Under the pieces are notes generated by a model that had not been told where the DNA came from, searched no databases, and saw nothing but the letters and a program-made list of their open reading frames with translations. From Thiobacillus thioparus DSM 505 (lineage in GTDB: Bacteria; Pseudomonadota; Gammaproteobacteria; Burkholderiales; Thiobacillaceae), in the NCBI RefSeq assembly GCF_000373385.1, contig NZ_KB891316.1, forward strand, positions 1-64,000: a stretch of 64,000 nucleotides of DNA, in the 5' to 3' direction. The translations under genes and the position numbers were made by a program. Shown here in pieces: positions 1 through 64,000 of this stretch; position 1 is the first letter of the stretch; each line of letters starts with the position of its first letter.

Positions 1-112
1 TCACCCGTTCGCCACTCGCCACCAGGAGCAAGCTCCCGTGCTGCCGTTCGACTTGCATGTGTAAAGCATTCCGCCAGCGTTCAATCTGAGCCAGGATCAA
101 ACTCTTCAGTTC
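1..112 (-). rRNA. 16S ribosomal RNA, 5' end only (partial)
   Basis: Read on the minus strand, this begins GAACTGAAGAGTTTGATCC and continues into the universal 27F region and the start of variable region V1. It aligns with the first bases of E. coli 16S rRNA, so the mature 5' end is placed at about 112. The gene runs off the left edge of the window, so only about 112 nt are present. The GCTTGCTCC-type V1 stem-loop can be seen near position 30. Confidence 0.97.
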
Positions 113-273
113 AATCTCTGCAATTACTACTAATACTTCAGTCGCTCAACTCAAACTCGCGACGCTAAATTAATAACGACGCTTCATTCAAGTGTGAGCA
201 TTTATGCTAGTTGTCAGACCAACCAAAGTCAGCCCAACTACCGCAACAACACCCACACCTATCGGCTGTAAAT

Positions 274-285
274 TGTTAAAGATCA
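274..285 (-). promoter_or_regulatory. boxA antitermination element of the rrn leader
   Basis: The minus strand reads TGATCTTTAACA followed by ATTTACAG. This matches the TGCTCTTTAACA boxA that precedes bacterial 16S genes and loads NusB/NusE. It lies about 160 nt upstream of the 16S 5' end and downstream of the rrn promoter, the expected order. Confidence 0.8.
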
Positions 286-334
286 ATCTCTTACTGACTT
301 CGCTTTCGCTGCGTTGCTGTTTCGAGAGGTGCGC

Positions 335-362
335 ATTCTACGTAGATCACATAAAACGTCAA
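335..362 (-). promoter_or_regulatory. rrn promoter, -35 TTGACG / -10 TAGAAT
   Basis: On the minus strand, TTGACG (362-357) is followed after 16 nt by TAGAAT (340-335) and then a GC-rich discriminator (GCGCACC), typical of stringently controlled rRNA promoters. It sits just downstream of the tRNA-fMet 3' end and upstream of boxA and 16S. Confidence 0.8.
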
Positions 363-377
363 CACTTATTTTCGAAA

Positions 378-454
<77 letters not shown>

Positions 455-491
455 CCTGTCGCAAATGAAACCGCGTCAATCGAGAAGCGGA

Positions 492-521
492 ACTATAGCA
501 AAGCGAGCTTGGCGCCGTCAA
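492..521 (-). promoter_or_regulatory. promoter of the tRNA-fMet gene
   Basis: On the minus strand TTGACG (521-516) is separated by 18 nt from TATAGT (497-492). The -10 box ends 37 nt upstream of the tRNA 5' end. Both hexamers are close to the sigma-70 consensus. Nothing else in the stretch 455-676 looks genic; a perfect 14-bp palindrome (TTCAATCGATTGAA, 579-592) lies upstream of the next gene and may be an operator. Confidence 0.7.
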
Positions 522-676
522 CACTTGCGGGCTCTATAGCAAAGCTCATCGAACTTCATTAGCAACATCTCCAATGTTTTCAATCGATTGAATGAATCCT
601 GCCATCCCGGCCAAAATGGCGATAACGGCGGACAGCGCGAAACAGCCGGAAATCATGCACACTTATTGAGCAGACA

Positions 677-1918
677 ATGCGTCGGGAAACTCGCTACCAT
701 TCAACGTCGCTGCCGATAGAAAGTCCGCTTGTGCACATTTCCGCTTTTTCCCTGTCGCGCCTGCCGCGCATCGAGTTCGGTCCCGGCGTGCTCGGCAAGT
801 TGCCGGCCATTGCCCGCACCTACGGCACACGTGCTTTACTGGTGACCGGCGCGGGTTCGCTGAAGAACTCGCCATTCTGGGCAACCGTGACGGACGGGCT
901 AAAGGCACAAGGGGTTTCCTGGTTGCATCTGGCTGTTCCGGGCGAACCTTCTCCGCTGATGGTGGATGAGGCCGTGCGCGCCTTACGCCCGGAATCCATT
1001 GACGTGGTCATCGGCCTCGGCGGCGGCAGCGCGCTGGATGCGGCCAAGGCGATTGCCGGTCTGCTCAAGCCCGGCAACTCGGTGATGGACCATCTGGAAG
1101 GCGTGGGGCCCGAACTCGCGTACGCCGGTCCGGCCACACCGTTCATTGCCGTACCGACCACCGCTGGCACTGGCTCGGAGGCGACCAAGAACGCCGTATT
1201 AAGCGTGCAGGGCGCGGATGGTTTCAAGAAATCCTTCCGCGACGAAAAACTAGTGGCCGAAGTCGCACTGGTCGACCCCGATCTCCTCGCCACCTGCCCT
1301 TCCTCCGTGATTGCGGCGAACGGGATGGATGCCTTCACCCAGTTGCTGGAGTCCTATGTTTCCTGCCGCGCCGCGCCCTTGACCGATTCGCTTGCCTGGG
1401 GCGGCATGAAGGCCGCCCGCGACGGCTTGCTGGCCTTGTATGCCGATGCCGGCGATGCGGCGGCGCGCAATCGCATGGCCTACGCGGCGCTGGTGTCGGG
1501 CATCACGCTGGCGCAGGTCGGCCTCGGCTCGGTGCACGGGCTGGCCGCGCCATTGGGAGCATTCTTTCCGATTCCGCACGGCGTCGCGTGCGGCACACTG
1601 GTAGCGCAGGCCACACGCGTCAATATCGACGCGCTGCAGGCACGCGAAGCGGATCACGCTGTACTGGAAAAATATGCACAGGTAGGGCGCCTGCTGGGCA
1701 AGCAGGGCCAACTGAACCAGACTGCGTCGCACACCGCCCTGATCGATACGCTCGACGCCTGGACACGCGAACTTCAGCTTCCATCCCTGGCGCAGTACGG
1801 AGTGACGCCCGCCGATATTCCGCGCATCGTGGCCAACAGCCGCGGCAGCAGCATGAAAACCAATCCGATTGCGCTCACCGACGCTGAGATCGCGGGCATT
1901 CTCGCCGCACGCATCTGA
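677..1918 (+). CDS. iron-containing alcohol dehydrogenase
   Basis: NAD(P)-dependent group III (Fe2+) alcohol dehydrogenase; the substrate cannot be told from sequence. The nucleotide-binding GGGSALDAAK (GGGSxxDxxK) and TAGTGSE motifs are in the N-terminal half. The metal-binding region is in the second half (GMDAF, VHGLAAPLG and PIPHG, which carry the Asp and His ligands). The length of 413 aa from this ATG is slightly long for the family; a GTG at 731 (395 aa) starts nearer the conserved beta strand and is a realistic alternative, since neither start has a strong ribosome-binding site. It appears monocistronic, 64 nt before lemA. Confidence 0.9.
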   Translation: MRRETRYHSTSLPIESPLVHISAFSLSRLPRIEFGPGVLGKLPAIARTYGTRALLVTGAGSLKNSPFWATVTDGLKAQGVSWLHLAVPGEPSPLMVDEAVRALRPESIDVVIGLGGGSALDAAKAIAGLLKPGNSVMDHLEGVGPELAYAGPATPFIAVPTTAGTGSEATKNAVLSVQGADGFKKSFRDEKLVAEVALVDPDLLATCPSSVIAANGMDAFTQLLESYVSCRAAPLTDSLAWGGMKAARDGLLALYADAGDAAARNRMAYAALVSGITLAQVGLGSVHGLAAPLGAFFPIPHGVACGTLVAQATRVNIDALQAREADHAVLEKYAQVGRLLGKQGQLNQTASHTALIDTLDAWTRELQLPSLAQYGVTPADIPRIVANSRGSSMKTNPIALTDAEIAGILAARI

Positions 1919-1982
1919 CGCCCGCTCAAGTTAAACGGTTGTCGTCCGCTATTTCTGCGACCCCGTCATCTGGAACGCAACC

Positions 1983-2555
1983 ATGCCCGGCCTCCTGCTT
2001 TTCTTCATCGTACTCGCACTTCCGGCAGTCTATGGCGTGTTCATCTTCAACCAGCTTGTCACGCTGAAGCATAACGTCGGCAAGGCCTGGTCGAATATCG
2101 ACATCCTGCTCAAGCAGCGCCATGATGAATTGCCGAAGCTGGTCGAAACCTGCGAGCAATACATGCAATTCGAACAGGAGACGCTTGAAAAAGTGATGCA
2201 CGCGCGCAGCCAGGTTGCGAGCGCACGGGAATCGCAGAACATCCCCGCATTGGGCCAGGCCGAAGGCGCATTGCGCGTGGGACTCGGCAATCTGTTCGCG
2301 GTCGCCGAGGCCTATCCCGATCTGAAGACCAACGAAACCTTCCTGCATCTGCAGGCGCGTATTACCGGGCTGGAAAACGCGATTGCCGACCGCCGCGAGT
2401 TCTACAACGATTCAGTCAACGTCAACAACGTGCGGGTGGAGCAGTTTCCCGACACCCTCGTGGCGCGTCTGTTCGCCTTCCGTCAGTTTCCGCTGCTGCG
2501 CTTTGCTGCCGAGGAAAAGAAAGACGTCGACCTGAAGCAGCTCTTCGACCGCTGA
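1983..2555 (+). CDS. lemA: LemA family protein
   Basis: 190-aa LemA-type protein: one N-terminal hydrophobic anchor (about residues 3-20) followed by a long, mostly helical domain with the family signature around NVGKAWSNIDILLKQR. LemA proteins are thought to sit in the inner membrane with the helical domain outside; their exact role is unknown. The stop codon overlaps the start of the next gene by one base (TGATG), so the two are translationally coupled, matching the frequent pairing of LemA with GIDE-domain membrane proteins. Confidence 0.9.
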   Translation: MPGLLLFFIVLALPAVYGVFIFNQLVTLKHNVGKAWSNIDILLKQRHDELPKLVETCEQYMQFEQETLEKVMHARSQVASARESQNIPALGQAEGALRVGLGNLFAVAEAYPDLKTNETFLHLQARITGLENAIADRREFYNDSVNVNNVRVEQFPDTLVARLFAFRQFPLLRFAAEEKKDVDLKQLFDR

Positions 2556-3463
2556 TGCTCCCGGTACGCTGGACGGCCGAATGGCGGCATGACTACGCCA
2601 ATTTCGCGCTGGGCGGCGGTAATCTGGCCATTCTGCTGCTTGGCTTCCAGCTGCATTCACATCTAGGCTGGCAAATCAGTTTTGCGTTGGTCGGGCTGAC
2701 CAGTTTCTGGGCGTGGTTTGCCAACCTCAAGCGCTATCGCACCGTGGCGGATACGCCAACCTCGCGCATCGCCTCGGCCCCGCAAGGCTACATCGAACTC
2801 GTCGGACGCGGCAGCCAGCCGCCGGGCGACAACCTGATCAGCCCGGTCAACGGCCTGCCCTGCCTGTGGTACCGCTACCGCATCGAGCGCAAAAACGGCG
2901 ACCGCTGGGAATACGTCGAATCCGCGATATCGCATGACACATTCGGCGTGAACGACGGCAGCGGCAGCATACTGATCGATCCCGACGGCGCGGAAATTCT
3001 TACTTCGCGCAAACAGGTCTCGACCTCGGGCGATTATCGCAAAACAGAATGGACGCTGATCGAAGGTGACACCATTTACGTGATCGGCGACCACGTAACC
3101 CTGGGCGGCCCCAATGCCGTGCTCGACAAGAAGGCCGATCTCGCTACGCTGCTGGCCGAATGGAAGGCCGACAAGACCGCCTTGCTGGCGCGTTTCGACG
3201 CCGACCGCGACGGCGAAATCAGCCTCGACGAGTGGGAGCGTGCGCGCCAGACCGCATCCGACGAAGTCGACCGGGCTCATCTCGATATCCGCTTGAAAGA
3301 CGGCATTCATCTTGTGCGCAAACCGCCGCATGGCCGCCCCTTCCTGATCGCCAACCGCGAGGTCACCGCGCTGGTGCGGCATTTTCGGCTATGGAGCTGG
3401 CTGCACCTGGTGCTGACGATGGCCGCCCTGATCGGCCTGGCACTGCTCGGGCGCGCAGTCTGA
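2555..3463 (+). CDS. GIDE-domain membrane protein with an EF-hand-like loop
   Basis: 302-aa membrane protein. There are two hydrophobic segments near the N terminus (about 17-60) and one at the C terminus (about 278-300). The central soluble part resembles the GIDE domain of mitochondrial MAPL-type E3 ligases, without a RING finger. Unusually, residues about 214-225 form a canonical EF-hand calcium loop (DADRDGEISLDE). It is coupled to lemA by a one-base overlap. The bacterial function is unknown; the calcium loop is seen in sequence, but binding is inference. Confidence 0.8.
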   Translation: MLPVRWTAEWRHDYANFALGGGNLAILLLGFQLHSHLGWQISFALVGLTSFWAWFANLKRYRTVADTPTSRIASAPQGYIELVGRGSQPPGDNLISPVNGLPCLWYRYRIERKNGDRWEYVESAISHDTFGVNDGSGSILIDPDGAEILTSRKQVSTSGDYRKTEWTLIEGDTIYVIGDHVTLGGPNAVLDKKADLATLLAEWKADKTALLARFDADRDGEISLDEWERARQTASDEVDRAHLDIRLKDGIHLVRKPPHGRPFLIANREVTALVRHFRLWSWLHLVLTMAALIGLALLGRAV

Positions 3464-3515
3464 CGCTTGCCCTGCCCGGCTTCCCGCCCTATAGTCAAGG
3501 CACGGAGGACGCATC

Positions 3516-3791
3516 ATGAAACCTGCCATACCCGAGACCCCTGCTGAATACGACCACACCCGCATCATCGAGCGGCCAGATGGGTGCTACTGGATCGATG
3601 CCATGACCGGCGAGGAATACGGTCCCTTCGCCAGCCTGCTGGAAGCCATACAGGATATGGAATACAACGCCGACAGCGACTACGAGCCTGGCGAAACGGT
3701 AGAAGAGGCCGAAGAAGAGATCGGCATTTCCGACTGGATCGACCCCGACACCGGCGACCCAGGCGAAGCGTCTCACCGCCCCGTCGACTGA
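3516..3791 (+). CDS. small acidic hypothetical protein
   Basis: 91-aa strongly acidic protein with no membrane segment and no recognised family. It starts 52 nt after the GIDE gene in the same orientation behind GGAGGACGCATC, a good ribosome-binding site. The middle contains a GCYWIDAMTGEEYGPF stretch and the C terminus is rich in Glu and Asp. The last 19 nt overlap the convergent gene on the other strand. The strong ribosome-binding site and biased composition support real coding; the function is unknown. Confidence 0.65.
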   Translation: MKPAIPETPAEYDHTRIIERPDGCYWIDAMTGEEYGPFASLLEAIQDMEYNADSDYEPGETVEEAEEEIGISDWIDPDTGDPGEASHRPVD

Positions 3792-4222
3792 TTCCCGGCC
3801 AGCCGGGATTGCCCCGATACGCCCCGGTCTGCGGCTTCCGCTATCTGCGCCTCGCGCTCGAACGGATTGTCGCGATAGGGGTTGCCGCCGCGCAACCACG
3901 CAAGCAACCCTGCCAGCGGATACAGCACCAGCAGCAAAACACCCCAACGTTCAAATTGCCTGACATGCGCACGCTCGTGCACACGCGTCGCAGCCAGGGC
4001 ACTCGATGACACGCCCAGCACGACGTGTCCCAACGTGATTGCCGCGACCGGTCCGCTGAACGGAAAGCCGCGCCGCAACACCCATGCCGGCCAGCCGCCC
4101 GCGGTTTCCAGCACACCCTCCACCTGCCGCATGGCGCCTCCACTACTCCGAGCGGCGAGCGCAATCAGCACGCCCAACAGAGTGACCGGAAACGGCCACA
4201 GATAGCGCAGGGAGCGGCGCAT
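3773..4222 (-). CDS. membrane protein with an HExxH motif, function unknown
   Basis: 149-aa protein with about three hydrophobic segments (near 10-24, 55-75 and 93-107). Between the second and third lies HERAHVRQFERWG, an HExxH zinc-protease signature, followed about 20 residues later by NPYRDNPFEREA, whose Glu could be a third metal ligand. This resembles small uncharacterised bacterial membrane proteins; peptidase activity is not shown. It starts immediately next to the stop codon of the flavoreductase upstream on the same strand, so the two are probably co-transcribed. Confidence 0.7.
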   Translation of the reverse strand: MRRSLRYLWPFPVTLLGVLIALAARSSGGAMRQVEGVLETAGGWPAWVLRRGFPFSGPVAAITLGHVVLGVSSSALAATRVHERAHVRQFERWGVLLLVLYPLAGLLAWLRGGNPYRDNPFEREAQIAEAADRGVSGQSRLAGNQSTGR

Positions 4223-5683
4223 TCAGGTATCCAGCACGCCAGAAAACCAACGCGCCTCGTGCAAACCTTCCGCCACGAAATGCCGGTGCGCCTGTTCGAG
4301 CTGCGTCGCGGTCCCCGCTGCATACACGTCGAAGCGATGCAGATCCGGGTAATCCGTCACAATGCGTTGCAGCACGGCCTCCAGGTCGTCGGTCGGCGCA
4401 TGCGGCAGATAGTTGAAATTATCCAGCGCATCGGTCCAGGCGCGGCACAGGTTGTCCTGATAATGCCCGGCCTCGTCGGCCAGCCAGTGCAGATCCATCG
4501 ACTCGGCCAGTTCCAGCGACATGGCATGCTGGATCAGGCTCTTGATCGGCGCGAAGCCCGCGCCGAAAGCGAGGAAAATCACCGGACGCGGCGAGTCCTC
4601 GTCCAGCACGAATTCGCCGAAGGGCCCTTCCACCTTCACCACGTCATTGGCCTTCAAGCTGCCAAACACGCTCTCGACAAACGCATCGTCCGCCCTGCGC
4701 GGGATCTGGATCTCGATGTGACGATCCTCGCACGGGCAACTGGCAATGGCATAGCGCCCCTTCACCCCGTCGATCGACACGTCGACGCTCTGGCCGCCGA
4801 GATAGCGCAGGCGCTGGCTGCGCGGTGCGAGAATATGCAGCGCGGCCATGTGCGGATTGAACACCTCGATCGACTTCACCTTGGCGGTCAGTTGCTGCAC
4901 CGGAATATCGCGCGCGCCCGCCACATTGGCTTCGATCACCACATCGTTGACCGGCGCATAGGCGCACAGCAGGATCATTCCGGCATCTTTTTCGGCTTCT
5001 CTCAGGACATAGTCGTGCGCATGGACCTTCGTCACCTCGCCCGACAGCACACGCGCCTTGCAGTCGCCGCAATTGCCGTTGCTGCAGCCGTAATTCAGCG
5101 ACACGCCATTGCGCAGTGCAGCTTCCAACAGGGTATCGTTGCCCTCCACGTCGAATTCGTGGCCGCTGGGCTGGATGGTCACATGGGCTGACATGATTTT
5201 GAATATCCTTTCCTGCGCAATCGTCGCCTGCGCCTGCACCGCATCCGGCGGAACCTCGGCCAGATTGCGCAGCAGAAATGCGCGCACGGTATGCAGGGCG
5301 TGGCGCGTTTCCGCGCTTTGGTCTTCTTCGATTTCGTCGATTTTCTCGTCGAGCCAGGTCATCACGTTGCCATAATGCAGCAGCAAGGCCTTGGCTGCCG
5401 CATAGTCGTTGCCCAGCGCGTTCAGACGCGCCACCAGCACATCCTTGTCGGGCAGCGCACGCTCCAGCACCCGCTTGGCAAACGCCTTGTCCTTGATTTC
5501 CTGGACCCGGCGAAATTCGGCATCGTCGTCCCACTTCACCTCGGGAAACACGCGCAGCAACTCGTCGAGCTCGACCATGCCGTCAAAGGTCGCCAGCACA
5601 CCGCCGCGAATCATCTCCTGCAGCGCATGACGCGGCTGGCCAACCAGCTTGGCCACACGGGAAAGCGGAAGTAAATGGCTCAT
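4223..5683 (-). CDS. 2Fe-2S ferredoxin / FAD-NAD(P)H reductase with an extra N-terminal domain
   Basis: 486-aa protein. Residues 1-160 form a charged, helical domain of unknown function. Residues 165-250 are a plant-type ferredoxin with Cys200, Cys205, Cys208 and Cys240 (CSNGNCGDC...LLC). Residues 255-480 are an FNR-type flavin and nicotinamide module. The ferredoxin-reductase part resembles CDP-6-deoxy-glucoseen reductase and phenol hydroxylase reductase components, whose electron acceptors vary, so the partner is unknown. The start ATG at 5683 was chosen because upstream codons run antisense through recJ. Confidence 0.85.
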   Translation of the reverse strand: MSHLLPLSRVAKLVGQPRHALQEMIRGGVLATFDGMVELDELLRVFPEVKWDDDAEFRRVQEIKDKAFAKRVLERALPDKDVLVARLNALGNDYAAAKALLLHYGNVMTWLDEKIDEIEEDQSAETRHALHTVRAFLLRNLAEVPPDAVQAQATIAQERIFKIMSAHVTIQPSGHEFDVEGNDTLLEAALRNGVSLNYGCSNGNCGDCKARVLSGEVTKVHAHDYVLREAEKDAGMILLCAYAPVNDVVIEANVAGARDIPVQQLTAKVKSIEVFNPHMAALHILAPRSQRLRYLGGQSVDVSIDGVKGRYAIASCPCEDRHIEIQIPRRADDAFVESVFGSLKANDVVKVEGPFGEFVLDEDSPRPVIFLAFGAGFAPIKSLIQHAMSLELAESMDLHWLADEAGHYQDNLCRAWTDALDNFNYLPHAPTDDLEAVLQRIVTDYPDLHRFDVYAAGTATQLEQAHRHFVAEGLHEARWFSGVLDT

Positions 5684-5785
5684 GGCACGATGGTACTCCG
5701 TGTCCGCGGCGGACAGAATCGGCACTTCACCAGATTCTGAATCCCTGATTCGCCCGGCCACCCCGTCTGACAATACAATCCCGTC

Positions 5786-7477
5786 ATGCCTTCCATCACC
5801 ATCCGTTCGTGTCCCGCCGACGCCCGCGCCGCCCTCGAGCAGGCCGGGCTCGCGCCCGCCTGGGCGCGGTTGTATGCCGCCCGCGGCGTCAACCATCCAG
5901 ACGAAGTCGCGCACCGCCTGCCGCAGCTGCTGCCGCCGGCCGGCCTGCTGCACATCGACCGCGCGGCTGCGCTGCTGGCCGACGCCATTCGCGACCACAA
6001 GCGCCTGCTCATCATCGCCGACTACGACGCCGACGGCGCCACAGCCTGCGCGGTCGGGGTGCGCGGCCTGCGCCTGCTCGGCGCGCAGGTCGATTTCATC
6101 GTGCCCAATCGGCTCGAACACGGCTACGGCCTCACCCCTGACATTGTGAAGCTCGCCGCCGCACGACAGCCCGACCTGCTGGTGACGGTGGACAACGGCA
6201 TTGCCGCGGTCGACGGCGTGGCGGCGGCGAACGCGCTTGGCATCCCGGTGCTGGTCACCGACCATCACCTGCCCGGCGACGCGCTGCCGGACGCCGCCTG
6301 CATCGTCAACCCCAACCAGCCGGGCTGCGGCTTCGCGTCGAAGAATCTGGCCGGGGTCGGCGTGATGTTCTACGTGCTGCTGGCGCTGCGTGCCGAACTG
6401 CGCCAGCGCGGCGTCTACGTCGACACGCCCGAACCGGATCTGCGCACCCTGCTCGACCTGGTCGCGCTCGGCACGATTGCCGACGTCGTCAAGCTCGACG
6501 CCAACAACCGCACCCTGGTCGCCCAGGGGCTCGCGCGGGTGCGCGCGGGCAAGGCCAACGCCGGCGTCAACGCGTTGTTCCGCGCCGCCGGGCGCGAGCC
6601 TGCGCGCGCCACCGTGTTCGACCTCGGCTTCATGCTCGGTCCGCGGCTGAACGCCGCCGGCCGCATCGACGACATGGCGCTCGGCATCGAATGCCTGCTG
6701 GCCGACGACCCCACCCCCGCGCAGCGGCTGGCGCAGCAGCTCGACACGCTCAACCGCGCGCGGCGCGACGTCGAGGCCGACATGCTGGAGGAGGCGCTCG
6801 CCATTCTCGCCACCTTCAATCCCGACGACAGCCACAGCCTCACCGCGTATCAGCCCGACTGGCACGTCGGCGTGATAGGCATCCTGGCGTCGCGCCTGAA
6901 GGACAAGTTCCACCGCCCCACCATCGTCTTCGCGTCTAGCGACAGCGGCGAACTCAAGGGCTCGGGCCGCTCCATCCCCGGCCTGCATCTGCGCGACGCG
7001 CTCGACCTGGTCTACAAGCGCCACCCCGGCCTGATCGTCAAATTCGGCGGCCACGCCATGGCCGCCGGGCTCAGCATTCCCGCCGGGCGCCACACAGAAT
7101 TCGGCAAGGCGTTCGAAGCCGTGGTGCGCGAACTGATCGACCCGGCGGATCTGGAAGGCATGATCGAAACCGACGGCGAACTGGACATCGCCGAGCACCG
7201 CTACGAGCTCGCCGAACAGTTCGACCATGCGGTCTGGGGGCAAGGCTTCCCCGCGCCGCTGTTCACCGCCACCTTCGATGTCGTGGCGCAGCGCGTCGTC
7301 GGCGAGAAACACCTGAAACTCAAGCTGGCGTGCGGGGAGACCTCGTTCGACGCCATGCGGTTCTTCCAGGCCGACCCGCTGCCCGACCGCATCCGCGCCG
7401 TCTACGCACTCATGCCGAACGAATTCAATGGCCAGCAGTCATTGCAACTCAAACTGCAACACTGGGAGCCTGTCTGA
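5786..7477 (+). CDS. recJ: single-stranded-DNA-specific exonuclease RecJ
   Basis: 563-aa 5'-3' ssDNA exonuclease used in recombination (RecF pathway) and mismatch repair. DHH-superfamily motifs are visible: DYDADG at 79-84, VDNG near 135 and DHH at 159-161 (metal ligands). The DHHA1 substrate-binding region near the C-terminal half contains GGHAMAAG. The length matches the family. It is divergent from the flavoreductase, with about 100 nt between. Confidence 0.95.
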   Translation: MPSITIRSCPADARAALEQAGLAPAWARLYAARGVNHPDEVAHRLPQLLPPAGLLHIDRAAALLADAIRDHKRLLIIADYDADGATACAVGVRGLRLLGAQVDFIVPNRLEHGYGLTPDIVKLAAARQPDLLVTVDNGIAAVDGVAAANALGIPVLVTDHHLPGDALPDAACIVNPNQPGCGFASKNLAGVGVMFYVLLALRAELRQRGVYVDTPEPDLRTLLDLVALGTIADVVKLDANNRTLVAQGLARVRAGKANAGVNALFRAAGREPARATVFDLGFMLGPRLNAAGRIDDMALGIECLLADDPTPAQRLAQQLDTLNRARRDVEADMLEEALAILATFNPDDSHSLTAYQPDWHVGVIGILASRLKDKFHRPTIVFASSDSGELKGSGRSIPGLHLRDALDLVYKRHPGLIVKFGGHAMAAGLSIPAGRHTEFGKAFEAVVRELIDPADLEGMIETDGELDIAEHRYELAEQFDHAVWGQGFPAPLFTATFDVVAQRVVGEKHLKLKLACGETSFDAMRFFQADPLPDRIRAVYALMPNEFNGQQSLQLKLQHWEPV

Positions 7478-7507
7478 TGATTTCCCTTGCAACTTGAAAC
7501 TGCGCTC

Positions 7508-8101
7508 ATGCCGCCGATCACACTTGCCCTCATCCTGCTGAATGTTCTCGTCTATGTGCTCGAACTCGTCACCGGGCCCGAGATCATCCGCATCTTCGGC
7601 CTGTGGCCGCCGGGTTCGGGCGGCGCGTTCCATCTGTGGCAACTGGTCACCTACAGCTTCCTGCACGGCTCGCTTACGCATCTGGGATTCAACATGTTCG
7701 CCGTGTGGATGTTCGGCGCCGAACTGGAAAGGCGCTGGAACGACCTGCGCTACCTGCTGACCTATCTGCTCAGCGTCGTCGTGGCCGCGATGACGCAGAT
7801 CGCCGTCTCCGGCTACTTCCTGCACAGCAGCAGCCCCGTCATCGGCGCCTCGGGCGGCGTGTTCGGCCTCCTGCTGGCCTATGCGATGTACTTCCCCCGC
7901 AACGTCATCACCCTTATTTTCCTGCCCTTCATCCGCATTCCCGCGCGCACGTTCGTGCTGGGCTATGGAATCGTCGAGCTTGTTCTCGGCCTCACCAGCA
8001 CCGATGCGGGCGTCGCCCACTTCGCCCACCTCGGCGGGTTGTTCGGCGGTTGGCTTGGGGTGCAGTATTTCCGCGGACGCGGGGTGTTCGGCAAGCGCTG
8101 A
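7508..8101 (+). CDS. rhomboid-family intramembrane serine protease
   Basis: 197-aa polytopic membrane protein of about six helices. The catalytic serine is in GASGGVFG (GxSG motif) and the catalytic histidine in AHLGGLFGG, the rhomboid dyad. The ATG at 7508 is preferred to the in-frame TTG at 7487, which lies in a repeat-like sequence (TTGCAACTTGAAAC). The substrate is unknown. It follows recJ by 30 nt and converges with galE across a dispersed repeat. Confidence 0.9.
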   Translation: MPPITLALILLNVLVYVLELVTGPEIIRIFGLWPPGSGGAFHLWQLVTYSFLHGSLTHLGFNMFAVWMFGAELERRWNDLRYLLTYLLSVVVAAMTQIAVSGYFLHSSSPVIGASGGVFGLLLAYAMYFPRNVITLIFLPFIRIPARTFVLGYGIVELVLGLTSTDAGVAHFAHLGGLFGGWLGVQYFRGRGVFGKR

Positions 8102-8107
8102 TCCGGC

Positions 8108-8188
8108 TCGAGTTACAAGACTCAAGGCGGCCGTGGCTTGGCGGAAGGCCGCTCACTCCTCTTGAATCTTGCAACTTGCGTCCTGCAC
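8108..8188 (+). repeat. dispersed intergenic repeat, copy B
   Basis: An 81-nt stretch between the convergent rhomboid and galE genes. Outer arms read GAGTTACAAGACTCAAG and CTTGAATCTTGCAACTTG. The inner part contains GCGGCC...GGCCGC and the motif GCTCACTCCT. Its reverse complement matches the repeat at 34943-35029 in both the arms and the inner AGGAGYGAGYGGC. It can fold and may serve as a bidirectional terminator. Confidence 0.6.
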
Positions 8189-8189
8189 C

Positions 8190-9200
8190 TCAGGCATAGC
8201 CCTCGGGATTGCCCGCTTGCCAGCGCCAGGCATCGGCACACATACGCGACAGATCGTATTCGGCCCGCCAGCCCAGCTCGCGCGCCGCGCGGGCCGGATC
8301 GGCCCAGCATTGCGCCACGTCACCGGCACGGCGCGCCACGATCCGGTACGGCACCGGTTTGCCGCTGGCCGCCTCGAACGCACGCACCATGTCGAGCACG
8401 CTCACCCCGCGACCGGTGCCCAGGTTCCAGGTCTGCACCCCGCCCAGTTGCAGCAATTTGTTCAGCGCCGCCACATGCCCGCGCGCCAGGTCGACCACAT
8501 GGATATAGTCGCGCACGCCGGTGCCGTCCGGCGTCGGATAGTCGCCACCGAACACGTTGAGATGCGGGCGCCGTCCTACCGCCACCTGCGCAACAAAGGG
8601 CATCAGGTTGTTGGGAATGCCGCGCGGGTCTTCGCCGATCAATCCCGATTCATGCGCGCCCACCGGATTGAAATAGCGCAGCAGCGCAACGTTCCAGCCC
8701 GGATCACTCAGCGCGATATCGCGCAGCATCTCTTCGATGACCAGCTTGGAGCGGCCGTAGGGGTTGGTCGCCGACAGCGGAAAATCCTCGGTAATCGGCA
8801 CCGTCGCCGGATCGCCGTACACCGTGGCGGACGACGAGAACACCACCGCCTTCACGCCGGCCGCTGCCATTTCCTCGAACAGCGCGATGCTGCCAGCGAT
8901 GTTGTTGTCGTAATACAGGAGCGGTTTTTCCACCGACTCGCCCACCGCTTTCAGTCCAGCGAAATGCACCACCGCATCGATGTGGTGCCCGGCGAACAGC
9001 GCGCGCAGCGCTGCACGGTCGCGGATGTCGCCCTGCACAAATGTCACCGGCCGGTCGGCGATCTGCGCCACCCGTTCCAGCGATTTCACGCTGCTGTTCG
9101 ACAGATTGTCGAACACCGTCACCTCATGTCCTGCCGCCAGGCATTCCACTGCGGTATGCGAGCCGATATAGCCCGCACCGCCGGTCAACAACACATTCAC
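8190..9200 (-). CDS. galE: UDP-glucose 4-epimerase
   Basis: 336-aa extended short-chain dehydrogenase that interconverts UDP-glucose and UDP-galactose, or the N-acetyl forms in broad-specificity enzymes. The NAD-binding TGGAGYIG is at the very N terminus, with SSSATVYG and an active-site YGRSK (YxxxK) further on. The GTG start at 9200 follows GGGAGG at good spacing and gives the family length of about 338. It is the last gene of the minus-strand polysaccharide locus, supplying galactose-type precursors. Confidence 0.93.
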
Positions 9201-9222
9201 ACGCGCCTCCCTCGTAGCCTTA

Positions 9223-10110
9223 TCACTTGCTGTCAGCCTCCAGACACAGCGCCAGCGCCGCATGCCAGTCCTGAAGGCTTATACCGAATGTCTGTTTCAG
9301 TTTATCGTTGTTCAATCGCGAATTGAGCGGTCGTCTCGCCGGGGTCGGATAGTCGCTACTGGGGATGGGAAGCAAGCGGGCACCCGCGTCATCGTGCGTC
9401 TGGATCGCCTTGGCGAACCCGTGCCACGAGGTCTCGCCGGCATTGGTCATGTGATACACCCCCCAGGGGGCTCCTTCATCGAACCTGCTTGCCGGGGCTG
9501 CGACCTGACTCAAGACCAAGGCCGTGGCCTCGGCCAGATCGCGGCACCAGGTCGGCGCGCCAATCTGGTCGGCGACGATCTTCAGTTCCGGTCGCTCGCG
9601 CATCAGGCGGCGCATGGTCAGCAGAAAGTTGCTGCCACGCGCACCGTACACCCAGGATGTGCGGAAAATGAGATGGCGACAGCCAGTGGCCTGAATGGCG
9701 CGTTCGCCTGCCAGCTTGGTCGCGCCATACACATTGAGAGGATCGCAGGCGCCGTCCTCTTTCCAGGGCGTGCTGCCGCTGCCGTTGAACACATAGTCGG
9801 TGGAGTAATGCACCAGCAGCGCACCCAGCCTGGCCGCCTCCTCAGCCAAAACGCCCGGCGCAACGGCGTTCACCGCATGCGCTAGTTCCGGCTCGCTCTC
9901 GGCCTTGTCCACGGCGGTATAGGCAGCCGGGTTGACGATGATGTTCGGTGCCATTTCGCGTACCGTCTGGCGTACCGCATCGGCATCGGCCAGATTCATG
10001 GACCGGGAGTCCAGTGCAACCACCTCGCCCAGGCAACTCAGCGTGCGCCGCAGTTCCCAGCCGACCTGGCCACGAGCCCCTGTCAGCAGGATGCGTCGAA
10101 CGGTGGTCAT
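9223..10110 (-). CDS. rfbD: dTDP-4-dehydrorhamnose reductase
   Basis: 295-aa reductase for the last step of dTDP-L-rhamnose synthesis. It shows the GARGQVG nucleotide-binding loop, STDYVFNG, and a YGATK catalytic YxxxK. The start at 10110 overlaps the stop of rfbC by four bases (ATGA). The gene order rfbB-rfbA-rfbC-rfbD makes a complete rhamnose module. Confidence 0.95.
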
Positions 10111-10649
10111 GCGTAGACCTCCGCATCCTTGAGCAAAGGTTGAACCCGGTCCTTGGCGGACAGCACAGGCGTCCCTTCGAGCGGCCATGCCACCCCGATC
10201 TGTGGATCGTCCCAGCGGATGCCTCGATCCCACTGCGGGGCGTAGTACGTGGTGGTCTTGTAGAGGAAATCTGCGCTATCGGACAACACCAGGAAACCAT
10301 GTGCGAACCCTGGCGGGATCCACATCATGCGCTGGTTTTCAGCCGAGAGCTCGTAGCCGACCCATTGTCCGAAATGCGGCGAGGATTTGCGCAGATCCAC
10401 TGCCACGTCGAAGACCGAGCCACTCACCACGCGTACCAGTTTTCCCTGCGGCTCGTTGACCTGGTAATGCAATCCGCGCAATACGCCCCTGGCTGAACGC
10501 GAATGGTTGTCCTGCACGAAATCCGCTTCGAGGCCGCATTTCGCAAACGTCTGTTTGTTCCAGCTTTCCAGGAAGAAGCCACGCGCATCGCCGAACACCT
10601 TGGGTTCAAGGATAAGGACACCGGGGAGGGAAGTTTCGATTACGTTCAT
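10107..10649 (-). CDS. rfbC: dTDP-4-dehydrorhamnose 3,5-epimerase
   Basis: 180-aa cupin-fold epimerase acting between rfbB and rfbD in the rhamnose pathway. Family motifs are FVQDNHSRS, GVLRGLHYQ (catalytic His), and MWIPPGFAHGF. The ATG at 10649 gives the usual length; upstream in-frame codons lie in a GTGAGTG-rich repeat and are not protein-like. It overlaps rfbD by four bases. Confidence 0.95.
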   Translation of the reverse strand: MNVIETSLPGVLILEPKVFGDARGFFLESWNKQTFAKCGLEADFVQDNHSRSARGVLRGLHYQVNEPQGKLVRVVSGSVFDVAVDLRKSSPHFGQWVGYELSAENQRMMWIPPGFAHGFLVLSDSADFLYKTTTYYAPQWDRGIRWDDPQIGVAWPLEGTPVLSAKDRVQPLLKDAEVYA

Positions 10650-10660
10650 TTTTGGAGGGG

Positions 10661-10719
10661 GCGGTGAGTGGTGAGTGGTGAGCGATTTCAGCTTACTGCT
10701 CACCGCTCCCTACTCACCA
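10661..10719 (-). repeat. GTGAGTG-type inverted repeat between rfbA and rfbC
   Basis: GCGGTGAGTGGTGAGTGGTGAGCG is followed after a short spacer by CTCACCGC and a second CTCACC. The left part is a tandem of the 7-mer GTGAGTG. GCGGTGAG (10661-10668) pairs perfectly with CTCACCGC (10699-10706). It separates two genes that are otherwise tightly packed with their neighbours. Confidence 0.6.
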
Positions 10720-10721
10720 TT

Positions 10722-11603
10722 TCAAAAAATCCGTTCATTCAACATATTCAGCAAATATTGCCCATACCCATTCTTCCGCATGGGCGCGGCCAATTTCTCC
10801 ACTTGCTCGGCCGTGATATATCCCTGTCGATAGGCAATTTCTTCCGGACAGGCGATCTTCAGGCCCTGGCGTTTCTCGATCGTCTCGATGAACAGAGAAG
10901 CCTCGAGCATCGATTCGTGGGTGCCCGTATCGAGCCAGGCATGACCACGCCCCATGATCGACACTTCGAGCTCGCCCGCGTCAAGATAGTGCCGGTTGAC
11001 GTCGGTGATCTCCAGTTCGCCGCGCGGCGAGGGCTTCAGGTTGCGGGCAATGTCGACCACCTGCTTGTCATAGAAATAAAGCCCGGTGACTGCGTAATGC
11101 GATTTGGGCCGAGCGGGTTTTTCTTCCAGACTGACCGCTTTTCCTGTGGCATCGAAGTCCACAACGCCATAACGTTCCGGGTCGTGCACGCGATAAGCAA
11201 ACACCGTAGCGCCGGTTTCCCGCTCGCTCGCCGCGCACAGGTCTTTCGCCATGTCATGGCCATAAAAAATATTGTCGCCCAGTACCAGCGCGCTGGGGCT
11301 ATTCCCCACAAAATCCGCACCGATGATGAACGCCTGGGCAAGTCCTTCCGGATTAGGCTGTACCGCATACTGCAAATTGACTCCCCACTGGCTGCCGTCG
11401 CCCAGCAACTGCTCGAAGCGAGGCGTATCCTGAGGCGTCGAAATGACCAGGATGTCCCGAATCCCTGCCTGCATCAGCGTAGTGAGCGGGTAATAGATCA
11501 TCGGCTTGTCGTAAATCGGCAGCAGCTGCTTGGACACGGCCAGCGTCGCCGGATACAGACGGGTGCCGGAGCCACCGGCGAGGATGATTCCTTTGCGATT
11601 CAT
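10722..11603 (-). CDS. rfbA: glucose-1-phosphate thymidylyltransferase
   Basis: 293-aa nucleotidyltransferase making dTDP-glucose, first step of the rhamnose pathway. It has the signature GGSGTRLYP and EKPARPKS. The length equals E. coli RmlA. The start at 11603 overlaps the rfbB stop by four bases. Confidence 0.96.
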
Positions 11604-12667
11604 TGAGCGCTTCTTTCTGCGTAGTTGGTATCGACCCATTTGCGGTATTCGCCGCTCGCCACATGCTCCACCCACGCCATGTTGTCCAGATACCAGCGTA
11701 CTGTCTTGCGGATGCCCGTCTCGAAGGTCTCGGCCGGCTTCCAGCCCAGTTCGCGATGGATCTTGCTGGCGTCGATGGCGTAGCGCCGGTCATGGCCGGG
11801 GCGGTCCTTCACATAGGTGAGCAGGCGTGAATAGGGCCCGGCCGGGTCGGGACGCATTTCGTCGAGCAGCGCGCACACCGTTTTCACGATCTCGATGTTC
11901 GGCATCTCGTTCCAGCCGCCCACGTTGTAGGTCTCGCCCGTCTTGCCTTGCGCCAGCACGGTGCGGATCGCCGAACAGTGGTCGGTGACGTACAGCCAGT
12001 CGCGCACATTCATGCCGTCGCCGTAGATCGGCAACGGCTTGCCGTGCGTGGCATTGAGGATCATCAGCGGGATCAGCTTTTCAGGGAACTGATAGGGGCC
12101 GTAATTGTTCGAACAATTGGTCGTCAGCACCGGCAAGCCATAGGTGTGGTGATACGCCCGCACCAGATGGTCGGACGACGCCTTGCTGGCCGAATACGGG
12201 CTGTTGGGCGCAAACGGCGTCGTCTCGGTGAACGGCGCATCGTCCGGCCCCAGCGAACCGTAGACCTCGTCGGTGGATACGTGCAGGAAGCGGAACGCAA
12301 CCTTTTCATCTTCCGGCAGCCCCATCCAGTGAGCGCGCGCCTCTTCCAGCAAATGGAAGGTGCCCACCACGTTGGTCTGAATGAAATCCTCCGGCCCGTG
12401 GATCGAGCGGTCGACGTGCGACTCGGCAGCGAAGTTGACGATCGCGCGCGGGCGATGGCTGGCAAGCAGTTGGCCGACCAGCGCGCGATCACCGATGTCG
12501 CCCTGCACGAAGACATGGCGCGGATCGCCTTTCAGGCTGGCCAGATTCTCTAGATTGCCCGCATACGTGAGCTTGTCGAGATTGACGACCGGCTCATCGT
12601 TGACCCGCAGCCAGTCCAGAATGAAGTTCGCACCGATGAAGCCGGCACCGCCTGTAACCAAGATCAC
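11600..12667 (-). CDS. rfbB: dTDP-glucose 4,6-dehydratase
   Basis: 355-aa extended SDR converting dTDP-glucose to the 4-keto-6-deoxy sugar. Motifs are [11 protein letters not shown], a catalytic [10 protein letters not shown] with the Asp-Glu pair, and [10 protein letters not shown]. It is the first gene of rfbBACD and lies 20 nt after the nucleotide-sugar dehydrogenase. Confidence 0.96.
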
Positions 12668-12687
12668 ATTAATTTCCCAATAACAGT

Positions 12688-13971
12688 CTACAAACGCCAG
12701 ACATTAAACCCGGCCGCCTTGATGGCTGCCTGATCATAGGCTGACTTTACATCGGTAAAAATCCCACCCTTGCGCAGCCCGGAAGTCAGATCAGCCAAGG
12801 GCATGGCCAAATACTCCGCGTGCGACACTGCGGCAACGATGGCATCGGCATTGCCGGGCAATTGCTCCCAGGGGGTCAGGCGGATGCCATATTCATGCTC
12901 GGCCTCCTGCGATTCGGCAATGGGGTCGTGAACGGCAACGTCACAGCCGAAATCCTTTAATTCCTTTACCAGATCGGCCACCTTGGAATTGCGCAGATCG
13001 GGACAATTTTCCTTGAAGGTGAGCCCTAGCACGATGACTTTTGCGCCCTTCACCGTGCCGCCGTTGTTGATCATGCCTTTGACGGTCTGCTGCGCCACAT
13101 AGGCTGCCATGCCATCGTTGATCTTGCGGCCGGCAAGAATCACTTGCGGATGGTAGCCCAGCATCTCGGCCTTGTGGGTCAGGTAATAAGGATCGACGCC
13201 GATGCAATGACCTCCGACCAGCCCGGGGCGGAACGGCAGGAAATTCCATTTGGTACCCGCCGCTTGCAGAACCTCCAGGGTATCGATGCCAAGGCGGTCG
13301 AAAATCAGCGCAAGCTCGTTCATCAGGGCGATATTGAGGTCGCGCTGGGTATTCTCGATCACCTTGGCAGCCTCGGCGACCTTGATCGAACTGGCGCGAT
13401 GCACACCGGCGGTAATGACCGAGGCATACAGTTCGGCGACCGCTTGGGAGGTGGGACCGTCATCGCCGGAGACGACCTTCACGATCTTGGTGATGGTGCG
13501 TTCCCTGTCGCCCGGATTGACCCGCTCGGGCGAATAGCCGACATGGAAGTCCTGCTTCCATGTCATGCCCGAGTGCTTTTCCAGCAACGGGATGCAGACT
13601 TCTTCGGTCGCGCCAGGATAGACCGTGGATTCATAGACCACGGTAGCGCCCTTCTTCATGTGCTTGCCGACCGTTGTGGAAGAGCCGACCAGCGGAGAGA
13701 AATCGGGAATGTGGGCTTCGTCGACCGGCGTGGGTACGGCGATGATGATGAAGTCGGCCCTGGAAATCGTGCTGGGGTCGGTGCTGACGCTCAAGTGGGT
13801 TGCCGCCTTCAGGTCTTCCGTGCTGACTTCCCCGGTGGGGTCGCAATAGTTCTTGTAGCTGGCGATTTTTGACTCCGACAGATCGAAACCGATCGTCTCG
13901 ATTTTCTTGCCGAATTCGACCGCCAAAGGCAAGCCGACGTAACCCAGGCCGACAACAGCAACAACCGTCAT
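12688..13971 (-). CDS. UDP-N-acetylhexosamine 6-dehydrogenase (TviB/WecC type)
   Basis: 427-aa NAD-dependent nucleotide-sugar dehydrogenase making a uronic acid. The N-terminal Rossmann loop is [12 protein letters not shown]; the active-site Cys is in [11 protein letters not shown]; the C-terminal third binds UDP. The sequence around [13 protein letters not shown] resembles TviB/WbpO more than UDP-glucose dehydrogenase. With the 2-epimerase two genes upstream, the product may be UDP-ManNAcA or UDP-GlcNAcA; the sequence alone does not decide. The start at 13971 follows GGGGAG; the ATG 18 nt further upstream lacks this. Confidence 0.88.
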
Positions 13972-14043
13972 GATCGCTCCCCAATACAATTGTTAGAACT
14001 TGCGTCAGGCTCCCTGTCCCGGCACATGCCCTGAATACTGAAC

Positions 14044-14793
14044 TCACTTCCTCAATAGCTGCTGCGCCGCGCCCAGGATGAACAAGGTATTCGTCACCAG
14101 ATAACGTTTCCACAATCGCCTCGGCTCCGATACCAGACGGTGCAGCCATTCCAGACCGTTGTCGCGCATCCATGCCGGGGCGCGCTGCACCGTACCGGCA
14201 TGGAAATCAAAGGCTGCCCCTACCCCGATCATCACCGCATTGACGCGCCCCCGATGCTCGGCCATCCAACGTTCCTGCTTGGGGCAGCCGAGCCCGACGA
14301 ACACGATGCCTGCGCCGCTGTCATTGATCCGGGCTACTGCTGCGGCATCCTCTTCCGTCGTCAGTGCGCGAAACGGCGGCGATTCCATCGTCATCTGCAA
14401 ATCGGGAAATGCCGCCGGCAAGCGCCCTTTCAGCAACCCCAACGTTGCCTCGGTGCTGCCGTAGCAATAGATCGGCACGCCTTCATTCGCCGCGCGCTCG
14501 CACAATACCCACATCAGATCCGGTCCGCTGATGCGCGACTGCCCGGCAAATCCCTGTTGCCTCAGCATCCACGCCACAGGGGCGCCGTCAGGCGTCGCCA
14601 TGTCCGATCCGTTGATCACCTCACGGTAGGTCGCATCACGCCATGCGCTCACCACCACATGCACATTGCAGATCGTCACATAGCGACTTTCGCGCGCATG
14701 CGCCCAGCCGAGCAGGCGACTAATCGCTACGTCCCACGTCAGCGCGTCAATCTGGGCGCCGAGCACAGAGCCGACAGTTCGCTTGAACAACAT
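14044..14793 (-). CDS. WecG/TagA/CpsF family glycosyltransferase (GT26)
   Basis: 249-aa GT26 transferase. Family motifs are TPDGAPVAW near residue 90 (with the catalytic Asp) and VGLGCPKQERW. Relatives transfer ManNAcA or ManNAc from UDP to a lipid-linked acceptor, which fits the adjacent 2-epimerase and dehydrogenase. The C terminus is basic (RRLWKRYL), typical of membrane attachment. It starts 3 nt after the wecB-type stop. Confidence 0.88.
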   Translation of the reverse strand: MLFKRTVGSVLGAQIDALTWDVAISRLLGWAHARESRYVTICNVHVVVSAWRDATYREVINGSDMATPDGAPVAWMLRQQGFAGQSRISGPDLMWVLCERAANEGVPIYCYGSTEATLGLLKGRLPAAFPDLQMTMESPPFRALTTEEDAAAVARINDSGAGIVFVGLGCPKQERWMAEHRGRVNAVMIGVGAAFDFHAGTVQRAPAWMRDNGLEWLHRLVSEPRRLWKRYLVTNTLFILGAAQQLLRK

Positions 14794-14796
14794 TTC

Positions 14797-15894
14797 TTAA
14801 ACCTTCGACAGATCAGTTGCGAGGATCGCCACGATCCGCTCGGCCGCCCTGCCGTCCCACAGTTCCGGTCGACGTCCCGTTTTCGCCTCACCGAGGCCCG
14901 CAAATGCAGCCAGGATATTCTCGGGCCGCGTGCCTACCAGCACATTGGTCCCTTCTTCGACCGTCACCGGCCGCTCGGTATTTTCGCGCAGGGTGAAGCA
15001 AGGCACGCCCAAAGCGGTGGTTTCCTCCTGCAACCCCCCGCTGTCGGTCATCACCACCTCCGCGTCCTTCCACAGATGGAGAAATTCCATATAGGCCAAC
15101 GGGCCGGTCAGCGTCACGCGGTCGCCCAGGTCAATGCCGAATTTGTCCAGATTGGCACGGGTGCGGGGGTGTACCGGGAAGATCAACGGCAGGGTCTCGC
15201 TGATCTCACGTAGCGACTGGCCGATACCAGTGAACGTCTCCGCATGGTCGACATTGGACGGCCGGTGCAAGGTCACTACGCCATAACGCGGCTGTCCCGC
15301 CTTGTAGCCTGCCGTAGGAAATACACTCATATCCACCTGCTGAAGCTTGTCATGCTGGTAGAGAAGGTTATCCACCATCACATGGCCCACGAAATGGATC
15401 TTCTCCCTGGCCTTGCCTTCGCGCAGTAGGTTGTCCACCCCGGCAGGTTCGGTGACGAAGAACCAGTCCGAGATCGAATCGGTGACGATGCGGTTGATCT
15501 CTTCCGGCATCGCCATGTCGCCGCTGCGCAGGCCCGCTTCCACATGCGCCACCGGAATGTGCATCTTCTTCGCCACGATCGAACAGGCGATAGTCGAATT
15601 CACATCGCCCACCACCAGCACTGCATCCGGTCGCTCGGCCAGACACAATTGCTCGAAGCCCAGCATGATCTTCGCCGTCTGCTCCGCGTGCGAGCCGCCG
15701 CCCGCCCCCATGAACACATCCGGTGCCGGAATACCCAATTCCTCGAAGAACACTTCGTTCATCTCGCGGTCGTAGTGCTGGCCGGTATGGATGATCTTGT
15801 ATCGCAGGCCGCCGTGGGATTCCAGCGCTCGCACGATCGGCGCGATCTTCATGAAATTGGGTCGTGCACCCGCCACCAGGTAGAGCGTTTTCAT
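14797..15894 (-). CDS. wecB: UDP-N-acetylglucosamine 2-epimerase (non-hydrolysing)
   Basis: 365-aa GT-B fold epimerase interconverting UDP-GlcNAc and UDP-ManNAc. Recognisable are GARPNFMKIAP, HTGQHYD, VEAGLRSGD, and the C-terminal TDSGGLQEE UDP-binding region. The length is standard. It overlaps the upstream glycosyltransferase stop by four bases. Confidence 0.94.
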   Translation of the reverse strand: MKTLYLVAGARPNFMKIAPIVRALESHGGLRYKIIHTGQHYDREMNEVFFEELGIPAPDVFMGAGGGSHAEQTAKIMLGFEQLCLAERPDAVLVVGDVNSTIACSIVAKKMHIPVAHVEAGLRSGDMAMPEEINRIVTDSISDWFFVTEPAGVDNLLREGKAREKIHFVGHVMVDNLLYQHDKLQQVDMSVFPTAGYKAGQPRYGVVTLHRPSNVDHAETFTGIGQSLREISETLPLIFPVHPRTRANLDKFGIDLGDRVTLTGPLAYMEFLHLWKDAEVVMTDSGGLQEETTALGVPCFTLRENTERPVTVEEGTNVLVGTRPENILAAFAGLGEAKTGRRPELWDGRAAERIVAILATDLSKV

Positions 15895-17006
15895 TGGGCC
15901 AGCCTCGCCAGTTCAGTCACAATGCGGTTGATAAATTCACGGAAGGCGAACTTGCCGGTAATCATTTCGCGCGAGCGTTCGCCCATGCGGGCGGCCAATT
16001 CCGGCGAATCCAGAATCGTTGCCATTTTCTCTGCCAGTTCTTCGGGCGTGTCCTCACGCAGACGAAAACCGTTTTCTCCGTCCACCACCAAGTCGTCCGC
16101 GCTGCCATCGGCAAACCCCGACACGATCGGCAGGCGATGCGCCATCGCCTCATTGATCCCCAGCCCGCCGGTACCCGGCAGCACATAGAGTTCGGCCGCA
16201 TCGAAATACGGCCCCACGCCTTCCACAATCGACCCCGTCAGCACCACATCGTCGCGCCCCGCACATAAGTGTCGGATCACAGGCAGATGCTCGCCATCGC
16301 CCACCAGCACCAGCACCGCATCCTTGCGCTGCATCCGGTCGAGCGCCTGCAAGATCACCTCGATACGCTTTTCCGCCAGCACCGCGCCCACAAACAAGAT
16401 GATCTTGCGGTCGCCGATTTCGGGATGCTTGCCGACCACTAATGCGCGTGCCTCGGTCTTGGGCAGGGTTGTAATCTTTTCCTCGTTAATCGTGTTATGC
16501 ATCACCGTCACCTGATCCGCACGCGCGCCGTGGCTCATGGCGTAATCGCGTGCGTTGGAGTGGTAAGCGAGGTGATAGTCGTAGCGTGGAATAAAACGAT
16601 CGAGCAAAAAACTTTTCAGTTTGCCGGGGTGGAACTCGTAGCCACACAACCAGGACACCAATTTGAAGCCCAGCTGATCTTTCTGCGCACTAATCTTCCA
16701 GTGCGACCAGTTTCCCGAATGGGCTGCATTGATCACAACATCCGGCCTGATCTCGGCAATTTTTTTAACAACATCGAAATAGCGGCGAAAGGTATAGGTG
16801 CCAAACCGGTATTCTCGGAAATCGTACTTGGCCTCGTTCAACACCACAGGCTCCTTGATTCCGACCCGCCCCACTGCGCGTCTGGCATCCTGCCCTGACA
16901 ACAACCAAAGCTCGATGTCCTGTGCCTGCAACTGCTTTTCCAGCGCCTTGTAGGTTTCCTTCTGGTAGTGCATCACCCGATCGGTGATGAAAAGCACCCG
17001 CTTCAT
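15891..17006 (-). CDS. glycosyltransferase, GT-B fold (GT4-like)
   Basis: 371-aa protein with a typical GT4 C-terminal donor-binding half: ILFVGAVLAEKRIEV, then ELYVLPGTGGLGINEAMA (E-x7-E region), and VDGENGFRLRE. The N-terminal acceptor half begins MKRVLFITDR. The donor sugar is not predictable. The start at 17006 lies 16 nt after the preceding stop; a longer upstream reading would overlap the neighbour by about 220 nt and is not protein-like. Confidence 0.85.
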   Translation of the reverse strand: MKRVLFITDRVMHYQKETYKALEKQLQAQDIELWLLSGQDARRAVGRVGIKEPVVLNEAKYDFREYRFGTYTFRRYFDVVKKIAEIRPDVVINAAHSGNWSHWKISAQKDQLGFKLVSWLCGYEFHPGKLKSFLLDRFIPRYDYHLAYHSNARDYAMSHGARADQVTVMHNTINEEKITTLPKTEARALVVGKHPEIGDRKIILFVGAVLAEKRIEVILQALDRMQRKDAVLVLVGDGEHLPVIRHLCAGRDDVVLTGSIVEGVGPYFDAAELYVLPGTGGLGINEAMAHRLPIVSGFADGSADDLVVDGENGFRLREDTPEELAEKMATILDSPELAARMGERSREMITGKFAFREFINRIVTELARLAQ

Positions 17007-17022
17007 GTTGCGTCCCTGTTCA

Positions 17023-18201
17023 TTATGCGTTGTCAGGTTCATCTGCCGTCGCTTCTGCCATGGCATCGCGATAAATAGCCCGCAATATTTCCAGGTTCCG
17101 CCGTGGCGTGTATTTTGATTCGTATTCCTTGCGCGCTGCCTCGCCCATACCACGAATCGCATCCGGATGCGCCCGCGCCCAGGCCAGTTTTTCTGCCAAG
17201 TCGCTCGCATCGCCTGGGTTGAACAACAAGCCGGTTTCACCATCCCGTATCAATGCAGCCATCGCCCCCAGCCGACTGGCAATAACAGGTAGCCCACAGG
17301 CAAACGCCTCAACCAGGGTGCGCGGAAAATTCTCATACCACAGACTGGGCATCACCAAAGCCAAGCTGGATTTCATCCGCTCGACAATATAGGGGCCTTG
17401 CTGCCAGCCTGCCATTTTTACGTTCGCCAGCGAATCGATCGCCCCCTCTTCAGGACCTGTCCCGATCACCTCACACTGCACGTCAGGCAAAGTGGCCAGC
17501 GCAGCGGCCAACGTGGCGATGCCTTTCTCGGCAGACAAGCGCCCGACATATAAAAACCCCGCGCGCGCAGTTGAATCCAAACCCGGGTCCGCTACGAAAT
17601 TCGGTTTGACGCGCAGGCGGCCGGCAGGCAATCCCCCACGCACGAACACGTCACGGCAAAAATCGTTCAGCGCAATGTAGCACGTCACCTTGCTTGTATA
17701 AGTCCCCATCCCGCGATGCAACATAAGCATTGAGGCCAGCGCGGCCGATTGCGGCAACGACCCCCGATAACAGCCCCGCGCCGCACCGCGCCAGGGCACC
17801 TTTCCCACGCAGTCCTCGCACACCTTGCCCTCGCGTAAAAGCATCGCCTGCGGACAAAGCAGGCGGAAATTATGCAAGGTCTGCACGACAGGCACATGAC
17901 GTCTGGCCGCTGCCCAGTAAAGCGAAGGCGAAATCAGCGGAAAAGTATTGTGGCTGTGGACCACATCCGGTCGAAATCGGCTCAGGACGGCCTCGACGTC
18001 ACGCATGGTTCGTGCAGACCACAAGGTATCCCGTGCCACCGCCAGCTTGCCCATGGATTCGATGTCATGGTTTTCGCGCCGGTACAGTTCCACCTCATAT
18101 CCGTGGTCGCGCAACAGCTGGATCTCGTCGTCCACCACCGAGTCTTCGCCACCCCGCTGCTGGTAGGCGTTGTGGACAAACAAAATGCGCAACGCTTCCA
18201 T
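17023..18201 (-). CDS. glycosyltransferase family 4
   Basis: 392-aa GT4 enzyme: N-terminal FVHNAYQQRGGEDSVV, HSHNTFPLISP, and a CPQAMLLREGKVCEDCVGK segment with paired cysteines common to this capsule-type subfamily. The donor half has LYVGRLSAEKGI and PSLWYENFPRTLVEAFACGLP (E-x7-E). The start at 18201 avoids overlap with the methyltransferase stop at 18204. The linkage formed is unknown. Confidence 0.88.
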   Translation of the reverse strand: MEALRILFVHNAYQQRGGEDSVVDDEIQLLRDHGYEVELYRRENHDIESMGKLAVARDTLWSARTMRDVEAVLSRFRPDVVHSHNTFPLISPSLYWAAARRHVPVVQTLHNFRLLCPQAMLLREGKVCEDCVGKVPWRGAARGCYRGSLPQSAALASMLMLHRGMGTYTSKVTCYIALNDFCRDVFVRGGLPAGRLRVKPNFVADPGLDSTARAGFLYVGRLSAEKGIATLAAALATLPDVQCEVIGTGPEEGAIDSLANVKMAGWQQGPYIVERMKSSLALVMPSLWYENFPRTLVEAFACGLPVIASRLGAMAALIRDGETGLLFNPGDASDLAEKLAWARAHPDAIRGMGEAARKEYESKYTPRRNLEILRAIYRDAMAEATADEPDNA

Positions 18202-18203
18202 TC

Positions 18204-18902
18204 CTACGCGGGCTTCTTCGCCACCCACTGTACTCCGCCACTCGTCAACGAAGGCTTCAGGTTATGGAAAACACCAAAGCGACCAAACCCCATCGGGCGA
18301 ACCATCTGGAATCCGGCGCGCTCCAGCACCAGGCGCAACGAACGATAAGTGAAATAGTGCAGATGACCGCCATCGAACAGCACATCGCTCCCCAGTCCCT
18401 CATTGGGCTGTGACGTGGAAGGAAATCTGCCCAGCGCCAGAACCAGTCGCTTCTTGATGAACGCAATGTTGGGCGTGTTGATGACCAGCCACCCGCCTGG
18501 CTTCAAGACGCGAAACATCTCATGCGAGGCGGCATAGACATCTGGGATGTGCTCGATCACATCCGCCGTGATGATGCGATCCACACTGTTGTCAACCAGC
18601 TGAGACATGTCTTCAGCCGAGCCTTGCACAGGCGTGAACTTCAACGCTGCCAAGTTTGCCTCGGCCTGGCGCAAACGCTCGGCCGAATACTCCAGGCCAA
18701 TCAGATGGCTATAGCGGTTGCGGAATTGGTAAAGCAGGCTGCCGTCGCCACAGCCAATATCCATGATTGATTCTCCTGTCCCTTCCACCGCGACTATCGC
18801 CTCCACACGATTACGCGGCCACTTCAGGATTGGGTAGTCGTTGATCCTCTGCGCTTGACCATCGGTTCTATAAAATTGATCGTATTTATCAGATAGTGCC
18901 AC
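18204..18902 (-). CDS. class I SAM-dependent methyltransferase
   Basis: 232-aa methyltransferase. Motif I is IMDIGCGDGSLL near residue 47 and the post-I acidic residue is in LIGLEYSAE. A DVIEHIPD signature marks the methyltransferase 11/23 class. Being among glycosyltransferase genes, it probably methylates a sugar or a lipid-linked glycan, but the acceptor is not known. It overlaps the next upstream gene by 14 nt. Confidence 0.85.
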   Translation of the reverse strand: MALSDKYDQFYRTDGQAQRINDYPILKWPRNRVEAIVAVEGTGESIMDIGCGDGSLLYQFRNRYSHLIGLEYSAERLRQAEANLAALKFTPVQGSAEDMSQLVDNSVDRIITADVIEHIPDVYAASHEMFRVLKPGGWLVINTPNIAFIKKRLVLALGRFPSTSQPNEGLGSDVLFDGGHLHYFTYRSLRLVLERAGFQMVRPMGFGRFGVFHNLKPSLTSGGVQWVAKKPA

Positions 18903-20124
18903 TTGTCACCCCCTTGTTTTCCAGAAGCTGAAAAACCCCCTTCACGCGACCTTCCCAGGTCATGGTTTCGTCGACGCTTGCTAGCGCACGCTGACACATC
19001 AAATTTCTACGTCCTTCATTGGCGGCCATTTGTCCAAGAGCGTCCGCAAGTAGATTGACAAGTTCAACCTCATCAAGACCTTGAGTGGGGACAATTATGG
19101 CCGTTTCGTCGGACACCAATGTAACCGGTCCACCTATATCAAGACATATCACAGGTAGGCCGTTTGCTTGTGCCTCCAGCACTACGTTTCCACTTGAATC
19201 ATGTAGGCTTGGAAATAAGAAACAATGCATCTGTCGATATAGAGGAAATAATTCTTTTTGGGGGATGTAGCTCACCCAATGAATTCGATCTAATATTCCG
19301 ACTACTTTGGCGACACGTTTTAATTCATCCTCGTAAGGACCCCTGCCTACCAGCGTGAAGTCTATAGCCACACCGCGACTCAAAGCTTCGGCGACAGCGC
19401 GTATAGCCAAATGGGCCCCCTTCCAACCAAGCAGGCGCCCAACAAACAGAACTCGCAGTGGTTCATCGCCCTGTCGGACAGTCGGAATAATGCCCCGTAT
19501 AGGATCAATCCCGATTTCTGCGTAGACAATGGCACGTTTGCGAAATGGCCATGGCAAAGCTTGGCGGGTGTCCTCTGTCTTAACCAAAATCAGTGTTGCT
19601 TTCGCATAGGCCACCCAAAGAAAAGGGTCTAACAAAACCACTTTGTTAATAAGCGTGCGTAAATATTCCTTCAACTTCTCACGCCCAAGAATTGAGCGCT
19701 TAAGCTTAAGTGGAGCATCTTCTCCCCCACCCAGTGGGCCAAAAATGAATGGGATACCGAGATACCCCAAAAAAGAAGGATGGCGAAATACACCGTAAGT
19801 TAGATGCATTGCCAAATCAAAATGTTGTGAACGATGTAGATTTCTTGCAAATGGAAGCAAAGCAAACTGCCAAGCAGAGTAGAGTAGTTGCGCAGTAGTT
19901 GAATTCAGTGGAATCGAACAGAGCCACCAAGGCCGAAAATAAACGACCCGCAAATTTGGTTGCGGATTTTGTTCCAACTCATCTTCAATCGCACCACGCC
20001 TAGTAACATCAGTGACCATCACCACTTCATGTGCGCGGCACAATTCAATTGCCCAGCGCCAGCCTACGCCACCTTCACTGCCTGAGTTGGGTACACAACC
20101 AAACGCTGATAACAAAATCTTCAT
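18889..20124 (-). CDS. glycosyltransferase family 4
   Basis: 411-aa GT4 protein. N-terminal LLSAFGCVPNSGSEGGVGW is typical of group 1 transferases with a glycine-rich acceptor loop. The donor half has VLFVGRLLGWKGAHLAI and SLHDSSGNVVLEAQANGLP. Base composition from here to about 21930 is visibly more AT-rich than the flanking sugar-nucleotide genes, a sign of horizontal exchange of the variable core of the locus. Confidence 0.86.
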   Translation of the reverse strand: MKILLSAFGCVPNSGSEGGVGWRWAIELCRAHEVVMVTDVTRRGAIEDELEQNPQPNLRVVYFRPWWLCSIPLNSTTAQLLYSAWQFALLPFARNLHRSQHFDLAMHLTYGVFRHPSFLGYLGIPFIFGPLGGGEDAPLKLKRSILGREKLKEYLRTLINKVVLLDPFLWVAYAKATLILVKTEDTRQALPWPFRKRAIVYAEIGIDPIRGIIPTVRQGDEPLRVLFVGRLLGWKGAHLAIRAVAEALSRGVAIDFTLVGRGPYEDELKRVAKVVGILDRIHWVSYIPQKELFPLYRQMHCFLFPSLHDSSGNVVLEAQANGLPVICLDIGGPVTLVSDETAIIVPTQGLDEVELVNLLADALGQMAANEGRRNLMCQRALASVDETMTWEGRVKGVFQLLENKGVTSGTI

Positions 20125-20149
20125 ACATTAACCATATCTAGCGCATAGC

Positions 20150-20779
20150 TCATTTCTTATCCGCAATTGCAAGGTAGCTTCCGTATATGGATAACATCGG
20201 AAAGCGCATCCCAAGATAGCGACTGACTTTTCCGCTGCCGTAAATCTTGACATTACTAAATCCACTCATCCTCAGCTTGATTCTCAATGTGTCCGGGAAA
20301 TGTTGCGAAACATGAGCGCCTCCAAGAATCGAATGCCCGCGCCATTTTCTCTTTAAGTCATACGGATTAGGTGTAGTCAGCATTAAGCGACCACCAATTT
20401 TCAGGACTCTAAAAATTTCCCCCAAAGTCTGATCGATATCCGTCTGATAGAGATGTTCGATGAATTCCCCTGCCACCACCGCGTCATAGGTACCGTCCTC
20501 GTTCGGGATCTTGGTGGAATAGCCATGCACGCCTTGCTCGTAAACATCTTTAGGCAGGCGATCCAGTCGATCACGGACGGCATCTAAGCCATAAATAAGA
20601 AGGTTGTTATCTAGATCCTTAAGCACACTGCCCCCTCTGCCCGTGTTGCAACCGATATCGAGCACGCTGCGTGTACCTGTGGGTAGAAATTTGTAAAACT
20701 GGCGGTAGCGATCTTCCGTGAAAGGATCGTGTTCGCTTTCCGGCTGAGTCAGATTCAGCGCCTCGTAATTTTTTTCCAT
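20150..20779 (-). CDS. class I SAM-dependent methyltransferase
   Basis: 209-aa methyltransferase with motif I VLDIGCNTGRGG and an acidic FIEHLYQTD element. ATG at 20779 is preferred: GGGAG lies 5 nt upstream, while the earlier in-frame ATG overlaps that site. It shares little with the other methyltransferase of the locus beyond the fold. A role in glycan or sugar methylation is inferred from context. Confidence 0.82.
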   Translation of the reverse strand: MEKNYEALNLTQPESEHDPFTEDRYRQFYKFLPTGTRSVLDIGCNTGRGGSVLKDLDNNLLIYGLDAVRDRLDRLPKDVYEQGVHGYSTKIPNEDGTYDAVVAGEFIEHLYQTDIDQTLGEIFRVLKIGGRLMLTTPNPYDLKRKWRGHSILGGAHVSQHFPDTLRIKLRMSGFSNVKIYGSGKVSRYLGMRFPMLSIYGSYLAIADKK

Positions 20780-20822
20780 CCCATCTCCCAATCAGTTGGT
20801 ACCAGCAGGACCGGCCCTGCCG

Positions 20823-21932
20823 TCAAATTATTTGTTCCATGTAATGCGGTATGAGCGTACGAACTGTTTTTTCCCATGAATATGAGTCCGCGAAATTCCG
20901 GATTGCGTCTCGACTGTATTCCAAACGTGACGTATAAAATCTTTCAAGTGCCTCTGCGAGCGCTTCTGGTGACTTTCCAGCCACAAGAAACCCAGCATAC
21001 GGTGGCAGGTATTCCTTGAACGCACCCACATCGAAAGCAACAACGGGCACACCAAATCGGTATGCCGTGAACAACACACCGCTTTGGTCGATGTGCCTGT
21101 ATGGAAGTACGACAACATCGGCAGACTCGAAGTAGCCTTGGACATCGTCCTCTGGAACAAAGCCTTGAACCCATTCGACACGGTGAGGCAGGGAAACTTT
21201 GTCAATCAAGCCTCTGATTTCTTTTGCGTACTGTGCATTCCTTGATTCACCGACAATCTTGGCGACAATGGGGAAAGCACTGCAGTGGACCAACGCTTTC
21301 AGAAAAATGTCGACGCCTTTGTATGGCAATACCCCACCAAATATCAAAACTCTAAGCGCGACTTCGGGCTCGGGGGCGCTGACGATTTTGGGTATCTCGT
21401 CTACCCCATGGTGCATGACCACAACTCGCTCGGGCGCCACTTCGTATTCTTCTATGAGCGCGCGTTTCATTTTCTCAGTATGGACAACGAGCTTGTGCGG
21501 CACAGCATAGAGTCTTTTCAATTCCGCCTTTTTTTCCTCTGATTCGTTATCGTGCGGAAGAAGATTATGAACGGTTAGGAAAAATTTTCTGGCAACCAGT
21601 TTGTAGATATGACACTCTATTAGGGCGGCCCACCCCGTACCCCCAAGCAACATGCCATTGAGGTGCACAACCTGAGCCTTGCTCAATAACAGATGGCGTC
21701 CCAGCTTCACCAGGTAGCTCAGAAGATTCTGGACTTTCTTAAGCTTGGATCGGTTTGGGTTTTGGCTGCGGCGCAGGTTGAATACTTTCACCGAGCTATC
21801 GATATCCGAAACAGGCGTGCGATCTGAACCAATTAGTTCTACTTCAAGGCCGTTCCGAGCCAAACCATTGGCGAACCCTTTTTCGTAGCTGGGCTGGAAA
21901 CCGTGCGGCACCAGTAATACCGAGTGTCCCAT
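20823..21932 (-). CDS. glycosyltransferase family 4
   Basis: 369-aa GT4 protein: N-terminal LLVPHGFQPSYEKGFANGLA, a central LTVHNLLPHDNE, then LIFGGVLPYKGVDIFLKAL and ADVVVLPYRHIDQSGVL in the donor half. The start at 21932 is 2 nt from the previous stop, so the genes are coupled. The sequence is AT-rich compared with the neighbours on both sides of the locus. Confidence 0.85.
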   Translation of the reverse strand: MGHSVLLVPHGFQPSYEKGFANGLARNGLEVELIGSDRTPVSDIDSSVKVFNLRRSQNPNRSKLKKVQNLLSYLVKLGRHLLLSKAQVVHLNGMLLGGTGWAALIECHIYKLVARKFFLTVHNLLPHDNESEEKKAELKRLYAVPHKLVVHTEKMKRALIEEYEVAPERVVVMHHGVDEIPKIVSAPEPEVALRVLIFGGVLPYKGVDIFLKALVHCSAFPIVAKIVGESRNAQYAKEIRGLIDKVSLPHRVEWVQGFVPEDDVQGYFESADVVVLPYRHIDQSGVLFTAYRFGVPVVAFDVGAFKEYLPPYAGFLVAGKSPEALAEALERFYTSRLEYSRDAIRNFADSYSWEKTVRTLIPHYMEQII

Positions 21933-21934
21933 CG

Positions 21935-23269
21935 TCAATCCAGCTGGAATCGATACACCACAGCCTGGCTCCGATCGGGGCAGGTTTTGGCGAGGATGTA
22001 GAAGCTGTTCTCTGCTTCCGAATATACCGGCCTGGGATCGCATAGCCCCTGACCGATGCGAAAAGGCCGCGACCAATCGCCGCCCGGTATACGTTTGAAT
22101 ATATTCAAACCGGAAGCAAACAGCCATTCGTTACCATCGTGATCCACCAGGATCTTTGAAGCGCTGTTGGGAGTGTCGGCCGGTACGCTCCAACGACCCG
22201 TCACATGATCTCTGCGGATGAGTTTGCGGTTTTGGCCCTGCGGTTCCAGGATAGCGAGCACATCGCCATTGGCCGCAATGGCGATGGATTTGGCAGTGTC
22301 GAACCGCGTACCGGGAGACCAGCCTGGGATGTGATTGGTGGATGCACTGGCAACTGGAATCGGTCGCGACGTATCGGCAACCTTGCGGTAGCTGGGCAAT
22401 ACATTCACCGCTCCAGTTTGCCCGCTGTGTTTGTCCCACCAGGTCCAAATGGCGTGCATGGCATTGTCGCCGTCAAACGCCAGGGTAACGAGATAAGGCA
22501 CATAATCCTCGTCATAGGCGAAGGCGGTGGCGACCGAGGCCCCCGGCCCATAAGGCATGACATCGCCACTTTTCAAGCCTACCAACCCGCCTACAGATGC
22601 CCAAGTTCGGGTTACGGTATCGTACCGGGCAATGCCTTCGGCTCTGGAACGCGCATCCCAATTCCGAGCCGGGCGTATGGCATAACGATAGCTGACGAAC
22701 AAATCGCCCGCCCGGTCTTTGAAAAAAGCAGGATAAGTAATCTGGTTACCGGGGATCAGCGCCCGGCCCATGTCGGGATAATGGGTCTTGTTTTCCAGAC
22801 GCAAGGCGTCGAGTTCGCGTTTGCTCACAGTCTGTCCATGAAACACAAACCCGCCGACACTGTAAGGCTGCTCGGAGATGGCGTATTGCCAAGGCAAATT
22901 ATGCATGTTGTAGGCTACATGGATGTAGCCATTGCGATCGAAAGCCAGCGAAGGCTGAGTGTGATAGGGGTCGAGCAGCGTGTTGGTATCCAGCGTTGTG
23001 CTTTTCCATTGCCAGACGTTATCAATTTTCTTGCCCTCTCTCACCACGGTGTTGAGATAACCTGGGGTGGTTTTGACATCGGCATCGGTCACAAAGGCAA
23101 CAGCAATCCGACCATTTTGCACGTCGATGGGCGTGGCAAACACGCTCAAATCACCCTGCGAAGAGATGGCAACAGGTTGCATGACGAGTTCAACGTCTCC
23201 GCCACGTGCAGCTGAACTAAACACCATACACATGCACACCAGCAGGATCACGGCTCGGCTGAATTTCAT
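21935..23269 (-). CDS. secreted BNR-4-like repeat protein, possible polysaccharide-active enzyme
   Basis: 444-aa protein with a signal peptide (hydrophobic residues 6-23, cleavage after SSAARG or nearby). The mature part has blade-like beta repeats with HVAYNMHN, SLAFDRNGYIH and similar Asp-box-like turns, resembling the BNR-4 family of beta-propeller proteins, some of which occur with polysaccharide lyases and glycosidases. It lies between a glycosyltransferase and the polymerase and overlaps the latter by four bases. An exported glycan-binding or trimming role is inference. Confidence 0.65.
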   Translation of the reverse strand: MKFSRAVILLVCMCMVFSSAARGGDVELVMQPVAISSQGDLSVFATPIDVQNGRIAVAFVTDADVKTTPGYLNTVVREGKKIDNVWQWKSTTLDTNTLLDPYHTQPSLAFDRNGYIHVAYNMHNLPWQYAISEQPYSVGGFVFHGQTVSKRELDALRLENKTHYPDMGRALIPGNQITYPAFFKDRAGDLFVSYRYAIRPARNWDARSRAEGIARYDTVTRTWASVGGLVGLKSGDVMPYGPGASVATAFAYDEDYVPYLVTLAFDGDNAMHAIWTWWDKHSGQTGAVNVLPSYRKVADTSRPIPVASASTNHIPGWSPGTRFDTAKSIAIAANGDVLAILEPQGQNRKLIRRDHVTGRWSVPADTPNSASKILVDHDGNEWLFASGLNIFKRIPGGDWSRPFRIGQGLCDPRPVYSEAENSFYILAKTCPDRSQAVVYRFQLD

Positions 23270-24630
23270 GGACGTATTGCGGCTTTCGGATCGACGGTCA
23301 CAGTGGATTGCTTCGTGACAACTTCCCTCTGCCACAGGTGCACATGCGCGCCAATGATTGAGGTGGTCAGGATGATCCACCACAAATGCGTCGTTCTCAT
23401 GAAGTTGGTCTCGGACGCGTTCAGCAACAAGGCTGCTACAAGAATGGCCAGATGAAATACCGCCATAAGTCCTTCGCCGCGCTGATTCATCCGGTAGATA
23501 TTGCGCAGATGTGCTCCCAGCACTATCAACAGGAGTGCCAGGCCCACGTAGCCCATTTCGTTCACGATATCGATATATCCATTGTGGGCCTGCCCCGGAC
23601 GCCAACTGAACATCCGGACGATGGTAAAAGAGGGGCCTTCAAGGCCCATCCAAAATCCGCCATAGCCCGCCCCCAGCCAGGGATGACGGGCAATTTCGTA
23701 GCCCATCATGTGCCACAACTCGGTTCGACCAGTGAGGGTGACGTCCTTGCCCACCGAGCCCAGACTGACTTCCAACAAAGCCTCAAGAGGCAGGTTCCCT
23801 TGCAAAAGGAAATAGCCGAACATAGTGGTCACACCCACGATCGAAGTGGCTAGTGCGACTATCTGAAGCTTGTTGCCATAGCGTTTTGAAGCATACCAGA
23901 GCAGCACGATGGAAACCGATGCAACGTAGATGCTGATTGTTGTGGCGCTACGAGTAGCAAACAACGAGATGGATGCAAACGCAAACAGCCACCAATTCAG
24001 TCGTGGCTTGTTTTTGCTAAGTGCCAGAAACATATAGACCATCGCCATGAGCAGAGCGAACTGGCCCCACACGTTCTTCGTAAAGGTGAAGCCTTTGTAA
24101 TTGCCATCCGGATCGAAAGATAGGTTGTGTGAAGCAATGGCAAGTACCCCCAGCAACAGGAAAAACAGGCCCGGCCAGGCAAACAAGCCAAAAGCATTAC
24201 CCTCTCGGCGATGCCGTACTAGTGCAAGCGCAACAAAGAGCACGCCCAAAAGCTGAACTGCACGCTTGGCAGAGACAAGCGGCTCTGCCGACCACATGAC
24301 TGACACCAGCGCATAAGCCAGCAACAACAGGTAAGGCACCGGCACCCAACTCCACGGTACGGTAAATTTGCCTCGGCTACGCAAGGCAAACAAAAGCGCA
24401 ACCATAAAAGCCGAGCCCCAACCAATCTGCCTGAACAAGCTCCCTTCAGACGCGCCTGCGAGATCCCCGCCGCCAAATGGAACCAGGTCAAGGAACAACA
24501 CGGCAAACACCACCAGCCAGCGAGCTGGCTGGGTAACCAACAGCAGAAACGGAATCCCGATACCAAGCGCCAGTGCGACGGCAACATAGGGCCCCAATCC
24601 CGCAACATAGGCATAGATTAATTGCAGCAT
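23266..24630 (-). CDS. O-antigen ligase/polymerase family membrane protein (Wzy-like)
   Basis: 454-aa polytopic protein, about 11-12 hydrophobic segments, with a large periplasmic loop between about 265 and 335 that carries TGRTELWHMMGYEIARHPWLGAG-like residues, the Wzy_C signature of O-antigen polymerases and ligases. Position next to the flippase supports the role of repeat-unit polymerase. It overlaps the flippase gene by 13 nt. Confidence 0.83.
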   Translation of the reverse strand: MLQLIYAYVAGLGPYVAVALALGIGIPFLLLVTQPARWLVVFAVLFLDLVPFGGGDLAGASEGSLFRQIGWGSAFMVALLFALRSRGKFTVPWSWVPVPYLLLLAYALVSVMWSAEPLVSAKRAVQLLGVLFVALALVRHRREGNAFGLFAWPGLFFLLLGVLAIASHNLSFDPDGNYKGFTFTKNVWGQFALLMAMVYMFLALSKNKPRLNWWLFAFASISLFATRSATTISIYVASVSIVLLWYASKRYGNKLQIVALATSIVGVTTMFGYFLLQGNLPLEALLEVSLGSVGKDVTLTGRTELWHMMGYEIARHPWLGAGYGGFWMGLEGPSFTIVRMFSWRPGQAHNGYIDIVNEMGYVGLALLLIVLGAHLRNIYRMNQRGEGLMAVFHLAILVAALLLNASETNFMRTTHLWWIILTTSIIGAHVHLWQREVVTKQSTVTVDPKAAIRP

Positions 24631-25874
24631 GGCGATATGCCCTCAGCCTGTGGCCTTGCCCAGTATTGTCTGGCTTTGGTGATAACCATCAGTACTTGAA
24701 GCAATTCGACGGCACATAGGACACCTACAACCCAAAGCGCGCCATAGTGCGAAAGCAGGATGAAACCTGGCAGCGACAAAGCCAGTGCCAGCCAAGTGAT
24801 ATGGTGAAGAAGCTTGTAGCCGTTTGCATCGACCATGAGCGTGGCCATATAGATATTTCTGGAAAAGCCGATCGCAAAGAAAAGCAGCCACATGAGCACC
24901 AATGGCCTCAAGCCCTGATACTGCGCCCCCAAAAAATGCTCAAGCAGTGGGTAGGTGACAAACAGGAAAACGGCCAGCGTCGCCATGAGGACGAACCCGG
25001 CAAGTAGACTCTTATAAGTGATGCGTCTGATCGCAGCGATGTCGCCAGCTGCAAACCAACGGCTGATCCTGGGTCGGTACCAATTGGCCCAGGCTGTCAT
25101 CAGCAGTCCTATCGGCATAAGGAAAAGTCTTGCTGCGCCAATGTCTGCCACCATTGCAAGGCCCAGCGACTTTCCTGCAAAGTAGGGATACGAACTGAGA
25201 TTGACCCAAGTAACGATAACTGAAGGCAGCGCCCAGCGGCCGCACGACCAAAACTGTCTGAGGGGGGCGACATGGGTCTGCAGGCCCTCGAACTGTGTGA
25301 GCTTGGCGAGTAAGGGCACAAGTCCGGCAATGCCGGTCAGCAGCAATACAATGCCTGCGGACAAACTGGAACCTGCCATCGCCAAACCGATGCCTGTCAG
25401 AAGAACCACGCCATAGACAAGATCGCCCGCAAAAGCGCGGATTCCCTGCCCTTGTACATAAGCAAAAGAACGCTGTGATTCACGTGCGATAGTCCCAATG
25501 ATGGCTAGCGTGAAGCCCACCATGAGCAACCCGCTCAGGTGAAAGTGCGTCAGAAACCCATAGGCCAACAAACCCAGAAGTCCCAGCACGCTACACGTCA
25601 AGGCCAGATAGATGTGCAACGAGGCTGCCGTCGTCTGAATATTTTTCTTATCAGTTCCAGCCGCAGCAGGTAGGAAAGTAGCCAGCGGGGAGTTGACGAT
25701 GGCATTCTGGATGCTCTGGACCAGCACCAGGGGCGCAATCAGCAGGATGTAATAGCCATACTCAGTTTTTGTGGAGCCCCAGATGAAGGCCAGCGATATC
25801 GAGAAATTGAGCAGACTCAGCCATGCCTGGTCGGCAACAGCGGCGAGGGGATTGAGTCGCTTGAACAGGGACAT
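24618..25874 (-). CDS. polysaccharide flippase (Wzx-like, MATE/PST fold)
   Basis: 418-aa protein with about 12 membrane segments and no soluble domain, the profile of O-unit translocases (oligosaccharidyl-lipid flippases). A conserved cytoplasmic segment is present at YRPRISRWFAAGDIAAI. It lies directly upstream of and overlaps the polymerase gene, the normal Wzx/Wzy pairing. The recognition rests on membrane topology and context more than on a motif. Confidence 0.75.
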   Translation of the reverse strand: MSLFKRLNPLAAVADQAWLSLLNFSISLAFIWGSTKTEYGYYILLIAPLVLVQSIQNAIVNSPLATFLPAAAGTDKKNIQTTAASLHIYLALTCSVLGLLGLLAYGFLTHFHLSGLLMVGFTLAIIGTIARESQRSFAYVQGQGIRAFAGDLVYGVVLLTGIGLAMAGSSLSAGIVLLLTGIAGLVPLLAKLTQFEGLQTHVAPLRQFWSCGRWALPSVIVTWVNLSSYPYFAGKSLGLAMVADIGAARLFLMPIGLLMTAWANWYRPRISRWFAAGDIAAIRRITYKSLLAGFVLMATLAVFLFVTYPLLEHFLGAQYQGLRPLVLMWLLFFAIGFSRNIYMATLMVDANGYKLLHHITWLALALSLPGFILLSHYGALWVVGVLCAVELLQVLMVITKARQYWARPQAEGISPCCN

Positions 25875-25933
25875 AACCTATACGTAATGCAGGCGAAAGG
25901 GGATGGCCGTCTTGCGCGGACAAGTCATCAGGT

Positions 25934-26911
25934 TCATGAATATGCATTCGATGCGATGAAATCCTGATACGCAACCGCCAAACCGCTTTTCATGAGGGTG
26001 CTGGCCTTCCAGCCCATCGCATTCAGTCGCCCAACATCCATCAGCTTGCGCGGCGTTCCGTCTGGCTTTGTGCTGTCGAATTCGATTGCTCCCTGATACC
26101 CCACCACGTTCTTCACCGTTTCAGCCAGTTCGCGAATGGTGAGATCGTGGCCCACGCCAATGTTCATCAATGGCGCCAGGCCGTCGTTGCGGTCCTGCCC
26201 CAGCAAGGGAACAAACTGCTCATCCGGCAGGTTCATCAGGTAGACGCAGGCATCGGCCATGTCTTCGCTGTAGAGGAATTCGCGCCTGGGCGTCCCGCTT
26301 CCCCACACGGTCACACTCGGTGCATTGGCAAGCTTGGCTTCGTGAAAGCGGCGGATCAGTGCGGGAATGACGTGGGAATTCTCCGGGTGGTAGTTGTCGC
26401 CGGGGCCATACAGGTTGGTCGGCATGACGGCCAGATACTGCGTCTTGTACTGGCGGTTGTACGCCCAGCACATCTCGATGCCGGCGATCTTGGCCAGGGC
26501 ATAAGGGCGATTGGTCGATTCCAGTTCGCTGGTCAGCAGGTGCTCTTCCTTCATCGGCTGCGGGGCCAACTTGGGATAGATGCAACTGGAACCGAGGAAC
26601 AGCAGGCGCTTGACGTTGTTCTTGTAAGCAGCGTGGATGACGTTGGTCTGGATGGCGAGGTTGTCGCGGATGAATTCGGCGGGATAGGTGTTGTTGGCGT
26701 GGATGCCACCGACCTTGGCTGCAGCCAGGAACACGTATTCGGGCTTCTCCGACTCGAAGAAGGCTTCGACTTCAGCCTGGTTGGTGAGGTCGAGTTCGGC
26801 GTGCGTCCGGGTCAGGAGGTTCGTATGGCCCTTGTCACGCAGGTTGCGCATCAAGGCTGAACCGACCAGGCCGCGATGCCCTGCCACGTAAATCTTGGCG
26901 TTCTTCTCCAT
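25934..26911 (-). CDS. fcl: GDP-L-fucose synthase
   Basis: 325-aa SDR epimerase-reductase converting GDP-4-keto-6-deoxymannose to GDP-L-fucose. Motifs are [28 protein letters not shown], and the active-site PYALAKIAG (YxxxK). It follows gmd with a 4-nt gap, completing the fucose pathway. Confidence 0.95.
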
Positions 26912-26915
26912 GGGC

Positions 26916-28001
26916 CTATTCGTGGTAATCCATGGCCTTGTAGCCATGCTTCTTCACCAGCTCGTCGCGCTCGGCTGCCTTCAGATCCTCGCGTACCATC
27001 TCGGCCACCAGTTCGTCGAAGCTGATCTTCGGCGTCCAGCCGAGCTTGTTCTTGGCCTTGCTGGGGTCGCCCAGCAGGGTTTCGACTTCGGTGGGACGGA
27101 AGTAGCGCGGGTCGACGGCAACGACGCATTTGCCGTGGGCGTCATAGCCCTTTTCGTCGACGCCCTGCCCTTCCCAGCGGATGTCCATGCCGAGCTCTTT
27201 GGCTGCCGCGTTGACGAAGTCCCGTACCGAGTACTGCACGCCGGTGGCGATGACGAAGTCTTCGGCGTGGTCCTGCTGCAGCATGAGCCACTGCATTTCG
27301 ACGTAGTCCTTGGCGTGGCCCCAGTCGCGCTTGGCGTCCATGTTGCCGAGGAACAAACATTCCTGAAGCCCGAGCTTGATCCGCGCGAGGGCGCGGGTGA
27401 TCTTGCGGGTGACGAAGGTTTCGCCACGGATGGGGCTCTCGTGGTTGAACAGGATGCCGTTACAGGCATACATGCCGTAGGCTTCACGGTAGTTGACGGT
27501 GATCCAGTAGGCGTAAAGCTTGGCGCAGGCGTAGGGGCTGCGCGGATAGAAAGGCGTGGTTTCCTTCTGCGGGATTTCCTGGACGAGACCGAAGAGTTCG
27601 GAGGTGCTGGCCTGGTAGAAGCGGGTTTTCTTTTCCAGGCCGAGGATGCGGATGGCCTCCAAAATACGCAGGGCGCCGAGGGCGTCGGAGTTGGCGGTGT
27701 ATTCGGGTTCTTCGAAGCTGACGGCCACATGCGACTGCGCGGCGAGGTTGTAGATCTCGTCAGGTTGGACCTGCTGGATGATGCGGATGAGGCTGGAGCT
27801 GTCAGTGAGGTCGCCGTGGTGCAGGATGAAGCGGCGACCCTGCTCGTGCGGGTCCTGATACAAATGGTCGATGCGGTCGGTGTTGAACAGCGAGGTGCGG
27901 CGCTTGATGCCGTGAACTTCGTAGCCCTTGCCCAGCAGGAATTCAGCGAGGTAGGCGCCGTCCTGGCCGGTGACGCCGGTGATGAGGGCTTTTTTGGTCA
28001 T
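26916..28001 (-). CDS. gmd: GDP-mannose 4,6-dehydratase
   Basis: 361-aa dehydratase for the first step of GDP-fucose synthesis. It shows [30 protein letters not shown] with the catalytic Thr/Glu region, and [15 protein letters not shown]. Start at 28001 gives the standard length; a longer reading upstream overlaps nothing but lacks family similarity. Confidence 0.96.
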
Positions 28002-28050
28002 GGTGTCGGGTTGTATGAAATGGGCAAAACGGGTTAAACGGGAACGCGAA

Positions 28051-28746
28051 TCAACTGGCTGCGGCCGGATGGCCAATAATGCGCTGCCGGCCGTCGGGCG
28101 ACATCGCCTTAAGCAGGTCGCGCGTGAATGCGTCCTGAATATGATAAGCCTTGGTATCGTCTGCCTGAATGCTGGAAATCCTGAATAACAGCCCGTCGGG
28201 AATTTTCCCTGTGAGGCCATATTTCAATTGCTGGAGTTTCCATTTCAATCCATTCACGGCAACGGTATCGCCCACAGTCGTCCAATAGGTGATCGGTTCG
28301 ATTCGTCGCCCTTGGGTGGCGACCAGACGCTTGACGGGGATGCTTCCTTCGCCGGTGGCAAATGAACCGATAGTCGGGTTCTTGAGAATCTGAAATCCCT
28401 GGGCGGGATAGCAGACTTCCGGCTTGTGCACATCCATGTTGTCGGACTGATCGCCACCATAGGCAATGGACAGCATGATGTGTTCGCCATTTGAATTGAC
28501 GTACGTGCGCGTCAGCGTCTGGTTGTATATCTCCTTGATCAGCGCTTGCTGCTCGGGATTGGAGATCAGGGGCACGATGGTTTCATCGATTTTCCAGTCG
28601 CCGAAGGCTTTGGGAATCAGGGTTTCAAGATCAAGTTTTGGTTCGCCATCCACTATCCTGACGGTCGGTTTAAGCGCGAGCGCCATGCCCGCTGCTGCAA
28701 ACATGCAGAGACCGATGACGAGATGCCTGAAGCTGATGAGTTTCAT
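28051..28746 (-). CDS. epsI: exosortase-associated protein EpsI
   Basis: 231-aa EpsI-family protein. Residues 1-24 are hydrophobic (signal anchor). The conserved [12 protein letters not shown] motif with a single Cys and the following RLVATQG are family hallmarks. In many genomes this domain is fused to or adjacent to the exosortase; here it is a separate gene 15 nt after xrtB. Its biochemical role is not established. Confidence 0.92.
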
Positions 28747-28761
28747 TCTGGTCTCCTTGTA

Positions 28762-29664
28762 TCAGCTCTGCGCATAGGCGCGTGGACGGTCGGGGAAGAT
28801 GAAACCCAATAGCCAATCCAGTACGAACAAAAACAGCAAGCCGATCACGAACAGCATGATGCCCGCAAAGCCATGCAGAAAACCCTGTCCGGCCTCATCG
28901 CCAAGATGATAGGTCACTAATACCAGTACCATCACGCGCACCACGTTGGCGGCAAAGGCAATCGGCAGAATGGCGGCCATGATGATGAGGTTGCGTGTGA
29001 TGCTGGTGCGCTGCATCAGATACAGATACAGCAGCCCCATGGCCGACAGGCTGAACATGGAATGCAGGCCGCCGGAACAGGCATCGGCCACCAGCAGCTG
29101 GTAAGGCCCCACGGTAAGCATGACGCCGCTGCGCGCTATCGGATAGCCGGCCGCATACAGCACATGTTCGGCAATCACCGAAATGTATTGCTTGAGTGGA
29201 CCGGTGGCGGCATCGACGATGAACCCAGGCAACGGGATCATAAAGATCAGGAAGAACAAGGCGAACCACAAGGCGCGCGCAGCACGGGTGCCCAGCGTGA
29301 TGAGCAGCGCACCCAGGATGACCGGGATCTGCGAACCGACCTCGAACAGCAGGATGTCCTGCGACCGCCCCAGTGCATAGGCAAGCAAACCGATGACAAG
29401 CAATGTCCAGCCGGTCGCGACCTCGGCACGGGTGGGCAAAACGCCTGCGTCAGCCGAGAATACCGCGCGACGCTGCCAGATCAGGAACAGGGCAACCACC
29501 AGCACGATGGGGCCATGCGCCTGCTCTTCCGAGTTCCACAGCCCATGCGCCAGCATCCAGTAGGTGGGCACGTACAGCACCAACAGGCCGAGCACGACGG
29601 GCCACCAGGTTTTGATGGGAGCAAGCGCGCCGAGCACGGACGCACGCGAGGCAAGCGTATTCAT
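28762..29664 (-). CDS. xrtB: exosortase B
   Basis: 300-aa polytopic cysteine transpeptidase-like protein, about eight hydrophobic segments. The proposed catalytic residues are Cys196 (VADACSGGLHSM), Arg243 (NVVRVMV) and His264 (FLHGFAG). The length and the partner genes (epsI, epsG, epsF, epsL) identify the XrtB class. The expected substrates are PEP-CTERM proteins such as those encoded at 38426, 41469 and 42625. Confidence 0.94.
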   Translation of the reverse strand: MNTLASRASVLGALAPIKTWWPVVLGLLVLYVPTYWMLAHGLWNSEEQAHGPIVLVVALFLIWQRRAVFSADAGVLPTRAEVATGWTLLVIGLLAYALGRSQDILLFEVGSQIPVILGALLITLGTRAARALWFALFFLIFMIPLPGFIVDAATGPLKQYISVIAEHVLYAAGYPIARSGVMLTVGPYQLLVADACSGGLHSMFSLSAMGLLYLYLMQRTSITRNLIIMAAILPIAFAANVVRVMVLVLVTYHLGDEAGQGFLHGFAGIMLFVIGLLFLFVLDWLLGFIFPDRPRAYAQS

Positions 29665-29668
29665 CGCA

Positions 29669-30559
29669 TCAATCCAGAACGACAGCGCCTACGACTTGCG
29701 CACCGGTGAAGAGGATTTTTTCCTTCAGCTCGGCCAGCGGTGCCAGGCGGCTGACGTTACGGCGAGTGGCGATCAGCATGCCACCGGCGCGTGCGGCAAC
29801 CAGCTGGAAGTCCGAACTGAGCTGCGACGACGCGGTGTCCAGCAGGATGATGTCGTAACTGGTTTCCAGGCCGGACAGGAGCGCGCCGAAGCTCGGGCGC
29901 GCCAGCAATTCGGCCGGATTGGGCGGCGGCGAGCCGGCGGGCAGCACGGCCAGCGTATGGAAGGGTTTGACCGAGTGCACCTGCAGCGAAGGCACGCGCT
30001 CGGCCAGAAGGTCGGACAGGCCCATACCGTTGCCCAGATGAAAAATCTCCTGCTGGTGCGGCTGCCGCATGTTGGTATCGATCAGCAACACCTTGCGCCC
30101 CATCTGCGCAAACAGGACGGCAAGGTTGGCCGCCAGATAGCTGGCGCCTTCGTCGGCACGCGTACTGCCGACCGCCAGGGTTTTGCGTCCCTCGTTGAAC
30201 CAGCGCAGCAACAACTCGGAACGGACCGAGCGCAAGGCCTCGGCTTCCTTGCTGTAGGGGGCGGTGGCGGCGGTGAGTTCGGGACTCAGGCTGGCCTCGG
30301 CGGCGGGGATATAGGGATACTCGAACTGCTGCGACAACGCCTGCTGGATGTCGGCCTCGGTCACCAGGCCGAGTTTTTGCGCGGCCTCGCCAAAGCGCAG
30401 GTTCTGTTCCTGTTGCAGCTTGAGTACACGTTCCATGTCCTGCGGCTTGAGCCTGCCGGCATCCTGCAGCAGTTTGCCGATGTTGGCTTCGGCTCGGATG
30501 CTGGTTGCGGCCGCTTCGACGATGCTGCCCTGTTCGCTGGCGCTGGTGAGTGAATTCAT
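29669..30559 (-). CDS. epsG: EpsG-type chain-length tyrosine-kinase-like protein, degenerate Walker A
   Basis: 296-aa cytoplasmic P-loop protein that partners EpsF. Residues 1-115 resemble the N-terminal region of secretion ATPases (repeated QQAL/FGEAAQKLG helices). Residues 125-290 are the BY-kinase-like domain. The Walker A segment reads GSTRADEGAS (131-140) with no lysine; Walker A' is LLIDTNMRQP, with Asn replacing the second Asp; Walker B is IILLDT. No C-terminal tyrosine cluster is seen. It may be a regulatory ATP-binding protein without kinase activity. Confidence 0.85.
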   Translation of the reverse strand: MNSLTSASEQGSIVEAAATSIRAEANIGKLLQDAGRLKPQDMERVLKLQQEQNLRFGEAAQKLGLVTEADIQQALSQQFEYPYIPAAEASLSPELTAATAPYSKEAEALRSVRSELLLRWFNEGRKTLAVGSTRADEGASYLAANLAVLFAQMGRKVLLIDTNMRQPHQQEIFHLGNGMGLSDLLAERVPSLQVHSVKPFHTLAVLPAGSPPPNPAELLARPSFGALLSGLETSYDIILLDTASSQLSSDFQLVAARAGGMLIATRRNVSRLAPLAELKEKILFTGAQVVGAVVLD

Positions 30560-30596
30560 ATAGACCTCGGCTTATGCGGTGTGAGGGTGACGGCGG

Positions 30597-31985
30597 TCAG
30601 GCCATGGCGGGACGATTGCGTCGGAAGATTCGGCGTAGCGCTTCCAGGCGGCGACCTCTTTTCGTCACTTCGGCCAGTACTGGAATGTCCAATCCCATGG
30701 CGATGTCCTGGCCCGAACGCACACGACGATCCAGCAACTCAACCAGGAAGCCCACCCCCACACCCAGCAACGTGCCGAGGAATAACGACAGCAGGATGTT
30801 CAGGATCACACGCGGCTTGGACGCTTCGAGAGGCGGTGTGGCCGAATTCAGCACGGCGATGTCGGTCTGCGTGGACTGAGCCTCCATACGGCTCTGGCCA
30901 TACCGTTGCAGCGCAGCATCGTAGATGCGCTGGGCATTGTCCAAGTCGCGGGCCAACAGAGTCGCTTCTTCACGCTGCTGCTTGAGCGCCAGCACGTTGG
31001 CTTTCTGCTTGGCAAAAGCCGAACCCAGTTCGTTATAACGCTGGCGCGTTGCCCCTGCATATGCGCCTACGCCGCGCGTTGCCGTGTTGAGTTCGTTGGC
31101 GAGCCTGGCCTTGTAGCTGTTCACCTCGGCCAGGGTGCGCTGATAGTCCGGGTGGTTTACCCCCACGCGCTTGGCCAGGTCGGCCAGCTTGCCTTCCCCT
31201 TGCGACACTTGCGCCTTGAGGCCTTGCACGACCGGATTGTTGATCACTTCCGGCATGCTGCCGCTGTCGCGGGTACGCGAGCCGGCATCGAATGCCGCCG
31301 ATTGCGCAGCCACCATCTGGCTGGCCAGTTCAGCCATACGGCGGGTTTCCACGTCCAGCCGTTCGTCGGATTCGACGATGCCTTTTTCACGTTGATATGC
31401 GGTGAGTTTTTGTTGAGCGTCATCAAGGTTCTTGCGCAATTCGATAATCTGCTGATCGAACCAGGCGGCGGTTTGCTTGGCCGGCTCCACACGCAGATCA
31501 AGGCTGGTTTCGATGTAGGCCTTGGCAAAAGCGTTGGCGATGACTGCCGAGAATCGTGGATCGGAGCCGGTGAATGCGATGGAAATGATGCTGGATTCAC
31601 GCGAGGGTTCCACGCTCAATTTCTTCAACAGCAAATCGCCCAACCACTGATTGATGTTTCCCTTGCCTTCGGTCGCCTCCATGAACTGCTCGTGGGTGCC
31701 AGGGCTACTTGCCAGTTTCAGTTCGCTCACAACCTTCTGCGCGACATTCGAACTCTGGATAACGTCAACTTGGGTAGCCATGTAACCGGGAAACATCTGG
31801 GACGGCATCAACTGACCCGTGAAAGGATCCTTGCTCTTGGAATCGATGATCAGCGTGGTAGTTGCCGTGTATTGCTTGGGTAATAGCAGGCTCACTACGG
31901 CCGTAACAGCAACGGTCAACAAAAGAACGCCAAGGATGATCCCCTTGCGTGCATTCAGGATCAGCAGGAATTGGGTAAAGTTCAT
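30597..31985 (-). CDS. epsF: chain length determinant protein EpsF (Wzz family)
   Basis: 462-aa polysaccharide co-polymerase. A membrane segment at about 14-34, a Wzz domain, a long coiled-coil periplasmic region (about 160-370, rich in Gln, Ala and Glu heptads), a PP-rich TPPLEASKP before the second membrane segment (about 405-425) and a basic cytoplasmic tail. It controls chain length together with EpsG and links to the EpsE export channel. Confidence 0.92.
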   Translation of the reverse strand: MNFTQFLLILNARKGIILGVLLLTVAVTAVVSLLLPKQYTATTTLIIDSKSKDPFTGQLMPSQMFPGYMATQVDVIQSSNVAQKVVSELKLASSPGTHEQFMEATEGKGNINQWLGDLLLKKLSVEPSRESSIISIAFTGSDPRFSAVIANAFAKAYIETSLDLRVEPAKQTAAWFDQQIIELRKNLDDAQQKLTAYQREKGIVESDERLDVETRRMAELASQMVAAQSAAFDAGSRTRDSGSMPEVINNPVVQGLKAQVSQGEGKLADLAKRVGVNHPDYQRTLAEVNSYKARLANELNTATRGVGAYAGATRQRYNELGSAFAKQKANVLALKQQREEATLLARDLDNAQRIYDAALQRYGQSRMEAQSTQTDIAVLNSATPPLEASKPRVILNILLSLFLGTLLGVGVGFLVELLDRRVRSGQDIAMGLDIPVLAEVTKRGRRLEALRRIFRRNRPAMA

Positions 31986-31995
31986 TGCGGCTTCC

Positions 31996-32790
31996 TTAGA
32001 ACAGGCTTTCCTTGACGTAGATCACGTCGTCTTTCTTGACCGGGTCGGCCAGCTGGGCATCCAGTTCCTGCATCGCGCCTTTGTTGTCGCGGCGCAGGAT
32101 CTTGATGCCGCGCTGGGTGCCGCGCTGGGTGAGCCCGCCGCCCAAGGACAGGGCCTGTACTACGCTCATGTTCTGCTCCAGACGGAAGGCGCCGGGGCGC
32201 TGCACTTCGCCGTAGATGTAGAACATCGGCTGGCGTGCCACGTTGATGACGTCGCCATCCTGGATCAGTTCGTTGCTGGCTTCGCCACCCGGTTTGAACA
32301 ACGCAACGACATCGATATCGTGGTAGCTGGTCTTGCCGTCGCGCGTGCGTACCAGGGTGACAGTGTCGGCGCCGTCAATGATGATGCCGCCGGCCAAGGC
32401 CAACGCATCGGTCACCCGGCTGATTTTCTCCAGCGTGTATTGGCCGGGACGGTTGACCCGCCCCAATACTGAGATGTGCTGGCTGCGGTATTGCACCACG
32501 TTGAGAGTAACGAAGGGCTTGATGATGAAGCCGCCCTTGCTCAGGCGCTGTGCAATGTCGGCCTCGCCCTGGGCCGGGGTGATGTCCGCCATCTTGACGT
32601 CGCCGATCAGCGGAAAGGTGATGGTGCCGGTCTCGCTCACGCGCGCATCGGTGGTGAGATCGGGCTGCCCATACACGGTGATGTGCAGGACATCGCCCGT
32701 GCCCATCCGGTAATCGTTATCCGCACTCCATACAGGCGCCGCCAACAGCAACGCGCACAACATCCATACACTACGCCACAACCTGATCAT
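31996..32790 (-). CDS. epsE: polysaccharide export protein EpsE (Wza-like)
   Basis: 264-aa outer-membrane export protein: signal peptide (residues 1-21, cleavage near VWSA), polysaccharide-export domain beginning YRMGTGDVLHITVYGQPDL, and SLBB domains. No lipobox Cys is seen. ATG at 32790 follows GGAGAG. It is 10 nt upstream of epsF, and it starts the epsE-F-G-xrtB-epsI block behind a possible sigma-54 promoter. Confidence 0.92.
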   Translation of the reverse strand: MIRLWRSVWMLCALLLAAPVWSADNDYRMGTGDVLHITVYGQPDLTTDARVSETGTITFPLIGDVKMADITPAQGEADIAQRLSKGGFIIKPFVTLNVVQYRSQHISVLGRVNRPGQYTLEKISRVTDALALAGGIIIDGADTVTLVRTRDGKTSYHDIDVVALFKPGGEASNELIQDGDVINVARQPMFYIYGEVQRPGAFRLEQNMSVVQALSLGGGLTQRGTQRGIKILRRDNKGAMQELDAQLADPVKKDDVIYVKESLF

Positions 32791-32893
32791 TGCTCTCTCC
32801 AATTGACGGCAGCCTATTGGCCAACCGCGCTCCTCATTGATTGTTATCTTTGCGGCATCCACCCTGTGGCTGATTGCCGTACAAACCAGTTTT

Positions 32894-32914
32894 GCTTGCC
32901 GGTCAACGGCAAGC
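32894..32914. other. perfect inverted repeat upstream of epsE
   Basis: GCTTGCCG-GTCAA-CGGCAAGC, 8-bp arms and a 5-nt loop. In the transcription direction (minus) it is followed by AAAAC rather than a T-run, so it is not a standard terminator. It lies in the 219-nt gap between epsL and epsE and could be an operator or a leader hairpin of the epsE transcript. Confidence 0.5.
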
Positions 32915-32972
32915 GGTCATTCTAACCGTGTCCATAGTCAGAATTGCTCACCCGGTCCAGCCTGTCTGCCAT

Positions 32973-32987
32973 GCAAAACCCATACCC
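32973..32987 (-). promoter_or_regulatory. candidate sigma-54 promoter for the epsE operon
   Basis: The minus strand reads GGGTATG-GGTT-TTGC then A. This matches YTGGCACG-N4-TTGCW at the essential GG and GC (correct 10-nt spacing) and at A5, G7 and TTGCA. The start point would be near 32961, leaving a leader of about 170 nt that includes the inverted repeat at 32894-32914. Support is weaker than for the PEP-CTERM sites. Confidence 0.4.
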
Positions 32988-33009
32988 GCAACCGTTCGAC
33001 AATCGCCCC

Positions 33010-34275
33010 CTAGAAATCAGCCCTCACGTTGGCAAACAGCATGTGAAACTGGTAATCCTCGACAGAGATGTTGGAATCCCGCCGTCCCGCGCTGACGCCG
33101 ACATCCACCGAAACAGCTTCAATCGGCATATAGCTGATCGAGAGCGATTCGCTGATGGTATCGTCGTTGCGTTGCAGTTGTGTTGTGCCGGGGTCGCCCT
33201 TGAAATCGCGATTCTCGAAAGTCGCGCCAGCATTCAGGCGCCATTTTTCGCGTATCAGCCACACGCCGTTTATGCTCGCGCCTTTTTTCAGCACCGAACT
33301 GGCATTGATGTCCTGCGCGCCCCCCAGTTCCTGATAGGCCGATACGCTCAGCAAGGTTTTACCGGTGGCATACCAGTCTGCGGAGATTCGCCCTGCGAGG
33401 CCGTTGAAATCCGGGCGATCCTTGAGTTGTGGCGCGGGACCGCTGAAATCGCCACGCAGGACATTCTTGTATTGGCGATCCACCCAGCCAAGCTGACCGC
33501 GCAGCTTCAATTTGCCGGACGCACTCCAGTCGCCAAGCAGGTTGTATTCGGTTTGTTTGTAACTATTGTCCGCCACATCCGTAGGGTTCATGGGAAACGG
33601 CGGACAGAAAAACAGAAACGAACACACCGAAGCCAGGATTTGCGGATTCGGGTATTCGGCATCAATCCTACGCACCTGCGCACGCAAGCTGCTGCCCTTG
33701 GGCGTGCGATAGGTCAAGACGGCATCCTGCGTCCGTTGCTGGACATCCTGCGAGACCAATGAGGGTGCGCTGTTGGCGTAGTCCGCCGTTTCGACGCCCC
33801 CACCTATACGCCAACGCGGGTGAAACTCCCATTCGGCACGACCGAAACGACGTTTGCGTGTCACCTGGTTATTGACCAGGCCCACACTGTCAAAATTGCT
33901 CTGACTGAGCGATTGGGTCGCTCCCGCATTGCCGCTCAGCTGGTTGCCCAAACGCCAGTTCCAGGTGGCCTGATAATCATTGCCGTCGGAGTCGTAGATC
34001 GTGTTGCGGTTGTACCGCACCCGGGTCTTGGTTGCGCTGGCGACGATTTCCTGGCGGCCGGGCTTCCAGTCCACATTCAGCCCGGCGCTCAGAACGCTGT
34101 ATCGTTCGCTGCGCGGAGTGCCGGGGCTTTCGTTGTCGGCAAGCCGGAAAAGGTTGCTGTCGAAAAAAGTCCCATAGGATACGAACGGACGAAAGGTATC
34201 GCCTTCCTGCGCGTATGCCGGCAGGGCAAGGAATACACCCAGTACCAGCCCCTTCCATGGCCGCGCAGATCTCAC
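33010..34275 (-). CDS. epsL: EpsL, exosortase-B-associated outer-membrane beta-barrel protein
   Basis: 421-aa protein with a signal peptide (residues 1-23, ending ALPAYA) and a long series of amphipathic beta strands ending in a terminal aromatic (RADF), the pattern of an outer-membrane barrel. The family is found with XrtB loci and is thought to help exopolysaccharide leave the cell. The GTG start at 34275 overlaps the upstream stop by four bases (GTGA) and follows GGAG; no suitable ATG is nearby. Confidence 0.85.
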   Translation of the reverse strand: MRSARPWKGLVLGVFLALPAYAQEGDTFRPFVSYGTFFDSNLFRLADNESPGTPRSERYSVLSAGLNVDWKPGRQEIVASATKTRVRYNRNTIYDSDGNDYQATWNWRLGNQLSGNAGATQSLSQSNFDSVGLVNNQVTRKRRFGRAEWEFHPRWRIGGGVETADYANSAPSLVSQDVQQRTQDAVLTYRTPKGSSLRAQVRRIDAEYPNPQILASVCSFLFFCPPFPMNPTDVADNSYKQTEYNLLGDWSASGKLKLRGQLGWVDRQYKNVLRGDFSGPAPQLKDRPDFNGLAGRISADWYATGKTLLSVSAYQELGGAQDINASSVLKKGASINGVWLIREKWRLNAGATFENRDFKGDPGTTQLQRNDDTISESLSISYMPIEAVSVDVGVSAGRRDSNISVEDYQFHMLFANVRADF

Positions 34276-34931
34276 CAGAAACTCCAATGATTCGTGGTCA
34301 CAACATACGCGCCCAGCGCACCGTTGGTGACGCTGTGCGCAATGATCGGCGCCCACAGGTTGCGGGTGCGGATATACAGCCAGCCATACGCCAGCCCGGC
34401 AACCAGCCCGGCCAGCCATTGCAGGTGTTCGACGGCAAACAGCGCACTGGCGACAAGCAGCGGCTTGAAACCGATCTGCGCCGGGTCAAGGATCAGAAAA
34501 TCGGTCTGCTGCACCCAGCGCTGCAGGAACGAGCGCCAGAACAGCTCTTCCATGATCGGCACCACCAAGGCTGCGCCCGCGATGCGGAATGCCACCAGCA
34601 GCCAGTCGATGCGGCCGGTTTCATCCGTGGGGTTGTAGCCCTTGCCTGCTTCGCCCATCAGCATCCAGGCGGCGTCGAGATTGACCCATAGCACCAGTAC
34701 GCCGAGGCCGACTGCTAGCGCCAACAGCAGATGTCTGAACGGGAGGCCATACGACCGGAGTTCGGTGTAATGGTGCCACAGCACCGCCAGCGCAAAAGCA
34801 ACCAGCCCGGCTTTCACCGGATAGAGCCAGCGCACGTCGAAGCCCGGCGCCCAGTCGGGCAGCAGGCTTTCCAATACGAGCAAAGCGATATACAGCCCGA
34901 ATGGCAGGCTGCGTACGAAAATGGGAGCCAT
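34272..34931 (-). CDS. CAAX prenyl protease-related protein of exosortase loci (CPBP family)
   Basis: 219-aa polytopic protein with the CPBP/Abi motifs: Glu128-Glu129 in PIMEELFWR, His169 in AVEHLQW and His199 in PIIAHSVTN, the expected metal-binding set of intramembrane glutamic proteases. A variant of this family is specific to PEP-CTERM/exosortase loci. Its substrate is unknown; a step in processing of sorted proteins is plausible. It is coupled to epsL by a four-base overlap. Confidence 0.88.
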   Translation of the reverse strand: MAPIFVRSLPFGLYIALLVLESLLPDWAPGFDVRWLYPVKAGLVAFALAVLWHHYTELRSYGLPFRHLLLALAVGLGVLVLWVNLDAAWMLMGEAGKGYNPTDETGRIDWLLVAFRIAGAALVVPIMEELFWRSFLQRWVQQTDFLILDPAQIGFKPLLVASALFAVEHLQWLAGLVAGLAYGWLYIRTRNLWAPIIAHSVTNGALGAYVVTTNHWSFW

Positions 34932-34942
34932 AGGGAGGCAGG

Positions 34943-35029
34943 TTCAAGTTACAAGTTGCAAGTCACAAGAAAGGAGCGAGTGGCTTCACCACACTCTGTC
35001 TTGCATCTTGCAACTTGAATCTTGTAACT
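34943..35029 (-). repeat. dispersed intergenic repeat, copy A
   Basis: An 87-nt element between epsD and the CAAX-type gene. The left arm contains CAAGTTACAAGTTGCAAG, the right arm CTTGCAACTTGAATCTTGTAACT, and the centre AAAGGAGCGAGTGGC. Arms can pair imperfectly. It matches the reverse complement of the repeat at 8108-8188. Confidence 0.6.
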
Positions 35030-35033
35030 GTTG

Positions 35034-35996
35034 CTACTTCAGGCCGGACACGCCCTTGCTGATCGCATCGGCGTCAGCAGCAGGTGCAGCCGGGGTTGTA
35101 GCCGATTCGGCAGGCGCTGCCGGAGTGGCAGGCGCTGCCGGGGCTTCCTTGCCGGCATCGGCAAACTCACCCACGTATTCGATCTTGGCTTCTGCCTTCA
35201 CCTTGTCGAGTTCGGCCTTGGCCGCCTTCTGGCGCGCCTCATTTTGCAGCAGGCGCGCGATGGCGGGCTTGGCCTGCTCCTGCGTCACTGGTTGAACCTG
35301 CGAATCCGCCAACACAATCACCAGCAGGCCTTCCGGCGTATTCACAATCATCGCCTGGCCATCGGGCATTTCAGCCAGCTTAGGCAGGATCGCTTGCGGC
35401 AGTTGCTCGGCAGGCTTCACACCTTGTGATGCCTGCACCGGATATTTTTCGTCTTTCAGCCATGCAACGAAATCACCCAGCGTTTTGGAATCGGTCAGCT
35501 GCTTGCGAATCGTCTCCTGCTTCTCTTTGGGCGCCTTGATCGAGAGTTCCTGCAGGCGGTAGATCTTGCGTTTGGTGAACAGCTCAGGATGCTTGTTGAA
35601 GTAATCCGACACCTCGGCATCGGTCGGCTCCGCCGGCGTACCCAGCTTACGGGTCATATAGACTTCAGCCATGATCTGGCGGCGCGCCGCATCCAGCGCC
35701 TGCACCACGACAGGGTCACGATCCAGCTTTTCCGATTGCGCCTTCTGCGCCAGCACTTCCTGATCGACCAGATTACGGATCACCTGCAGCGAAGCCGCCT
35801 TGGACTGGTCCTTATCGAGATTGGGAATGCGCTGCAGCGCGTAGTTCACCTGTGACACCGTCAGTTCGGTGCCATTGACCTTGGCTGCCACCTGGGTGGG
35901 CTTGCTCTCCTCCGCCGTCCCATCTTTCTTGTCGCCGCAACCTGCTATCAGGGCAACGATCAGCAACGGGAGATACAGCTTCTTCAAACCATGCAT
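35034..35996 (-). CDS. epsD: EpsD-family peptidyl-prolyl cis-trans isomerase, lipoprotein
   Basis: 320-aa SurA/PpiC-like foldase of exopolysaccharide loci. A lipobox, LIAGC (Cys20), ends the signal peptide, so it should be a lipoprotein of the envelope. The following helical SurA_N-like region and a parvulin-type domain (VYMTRKLGTPAEPTDAEVSDYF onward) fit the EpsD family. The C-terminal 40 residues are Ala-Pro-rich and low in complexity. It probably assists folding of EpsL or other barrel proteins. Confidence 0.9.
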   Translation of the reverse strand: MHGLKKLYLPLLIVALIAGCGDKKDGTAEESKPTQVAAKVNGTELTVSQVNYALQRIPNLDKDQSKAASLQVIRNLVDQEVLAQKAQSEKLDRDPVVVQALDAARRQIMAEVYMTRKLGTPAEPTDAEVSDYFNKHPELFTKRKIYRLQELSIKAPKEKQETIRKQLTDSKTLGDFVAWLKDEKYPVQASQGVKPAEQLPQAILPKLAEMPDGQAMIVNTPEGLLVIVLADSQVQPVTQEQAKPAIARLLQNEARQKAAKAELDKVKAEAKIEYVGEFADAGKEAPAAPATPAAPAESATTPAAPAADADAISKGVSGLK

Positions 35997-36192
35997 GTTG
36001 GTCTTCCTCTTAGTCCGGATTATTGGAAATTATGTGGTACGAATGTTACAGCAACACGTTGCCGGATGGCATAAGGCCAGTAACACTCGAGGCATTTAAA
36101 AACGCCAAAAAATTTGAATGCATAGTGCATGCGATTTTATGCAGGTTCACGTCAGACTTAATGATCACTTCGCATTTTCAGACAAATCTGAC

Positions 36193-36218
36193 AAAAAAGC
36201 CGGGGACGCATCCCCGGC
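36193..36218 (-). terminator. rho-independent terminator after the FadL-OmpA gene
   Basis: The minus strand reads GCCGGGGA-TGCG-TCCCCGGC followed by six T. The 8-bp GC-rich stem is perfect. It lies 27 nt beyond the stop of the barrel gene, separating it from epsD. The rest of 35997-36192 shows no gene. Confidence 0.9.
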
Positions 36219-36244
36219 GCAACCTGCATCAGATTAAGAACGAC

Positions 36245-38188
36245 TTAGAACTTCATAGCGACGCCTGCCGTGATGAGATCAATATTGATATCTTTTAAAT
36301 CGAAGCGTTCATACTCTGCGCGCAGATTCAAATTATCCAGCAACGCATAATTGACCCCTACACCGTAAACCGGACGATAGCTATCGTCTCCGACAGCCAC
36401 GCTCGCTGTCGTGCCCGATCCCGACCCAGTAGCCTTGGCTGTGATCTCAGTGAGCACATACGCTGCGCCCACCTTGCCCATCAAAGAAAACTTGTCAGTA
36501 ATCGGATAAGTCCCTACGGCAGCCAGCGACCAGGCATCGGTTGCCACATTCGTACGGATCGTTCCCGCAGAAGGTGTGGTGATAGTGGTATTGGCATGGG
36601 CGTCGTTCAGGTTGGTATAGCCACCTTCCAAAGCCAGATATTTATTGAACTGGTAACCCCCGTAGACTTTCCAGCCTTCGCTAAGGGGGCTGGCCGAAGT
36701 CGTAGACGTGGCGCCCACCGAGGCCACGGCCGAATCGATACTTGAAGCCAAGTCGCGATAATGGGATTGTCCGACGCCCAAGCCGGCGTACCAGCCATCG
36801 AAGTTGATACCCCCCCAGTCACTATCGCCATATTCATCAAGTTCGCCCGGACCCGGATCAAGCACCCATCCTAGACTCATGGCGAAGACATTTTGATGCA
36901 TGTCGAATTCAACGCAATTAACAATATTGTTTTTACAGCCACTTTGACTATGGGATGCGGCATACATATAAGTGCCAGTCACCTCAAGATTTTCGTTGGC
37001 TTTGTAAGTAAAACCAAGTGAATAATGCTTCTCAACTGTAGCCGGAGCTAAAAGATTAAACGTCAACTGATTATTGGGAATCGGGCTTTTCCCATAATTG
37101 TAACCACTGCGAACCTGCAGTCTATTATTGACTCCGTACTGTACGCCGAATTTATAAACAGTCTGATTTGTCCAGCCAAAACCCATACCTTGGTCGTTGC
37201 CTAACTCATATTGATTAGGGTTAGTTCCAGTAGCCAATGACGGGACGCCCAGGGTGCCGGCAATATTCGTCATCCCTGGGTTACCAATGGAAGGAACATC
37301 CGCATAGTTGATCCTAAGTACGTCGGCGGCGACAATCAGACCTTTGACAGGCTTAACCGCGATCCCAATACCGTAATTTTCCGGGATATCAAAGCCCCCT
37401 TGCTCCGCAAACAAGCCCCGGTACTTGTCAAACTTTGTCATATAAGTTTTAGTGGCGTAAGTAAGCCCCAACGTAAGCCGATCATCAAGAAACTCGCCCT
37501 GCCAACCTAGCCTAACGCCCGCCCCGTAACTGTAATCGAACCCTTGTCCAGTTAAATGATCTGGATCAGCCGAAATGGCAAACCCTAAGTCCTTATCAAA
37601 ATTTCTGAATGCCTCCAAGCCATAGGCACGGAAGCGCGTTTCTGCGAGAACCAGAGATGCGCCAATAGAATGATTCTCATTGACTTTATAGGCCGCAGTT
37701 ATTGGAACAAGCAACTGCATCATGTCCACGCCAATTTTGGCATCTTTAGGCGGATCACCAAAAAACGAAAAGAAATTCTCAGGATAGGTTGTATTCATTC
37801 CGCCATTGCCCACAACTGCCAACGCAACATGCCATTTGTCATCCAACGGCATGCTGAAACCCATTTCCGGCAAGATGAAATATTTCGCATCACTTTCAGT
37901 ATTCCCGCTAAATCCGAAAGCGGTGCCCCCACCAGCTGGCACACCTACGGTAGCATGCCGCTCTGGATTGAATACCCCAAACCCTAAGTCGCCACGCATT
38001 CCTGTATTTACTGCATTCGCTGGGTTGGCCGCGGTAGACAAAGAGTCACGGCCATACGCAATCCCTACCCCCCCCATCCCTTGGGATCGGAAACCAAAAC
38101 CCGGCAGAAAATAGCCATTAGTGGCGTGCGCGGGGTACGCTGCCATGCAGGCAGCGGCCAGCGCTGCGAATTTGAGTATGAAACGCAT
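36245..38188 (-). CDS. FadL/OmpP1-type barrel fused to an OmpA-like barrel
   Basis: 647-aa outer-membrane protein. Signal peptide 1-22 (AHA), then a complete FadL-family domain at about 23-445, starting TNGYFLPGFGFRSQGMGG with its N-terminal hatch and NPAN motif. A short acidic Gly-Pro linker (DPGPGELDEYGDSDWGG) leads to a second beta-rich domain, about 462-647, with GWYAGLGVG, a YGGYQFNKYLALEGGY strand pair and a final aromatic VAMKF, as in 8-strand OmpA-type barrels. FadL proteins carry hydrophobic compounds; the second barrel is unusual. The start follows GGAGGAG. Its GC content is lower than that of the eps genes. Confidence 0.85.
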   Translation of the reverse strand: MRFILKFAALAAACMAAYPAHATNGYFLPGFGFRSQGMGGVGIAYGRDSLSTAANPANAVNTGMRGDLGFGVFNPERHATVGVPAGGGTAFGFSGNTESDAKYFILPEMGFSMPLDDKWHVALAVVGNGGMNTTYPENFFSFFGDPPKDAKIGVDMMQLLVPITAAYKVNENHSIGASLVLAETRFRAYGLEAFRNFDKDLGFAISADPDHLTGQGFDYSYGAGVRLGWQGEFLDDRLTLGLTYATKTYMTKFDKYRGLFAEQGGFDIPENYGIGIAVKPVKGLIVAADVLRINYADVPSIGNPGMTNIAGTLGVPSLATGTNPNQYELGNDQGMGFGWTNQTVYKFGVQYGVNNRLQVRSGYNYGKSPIPNNQLTFNLLAPATVEKHYSLGFTYKANENLEVTGTYMYAASHSQSGCKNNIVNCVEFDMHQNVFAMSLGWVLDPGPGELDEYGDSDWGGINFDGWYAGLGVGQSHYRDLASSIDSAVASVGATSTTSASPLSEGWKVYGGYQFNKYLALEGGYTNLNDAHANTTITTPSAGTIRTNVATDAWSLAAVGTYPITDKFSLMGKVGAAYVLTEITAKATGSGSGTTASVAVGDDSYRPVYGVGVNYALLDNLNLRAEYERFDLKDINIDLITAGVAMKF

Positions 38189-38356
38189 GTCTCCTCCAGG
38201 AATTTTATTGAAATTGAGCGCTAATGGGTTGCGACCTCTCCGCTCCCCAAAAAGCTGGTTGGATATTACCAGCACACATTGAGTGGAAGCGATAACCCAG
38301 ACCAGAAAAGTTGAATTTGATTCATAAAACCCACGAATACATCAATTAGCAACAAG

Positions 38357-38385
38357 AAATACGGCGGGATCAACCCGCCGTATTT
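38357..38385 (-). terminator. rho-independent terminator after the first PEP-CTERM gene
   Basis: A perfect 12-bp stem AAATACGGCGGG / CCCGCCGTATTT with a 5-nt loop, 41 nt beyond the stop of the PEP-CTERM gene and upstream of the barrel gene. The stem ends in T-rich sequence (ATTTCTTGTT) on the minus strand. It indicates separate transcription of the two genes. Confidence 0.8.
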
Positions 38386-38425
38386 ATACCGCCCTAATTA
38401 AATTAGCGCTTTAAGCAGAAGCCAA

Positions 38426-39127
38426 TCAAGCCATCAGCTTGCGGCGACGCACAGCAAAGCCCACCAAGCCCAAGCCAGCCAGCATCATGCCGTATGTGGA
38501 AGCCTCGGGAACCGGCGCTGTAGCCATCACACATTCCAAGTGCCAGTCAGCACGTTGAGTTTGAAAGTCAACATCTTCTGCAGCGGTAATGACATGCGAC
38601 CAATCCATAGTGTAGTAATGGACCCCACCAATCGTCTGGACATTAGTCACCAGCGTGCCAGCGTCCGGGAACAGTGGGTATTGCTTGGCGGTTGCATTCC
38701 AAAAACCGCCAAACCCAGACAGATCAACGCTAATGGATCCAGCACCATCGCCCCCGGTCCAACTCGCGGTCACACCGCCGCCCGCAGTATTAGCATAAAA
38801 GTTGAAAATTGAAGGGACAGAACCGCCATAGGTGAAAGGGGTTGCGAAAGCTCCGTTACCCTGCGCTACACCGTTGGCAATAATCGCGCCATCTGTCGTG
38901 CCCGCACTTACAAACGCCTTTGAGCCGGCAGCGTTAACACCATTCCCCGCCTCAGCGCCGAAGTAAAAAAGACCGCCACCAGTACCTGCTGTAGCAGAAG
39001 CCATGCTCATGCCAGCCACGCCACCAATTTCTTGAATAGTGAAAGAGGTTACGCCTACAGCCTGAGCTCCTGTTGCAGCCGCAGCCAGAATCAGACCCGC
39101 TGCAATTTTCGTCATTGTGAATTTCAT
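38426..39127 (-). CDS. PEP-CTERM sorting domain protein 1
   Basis: 233-aa exported protein: signal peptide 1-23 (TGAQA), a Gly/Ala/Thr-rich low-complexity beta region, and a C-terminal sorting signal consisting of VPEAS (about 206-210), a hydrophobic helix (YGMMLAGLGLVGFAV) and the basic end RRRK. It is a probable XrtB substrate processed at or near the PEP motif and delivered to the surface or biofilm matrix. The PEP is a PEA variant, common in this class. Preceded by a sigma-54 site and followed by a strong terminator, so it is its own transcript. Confidence 0.93.
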   Translation of the reverse strand: MKFTMTKIAAGLILAAAATGAQAVGVTSFTIQEIGGVAGMSMASATAGTGGGLFYFGAEAGNGVNAAGSKAFVSAGTTDGAIIANGVAQGNGAFATPFTYGGSVPSIFNFYANTAGGGVTASWTGGDGAGSISVDLSGFGGFWNATAKQYPLFPDAGTLVTNVQTIGGVHYYTMDWSHVITAAEDVDFQTQRADWHLECVMATAPVPEASTYGMMLAGLGLVGFAVRRRKLMA

Positions 39128-39238
39128 CTTATAAATCTCCTCATGTAGAAAGTATCGATCGATCAAACAACTACATCCTCCTGCCACACGGTGTAATACT
39201 CTTCACCGAATAATGCCCTTAGCGGCGACTCACACTTA

Positions 39239-39253
39239 GCAATGCCCATTCCA
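39239..39253 (-). promoter_or_regulatory. sigma-54 promoter of PEP-CTERM gene 1
   Basis: The minus strand reads TGGAATG-GGCA-TTGC then T, against the consensus TGGCACG-N4-TTGCW: GG and GC are present at the right spacing, as are T1, A5, G7 and the full TTGCT. The predicted start is near 39228, a leader of about 100 nt. Confidence 0.65.
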
Positions 39254-39843
39254 GCTTTTTCTCGGATTTACTTATGGACTTAACAATCAAGCATTTAAGA
39301 TTTGAATTTAGTTGTTTTTGGTAGGCTTCCTGGTAGGTTCGAACCAGATGTGTAAAAAATTCCGACAAATTTCTTAACAAAGAACGAAAGAAAATATCTC
39401 ATATGACACAAACAGACCAAATCAATTAGAAAAAATAAACTCTTTTGTTTTAAAATCAAATTGTTAATGAAATATAAACGGCCAATTATTATGTGTAAAA
39501 TTTATCGACAAATACGTATTTATTAGTATTTCTGATATTGCAATAAAAGAAATTTGTACGCTATATCAACCAAACACTATATGCAAGCCAGTCCGAGCGC
39601 TCTTTCACAGAACGGAGACAGACTCGATATATCGTTCTCTGTTCTTGGCAAAGGCAATGCGCCACTTCGCTTTCAAGCCGGATACTGCCGGCCATTCCAT
39701 GAAAGCAGCGCCCCATCCGGGGATTCGTGATTTGACTTTATAAAGACCGCAGGCCGACCAGCCCGAATATCAGCGTGACACAGCCAGGTGCAAGGACGTT
39801 CGGATCCGCTAATGGTCCGGGTGCGCGTTCCACCCTGTAATGG
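39254..39843. other. AT-rich intergenic region without a gene
   Basis: Nearly 600 nt with no credible reading frame. The part 39290-39560 is strikingly AT-rich for this genome, with runs such as AAAATAAACTC and TTTTAAAATC. It lies upstream of the sigma-54 site of PEP-CTERM gene 1 and would be the natural place for activator (enhancer) and IHF sites. The rightmost 150 nt are GC-rich again and follow the stop of the phosphotransferase gene; no clear terminator was found there. Confidence 0.6.
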
Positions 39844-41226
39844 CTAATACGCGTTCTGGTCGCGCCAGACGACGGCGAGTGTCTTGCCGATGATCATGAG
39901 GTCAAATACTAGCGACCAGTTGCGCATGTAGTCGATGTCGTACTGGACGCGGGCGCGCATCTTGTCGAGGGTTTCGGTTTCGCCGCGCAGGCCGTTGACC
40001 TGGGCCCAGCCGGTGATGCCGGGCTTGACCTTGTGGCGGAGCATGTAGCCCTTGATGAGCTTGCGATACTGCTCGTTGTGCGCAACGGCGTGGGGGCGCG
40101 GGCCGACGACGCTCATGCGGCCCTGCAGGACGTTGATGAACTGCGGCAGTTCGTCGAGCGAGGTGCGGCGGATGAAGGATCCGAATCGGGTGATGCGGGG
40201 GTCGCTGCGGCCGGCCTGCTTGATGGTGTCGCCATCGTCGCAGACGCGCATGGAACGGAATTTGTAGACGAGGATTTCCTGGCCGTCGAGGCCGTAGCGA
40301 CGCTGCTTGAAGATGATGGGGCCCGGGGACGACAACTTGACGCCGACGGCCAGAATGAGCAGGACGGGCCAGATCACCAGCAGGATCAGGCTAGCGATGG
40401 CGACGTCGCTGATGCGTTTGCCGATACCGCTGACGCCCAGCGTGGGCGATTCGGTGAGCGCCACCACGGGCATGCCGTGGATATGATCGACCCGCGCCTG
40501 GATCAGGTCGGACACGAAGATGTCCGGCACGAAATAGACCGACGTGGTGGTGTCGCGCAGGGCGTCGAGCAGGTTCAGCGTGCGGGGCTGCGAGGCCATC
40601 GGCAAGGTGATGTAGACCAGGTCGATGCCATTGCGGTTGACGTATTCAGGGATGTCGGCCAGCCGCCCGAGCAGTTTGGCTGGGTCGGTCAGTTCGGTAC
40701 GCTCGAGTGTGCGGTCGTCGAAAAAGCCGACCACATCGACCCCCAGCGCACTGTCATTGGCAAAACGGCCGCGCAGTTCGGTTCCCAGGTGCCCGGCCCC
40801 CACGATGAGTGCGCGGCGGCGGCCGCCTTCCAGCAGCAGCAGGCGCGGCAGGATCTTGCGTACGACGCGGTGCGCCCCCCACATGGCGATGGGGGTGACG
40901 AGCATCCATGCCATCACCAGGTCGGGCGGAAACCAGTCGAGATAGCCGGTGGAATAACCGAACAGCAGGATCAGGCCGGACAGGAAAAACCACGGCATGA
41001 CCACTTCGTTCCAGAAGGCCCGCAAGGTCACTTCGGGCCATTTGCCGGGAAAGGTCAGCGTAAAGACGATGAGCGCCAGGATGGGATAAGGCCCATTGAA
41101 GGCCTCGCCGAAATAGAGTGCGCAGCCGATCAGCACCAACACGGCCACGAAGGGATCGAGCAGGATTTTGGTCAGCGATACGACGGAAAGCTGCTGCCGG
41201 AACAGCCACTGGTTATGGTTTGTCAT
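39844..41226 (-). CDS. epsB: undecaprenyl-phosphate glucose phosphotransferase (initiating enzyme)
   Basis: 460-aa polyisoprenyl-phosphate hexose-1-phosphate transferase. Four or five N-terminal membrane helices, a central Rossmann-like CoA-binding domain (VGAGHLGTELRGRF), and a C-terminal bacterial sugar transferase domain with KFRSMR, a DELPQFINVLQG motif, VGPRPHAV and PGITGWAQVNGLRGE. It transfers hexose-1-phosphate to the lipid carrier to start each repeat unit. The symbol follows the naming of eps clusters in methylotrophic relatives. Confidence 0.92.
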   Translation of the reverse strand: MTNHNQWLFRQQLSVVSLTKILLDPFVAVLVLIGCALYFGEAFNGPYPILALIVFTLTFPGKWPEVTLRAFWNEVVMPWFFLSGLILLFGYSTGYLDWFPPDLVMAWMLVTPIAMWGAHRVVRKILPRLLLLEGGRRRALIVGAGHLGTELRGRFANDSALGVDVVGFFDDRTLERTELTDPAKLLGRLADIPEYVNRNGIDLVYITLPMASQPRTLNLLDALRDTTTSVYFVPDIFVSDLIQARVDHIHGMPVVALTESPTLGVSGIGKRISDVAIASLILLVIWPVLLILAVGVKLSSPGPIIFKQRRYGLDGQEILVYKFRSMRVCDDGDTIKQAGRSDPRITRFGSFIRRTSLDELPQFINVLQGRMSVVGPRPHAVAHNEQYRKLIKGYMLRHKVKPGITGWAQVNGLRGETETLDKMRARVQYDIDYMRNWSLVFDLMIIGKTLAVVWRDQNAY

Positions 41227-41422
41227 TACTCCAAATGCTTCGCGTCGATGCGTGTTTCCTGAGGGCAGACAAGCGTGTAATTATCAGTCGGCCCGCCGGT
41301 TAATGCCGGGGCAGGCGCATTATCCAACAAAAGTAACGGGCCAATGTTGCCGGAACTTGAAACTGCCCGGACCATTCGCGTCATATGTCACGATATTGCC
41401 CGCGCGTAAAGAATCTTCAATG

Positions 41423-41446
41423 AAAACGGCTTCCTTGCGGAAGCCG
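41423..41446 (-). terminator. rho-independent terminator after PEP-CTERM gene 2
   Basis: The minus strand reads CGGCTTCC-GCAA-GGAAGCCG followed by TTTTC. The 8-bp stem is perfect and lies 22 nt after the stop codon, upstream of epsB. Confidence 0.85.
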
Positions 41447-41468
41447 CGAGTCAGAAGCAACGCAGCAA

Positions 41469-42281
41469 TCAAACGGACAGGCGTGCGTTGCGCCGGGCCA
41501 TGAGGCCGACGAGCGCAAGACCGGCCAGCATCATGGCATAGGTTTTGGCTTCGGGGACTGCCAGTGCAATGTACCCGTCCGCCGCGTACTTTAGATCGCC
41601 CGAAGCCACGCTGTTGCCCATCACGCTGGTGATCGGGTTCAGGAAGCTGGCGTCATAGGGGTTGTTCATTTGGAGCGTGAAGACCCCACCGCCCGATACG
41701 ATCGTTGGGGGCTGGTACACGGCGGCATTGAAGCTCGTGACGGCTATCGTGATATTGGTCACCCCCAGCGAGAAGCCAGGGTCGGCAACCCCTGTCCCCC
41801 CGATGATGTTGCCGGTCAGAATCGCGTCGCCATCGGTAAATCCGGTATCCGTATTGAAGCTGCGGTTCGGGTTGGTATCCAGATAAATCGCGAAACTGCC
41901 ACCCGTGACGCTGATCGCGCCGGCGGCCGTCACGCTCTCGGTAAAGCTGGCCACCGCGGTCAATTCATAAGTCGAATTGAGATTGGGCGCTGCCGCTACC
42001 GTTCCGGCCAGTTCATGGTTGGTGATGAAGGATTGGTAAAACCCATTGAAGCTTGAAACCAGGCTGGGCCCCGACCCTGTCGTTCCGGTTGATTTCAGGA
42101 GCACGACGCCGGACCCCGCGTCATAGGTGTCGAACGGACCGACAACGTCCTCATCCCCACTGCTGCCTGGGGCCTGCGTGTAATCGGCCGTCCCCGCCCA
42201 ATTGGATGCCGCCTGGGTGGTTTGCATTCCCATCCCGGATACGGCCAATAGTGCAACCGCCAAAACTCTCATGCGCCTCAT
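41469..42281 (-). CDS. PEP-CTERM sorting domain protein 2
   Basis: 270-aa exported protein: signal peptide 1-24 (QTTQA), beta-rich Thr/Gly/Asn-rich mature region with almost no charged clusters, and a C-terminal VPEAK (about 242-246) followed by a hydrophobic helix and ARRNAR. It resembles the flocculation-type PEP-CTERM proteins. ATG at 42281 is 4 nt after GGAGGAGGAGAG. It has its own sigma-54 promoter, structured leader and terminator. Confidence 0.92.
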   Translation of the reverse strand: MRRMRVLAVALLAVSGMGMQTTQAASNWAGTADYTQAPGSSGDEDVVGPFDTYDAGSGVVLLKSTGTTGSGPSLVSSFNGFYQSFITNHELAGTVAAAPNLNSTYELTAVASFTESVTAAGAISVTGGSFAIYLDTNPNRSFNTDTGFTDGDAILTGNIIGGTGVADPGFSLGVTNITIAVTSFNAAVYQPPTIVSGGGVFTLQMNNPYDASFLNPITSVMGNSVASGDLKYAADGYIALAVPEAKTYAMMLAGLALVGLMARRNARLSV

Positions 42282-42314
42282 GACACTCTCCTCCTCCAAC
42301 ATCACGCTGCTAGG

Positions 42315-42377
42315 CCATTTCATCGCGTACATGAAATGGAATGGGGGCACATTCTATTTATTGTTCATTGTGCCCCC
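42315..42377 (-). promoter_or_regulatory. two perfect hairpins in the leader of PEP-CTERM gene 2
   Basis: First hairpin: GGGGGCAC and GTGCCCCC (42343-42350 and 42370-42377), 19-nt loop. Second hairpin: CCATTTCAT and ATGAAATGG (42315-42323 and 42331-42339), 7-nt loop. With the sigma-54 start predicted near 42376, the first hairpin would occupy the very 5' end of the mRNA. Neither is followed by a T-run. Confidence 0.6.
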
Positions 42378-42387
42378 AGCCGTTTAC

Positions 42388-42402
42388 GCAAAATACGTAC
42401 CA
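42388..42402 (-). promoter_or_regulatory. sigma-54 promoter of PEP-CTERM gene 2
   Basis: The minus strand reads TGGTACG-TATT-TTGC then G. This is the best match of the set: only one change (C4 to T) from TGGCACG-N4-TTGC, with exact GG/GC spacing. The start is predicted near 42376, 96 nt from the ATG. Confidence 0.75.
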
Positions 42403-42576
42403 TGCATATGAAAGCTTCATACCATACTGTTTACCCGATGTTTTTTATCCGGAATCAACCATCCATTAATTCATTTGGTTTGAAGTGTAAAGAAAACCGA
42501 CAGTCACGACATACCGATTTCATATAGATGGAATAGCTAGATGGGATTTGATCAGCATTCCGTGGGCCTTCGCATG

Positions 42577-42605
42577 AAAAAACGGCCTCGCGAGGGAGGC
42601 CGTTT
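42577..42605 (-). terminator. rho-independent terminator after PEP-CTERM gene 3
   Basis: A perfect stem AAACGGCCTC / GAGGCCGTTT with a 6-nt loop; the minus strand continues in a T-run. It is 19 nt after the stop codon. Confidence 0.88.
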
Positions 42606-42624
42606 ACATAAAAGAGTCCAACGC

Positions 42625-43347
42625 TCAGATCGCGATGCGGCCCTTGCGCCACCCCATGAAGCCAATCAGCGCCAAGCCAGCGATGAACAAGGCATACGCC
42701 TGCGGTTCCGGCACGGGCGTCGTCACGATGGCCACACCGGCAAATTTTTTCTCGATGAAGGCTGCGCCACCGACTGACAGGCTGTTGGCCAGAAGGATGT
42801 TTTCGAGGGTGACGTTGACGCCGCTGACGATGCCGTCCGTTCCACCCCATCCGGCCGGAATCGCGACGTTTGCGTGCGAGGTCCAGTCGGTGGTCTCGAA
42901 ATCCGCCAGGTTGGTTATGTCGGTCAGCGGGAGCGACGACTTGATTTTGCTGCTGGCGGCGGGTGCCAGGGGCGACTCCAGATCGCGCACATAGAGCTTG
43001 CCGCCGACGGCCACGCTGGAGCCTGCGCCGATGTTGTAGTAGTCGCCATCTTCGGTCAGGTTGACCGCCGATACCCGATAGCCAGGATTGGCATTGACCG
43101 TGATGTTGAAGGTCTGGCTGGCCGAGGCAAACCCGGTGCCGTTGAAAGACTGGGCCTTGTAGGTGGTGGGTGTGAAAAACAGCGCATCCCCCGTCGCCGT
43201 GGGAACGCCGAACAGCCCGCTGAGCGCGCTGTCAAAGGTGAAGCTGACCGTGGCGCCCATCACGGTGACCGGAACGGCCTGCACAGGCCCGCTCAGCATG
43301 GCAGCCGACAATGCCAGTGCGGCTGCGGTGCGTTTAAAGAATTTCAT
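42625..43347 (-). CDS. PEP-CTERM sorting domain protein 3
   Basis: 240-aa exported protein with signal peptide 1-24 (GPVQA), a beta-rich domain, and a C-terminal VPEPQ (about 212-216), hydrophobic helix and WRKGR tail, the most canonical PEP motif of the three. It shares no obvious similarity with the other two outside signal and tail. The ATG at 43347 follows TTGGAGGAGGCATC. It is a predicted XrtB substrate. Confidence 0.92.
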   Translation of the reverse strand: MKFFKRTAAALALSAAMLSGPVQAVPVTVMGATVSFTFDSALSGLFGVPTATGDALFFTPTTYKAQSFNGTGFASASQTFNITVNANPGYRVSAVNLTEDGDYYNIGAGSSVAVGGKLYVRDLESPLAPAASSKIKSSLPLTDITNLADFETTDWTSHANVAIPAGWGGTDGIVSGVNVTLENILLANSLSVGGAAFIEKKFAGVAIVTTPVPEPQAYALFIAGLALIGFMGWRKGRIAI

Positions 43348-43561
43348 GATGCCTCCTCCAATTCGATTTTCAACATTGCGGTGTATCTCCCTATCGCCCG
43401 TCAGCCTGAGCCGAAACAATGCGCTTTTTTTATGTACGTTTTGTGTATGTTTCTTTAAGGGTGCTCGTACCGCTTTTCCTTCTCCAACCACCGAACGGGC
43501 TGACACCGGGTGGGGAGGTAAAAAACTGCAAAAAAACATCCGCTTAGTCGAAACGACTAAA

Positions 43562-43576
43562 GCAATATGCATGCCC
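43562..43576 (-). promoter_or_regulatory. sigma-54 promoter candidate of PEP-CTERM gene 3
   Basis: The minus strand reads GGGCATG-CATA-TTGC then T. It matches the consensus except T1 to G and C6 to T. Leader about 200 nt. A second, weaker candidate closer to the gene is CGGATGT-TTTT-TTGC then A at 43528-43542 (leader about 170 nt). Only one is likely to be used. Confidence 0.55.
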
Positions 43577-43883
43577 ATCGATCTTCCACTTACCGCACGC
43601 CCTTGTTTGCGTGCCGCTTTTCATGGATGCGGCAGGCACGCCTGCAATGGCACAAGCTCCATTGTAAAAAAGCCCGACAACGTAGCTTGCCTATAGGGAT
43701 GACTTATCTATCTGCTACTTTTGCGGTATGCCCTTTGGAGTAGACAGTTATGCCGAACCGCTTTACTCAATCAAACGCATTCCCACCTGTCCGACAACGC
43801 CGCCAGCCGCCCAGGGGGGCCTTTTCCAGGAACGGGCCGGGGCGCCTCCGTGCTATGCTGAACGCCATTTTGGGGGAGAGGGT
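43577..43883. other. divergent intergenic region, PEP-CTERM gene 3 / pilS operon
   Basis: About 300 nt with no supported gene. It should contain the promoter of the PP0621-pilS-pilR operon (plus strand), but no clear -35/-10 pair was recognised, and it could hold activator sites for the sigma-54 promoter on the other strand. The last part, 43871-43881, is the GGGGGAGAGG ribosome-binding site of the next gene. Confidence 0.5.
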
Positions 43884-44108
43884 GTGTTCAAGATTCTGTT
43901 GCTGATTGCGATTGGCTTTGTCGTGCTGGCCTTGTTCCGTGCCTACCAGCGCTCGCTCGGCCAGCCGTCCTCATCCACGCGCGAAAAAACCGTCGAAGAC
44001 ATGGTGAAATGCGCGCATTGTGGCGTGAACCTGCCGCGCAGCGAGGCCATTTATTCCGGCGGCAATTTCTTCTGTACACCCGAACACCGGCAACTCGGCA
44101 AGAAATGA
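43884..44108 (+). CDS. PP0621 family small membrane protein
   Basis: 74-aa protein: one N-terminal membrane helix (residues 3-18) followed by a soluble part with a zinc-ribbon-like pair, Cys-x2-Cys (CAHCGVNLPRSEA) and a later Cys in FFCTPEHR. The family is regularly encoded just upstream of pilS in betaproteobacteria and pseudomonads. A GTG start preceded by GGGGGAGAGG is chosen. It overlaps pilS by four bases (ATGA). The function is unknown. Confidence 0.85.
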   Translation: MFKILLLIAIGFVVLALFRAYQRSLGQPSSSTREKTVEDMVKCAHCGVNLPRSEAIYSGGNFFCTPEHRQLGKK

Positions 44109-45685
44109 ACGCAGCGGCAACGTCGATGCCGCGCCCGACCACGCCGGGCTATTTCGCTTCCCATTGGCGCAGTCTCGATTACTTCAACTTGTATCGCCTG
44201 ACGCTGGCTGCGGCGCTGGTGTTCAGCGGCCTGTTGTTCAGCACGTCGGATCTGTTCCGCCAGAGCGCAAACGGGCGTTTTCAGAGTTACGCCTTTGCCT
44301 ATCTGATGATCGCGGCATTGTTCGTGCTGGGTATCCGCGCGCGCTGGCCAGGATTCCAGATCCAGCTCACCGCCCACATCACAGCCGATATCGTGCTGTT
44401 CATGCTGATGATGTCGACCAGCGAGCAACTGGCAAGCGGATTGGGCCTGCTACTGGCGATTTCCATCGCTTCCGGCGGGCTGGTCGGAAGCGGACGCCTG
44501 ACCCTGCTCTATGCCGCCATGGCATCGATCGCCGTTCTGCTGCAGCACGGCTTCAGCATTCTGGGCGGCAGCCAGGGGATGGACAGTTTTTTCCAGGTCG
44601 GTTTGCTATGCGCAGGATATTTCGCCATCGGCTTGCTGGCGCATGCACTGACCCTGCGCGCACTCCGTTCGGAAAGACTGGCGCAGCAGCAGGCGGGCGA
44701 ACTGGCACTGCTGAACCGCATCAATGCCCTGGCCATCGAAAACTCGCCCGACGGGCTATTGGCAATACGCGGCGACGGCATCATACGACACGCCAGCCCA
44801 CGCGCATTGGCACTGCTCGGTATCCCGGCAGCGGCGGTCCCGGGCGTCACCCGCCTGGAAGACTGTTCACCCGAGCTGGCGCGTATGTCGCAGCAGATGC
44901 AGCCCGGAACAACCTTCACCCTGAATACCGCGGCCGCGCAGTTGCGGGTGCGCTGCATCCCGCTGGAAACACCGGACGACAGCCGCGTGCTGGTACTGGA
45001 AGATCAAAGCCAGGCTGAACAGGCGGCCCAGCGGCTCAAGCTGGCTGCGCTGGGACGACTCACTGCCAACATCGCACACGAAATCCGCAACCCGCTGTCC
45101 GCCATCAGCCATGCTGCGCAACTGTTGGGGGAGGAAACGCACGATATCACTCAGGCTCGATTGACCGGGATCATCGAGAACAATGCACGCCGGCTCGATC
45201 GTCTGGTGGAAGAAGTGCTGACGCTCAATCGGCGCGATCGGCTTCATCCGGTCAGTTTCGATGCCGCAGCGCTCGGCCTATTGGTCGACGAATTGCGTCA
45301 GACTGAAGAAATCCCGGCAGACGCCGTCATAGTCGACATGCCCGACAGCCTGCATTTCCAGTTCGACCCTGACCATCTACGCCAGATCGTGTGGAATCTC
45401 ATGCGCAACGCCTGGCGTTTCAGCCGCAAGCAGGCGGGCAGCATCCGCATCGGCGCTCAGATGCAGGGGAGTAACATGCAGATCGAGATCGGTGACGATG
45501 GACCCGGCGTGGCTTCGGAACACCAGGACAAGCTTTTCGAGCCCTTCTTCACCACGGATGCGCAGGGTACCGGATTGGGCCTGTTCCTGGCGCGCGAACT
45601 GGCCGAAGCCAACCATGCGGCGCTGAGCTACGTTCCCGGCAATGGCGGCGCGCGTTTCCGCCTCGCCCTGCGCGGAGGCGGATGA
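44105..45685 (+). CDS. pilS: sensor histidine kinase PilS
   Basis: 526-aa membrane histidine kinase: about six N-terminal membrane helices (residues 30-200), a PAS-like domain (LLAIRGDGIIRHASP), a HisKA domain with His in NIAHEIRNPLSAI and an HATPase domain with NLMRNAWRFS, GDDGPGV and GTGLGLFLA. In Pseudomonas the PilS-PilR pair controls pilin from a sigma-54 promoter. Identification as PilS rests on topology, PP0621 and pilR neighbours; a PEP-CTERM regulator of the PrsK type is the alternative. Confidence 0.85.
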   Translation: MNAAATSMPRPTTPGYFASHWRSLDYFNLYRLTLAAALVFSGLLFSTSDLFRQSANGRFQSYAFAYLMIAALFVLGIRARWPGFQIQLTAHITADIVLFMLMMSTSEQLASGLGLLLAISIASGGLVGSGRLTLLYAAMASIAVLLQHGFSILGGSQGMDSFFQVGLLCAGYFAIGLLAHALTLRALRSERLAQQQAGELALLNRINALAIENSPDGLLAIRGDGIIRHASPRALALLGIPAAAVPGVTRLEDCSPELARMSQQMQPGTTFTLNTAAAQLRVRCIPLETPDDSRVLVLEDQSQAEQAAQRLKLAALGRLTANIAHEIRNPLSAISHAAQLLGEETHDITQARLTGIIENNARRLDRLVEEVLTLNRRDRLHPVSFDAAALGLLVDELRQTEEIPADAVIVDMPDSLHFQFDPDHLRQIVWNLMRNAWRFSRKQAGSIRIGAQMQGSNMQIEIGDDGPGVASEHQDKLFEPFFTTDAQGTGLGLFLARELAEANHAALSYVPGNGGARFRLALRGGG

Positions 45686-47007
45686 TCATGGCAACCTCTC
45701 CACGCATTCTGCTGGTTGACGACGAGCCTGATCTGCTCGATCTGATGGAATTGACCTTGGTCAAGATGGGGCTGGAAACCGATCGCGCCGTCAGCGTTGC
45801 CGAGGCGCAGGCCCGACTGCGGCAGACACATTACGATCTCTGCCTGACCGATATGCGACTGACCGATGGCGAAGGGCTGGACGTGATTGCCTGCGCCAGC
45901 GCACTGGCCCTACCGGTCCCGGTGGCCGTCATCACCGCTTACGGCAATGCCGGCAACGCCGTCGCCGCGCTGAAAGCGGGCGCATTCGATTATCTGGCCA
46001 AACCGGTGGCGCTCGACCAGCTGCGTACCCTGGTCAAATCCGCGCTAGCGATTCCCGAATCCACGCAGGCAGACGACCCAACCCGAGAACTGATCGGTCA
46101 ATCGGTCGTCATGCAGGACATCCGCGCACGCATTGCCAAACTCGCACGGACCCAGGCGCCGGTGCATATCGCAGGCGAATCGGGCAGCGGCAAGGAACTC
46201 GCGGCACGCCTGATCCATCGTCTCGGCAACCGGTCCGGCAAGCCCTTCGTCGCGGTCAACTGCGGTGCGATTCCCGAAACACTGATGGAAAGCGAATTTT
46301 TCGGCTATCGAAAAGGCGCGTTCACGGGGGCCGTCGCCGACCGCGACGGCTTCTTTCAGGCAGCCAACGGCGGCACCCTGTTTCTCGACGAGGTGGCCGA
46401 TCTGCCTTTGTCGATGCAGGTGAAGCTGCTGCGCGTGCTGCAGGAAAAGAAAGTACGCAAGGTCGGTGCCACGACCGAGGAGCCCATCGACGTCCGCATC
46501 GTGAGCGCCACGCACCAGAATTTGTCCGCGCTCGTGGAAACAGGTCGCTTTCGCCAGGACCTGTATTACCGGCTGAATGTGATCGATCTCGTCATGCCGA
46601 GCTTGCGCGACCGCGCCAAAGACATCCCGGAAATGGCGCGTTTTCTGCTCGACAAGCTGGGGGGGGCCGACGTCAAGCTGGATCGCGATGCGGAACAGGC
46701 GCTCTGTGCCTATGCCTTCCCTGGCAACGTACGTGAACTGGAAAACACGCTGGAGCGCGCGCTTGCGCTGTGCGAAGGTCAGCACATCAACGCCGCCGAC
46801 CTCAACCTGACACCGCCCACCCTGCCCGCAACCGGAACCGCGCCCGGCAGCAAATATCCTCTGCAGGACTATCTCGACCAGATGGAACGCACCGCTATTC
46901 TCGAAGCACTGGAACAGACACGCTACAACAAGACTGCCGCTGCCCGCCTGCTCGGCGTCACTTTCCGCAGCCTGCGCTACCGGCTCGAACGGCTGGGAAT
47001 CGAATAG
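45682..47007 (+). CDS. pilR: sigma-54-dependent response regulator PilR
   Basis: 441-aa NtrC-family activator: receiver domain 1-120 with the phospho-accepting Asp in LTDMRL, an AAA+ domain with Walker A GESGSGKE, the sigma-54 contact loop GAFTGA, Walker B GGTLFLDEVADL, and a Fis-type helix-turn-helix at the C terminus (NKTAAARLLGVTFRSLRYRL). It overlaps pilS by four bases. A start two codons later (45688) is also possible. Its gene lies beside PEP-CTERM genes that have sigma-54 promoters. Confidence 0.9.
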   Translation: MIMATSPRILLVDDEPDLLDLMELTLVKMGLETDRAVSVAEAQARLRQTHYDLCLTDMRLTDGEGLDVIACASALALPVPVAVITAYGNAGNAVAALKAGAFDYLAKPVALDQLRTLVKSALAIPESTQADDPTRELIGQSVVMQDIRARIAKLARTQAPVHIAGESGSGKELAARLIHRLGNRSGKPFVAVNCGAIPETLMESEFFGYRKGAFTGAVADRDGFFQAANGGTLFLDEVADLPLSMQVKLLRVLQEKKVRKVGATTEEPIDVRIVSATHQNLSALVETGRFRQDLYYRLNVIDLVMPSLRDRAKDIPEMARFLLDKLGGADVKLDRDAEQALCAYAFPGNVRELENTLERALALCEGQHINAADLNLTPPTLPATGTAPGSKYPLQDYLDQMERTAILEALEQTRYNKTAAARLLGVTFRSLRYRLERLGIE

Positions 47008-47033
47008 GGCAAGGCAAATCGCTCGCCATCCCG

Positions 47034-47078
47034 ACATACGTTAAAAGACCCGCGCTCGGCGGGTCTTTTAACGTATGT
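47034..47078. terminator. bidirectional terminator, 20-bp perfect stem
   Basis: A perfect 20-bp inverted repeat with a 5-nt loop (GCTCG), located between pilR (plus) and tRNA-Thr (minus). Each arm contains TTAAAAGACCCGC or its complement, so that both directions end in a TCTTTTAA tract. The final base coincides with the last base of the tRNA CCA end. Confidence 0.88.
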
Positions 47079-47153
47079 GGTGCCGCTTGTCGGAATCGAA
47101 CTGACGACCTACCGCTTACAAGGCGGTTGCTCTACCAACTGAGCTAAAGCGGC
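47078..47153 (-). tRNA. tRNA-Thr (TGT)
   Basis: A 76-nt cloverleaf on the minus strand with encoded CCA. Acceptor GCCGCTT pairs with AAGCGGC; D loop AGCTCAGTTGGTAGAGC; anticodon loop CTTGTAA (anticodon TGT); T loop GTTCGATTC. A -10 like TATAAT lies at 47169-47164 upstream of the 5' end. Confidence 0.96.
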
Positions 47154-47192
47154 GACGGGCGACATTATAGCGATGCCGCGCGCCTTGAGCGA

Positions 47193-47597
47193 TTACTTGA
47201 CGACTTTGAGCGAGGGCTTGCCTCTGGGCGGAGCGGATGATTCGTCCGCTACGGGCGGCGGCGTCTGCTCGGGCGGCCCGGGCGCATCGACCGGCTCGAA
47301 ATGCAGGCCTTGCCCATTCTCGCGCGCGAAGATGGCCGCGACCCGATCTACCGGAATGGATATTTCATGCGAAACACCGCCGAAGCGCGCGGAAAACTGG
47401 ATCCAGTCATTCTCCAGCGTGAGATTACGGGTAGCACCGGCGCTGACGTTCAGCACGATCTGGCCATCCTTGACGAAACCAAGCGGTACGCGCGTGCGCG
47501 CATCGACCGACACCAGCAGCTGCGGCGTATAGCCCGAGTCCGTGCACCATTCGTACAGTGCGCGGATCAGGTACGGTTTGGTTGAAATCTCAGCCAC
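47193..47597 (-). CDS. sspB: ClpXP protease specificity-enhancing factor SspB
   Basis: 134-aa adaptor that tethers ssrA-tagged proteins to ClpXP. The conserved N-terminal domain starts STKPYLIRALYEWC and contains VPLGFVKDGQIVLNVS. The tail after about residue 100 is a Pro/Glu-rich linker ending in a short basic, hydrophobic ClpX-binding motif (KPSLKVVK). It lies 27 nt downstream of sspA, the usual order. Confidence 0.93.
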   Translation of the reverse strand: MAEISTKPYLIRALYEWCTDSGYTPQLLVSVDARTRVPLGFVKDGQIVLNVSAGATRNLTLENDWIQFSARFGGVSHEISIPVDRVAAIFARENGQGLHFEPVDAPGPPEQTPPPVADESSAPPRGKPSLKVVK

Positions 47598-47624
47598 CTG
47601 CGCTGCCCTTAGTCCCTTCTCCGC

Positions 47625-48224
47625 TTACTTGCGCAACGCCTTTTCGGTGGGCGTCAGCGCATTGATGAAGGCCGGGCGGCTGAACAGGCGTTCGCGGTAC
47701 TTGAGCACCGGCGCAGCCACCTTTGGCAACTCGATGCCATAGTGCTCGAGGCGCCACAGCAGCGGGGCAATGGCGACGTCCAGCATGGAGAACTCGTCGT
47801 TCATCAGGTATTTCTGTTTGGTAAGGATGGGCGTGAGTTGCGACAGGCTGTCGCGGATTTCCTGGCGCGCCTTGTCCGAGGCCTTGCCGAGGCTGTGTTC
47901 CAGCGTATTGACGTGGGTGAACAGGTCGTGCTCGAAATTGAACAGCACCAGACGGGCGCGGGCACGCATGACCGGATCCGGCGGCATCAGCTGCGGATGG
48001 GGAAAACGCTCGTCGATGTATTCGTTGATGATGTTGGATTCGGTCAGGATCAGGTCGCGTTCGACCAGCACCGGCATCTTGCCGCTCGGGCTGATGCTGG
48101 CGATTTCTTCCGGCTTGTTGTGCATGTCCACATCGATGACTTCGAAATCCATGTCCTTTTCGAACAGGACGATGCGGCAGCGATGGCTGTACGGGTCGGT
48201 ACTGCCGGAATACAGGGTCATCAT
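47625..48224 (-). CDS. sspA: stringent starvation protein A (GST fold)
   Basis: 199-aa glutathione-S-transferase-like RNA polymerase-associated regulator. The thioredoxin-like N-terminal half has SHRCRIVLFEKDMDF and SGKMPVLVERDLILTESNIINEYIDERFPHP-type residues. The C-terminal half is helical. A second Met follows the first, so the start may be 48221. Downstream of petABC in many betaproteobacteria, as here, but separated by a terminator. Confidence 0.92.
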   Translation of the reverse strand: MMTLYSGSTDPYSHRCRIVLFEKDMDFEVIDVDMHNKPEEIASISPSGKMPVLVERDLILTESNIINEYIDERFPHPQLMPPDPVMRARARLVLFNFEHDLFTHVNTLEHSLGKASDKARQEIRDSLSQLTPILTKQKYLMNDEFSMLDVAIAPLLWRLEHYGIELPKVAAPVLKYRERLFSRPAFINALTPTEKALRK

Positions 48225-48272
48225 GGCGGGGGCTCCCTCTCGTGTTGCACGTATTGCGTGTGTTTAAGGCTT

Positions 48273-48309
48273 AAAACGCCAACAGCCGGACACAGTCCGG
48301 CTGTTGGCG
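48273..48309 (-). terminator. rho-independent terminator of the petABC operon
   Basis: A perfect 14-bp stem (CGCCAACAGCCGGA and its complement) with a 5-nt loop, followed on the minus strand by TTTTAAG. It lies 17 nt after the petC stop and 49 nt before sspA. Confidence 0.9.
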
Positions 48310-48325
48310 AACGGCTAGGCCGGGT

Positions 48326-49051
48326 TCAGTGAACGTCTTTCCAGAACTCTTTCTTCAGGTAATAGGCCACCACGAAGAAGAATGCCAGGAAGGCCAGGAC
48401 GAATAGTCCGAGCTGCTTCCGTTCGAGCTGGGCGGGCTCGCCCATCCACGTCAGGTAGTTGACCAGATCGCCGACCATGGCGTCGTATTCGGCCAGAGTC
48501 ACGCTGCCGGGCTTGGCCAACTCGAGGCGTTCGATAACTTCATGCTCGCCTTCCTTCTTCATGACCGGAACCATCTCACCTTGCAGGCTCCACAGCACGT
48601 GCGGCATCGCCACCTTGGGGAACACGACGTTGTTCCAGCCGGTGGGACGGGTATCGTCACGATAGAAGCCGCGCAGATAGGTGTACAACCAGTCGGAGCC
48701 GCGTGCGCGGGCGATCACGCTGAGGTCGGGCGGAGCAGAGCCAAACCAGTTTTTGGCCTCTTTCTTGTCCATGCCAACTGTCATGGTCTCGCCGGGCTTC
48801 TCGGCCGCGAACATCAGATTTTCTTTGATCTGATCTTCGGTCAGCCCAAGATCCTGCATGCGCGAATAACGCATGGAGACAGCGCTGTGACAGTTGAGGC
48901 AATAGTTCACAAACATGCGTGCGCCGCGTTGCAGGGATGCCTGGTCGGACAGGTTGACAGGCGCCTTGTCCAGACGCGGCCCCTCCTCGGAGGCAACAGC
49001 GATGACGGGCACCGCCATCAGCAGGAAAAGAAAATTTTTCAAGCGTTTCAT
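48326..49051 (-). CDS. petC: cytochrome c1 of the bc1 complex
   Basis: 241-aa heme c subunit. Signal sequence 1-20, a heme motif CLNCH near residue 54, MRYSR after it, a possible axial Met in the KVAMPHVLW region, and a C-terminal membrane anchor (about 214-232). It receives electrons from the Rieske protein and passes them to soluble cytochrome c. It starts immediately after the petB stop codon. Confidence 0.95.
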   Translation of the reverse strand: MKRLKNFLFLLMAVPVIAVASEEGPRLDKAPVNLSDQASLQRGARMFVNYCLNCHSAVSMRYSRMQDLGLTEDQIKENLMFAAEKPGETMTVGMDKKEAKNWFGSAPPDLSVIARARGSDWLYTYLRGFYRDDTRPTGWNNVVFPKVAMPHVLWSLQGEMVPVMKKEGEHEVIERLELAKPGSVTLAEYDAMVGDLVNYLTWMGEPAQLERKQLGLFVLAFLAFFFVVAYYLKKEFWKDVH

Positions 49052-50284
49052 TTAGCCAGTCACCCTTTCCGGTTCCGGTTTGGTTTTGTCAATCGAGGTA
49101 TACCAGGGCATCAACAGGAAAAACAGGAAGTAAATCACTGAGAAGGTCTGGGCAATAATCGTCGCCACCGGAGAGGGCGGCAGCAGGCCAAGGTAGCCGA
49201 GGCCCACGAAGGACACGATGAACAGGGCCAGCATGATCTTGTAGATCGGGCCACGGTAGCGAATCGACTTGACCTTGCCGCGGTCCAGCCACGGCAGGAA
49301 GAAGATCAGCACGATCGACATGCCCATCGCCACGACGCCGGGGAACTGGGAGCCGAACATCGGCGGCACCGCGCGCAGAATGGCGTAGAACGGCGTGAAG
49401 TACCACAGCGGCGCGATGTGCGGCGGCGTTTTCAGCGGATCGGCCGGGATGAAGTTGTTGGCTTCCAGAAAATAGCCGCCCATGGTGGGACCGAAGAACA
49501 CGATTGCCGAGAAGACCATCAGGAAGACGATCACGCCGACGATGTCCTTCACCGTGTAATACGGGTGGAAGGGAATGCCATCGAGCGGGATGCCGTTGGC
49601 GTCCTTCTTCTTCTTGATCTCGATGCCGTCGGGGTTGTTCGAGCCGACTTCATGCAATGCCACCAGGTGCACCGCTACCAGCGCGATCAGCACCAGCGGC
49701 AGGGCGATGACGTGGAACGCGAAGAAGCGGTTCAGGGTGGCGTCCGAAATCACGTAGTCGCCGCGAATCCAGATCGACAGGTCGTCGCCGATGAACGGCA
49801 CCGCAGCGAACAGGTTGACGATCACCTGCGCGCCCCAGTATGACATCTGGCCCCACGGCAACAGGTAGCCGAGGAAGGCTTCGGCCATCAGCGCCAGATA
49901 GATCAGCACGCCGAAGATCCAGATCAGTTCGCGCGGCTTGCGGTAGGAACCGTACATCAGGCCGCGGAACATGTGCAGGTAGACGACGACGAAGAACATC
50001 GAGGCGCCGGTGGAATGCATGTAGCGGATCAGCCAGCCCCAGTCGACGTCGCGCATGATGTACTCGACGGATGCGAAGGCGAGCATCGAATCCGGCTTGT
50101 AGTTCATGGTGAGGAAAATGCCGGTGACGATCTGCATCACCAGCACCAGCAGCGCCAGAGAGCCGAAGAAATACCAGAAGTTGAAGTTTTTGGGCGCGTA
50201 GTACTCGGACAGATGCGCCTTGTAGGTGGCGGTGAGAGGGAAGCGGTCATCGACCCAACCCATCATTTTTTGCAGGGCAGACAT
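49052..50284 (-). CDS. petB: cytochrome b of the bc1 complex
   Basis: 410-aa membrane subunit with eight or nine helices and two b hemes. The paired histidines lie in MHSTGASMFF and FFAFHVIALPLV regions; a PEW-like Qo motif appears as the PLWYFTPFY stretch; GYLLPWGQMSYWGA is characteristic. ATG at 50284 gives the full-length family start (MSALQKMMGWVDDRFPL). It sits 4 nt from petA. Confidence 0.95.
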   Translation of the reverse strand: MSALQKMMGWVDDRFPLTATYKAHLSEYYAPKNFNFWYFFGSLALLVLVMQIVTGIFLTMNYKPDSMLAFASVEYIMRDVDWGWLIRYMHSTGASMFFVVVYLHMFRGLMYGSYRKPRELIWIFGVLIYLALMAEAFLGYLLPWGQMSYWGAQVIVNLFAAVPFIGDDLSIWIRGDYVISDATLNRFFAFHVIALPLVLIALVAVHLVALHEVGSNNPDGIEIKKKKDANGIPLDGIPFHPYYTVKDIVGVIVFLMVFSAIVFFGPTMGGYFLEANNFIPADPLKTPPHIAPLWYFTPFYAILRAVPPMFGSQFPGVVAMGMSIVLIFFLPWLDRGKVKSIRYRGPIYKIMLALFIVSFVGLGYLGLLPPSPVATIIAQTFSVIYFLFFLLMPWYTSIDKTKPEPERVTG

Positions 50285-50288
50285 TCTT

Positions 50289-50894
50289 TTAGGCTCCTTT
50301 TGCGTCCACACCGATCTGTATCTTGCCGGCACTGAGGTATTGATGAGGCGGGATCACCAGATTGGTCGGGGCCGGCACGTTCTTGAACACACGGGCCGCC
50401 AGGTCGAAACGCGAACCGTGGCAGGGGCAGAAGAAGCCGCCCGGCCAGTCGGCGCCGAGATCGGCGGCACCGACTTCCTTGCGATAGGTAGGCGAGCAGC
50501 CAAGGTGGGTGCAGATGCCCACGGCCACCAGGAATTCCGGCTTGATCGAGCGCGTGGCATTCTTGCAGTAGGGAGGTTGCTGCGGCTGCTCGCTGTTCGG
50601 GTCGACCAGCTTGTCGGTGTGCTTGGCCATCAGATCGAGCATTTCCTTGGTGCGATTGACGACCCACACCGGTTTGCCGCGCCATTCAGCCGTCAACAGC
50701 ATACCAGGCTCAATTTTGCTGATATCCACCTCAACCGGCGCGCCTGCAGCCTTGGCGCGCGCGCTTGGCAGCATGCTCATCACCAGCGGCACAGCCACTC
50801 CCGCCACGGCAACCCCTCCAACGGCGCTGGTCGCGGCGATCAGGAATTTTCGTTTACGTGTGTCCACTTTTTGCCCATCGGCTTCCTGGCTCAT
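50289..50894 (-). CDS. petA: Rieske iron-sulfur subunit of the bc1 complex
   Basis: 201-aa Rieske protein. An N-terminal Tat-like RKRKFLIAA signal anchor (about 13-40) precedes the soluble domain. The cluster-binding boxes CTHLGC and CPCHGS carry two Cys and two His ligands. First gene of petABC; upstream TAGAAT (50936-50931) may be its -10 box. Confidence 0.95.
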   Translation of the reverse strand: MSQEADGQKVDTRKRKFLIAATSAVGGVAVAGVAVPLVMSMLPSARAKAAGAPVEVDISKIEPGMLLTAEWRGKPVWVVNRTKEMLDLMAKHTDKLVDPNSEQPQQPPYCKNATRSIKPEFLVAVGICTHLGCSPTYRKEVGAADLGADWPGGFFCPCHGSRFDLAARVFKNVPAPTNLVIPPHQYLSAGKIQIGVDAKGA

Positions 50895-51000
50895 GTTTCC
50901 CTAACCTGAACGTGTTGCGATAAAACCGGCATTCTAACCAAATTGCCACCCTCACCGGAAGCCCGTCGCAGCAAAGACTCAATCGCCACTCACGCTGGGC

Positions 51001-51006
51001 TATAAT
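51001..51006 (+). promoter_or_regulatory. -10 box (TATAAT) upstream of the HtrA-like gene
   Basis: A perfect TATAAT hexamer 44 nt upstream of the start codon of the protease. The region at -35 (around 50978) reads GACTCAATC and is only a poor match to TTGACA. Confidence 0.45.
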
Positions 51007-51049
51007 CATCCCGCTGAAAAATTACGCCAAGTCTCTGAATTTAATCGAA

Positions 51050-52240
51050 ATGCATATACGAAAATTCTGGTTGCTCTTCGCTCAAACCACTACCGTGGCA
51101 CTGGGCGTATTGTTCATCATTGCCCTGTTCAAACCTGAACTTCTGCGCTGGCAGACACAAGCGCCGAGCCTGACCATCCAGCAGGCCACGCAACCCGCCA
51201 GCCGTACGCTCACGCCCGTCGAATCCTTTGCCCCGGCGGCACAGAAAGTGATCCCGGCGGTGGTTAACGTCTTCACGCAGCAAAAAGTCAGCAGTCCGGC
51301 CCACCCTGCCCTGCAGGATCCGATTTTCCGGTACTTCTTTGGCGATCGGCTGGATGCGCGCCCACGCGAAGTATCCAATCTGGGATCGGGCGTGATCATC
51401 AGTCCAAACGGCTACATTCTCACCAATCAGCACGTCGTCGAAGCCGCCGACGAAATCCAGGTGGCCTTGGCCAACGGCAAGACCGTACCCGCCCGCGTGG
51501 TCGGCTCCGATCCGGAGACCGATCTGGCGGTGCTGAAAATCGATGCCAGCGACCTGCCGGCGATCACCTTTGCCGAACCCGACAGCCTCGAAGTGGGCGA
51601 CTGGGTGCTGGCAGTCGGCAATCCGTTCGGTGTCGGCCAGACCGTCACTGCCGGCATCGTCAGCGCGCTCGGACGCACCCATCTGGGCATCAACACGTTC
51701 GAGAACTTCATCCAGACGGACGCCGCCATCAACCCCGGCAACTCGGGCGGTGCACTGGTCGATGCGTCCGGCAATCTGGTCGGGATCAACAGCGCAATCT
51801 ATTCGCGTACCGGCGGTTCGCAAGGCATCGGCTTCGCCATTCCGGTCAGCATCGCCCGCAAGGTGATGGAGCAGATCATCAAATCAGGAAGCGTGACGCG
51901 TGGCTGGGTCGGCGTCGAGGTACAGGATCTGAGCCCCGAACTGGCTGAATCGTTCAGCCTGAAAAGCGCGGAAGGTGCCTTGATCGCCGGCGTGCTGAAA
52001 GGAGGACCGGCCGACGTCGGCGGCATCCGTCCAGGCGACATCCTGCTGGCCGTCAACGGCCGCGCGGTGGTCGACTCCGCATCGCTGCTCAATCTGATTG
52101 CCGCGCTGAAACCGGGCGAAGACGCACAACTGACCCTCGCACGCAAACAGCAGACCTTGAATCTGAAAATCCAGGTCGGCCGGCGCCACATGCAGCGCAC
52201 GGTGGAATCGACGCAGGCGCCCGAGCCCGAGATCAACTAG
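51050..52240 (+). CDS. HtrA/DegS-type periplasmic serine protease
   Basis: 396-aa trypsin-like protease with one N-terminal membrane anchor (about 8-28). The catalytic triad is visible: His128 (TNQHVV), Asp158 (ETDLAV) and Ser232 (NPGNSGGAL). There is a single PDZ domain (about 265-365). One PDZ and a membrane anchor make it DegS/AlgW-like, i.e. an envelope stress protease. It converges with the ECF operon, overlapping the thioredoxin-domain gene by four bases, so a regulatory link to that operon is possible but unproven. Confidence 0.93.
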   Translation: MHIRKFWLLFAQTTTVALGVLFIIALFKPELLRWQTQAPSLTIQQATQPASRTLTPVESFAPAAQKVIPAVVNVFTQQKVSSPAHPALQDPIFRYFFGDRLDARPREVSNLGSGVIISPNGYILTNQHVVEAADEIQVALANGKTVPARVVGSDPETDLAVLKIDASDLPAITFAEPDSLEVGDWVLAVGNPFGVGQTVTAGIVSALGRTHLGINTFENFIQTDAAINPGNSGGALVDASGNLVGINSAIYSRTGGSQGIGFAIPVSIARKVMEQIIKSGSVTRGWVGVEVQDLSPELAESFSLKSAEGALIAGVLKGGPADVGGIRPGDILLAVNGRAVVDSASLLNLIAALKPGEDAQLTLARKQQTLNLKIQVGRRHMQRTVESTQAPEPEIN

Positions 52241-54039
52241 TCCGGCTGGATACGCGCCAGCACGCGCGTACGCGTAGGATAGGCGTACGGGTCCTGCTCC
52301 ATGGCCGGCAGGCGCCACCGCGCGGCACGGCGCGCCTGCTGATTCAAAACGGGATCCTGTACGCGCAGGCTGGCCAGGATGAGCACGTCGGAGGGTGAAT
52401 ACAGCGCGCCGTCGTCCAGCACCGGTTCGGCCTGCAAGGTCGCCAGCAAGGGCTGTGCCTCGCGCTTCCAGCCCTCCGCATGCCAGAACAAGCGCCAGGC
52501 AGTATGGGCAAGCTGCCGGGCCCGTTCGCGCGATTGTGCGTTGCCCGTGGCATCGGCATGGTCGAGCAGACCCTGCACCACATAGGCGTAATCCTCCAGC
52601 TCCGCATCCGGCAGGACCTGGCCATGCGCCATCGCTTTCACCAGCCGGCCGTCCCTGGCCAGCCGCGTCAAGAGGAAATGCTGCAAGCGGTCGGCCTCCC
52701 GGCGGTAGCCCGGATCGAGCCGGCTGGCCTGGCTGAACGCCGACAACGCGAGACCGTTCAGCCCGGCGTTCAACTTGTCGTCCTTGGGCAGGCTGCGCAT
52801 GCGCCTCACGGGATACAGGATATGCGCGGCTTCGGCCAGCAACGAGCGTTCGTCCGCCGTGGGGGGAACATATTCCGCAGGCAGGTAGCCCGCATCGAAA
52901 CTGCGCGGCGCATCGAGGCGCCACACCCGGTGCGCGGCCGCGTACACCGCTGGCGGCAGGCGCCGTTTCAGCTCATCGGGCGTCCATAGATACGTGGCGC
53001 CTTCGCGCCCGGCCGCGTCGACCGCCGACGTGCTGCTGTAGAAGCCGCCACGCGCATCCCGCAATTCATCCTGCATGAACCCGAGCGCACTGCGGGCGAC
53101 CTCGCGATAACGGGGTTGTTCCAATACCGTCGCGGCGCGCAGATACAGCACGGCCAGTTGCGCATTGTCGTAGAGCATTTTCTCGAAATGCGGCGTGTCC
53201 CAGTCGGGATCGACGGTATAGCGGAAAAACCCGCCGCCAATATGGTCCCGCATGCCGCGCGCCGCCATCTGGTCGAATGTCAGACGCAAGAATTCGCCCA
53301 GCCTGGCGTCAGGTTGCTGCGCCTGGCGATCCAGCAAGGCGCTCAACTGCGGTGCCATGGGAAATTTGCTGACCTGCCCAAAACCGCCATGCAGACTGTC
53401 GGCCTCCTGCCACACACCGGTCATGAAGCGTTCCCAGGCCTGTTCGCTCCGCGCAGCCGTCAGCGGTGCGTCTGCTGGCGGCTGCGCTGGCGGCGGCGCA
53501 ACCAGCGAAGCCAGCCGACGAATGCCGGCCCGGTCCGATTTCCAGCGTGCCGAAAGCTGGGTCAACAGCGTGCGGAATGCGTCGGGAGGCGCATACAAGA
53601 CCGTGAACGCCGGATAGCCTTCCGGCGTCACGAAGGCATTCAGAGGCCAGCCCGCCGCGCCCTGAAGACGAGCGGAAAATGTTTGCAGGGCATCGTCGAG
53701 TCCGGTGTTGAGCTCACGATCGACCTTGACCGGGATGAAGTCGCGGTTGAGCAAGGCCGCAATCTGCGAGTTCTTGTAGCTCTCGCGCTGCATGACATGG
53801 CACCAGTGACAGGCGAAATAGCCGACCGAAACGAACAGCAGCTTGTTTTCCTGTCGCGCACGCGCAATCGTGGCGGCATTCCATTCCTGCCAGGCCACCG
53901 GATCGTGTCCATGCAAAGCCAGATAGGGAGACGGATGATCGGCGAGTCGATTGACCAGCGGGGCTGCGCTCGCCTGTGCGGGCAACAGCAGGAACAGCAT
54001 CAGGACGGCAAGAACGGTTTCGCGCTTAAACCCGAACAT
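52237..54039 (-). CDS. exported DUF255 thioredoxin-fold protein (YyaL/SSP411-like)
   Basis: 600-aa protein. Signal peptide 1-26 (AQASA), then a thioredoxin-like domain with a CHWC redox motif (77-80) in VSVGYFACHWCHVMQRE, followed by a long alpha-helical region with DHIGGGFFRYTVDPDWDTPHFEKML, typical of the family's six-hairpin-like barrel. Most relatives are cytoplasmic and near 680 aa, so a signal peptide and a shortened C terminus are unusual. It overlaps the anti-sigma gene by 14 nt and is the last gene of the ECF operon. Confidence 0.85.
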   Translation of the reverse strand: MFGFKRETVLAVLMLFLLLPAQASAAPLVNRLADHPSPYLALHGHDPVAWQEWNAATIARARQENKLLFVSVGYFACHWCHVMQRESYKNSQIAALLNRDFIPVKVDRELNTGLDDALQTFSARLQGAAGWPLNAFVTPEGYPAFTVLYAPPDAFRTLLTQLSARWKSDRAGIRRLASLVAPPPAQPPADAPLTAARSEQAWERFMTGVWQEADSLHGGFGQVSKFPMAPQLSALLDRQAQQPDARLGEFLRLTFDQMAARGMRDHIGGGFFRYTVDPDWDTPHFEKMLYDNAQLAVLYLRAATVLEQPRYREVARSALGFMQDELRDARGGFYSSTSAVDAAGREGATYLWTPDELKRRLPPAVYAAAHRVWRLDAPRSFDAGYLPAEYVPPTADERSLLAEAAHILYPVRRMRSLPKDDKLNAGLNGLALSAFSQASRLDPGYRREADRLQHFLLTRLARDGRLVKAMAHGQVLPDAELEDYAYVVQGLLDHADATGNAQSRERARQLAHTAWRLFWHAEGWKREAQPLLATLQAEPVLDDGALYSPSDVLILASLRVQDPVLNQQARRAARWRLPAMEQDPYAYPTRTRVLARIQPD

Positions 54040-54754
54040 AGGTCCAGCCTTGCTGGAGCCGGGAAATGATTTCGCCGATGGCAGTGGGGGCCGTCCGGGT
54101 GGCAGGCAGCAACTCCACTTTTTGGCCCTCGCTGGTGAAACGGGCAATCGTCTGGCCGCACGCCACCCACTGCAGGTTTGCGTGGTGCTGCCTCATGCGT
54201 GCGATACGTTCTGCGTAGGGACTATGACCGGCGCGCAGAAGCTCGAGGCCATGGCTGTTGGCTATGACCTCGAGCTGCATGGCACGCCCCTGCCGGTCCG
54301 CGTCGTCCAGCAGCTGGTCGGCCCGATCCAGCGCCGCGCGCATCTTCTCCGGTGCCGCACTGTCGATATGCAGGATGATGCGATTGGGATCGGCTTCGCG
54401 CGCCAGGCTGACCGTCCGATACCCATCCGGAACCGCAGCAGGCTGTGTGACGCCTGCCTGCTGCCACGCCAGTCCACGCAAAGCCCAGCCACTGCTCAAG
54501 CCGACGAGCAGAACGAGGCAGCCGAATGCGCAGCGTTGCATCAACTGCCGGCGATGAACGGGCGGCCGAGCGTCGATGACCGGCGGCTCGGCGTACGCCA
54601 GCTTGACCATGCTGCGCAGGCTGCGCAACGCACAGACGCGCTGCGCCAACACTGGGTCTTGCTGCATCCGCGCGATCAGCGTTTCGCTCTCGGCCACATC
54701 AAGTTCGCCATCGATGAAGGCATGCAGAATCTCATCCGAAACAGCGGATTTCAT
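54026..54754 (-). CDS. membrane anti-sigma factor with a periplasmic DsrE-fold domain
   Basis: 242-aa protein. Residues 1-70 are a helical anti-sigma domain (EILHAFIDGELD, typical of ECF anti-sigma factors). One membrane helix lies at about 73-93. Residues 125-242 match the DsrE/DsrF fold: ILHIDSAAPEKM, LEVIANSHGLELLRAG, a conserved Cys199 in QWVACGQT, and IISRLQQGWTYVRV at the end. No zinc motif is visible. The start overlaps the sigma-factor stop by four bases. An envelope sensor of sulfur or redox state is inferred. Confidence 0.82.
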   Translation of the reverse strand: MKSAVSDEILHAFIDGELDVAESETLIARMQQDPVLAQRVCALRSLRSMVKLAYAEPPVIDARPPVHRRQLMQRCAFGCLVLLVGLSSGWALRGLAWQQAGVTQPAAVPDGYRTVSLAREADPNRIILHIDSAAPEKMRAALDRADQLLDDADRQGRAMQLEVIANSHGLELLRAGHSPYAERIARMRQHHANLQWVACGQTIARFTSEGQKVELLPATRTAPTAIGEIISRLQQGWTYVRV

Positions 54755-55305
54755 TTGACCCTCCTCAATTGCGGCTGGGCTGCCGGCTGCCGCATTGCAG
54801 GCCCCAGCAGGCTTTTCAGGGATGCGCGCGCACGCGACAGACGGCTCATCACAGTACCGACCGGGATGTCCAGGATCCCGGCCACTTCGGCATAGCTGAA
54901 CTCTTCCAGATCGACCAGCGTCAGAACCTGACGCTGTCCGAGCGGCAGGCGTTCCACGGCCTTGCGTACGCAGGTGATCACCTGTTCGCGATCGCAACAG
55001 GCATCGGGAGTGTCTGCCGTGGATTCGAGTTCGTCCTGCCAGTCCTCGACATCGTCAAAGTCGCGCCGGCTGCGCAAGTGATCGAGCCAGCAGTGGTTCA
55101 TGATCGACACCATCCATGCCTTCAGGGACGATTCGTCGCGCAACTGGCCGCGCCGCGTCCAGCCCTTGGAAAGGGCTTCCTGAACCAGATCGTCAGCCAG
55201 CGCGGCGTCATGGCACCAGGCGAAGGCGATTCGGTAGAGCACCGGGCGCAAGGCTTCGATACCGGGGCGAGGCGGGCCAAAAAGAAGACGACTGAGCATG
55301 ATCAT
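54751..55305 (-). CDS. ECF-family RNA polymerase sigma factor
   Basis: 184-aa sigma factor: sigma-2 region about 18-85 (DLVQEALSKGW, and SSLKAWMVSIMNHCWLDHLR as 2.3/2.4) and sigma-4 region about 118-168 (LPLGQRQVLTLVDLEEFSYAEVAGILDIPVGTVMSRLSRAR). First gene of the operon with the anti-sigma factor and the thioredoxin-fold protein. The promoter at 55314-55340 would place the mRNA start within a few bases of the ATG at 55305, so translation is probably leaderless or starts at the Met two codons on (55299). Confidence 0.93.
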   Translation of the reverse strand: MIMLSRLLFGPPRPGIEALRPVLYRIAFAWCHDAALADDLVQEALSKGWTRRGQLRDESSLKAWMVSIMNHCWLDHLRSRRDFDDVEDWQDELESTADTPDACCDREQVITCVRKAVERLPLGQRQVLTLVDLEEFSYAEVAGILDIPVGTVMSRLSRARASLKSLLGPAMRQPAAQPQLRRVK

Positions 55306-55313
55306 GTCCGGTT

Positions 55314-55340
55314 GACGGGAAAGATAGTCCTTTTATTCCA
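55314..55340 (-). promoter_or_regulatory. ECF-type promoter of the sigma operon (TGGAATAA-N15-CGTC)
   Basis: On the minus strand TGGAATAA (55340-55333) and CGTC (55317-55314) are separated by exactly 15 nt, a normal ECF geometry with a GGAA-type -35 and a CGTC -10. It is a perfect copy of the promoter on the other strand, which suggests autoregulation. Confidence 0.7.
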
Positions 55341-55360
55341 GAAAAAAGCGCGCTCCGGAA

Positions 55361-55387
55361 TGGAATAAGCGTTCCAGTAGGTCCGTC
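55361..55387 (+). promoter_or_regulatory. ECF-type promoter of the periplasmic DsrE gene (TGGAATAA-N15-CGTC)
   Basis: On the plus strand TGGAATAA (55361-55368) is followed after 15 nt by CGTC (55384-55387). The leader to the ATG at 55445 is about 50 nt and contains a good ribosome-binding site (AGGAG). With the opposite promoter it forms a dyad, TTATTCCA-N20-TGGAATAA. Confidence 0.7.
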
Positions 55388-55444
55388 CTATCTACAGGCT
55401 TACCCAATAAAGCCGGTTTATTCATATCAACTCAGGAGACCTCT

Positions 55445-55897
55445 ATGACCCGCGTTCTCACCCCGCTGCTTGCCGCCCTGTTTCTGGCTTGCGCTCCGAT
55501 GGCTCACGCCGCTCCCCAGGCTGAAGCCGCCGCCCCAGCCGCCTCCGACGAGGCAAAAGTCGTCTACCACATCAATGATGCCTCCGTCGCCCGTGCCGCC
55601 ATGAACAATATCAACAACGAGCTCAACGCCAGCCCGACCGACAAGATCGTCGTGGTGGCTCACGGTAAAGGTATCGATTTCCTGCTCAACGACGCCAAGG
55701 ATGACAAGGGCGCTTTTGAATCCCAGGTCGCCGCGCTGAAGAATCGCGGCGTTGATTTCCGCGTCTGCAACAACACCCTCATGTCCCGCAAACTGGGCCC
55801 GGACGCGGTCATCATGGAAGCCAAGGTGGTACCGTCCGGTGTGGCTGAACTTGCCCGTTTGCAGGCCAAGGAAGGTTACGTCTACATCAAGCCCTGA
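55445..55897 (+). CDS. exported DsrE-family protein
   Basis: 150-aa protein with a signal peptide (1-22, AHA), an Ala-rich linker and a DsrE/DsrF-like domain: KVVYHINDAS, KIVVVAHGKGIDFLL, a conserved Cys108 in VDFRVCNNTL, and GVAELARLQAKEGYVYIKP. DsrE-type proteins bind or transfer sulfur on such a cysteine; periplasmic forms are uncharacterised. Probable target of the divergent ECF sigma factor. Confidence 0.88.
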   Translation: MTRVLTPLLAALFLACAPMAHAAPQAEAAAPAASDEAKVVYHINDASVARAAMNNINNELNASPTDKIVVVAHGKGIDFLLNDAKDDKGAFESQVAALKNRGVDFRVCNNTLMSRKLGPDAVIMEAKVVPSGVAELARLQAKEGYVYIKP

Positions 55898-55991
55898 TCC
55901 TTGCCCGGAACCGCCGGTTACGGCGGTCCATCCAGGGTGTCAGCCGATTTCGAGAATAATTCCACGAGATTCACGGTTGTCTCCTCCTGCA

Positions 55992-56015
55992 GCGGCCGGC
56001 CGGCCGCTTTTTTTT
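55992..56015 (+). terminator. rho-independent terminator after the DsrE gene
   Basis: A fully palindromic GC stem (GCGGCC-GGCC-GGCCGC) followed by eight T, ending inside the stop codon of orn on the other strand. A further hairpin, ACCGCC...GGCGGT, lies before it at about 55910-55927. Confidence 0.88.
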
Positions 56016-56562
56016 ATTCCGCGCGGATGAAGTGCTCGCGGTAGTACTTCATCTCGTCGATGGATTCGTAGATATCGGCCAGTGCTTCGTGCCTGTTGGA
56101 TTTCTTGAAGGCTTCGGACAGTCCTGGCCGCCAGCGCTTGGCCAGCTCCTTCAAGGTGCTGACGTCCAGGTTGCGGTAATGGAAGAACGCTTCCAGTTGC
56201 GGCATATAGCGCGCCATGAAGCGGCGGTCCTGGCAAATCGAGTTGCCGCACATCGGCGAGGTTCGAGCCGGCACATGCTGCTTCACGAATTCCAGCATCT
56301 GCGCCTCGACCTCGGCTTCGTTCAGTTGCGAGGCCTTGACGCGGTCGATCAGCCCGGACTTTCCATGCGTGCCCTTGTTCCAGCTGTCCATGGCATCCAT
56401 CACCTCGTCGGGCTGGTGCACGACCAGCACCGGACCCTCGGCCACGGTATTGAGGTCGGCATCGGTCACGACGATGGCAAGTTCGATGATGCGGTCGGTA
56501 TCGGGCAACAGGCCGGTCATTTCCATGTCGAGCCAGAGCAGATGCGTGGGGTTCAGGGCCAT
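56014..56562 (-). CDS. orn: oligoribonuclease
   Basis: 182-aa 3'-5' exoribonuclease of the DEDD family, which degrades di- to pentanucleotides, including pGpG from c-di-GMP. Motif I is WLDMEMTGL, motif II near [12 protein letters not shown], and the final D in [21 protein letters not shown] sequence; [11 protein letters not shown] is a family signature. The length matches E. coli Orn. Confidence 0.95.
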
Positions 56563-56672
56563 ATCAACGTTCCTTCGAAAAACAGGCCGCTATTTTCGCA
56601 CACGATGCATTCCGCGCTGGCGCAATTGCAGGCCAGTGACGATAATGGTCGGATAAGCAAGAGGAGATCCCC

Positions 56673-56981
56673 ATGAAAATCGTGACCGCACTCATCTGTG
56701 GCGCCCTGCTGGCCGGCGGCGTCCACGCCGCGCCTTTTGCCAAGGGCGACCCCAAGATCGGCAAGGCCCTGCACGACAAGGCCTGCACCAGCTGCCATGT
56801 CAGCATGTACGGCGACGACGGCAGCAAGATCTACACACGCGCCGACCGCAAGGTCAAAACCCCGCAGCAACTCGCCGCCCGCATTTCCGGTTGCAATGCC
56901 AACACCGGCGCTGGCTGGTTCCCGGAGGACGAGGCGCACGTCGGCGCCTACCTCAATCAGCAATATTACAAATTCAAGTAA
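56673..56981 (+). CDS. small periplasmic c-type cytochrome
   Basis: 102-aa protein with a signal peptide (1-19, VHAA) and one heme c motif, CTSCH (residues 38-42). No obvious distal Met in the usual C-terminal position; Met45 or a His are possible sixth ligands. The rest is helical ([26 protein letters not shown]). RBS AAGAGGAG. It is 11 nt upstream of the pterin dehydratase gene, divergent from orn. Electron-transfer partner unknown. Confidence 0.85.
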
Positions 56982-56992
56982 GGATGCCTGTC

Positions 56993-57334
56993 ATGACCAC
57001 TATTGTCGAAGAACTCGTCCGCAAGAAATGCGCGCCCTGCGAAGGCGGAGTCGCGCCGCTGACCGATGCGCAGATTGCGCCCTTCTTGAAGGGCCTTGCC
57101 GGCTGGCAGCGAGACGGTATCAAGATCGCCAAGGAATACACGTTCAAGAATCACTACCATGCCCAGGCTTTCACCAATGCCGTAATGTGGGTATCGCACC
57201 GCGAAGATCACCATCCCTACCTGCTCGTCGGCTATAACACCGTCAAGGTCGAATTCTGGACCCATGCCATCGGGGGTCTCTCCGAGAATGATTTCATCTG
57301 CGCAGCCAAGGTCGATAGCCTGCTGGAACTGTGA
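56993..57334 (+). CDS. phhB: pterin-4a-carbinolamine dehydratase
   Basis: 113-aa enzyme of tetrahydrobiopterin recycling. It shows the family core: [50 protein letters not shown], with the active-site His pair (EDHHP). ATG at 56993 is set by AAGG 9 nt upstream. No phenylalanine hydroxylase gene is in view. A role in molybdopterin-related or other metabolism has been proposed for such orphan copies. Confidence 0.92.
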
Positions 57335-57400
57335 ACATCAAGATGTGCGCACTTTCATCCGTTTAGCCTCCAGCTTGTCCAACGGAGTATCGACGCAACC

Positions 57401-57774
57401 ATGAACCGGGTGGAAATCATCGGCGCTCATGCCATGTGGGAACAGCGCTTGGCCGCATTTCTTGCCGGCAGCAGCGCGGAGCCCCTCGACCCTGATGCAA
57501 TCGCCTGGATGATCGTTGCACCCTCGGACAGGGGATATACGGCGCGGACAAAACCATGTCCGAACTGTCCCGATACGAGGAGGTACGCGGCTTGCATGCC
57601 CAGTTCCACCCATACACAGCGGACATGGTGAACCTGCATCCGAACGGGAATGCGACCGAGGCCGAAAAGCGTCTGCAAGACGAGCATTCCAGACTCTCCG
57701 AGAAACGCAAACACCGGCTGATCGGCCTGTCCAGTCAGGTCAGGGCGGCCGGTAACGGAACCTCCCCATTCTGA
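57401..57774 (+). pseudogene. CZB (zinc-binding) domain protein, frameshifted
   Basis: Two overlapping frames together encode one CZB domain, as found in chemoreceptors and diguanylate cyclases. The first frame gives IGAHAMWEQRLAAFLAG (first zinc His). The second gives DDRCTLGQGIYG (Cys ligand) and VRGLHAQFH (two His ligands). They join if one G is restored at the TGGATG near 57508, giving a 124-aa protein ending at 57774. The loss of one base in a GG/GGG run could be a real mutation or a sequencing error. It would be a free-standing CZB protein. Coupled to rsgA through its stop codon. Confidence 0.75.
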
Positions 57775-58649
57775 ACACTCTGACCGGCCAGGTCACTGCC
57801 GCATTCAGTCGCCGCTTCATCGTCGCAACCCCCGACGGCGACCTGCCCTGCCAGGTTAAAGGCCGCCACCTGCGCGTGGTCTGCGGCGACCGCGTCGACG
57901 TCCGGCGCGATGGCGATGCAGGCGTGATCGAGACGGTGCATCCGCGTGCCAGCCTGCTGTATCGCTCCGACGCCTTCAAATCCAAGGCCATCGCCGCCAA
58001 CGTCACGCAGCTGGCCGTGGTGGTTGCAGCGCGTCCGAGCTTCTCGATGGAACTGGTGCAGCGCTGCATCCTTGCCGCCGAAGACCAGGGCATCGCCAGC
58101 CTGCTGATTCTCAACAAGGCAGACCTGCCGGAAACACCGGCCGCACGCGAACGCCTGACGCTGCTCACCCGCGTCGGCTACCCGCTCGTCACATTATCGG
58201 CGCTGACCGATGTCGCACCGCTACGGCCGGCCTTGCAGGGCCATACCACTCTGCTGATCGGCCAGTCCGGGATGGGAAAATCGACCCTGATCAATGCGCT
58301 CTTTCCCGATGCCGAGGCGGTCACCGCCGAGTATTCCGAAGCGCTCGACAGCGGACGCCACACGACCACCCATACCCGTCTGCACCGTCTGGATGCCGAT
58401 TCGGCTGTGGTCGATTCGCCTGGCCTACAGGAGTTTGCCCTGCAACATCTGGACGCCAGCGCCCTCGCGCACGCCTTCATCGAGTTCCGTCCATTTCTGG
58501 GGCTATGCCGGTTCCGTGACTGCAAGCACGAGTCCGAGCCAGGTTGCCGCCTTCTGGAAGCGGCGACGGCTGGCGAAATCGATCCGGCGCGGCTCAAGCT
58601 GTTCCAGACGCTGCGGCGCCTGCAGCAAAACGCCGCTCAGCGCCTATAA
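57771..58649 (+). CDS. rsgA: ribosome small-subunit biogenesis GTPase RsgA
   Basis: 292-aa circularly permuted GTPase. An OB domain begins LTGQVTAAFSRRFIVA; G4 is LLILNKADLP, G1 is GQSGMGKSTLINAL, and the C-terminal zinc-binding segment has CRFRDCKHESEPGC. No ATG, GTG or TTG exists between the upstream stop in this frame and the conserved OB start. CTG at 57771 overlaps the upstream stop (CTGA, in place of the common ATGA) and is the likely start; a GTG at 57876 would delete most of the OB domain. Confidence 0.88.
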   Translation: MNTLTGQVTAAFSRRFIVATPDGDLPCQVKGRHLRVVCGDRVDVRRDGDAGVIETVHPRASLLYRSDAFKSKAIAANVTQLAVVVAARPSFSMELVQRCILAAEDQGIASLLILNKADLPETPAARERLTLLTRVGYPLVTLSALTDVAPLRPALQGHTTLLIGQSGMGKSTLINALFPDAEAVTAEYSEALDSGRHTTTHTRLHRLDADSAVVDSPGLQEFALQHLDASALAHAFIEFRPFLGLCRFRDCKHESEPGCRLLEAATAGEIDPARLKLFQTLRRLQQNAAQRL

Positions 58650-58682
58650 AACAAGCTCCTCCACCCGGCAAGGAGAGCGACC

Positions 58683-59192
58683 ATGAAATCGCTTCTGATT
58701 GCGTTGGCAGGCCTATTTCTGGGCTTGTCCACCTCGGTGCTTGCTGCGGGAACGTGGGTGGCCACGCCCTATGCGCCCGCCAAGGTCGTGTTCGAGTTCT
58801 ATCTGGACCACCCGCAGAAAATCGGCAGTGCGCTCTACTGGGTGCGTTCGCTGATGAACCCCTTGCTGGAGGCGCCTTACAACTATTCGCCCGAAGACCT
58901 GAGCCTCGTCGTCGTGATCCACGGCAACGAAATCGTGACGGTGGCGAAAAAGAACGAGGCGAAATACCAGGACGCGGTCGATCGCATGCGCTACTACGCC
59001 GGACTCGGGGTGAAGTTCAAGGTGTGCGGACAGGCGGCCGCGGACTTCGGCTACAAGGTGGAGGATTTCCAGGACTTCATCGAGGTCGTGCCCAATGCCA
59101 TCACCGAGCTGGCACACTGGCAACAGCAAGGCTATGCGCTGATCGTGCCCAAGGTCATGGAAAAGACGATCGACATCGAGTCGATCCGCTAG
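58683..59192 (+). CDS. exported DsrE-family protein
   Basis: 169-aa protein: signal peptide 1-22, then a DsrE-like fold with KVVFEFYLDHPQKI, LSLVVVIHGNEI, a conserved Cys115 in VKFKVCGQAA and ITELAHWQQQGYALIVPKV. It shares the cysteine position with the DsrE domain of the anti-sigma factor and with the exported DsrE protein at 55445. RBS AGGAGAG is present. It is 33 nt downstream of rsgA; no TGGAATAA promoter is visible in front of it. Confidence 0.85.
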   Translation: MKSLLIALAGLFLGLSTSVLAAGTWVATPYAPAKVVFEFYLDHPQKIGSALYWVRSLMNPLLEAPYNYSPEDLSLVVVIHGNEIVTVAKKNEAKYQDAVDRMRYYAGLGVKFKVCGQAAADFGYKVEDFQDFIEVVPNAITELAHWQQQGYALIVPKVMEKTIDIESIR

Positions 59193-59210
59193 CCAGCCTG
59201 GATGGACCGC

Positions 59211-59645
59211 TTACTCAGGCCAGTGCTTGATGTAGCGTTTCAACAGGCTGTTCTCGAAATTGGCTTCCTTGAGGCAGGCACGCGCCACGTCGTGAAAGGA
59301 AATGATGCCAAGCAGTTTGTTGCCGTCGAGAATCGGCAGGTGTCCGATATGCGACTTGGTCATCACATCCCGCGCATAGTCGACCGAGTCTTCGGCGTTG
59401 GCCACCACCGGTTCGGTCACCATGATGGTGCTGACCTCCGCGTCCTTAAGATTGCAGCCTTGCTTGACCATCCCCTGCACCACATCGCGTTCGGTCACGA
59501 GCCCCACCATCTCGCCGTTCTTGAGCACGACCAGCGAACCGACTCCCAGGCCCACCAGCTTGTCGACGGCGCTTGCGACTGAATCTGTAGGTGCGATGCT
59601 GTAGATGGTGTCACTCTTGAGGGTGAGAATTTCGCGAATCTGCAT
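59211..59645 (-). CDS. CBS-domain protein
   Basis: 144-aa protein made of two CBS domains (about 8-65 and 75-135), a regulatory module that binds adenine nucleotides. Motifs are VASAVDKLVGLGVGSLVVL and DVMTKSHIGHLPILDGNKLLGIIS. No partner domain is attached. RBS not strong. It converges with the DsrE gene, 18 nt apart. Confidence 0.9.
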   Translation of the reverse strand: MQIREILTLKSDTIYSIAPTDSVASAVDKLVGLGVGSLVVLKNGEMVGLVTERDVVQGMVKQGCNLKDAEVSTIMVTEPVVANAEDSVDYARDVMTKSHIGHLPILDGNKLLGIISFHDVARACLKEANFENSLLKRYIKHWPE

Positions 59646-59714
59646 GGCGGTCTCCGGTTCGTCTGGATATTTGGTATAGGTTTGTTAATAATAGCAACGA
59701 CGACGCATGGGTGG

Positions 59715-60260
59715 CTATGGCCTGACCAGGGCAGCTTCGACCTGCTGGCGTTTGTCGACTCCCACCAGCGTCTCGATCAGCGCAAGCGCGAAATCCATCG
59801 CCGTACCTGGCCCGCGCGAAGTCAGCACCTTGCCGTCCCGCACCACGGCCGCCGCGCTAACGGTCACGCCGGGCAAGCCATCGAGAAAACCGGGGTAGCT
59901 GGTGGCCTGCCTGCCATCAAGCACACCCGCTTCGGCGAGCACCATCGGGGCAGCACAAATGGCGGCGGTGTATTTCCCCGCTGCCGCCATGTCCTTCAGC
60001 AACTGGAGAATACGCGGGTCTGCCTTCAGATGGGCCGCGCCGGGCATACCGCCGGGCAGCACCACCATGTCGTAGTCGTCCTGCAAGGCGCGATCCAGCG
60101 TCAGATCCGGCACCAATTGCACGCCGCGGCTGGCCTTGACGACGCCGGGCTTGAGTCCGGCGCTCACCACTTCGATGCCGGCACGGCGCAACAAATCGAT
60201 GATGGTGACGGCCTCAAGCTCTTCGCAGCCGTCCGCCAGCGGAACCAGGACTTTGGCCAT
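59715..60260 (-). CDS. DJ-1/PfpI family protein (YajL-like)
   Basis: 181-aa DJ-1 superfamily protein. The nucleophile-elbow Cys is in AAICAAPMVLAEAG, a conserved Glu in DGCEELEAV, and a GGMPGAAHL loop. Closest in features to YajL/DJ-1, which act in oxidative and carbonyl stress protection; the exact enzyme activity is debated. Start at 60260 follows GGAGGCGC. It is 16 nt after yajQ. Confidence 0.9.
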   Translation of the reverse strand: MAKVLVPLADGCEELEAVTIIDLLRRAGIEVVSAGLKPGVVKASRGVQLVPDLTLDRALQDDYDMVVLPGGMPGAAHLKADPRILQLLKDMAAAGKYTAAICAAPMVLAEAGVLDGRQATSYPGFLDGLPGVTVSAAAVVRDGKVLTSRGPGTAMDFALALIETLVGVDKRQQVEAALVRP

Positions 60261-60276
60261 ATGCGCCTCCTGTTCG

Positions 60277-60762
60277 TCAGTCGCGGAAATTCTGGTACTG
60301 CAGCGGGAAGTCGGTGATGGTCTTCCGCACCAGCGCAATGGTGTCTTGCAGAATATCGCGCTTGGCACCCGACACGCGCACGGCGTCGCCCTGGATGCTG
60401 GCTTGCACCTTCAGCTTGCTGTCCTTGATGCATTTGACGATCTTCTTCGCCAGTTCGGTCTCGACGCCCGTCTTCACCGTCACGCTGCGCTTGACCTTGT
60501 TGCCCGAGACTTTCTCGACGCTGCCAATGTCCAGGCATTTCACGTCGACGCTACGCTTGGCGAGCTTTTGCGCGAGGATGTCCTGCACCTGGTCGAGCTG
60601 GAATTCGGTATCGGCGTAGACCGTCAGCACATAGTCGGCCTGTTCGACGCGAGCATCGGATCCCTTGAAATCGAAACGGGTGGACACTTCCTTGTTGACC
60701 TGGTCGACCGCGTTGCGCACTTCCTGTTTGTCGACCTCGGACACGATGTCAAAACTCGGCAT
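60277..60762 (-). CDS. yajQ: YajQ family cyclic di-GMP-binding protein
   Basis: 161-aa protein of two related ferredoxin-like domains. The conserved start [15 protein letters not shown] and STRFDFKG and the end [12 protein letters not shown] are family signatures. Members bind c-di-GMP and interact with transcription factors in some pathogens. It lies 2 nt downstream of the BPH gene. Confidence 0.94.
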
Positions 60763-60764
60763 GT

Positions 60765-61340
60765 TTACTCCTCAACATCCATCACAAATGACTGCGCCGG
60801 CAAACCCGACTCGTCATGGAATTCGGCCGCCGCCATCACACCCAGCCGCGCCACCGCCTCGGCATCGAGCGAAGGCGCGCGGTAGGCCGCGTACATCGCG
60901 CCCAGTGCATACGGGCTGCCGCTGCCATAGGCATAGAATTTCGAGAACTCCTGCACCGTGCGATGCGCCGCCACGCCGAATATGCCGCGCGGGTTGGCAA
61001 TCAGCACGTCCATGCGGCTGGACTCCAGGTCTTCCTCCTTGTCCTCGCCTGTCTGCAGATAGTACTGCTCCTTGAGAACGCCGTGCAGGGCATTCCACAC
61101 GCTGAAGATGCTGGCCACCGAGTCCAGCTGCGGCGGCTCTTCCAGCGAAGAAAAATAATCCGTCAGGATCAGCTTGAAGGTCGCCGATCCGGTGATCGCC
61201 ACGAAGCTGTCGCCGACGTGAATGATCTTTTCGTGGTTCGCCACATAGGCGGCGGATTCCTTGCCGCCGCCCCATTTCGTCAGCGTGTCGGCCGCAATCG
61301 CGATACGACCGCCTTTCCTGACGACGGTGACGGTGGTCAT
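60765..61340 (-). CDS. betaproteobacterial proteasome homologue (BPH), Ntn-hydrolase
   Basis: 191-aa 20S-proteasome-beta/HslV-like protein. Removal of Met1 would expose Thr2 ([11 protein letters not shown]) as the N-terminal nucleophile; a lysine at about 33-38 ([10 protein letters not shown] region) and [15 protein letters not shown] match the fold. HslV itself is usually about 175 aa with a neighbouring hslU; here no ATPase is nearby, and the sequence fits the BPH family reported from betaproteobacteria. It lies between ppnP and yajQ, in an operon starting upstream at argF. Confidence 0.82.
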
Positions 61341-61348
61341 GATTCAGC

Positions 61349-61663
61349 TCAGCCGAAGTGGCAGACGTAGTGATAGGGCTCGCCCGCCACCTCGATGTCG
61401 AAACTGGAATTGCCCGGCACCTTGAACGACTGGCCGGCGCCGTAGCGTGCCCACTCGCTCTCACCGGCCAGCTTGACGCGGCAGGCACCCGCCACGGTCT
61501 CCATGATTTCCGGCGCACCGGTGTTGAAAGTGAGCGTGGACGGCAGGATCACGCCGACCGATTTCTTGGTGCCATCTGCCAGCGTAATGCTGTGCGACAC
61601 GCACTTGCCGTCGAAATAGACGTTGGCCTTGGAAACAACCGAGACATTGTCGAACTGGGACAT
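61349..61663 (-). CDS. ppnP: pyrimidine/purine nucleoside phosphorylase PpnP
   Basis: 104-aa cupin-fold phosphorylase (former DUF1255). Family motifs include [38 protein letters not shown] and a terminal YHYVCHFG. Broad activity for nucleosides is known for the E. coli homologue. Start 61663 gives the family length. It is 2 nt after argG. Confidence 0.93.
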
Positions 61664-61665
61664 GC

Positions 61666-62895
<1,230 letters not shown>

Positions 62896-62905
62896 GGTGT
62901 GTGCG

Positions 62906-63145
62906 TCAGTGGGTGGAACCGGATTTGTTCTTGTCGATGATCTCGACCTGACCGGGGAAGCCGCCGATCTTCAGGATGTCGAGGTTGGTGGCGAGGCTGG
63001 CCTTTTCGATCTCGATGCCGACCACGCGGCCGTCTTCCGACAGGTTGAGCACGATGCCTTCGTGTGCTTCCCACGCCTGCGCGGGATTTTCGGGACTGAT
63101 TTCGACATAGAGCGAATCCATGTCCTTGAAATAGGCGATGTTCAT
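62906..63145 (-). CDS. DUF2283 domain protein
   Basis: 79-aa protein. The core [17 protein letters not shown] and [22 protein letters not shown] matches DUF2283, a small beta-rich family of unknown function. It overlaps the argF stop by four bases (ATGA) and lies 10 nt upstream of argG, so it must be expressed with the arginine genes. Confidence 0.85.
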
Positions 63146-64000
63146 GATTCGATTTTTCCTAACAGTAGATATTCCATCAGTGCCTTCTGCACGTGCAGCC
63201 GGTTCTCGGCCTCATCCCAAACCACCGACTGCGGGCCGTCGATCACCTCGGCGGTGACTTCCTCGCCACGATGCGCTGGCAGGCAATGCATGAAGAGTGC
63301 GGTGGATTTCGCCACCTGCATCATGTCGGCATCGACCTGCCAATCGGCGAATGCCTTCAGCCGCTCCTCGTTTTCGGCCTCCCAGCCCATGCTGGTCCAC
63401 ACGTCGGTGGTCACCAGATCGGCGCCGCGGCAAGCGTCCATCGGGTCGGCAAAACTTTCGTAATTGTCCGTGCCGTATAGATTGGCGCGCTCGGGCTCGA
63501 CTTCATAACCGGGAGGCGTCGACACGTGGACGTTGAAATCGAGCACTTCAGCCGCCTGCAGCCAGGTGTTGCACATATTGTTGGAGTCGCCGACCCATGC
63601 CACGGTCTTGCCCTGGATCGAACCGCGATGCTCGATGAAGGTGAAGATGTCGGCGAGGATCTGGCACGGATGATATTCGTTGGTCAGACCGTTGATCACC
63701 GGCACGCGCGAATGCGACGCGAAGCGCTCGATGATCTCCTGCTCGAAGGTGCGGATCATCACGATGTCGACCATGCGCGAGATGACCTCGCCTGCGTCCT
63801 CCACCGGCTCGCCGCGTCCCAGTTGTGTGTCGCGCGTGTTGAGGTAGATCGCCGAGCCGCCAAGCTGGTGCATGCCAGCTTCGAACGAAAGCCGCGTACG
63901 GGTCGAGCTTTTTTCGAAGATCATCGCCAGTGTCCGGTCGACCAGCGGGTGATACGGCTGATAGCGCTTGAAACGCGACTTGATCAGCCGCGCGCGTTCG
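63142..64000 (-). CDS. argF: ornithine carbamoyltransferase, N terminus beyond the window
   Basis: The 3' 286 codons are present; the reading frame is open to the right edge (position 64000) and continues past the Met at 63924, which is internal. The carbamoyl-phosphate site is FEKSSTRTR; later motifs are HPCQILAD, and the C-terminal ornithine loop FMHCLPAHRGEEV. It catalyses citrulline formation in arginine synthesis. Confidence 0.95.
   Translation of the reverse strand, partial: ERARLIKSRFKRYQPYHPLVDRTLAMIFEKSSTRTRLSFEAGMHQLGGSAIYLNTRDTQLGRGEPVEDAGEVISRMVDIVMIRTFEQEIIERFASHSRVPVINGLTNEYHPCQILADIFTFIEHRGSIQGKTVAWVGDSNNMCNTWLQAAEVLDFNVHVSTPPGYEVEPERANLYGTDNYESFADPMDACRGADLVTTDVWTSMGWEAENEERLKAFADWQVDADMMQVAKSTALFMHCLPAHRGEEVTAEVIDGPQSVVWDEAENRLHVQKALMEYLLLGKIES

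Follow-up and report, generated by a model that had tools for sequence, protein, structure and literature searches.

Membrane-bound anti-sigma factors of the RsiW, MucA and RseA type have an N-terminal sigma-binding domain, one membrane helix and a periplasmic C terminus. The sulfurtransferase TusD is a free cytoplasmic protein. The described systems closest to the locus reported here are the ECF26 pairs (S. meliloti RpoE1-EcfR1 and RpoE4-EcfR4, Starkeya novella SigE, and Sulfitobacter), with which it has in common the promoter, the N-terminal anti-sigma domain, a related sigma factor and a sulfur setting. According to the available text of PMC6527743, sulfite is the signal of the ECF26 pairs in S. 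meliloti and Starkeya novella and of those ECF26 sigma factors that are linked to sulfite oxidases, whereas RpoE1-like ones respond to taurine or tetrathionate; the way in which the anti-sigma factor detects its signal and releases the sigma factor is given there as unknown. An ECF factor that controls sox genes has also been described in Arcobacter butzleri, whose sigma-2 activates the nap and sox genes, but no anti-sigma factor of DsrE type figures in the available part of that account (PMC3445524). DsrE itself is known from Allochromatium vinosum, where Cys78 binds sulfur and passes it to DsrC and the protein belongs to the mixed hexamer DsrEFH (PMC3397948), and DsrE3A accepts thiosulfonate from tetrathionate (PMC4175335). 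The original prediction held that no anti-sigma factor with a DsrE sensor was known to have been described, and our searches of the open PMC literature likewise brought up no paper on such a fusion, the available portions of PMC3511301 and PMC10512742 included. Automated annotation uses the names 'intracellular sulfur oxidation DsrE/DsrF family protein' and 'transmembrane anti-sigma factor' separately.

The window, that is, the whole stretch of 64,000 nucleotides from Thiobacillus thioparus DSM 505 that was analysed, contains the overlapping ECF sigma/anti-sigma pair that had been noted in it before (Table 1). The two genes share 4 bp on the minus strand, and the anti-sigma gene in turn runs at its 3' end over the ATG (54039) of the DUF255/DsbH gene; because of these overlaps the three genes look like one operon. 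A secreted-type DsrE gene is divergent from the sigma gene, about 140 bp away. The second DsrE gene of the window is not preceded by the GGAATA-N16-CGTC motif (at most 1 mismatch), and a second DsrE gene is found 1-6 kb from the module in many Thiobacillus loci. The window also holds a DegS/HtrA-like protease gene, which may encode a site-1 protease or simply lie nearby.

Table 1. Features of the sigma/anti-sigma locus and its surroundings (positions in the window).
Feature	Position	Strand	Evidence or remark
ECF sigma factor, ECF26-like, 184 aa	54751..55305	-	Pfam Sigma70_r2/r4_2
Membrane anti-sigma factor with DsrE domain, 242 aa	54026..54754	-	
N-terminal anti-sigma domain, residues 1-60	54575..54754	-	hhalign and structure model
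Cys41 codon, predicted cytoplasmic domain	54632..54634	-	kept in 323/332 distinct relatives
Predicted membrane helix, residues 73-93	54476..54538	-	hydropathy; model pLDDT <50 there
DsrE-fold domain, residues 120-242, predicted periplasmic	54029..54397	-	
Cys199 codon	54158..54160	-	kept in 332/332; pairs with invariant cysteine of DsrE profile
Cys72 codon of sigma factor	55090-55092		predicted cytoplasmic
DUF255/DsbH thioredoxin-like protein, signal-peptide-like start	52237..54039	-	Pfam Thioredox_DsbH 2.2e-48
DsrE-family protein, 150 aa, signal-peptide-like start	55445..55897	+	Pfam DsrE 2.5e-12
Sigma-operon promoter GGAATA-N16-CGTC	55314..55339	-	
Divergent promoter GGAATA-N16-CGTC of secreted DsrE gene	55362..55387	+	
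Second DsrE-family protein, signal-peptide-like start	58683-59192	+	Pfam 2.7e-15
Trypsin-like protease, DegS/HtrA-like	51050-52240	+	PDZ region and N-terminal anchor-like stretch

The architecture proposed for the anti-sigma factor (an anti-sigma N terminus, one helix, a C-terminal DsrE fold and a conserved cysteine) is borne out by profile, structure model and conservation. The modelled N terminus has helices at residues 7-14, 20-32 and 34-55, and residues 1-97 match nine anti-sigma factors, among them EcfR6 and the Sulfitobacter protein (hhalign 99.5%, E 2e-22); the N termini of MucA and RseA are weak profile matches (E 0.35 and 0.51). With this conserved domain, a gene that overlaps the sigma gene and one predicted membrane helix, the protein has the traits of a membrane anti-sigma factor, and residues 1-60 probably bind and silence the sigma factor. 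The layout is that of RsiW, MucA and RseA, but the sensor domain is another. Both profile and structure model give residues 120-242 the DsrE fold, and not an unrelated one. The domain has the fold of the DsrE/TusD sulfurtransferases (PF02635) and, by profile, their conserved cysteine in the same position, whereas DsrE is a free cytoplasmic protein (PMC3397948) and the domain here forms one protein with a membrane anti-sigma domain and has a predicted periplasmic location.

The anti-sigma factor has no PF02635 match at the Pfam cut-off (its divergent DsrE neighbour scores 47.5 against 22.7), and direct hhalign of its DsrE domain to the DsrE and DsrF of the same genome gave no alignment. In hhalign columns, Cys199 pairs with Cys108 of the secreted DsrE protein. 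The correspondence of Cys199 to DsrE-Cys78 is based on the chain that runs from Cys199 over this Cys108 to Cys78 (E 0.003, one sequence), together with the fold match. Cys199 may carry sulfur as the DsrE/TusD cysteine does. The frequencies of Cys199 and Cys41 in Table 1 come from 356 relatives, taken from loci and protein matches, of which 332 are distinct and many are close Thiobacillus relatives. All 101 DsrE-profile rows from the named loci have a matching cysteine. A chance resemblance to DsrE was considered and rejected, as profile, fold and cysteine conservation concur. The sigma factors, for their part, have a cysteine at the position of Cys72 in 121 of 124 distinct rows; this residue and Cys41 are both predicted to be cytoplasmic, and a contact between them, or a second sulfur check, is possible.

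A relation that the original prediction had missed is that to the ECF26 sulfur-responsive pairs, of which this ECF26-like pair appears to be a variant. In a tree of sigma factors with many open forks, few members from outside the ECF group and unsettled bootstrap values, the window sigma factor groups with RpoE6 (ECF26) and with the Sulfitobacter sigma factor adjoining a sulfite oxidase, and two other sigma factors of this genome (L231 and L234) stand apart. By tblastn on four records it is 32% identical to RpoE6 (8e-19) and 38% to the Sulfitobacter sigma factor (2e-20), ECF26 membership being judged by proxy from tblastn and tree. The rpoE6 gene of S. meliloti was located by tblastn and by two motif sites equal to the promoters printed for SMa0142 and SMa0144 in the available text of PMC6180224. 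EcfR1, 3, 4 and 6 have, according to the same text, an RsiW-like periplasmic domain, whereas that of the window protein is of DsrE type and not RsiW-like: the C halves of the nine compared anti-sigma factors do not match it (hhalign 0.3%). The neighbourhoods differ as well: here it is sulfur carriers that recur, not sulfite oxidases. In the window the pair stands between DsrE and DUF255 genes, with no sulfite oxidase beside it (0 of 10 window proteins scanned), and no sulfite-oxidase family is among those listed (25 of 31 and 24 of 24) for the 58 proteins scanned of 89 neighbours elsewhere. Another ECF26-like sigma factor of this genome (L235, G000:C15:129112) is accompanied by a usual-type anti-sigma factor; both sensor types thus coexist in one genome.

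Both promoters of the window have the published ECF26 elements, a -35 GGAAT(A) and a -10 CGTC. In the available accounts, the start sites of ECF26 promoters with GGAAT and CGTC were placed by 5'RACE (PMC6527743), and 26 nt is also the span of the mapped promoter of rpoE4 (PMC6180224). The same promoter with the same span precedes the Sulfitobacter sulfite-oxidase gene. Conservation was followed in 74 loci from GTDB genomes, namely those with at least 1.5 kb upstream among the best 80 of 246 named loci. GGAAT-N17-CGTC is directed toward the sigma gene in 71 of them and toward the divergent gene in 67, the control motif read backward giving 0 and 0, and the divergent gene encodes a DsrE protein in 66. 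Among the best 30 loci of the order, window included, we found the sigma-side motif in 29, the divergent motif in 25 and the divergent DsrE gene in 23; the figures for the best 29 loci of the class are 20, 10 and 14, and the three collections partly overlap. Other spacers are rare, save for GGAAT-N22-CGTC on the divergent side in 22 of the 74 loci, where it overlaps or lies near the 17-spaced one. In the window only 8 bases separate the -10 element from the sigma ATG at 55305 (55305-55317), which would imply a nearly leaderless message or a later translation start.

A search of 15 genomes gave 80 motif matches, 27 at sigma loci and 53 elsewhere; the backward pattern alone gave 23 in all in the same genomes. 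Fourteen of the 80 lie at most 450 bp upstream of a DsrE domain (by Pfam, counted over all 96 DsrE rows) and in the same direction, and three of these fourteen are unlinked to the sigma locus (G000, this genome, on C16; G150; G020). The 53 matches away from sigma loci include these three before DsrE and two before DUF255; in the latter, which belong to G043 and G261 and are not linked to the pair, the motif starts 56 and 81 bases ahead of the DUF255 gene. The rest of the inspected part of the 53 had no recognised sulfur gene, C1:109160, C12:98565 and C2:17022 of this genome among them, except for one match beside a flavoprotein. This match, in the present genome, is by a protein with a haem-binding motif that we take to be outer-membrane-like, and the adjoining flavoprotein (Pyr_redox_2) presumably resembles sulfide oxidoreductases. 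In G182 (L085, L076), motif matches start 52 bases ahead of a membrane-protein-like ORF and 102 bases ahead of the ORF of a GGDEF protein, possibly by chance.

When another gene stands in the place of the divergent DsrE gene, it encodes SoxY in two loci and a Sulf_transp protein in one; five more such loci gave a metallophosphatase (two), an AhpC-like protein (one) and a below-cut-off porin (one), the rest, with one further locus, having no match. Porin_O_P matched in 13 of 35 further divergent neighbours scanned, and DsbC/DsbD-like and DUF255/thioredoxin-like neighbours occur. In G187 the pair lies within a sox cluster, in the order soxY, sigma, anti-sigma, soxA (L222 1122-4481), and in G390 soxY comes after the anti-sigma gene. 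The conservation of the motif suggests regulation of these genes by the sigma factor, and the sensor would likely switch on secreted sulfur carriers, joined in some species by genes of sulfur oxidation.

The survey that the original prediction had proposed revealed a conserved module in many beta/gammaproteobacteria, so that the fusion is not a one-genome oddity. Full-length relatives of the anti-sigma factor (E below 1e-30) occur in 45 of 399 genomes of the order and, by a hand count of rows spanning the model, in at least 66 of 369 of the class. A spread across the whole phylum is likewise rejected, as only 3 of 398 genomes have a full-length relative, all of them of the window's class, and the other phylum rows match only the N-terminal or only the C-terminal part. 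SoxY is present in 42 of the 45 genomes of the order that carry the anti-sigma factor, three showing none, against 205 of 354 others (Fisher test, 5e-7, uncorrected for shared ancestry). Among plasmids, the anti-sigma factor had 3 matches, partial ones from Rhizobium. The closest relative among the best 80 of the 246 named loci, L126, has a 97% identical anti-sigma factor and comes from a metagenome bin labelled Rhizobium sp., a label that looks wrong next to the Thiobacillus relatives.

The locus thus combines a domain swap, an invariant cysteine, paired conserved promoter motifs and sulfur genes behind them. On balance, we think it somewhat probable that an ECF26-like sigma factor is paired here with a membrane anti-sigma factor in which sulfur loading of Cys199, in the predicted periplasmic DsrE domain, frees the sigma factor. 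The anti-sigma N terminus would hold the sigma factor at the membrane until a persulfide or thiosulfonate formed on Cys199, directly or via the co-encoded secreted DsrE protein; this change would cross the membrane, and the freed sigma factor would read GGAATA-N16-CGTC promoters, raising its own operon and periplasmic sulfur carriers. Such a loop would match carrier capacity to the sulfane sulfur load in the envelope. It had been predicted that Cys199 senses persulfide or redox state; the conservation of the promoters and the sulfur genes among the targets favour sulfur sensing over a generic redox role. Put together, the literature on DsrE-Cys78, DsrE3A and ECF26 makes sulfur on Cys199 the most economical signal; the ligand, the polarity and the part played by the secreted DsrE protein are inferred. 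It is conceivable, but in our view short of probable, that a sulfur relay is itself the signal, the loaded secreted DsrE passing a sulfur atom or thiosulfonate to Cys199, from where the signal crosses the membrane and fires the ECF26-like sigma factor; Cys41 and Cys72 of the sigma factor could then form a second, cytoplasmic sulfur check. Sulfur loading of Cys199 as the trigger is weakened by the published ECF26 signal being sulfite and not persulfide (available text of PMC6527743), and Cys41, nearly as conserved as Cys199, could be the real sensor instead. Further points against this reading are the motif and DsrE counts of 20, 10 and 14 in the 29 loci of the class, the three anti-sigma-bearing genomes that show no SoxY, the motif matches away from sigma loci, most of those inspected having no recognised sulfur gene, and the direct alignment to the DsrE of the same genome that did not come about.

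Other mechanisms may be considered. The DsrE domain may be a docking site at which the secreted DsrE protein, sulfur-free or sulfur-loaded, holds or frees the anti-sigma factor, Cys199 serving assembly or transfer and not as the switch. DsrE-fold proteins do form mixed assemblies, as in the DsrEFH hexamer (PMC3397948). The DsrE gene is the most constant partner of the pair and shares its promoter, and G020 and G150, without a DsrE gene paired at the sigma locus, have an unlinked motif-bearing one; but soxY, Sulf_transp or other genes take its position in some loci, and we regard docking as rather unlikely. Sulfite could also be the signal, by stripping or modifying a resting persulfide on Cys199 so that loss of sulfur frees the sigma factor, and attack of sulfite on persulfides is general chemistry. 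This would agree with the sulfite response of the S. meliloti and Starkeya novella pairs (PMC6527743) and with the shared promoter (PMC6180224), but less well with the sulfite-oxidase families missing from those listed for the 58 neighbouring proteins and with EcfR anti-sigma factors described, in the available text of PMC6180224, with an RsiW-like domain and not DsrE; we judge it improbable.

A general sensor of envelope thiol or metal stress, with Cys199 oxidised or metal-bound and the sulfur genes part of a wider regulon, would accommodate the DUF255/thioredoxin-like and DsbC/DsbD-like neighbours and the conservation of Cys41 and of Cys72 in the sigma factor. The recurring motif-linked genes are, however, sulfur carriers and sox genes, and SoxY is enriched in genomes carrying the pair, which makes such a sensor very improbable. 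Hardly credible, finally, is a DsrE domain that is a passive folded spacer, with cleavage by a DegS-like protease as the signal: the window does contain a gene for a trypsin-like protease that has a PDZ region, but retention of Cys199 in every distinct relative is unexpected for a spacer.

The sensor slot of a sulfite-responsive ECF architecture is here filled by a domain from a family in which one cysteine carries sulfur, and a conserved predicted regulon and a promoter ready-made for a sulfur biosensor go with it. If Cys199 does respond to sulfur, the pair would be a candidate for a periplasmic equivalent of SqrR, CstR and FisR, the persulfide repressors of the cytoplasm, in bacteria that gain energy by oxidising sulfur.
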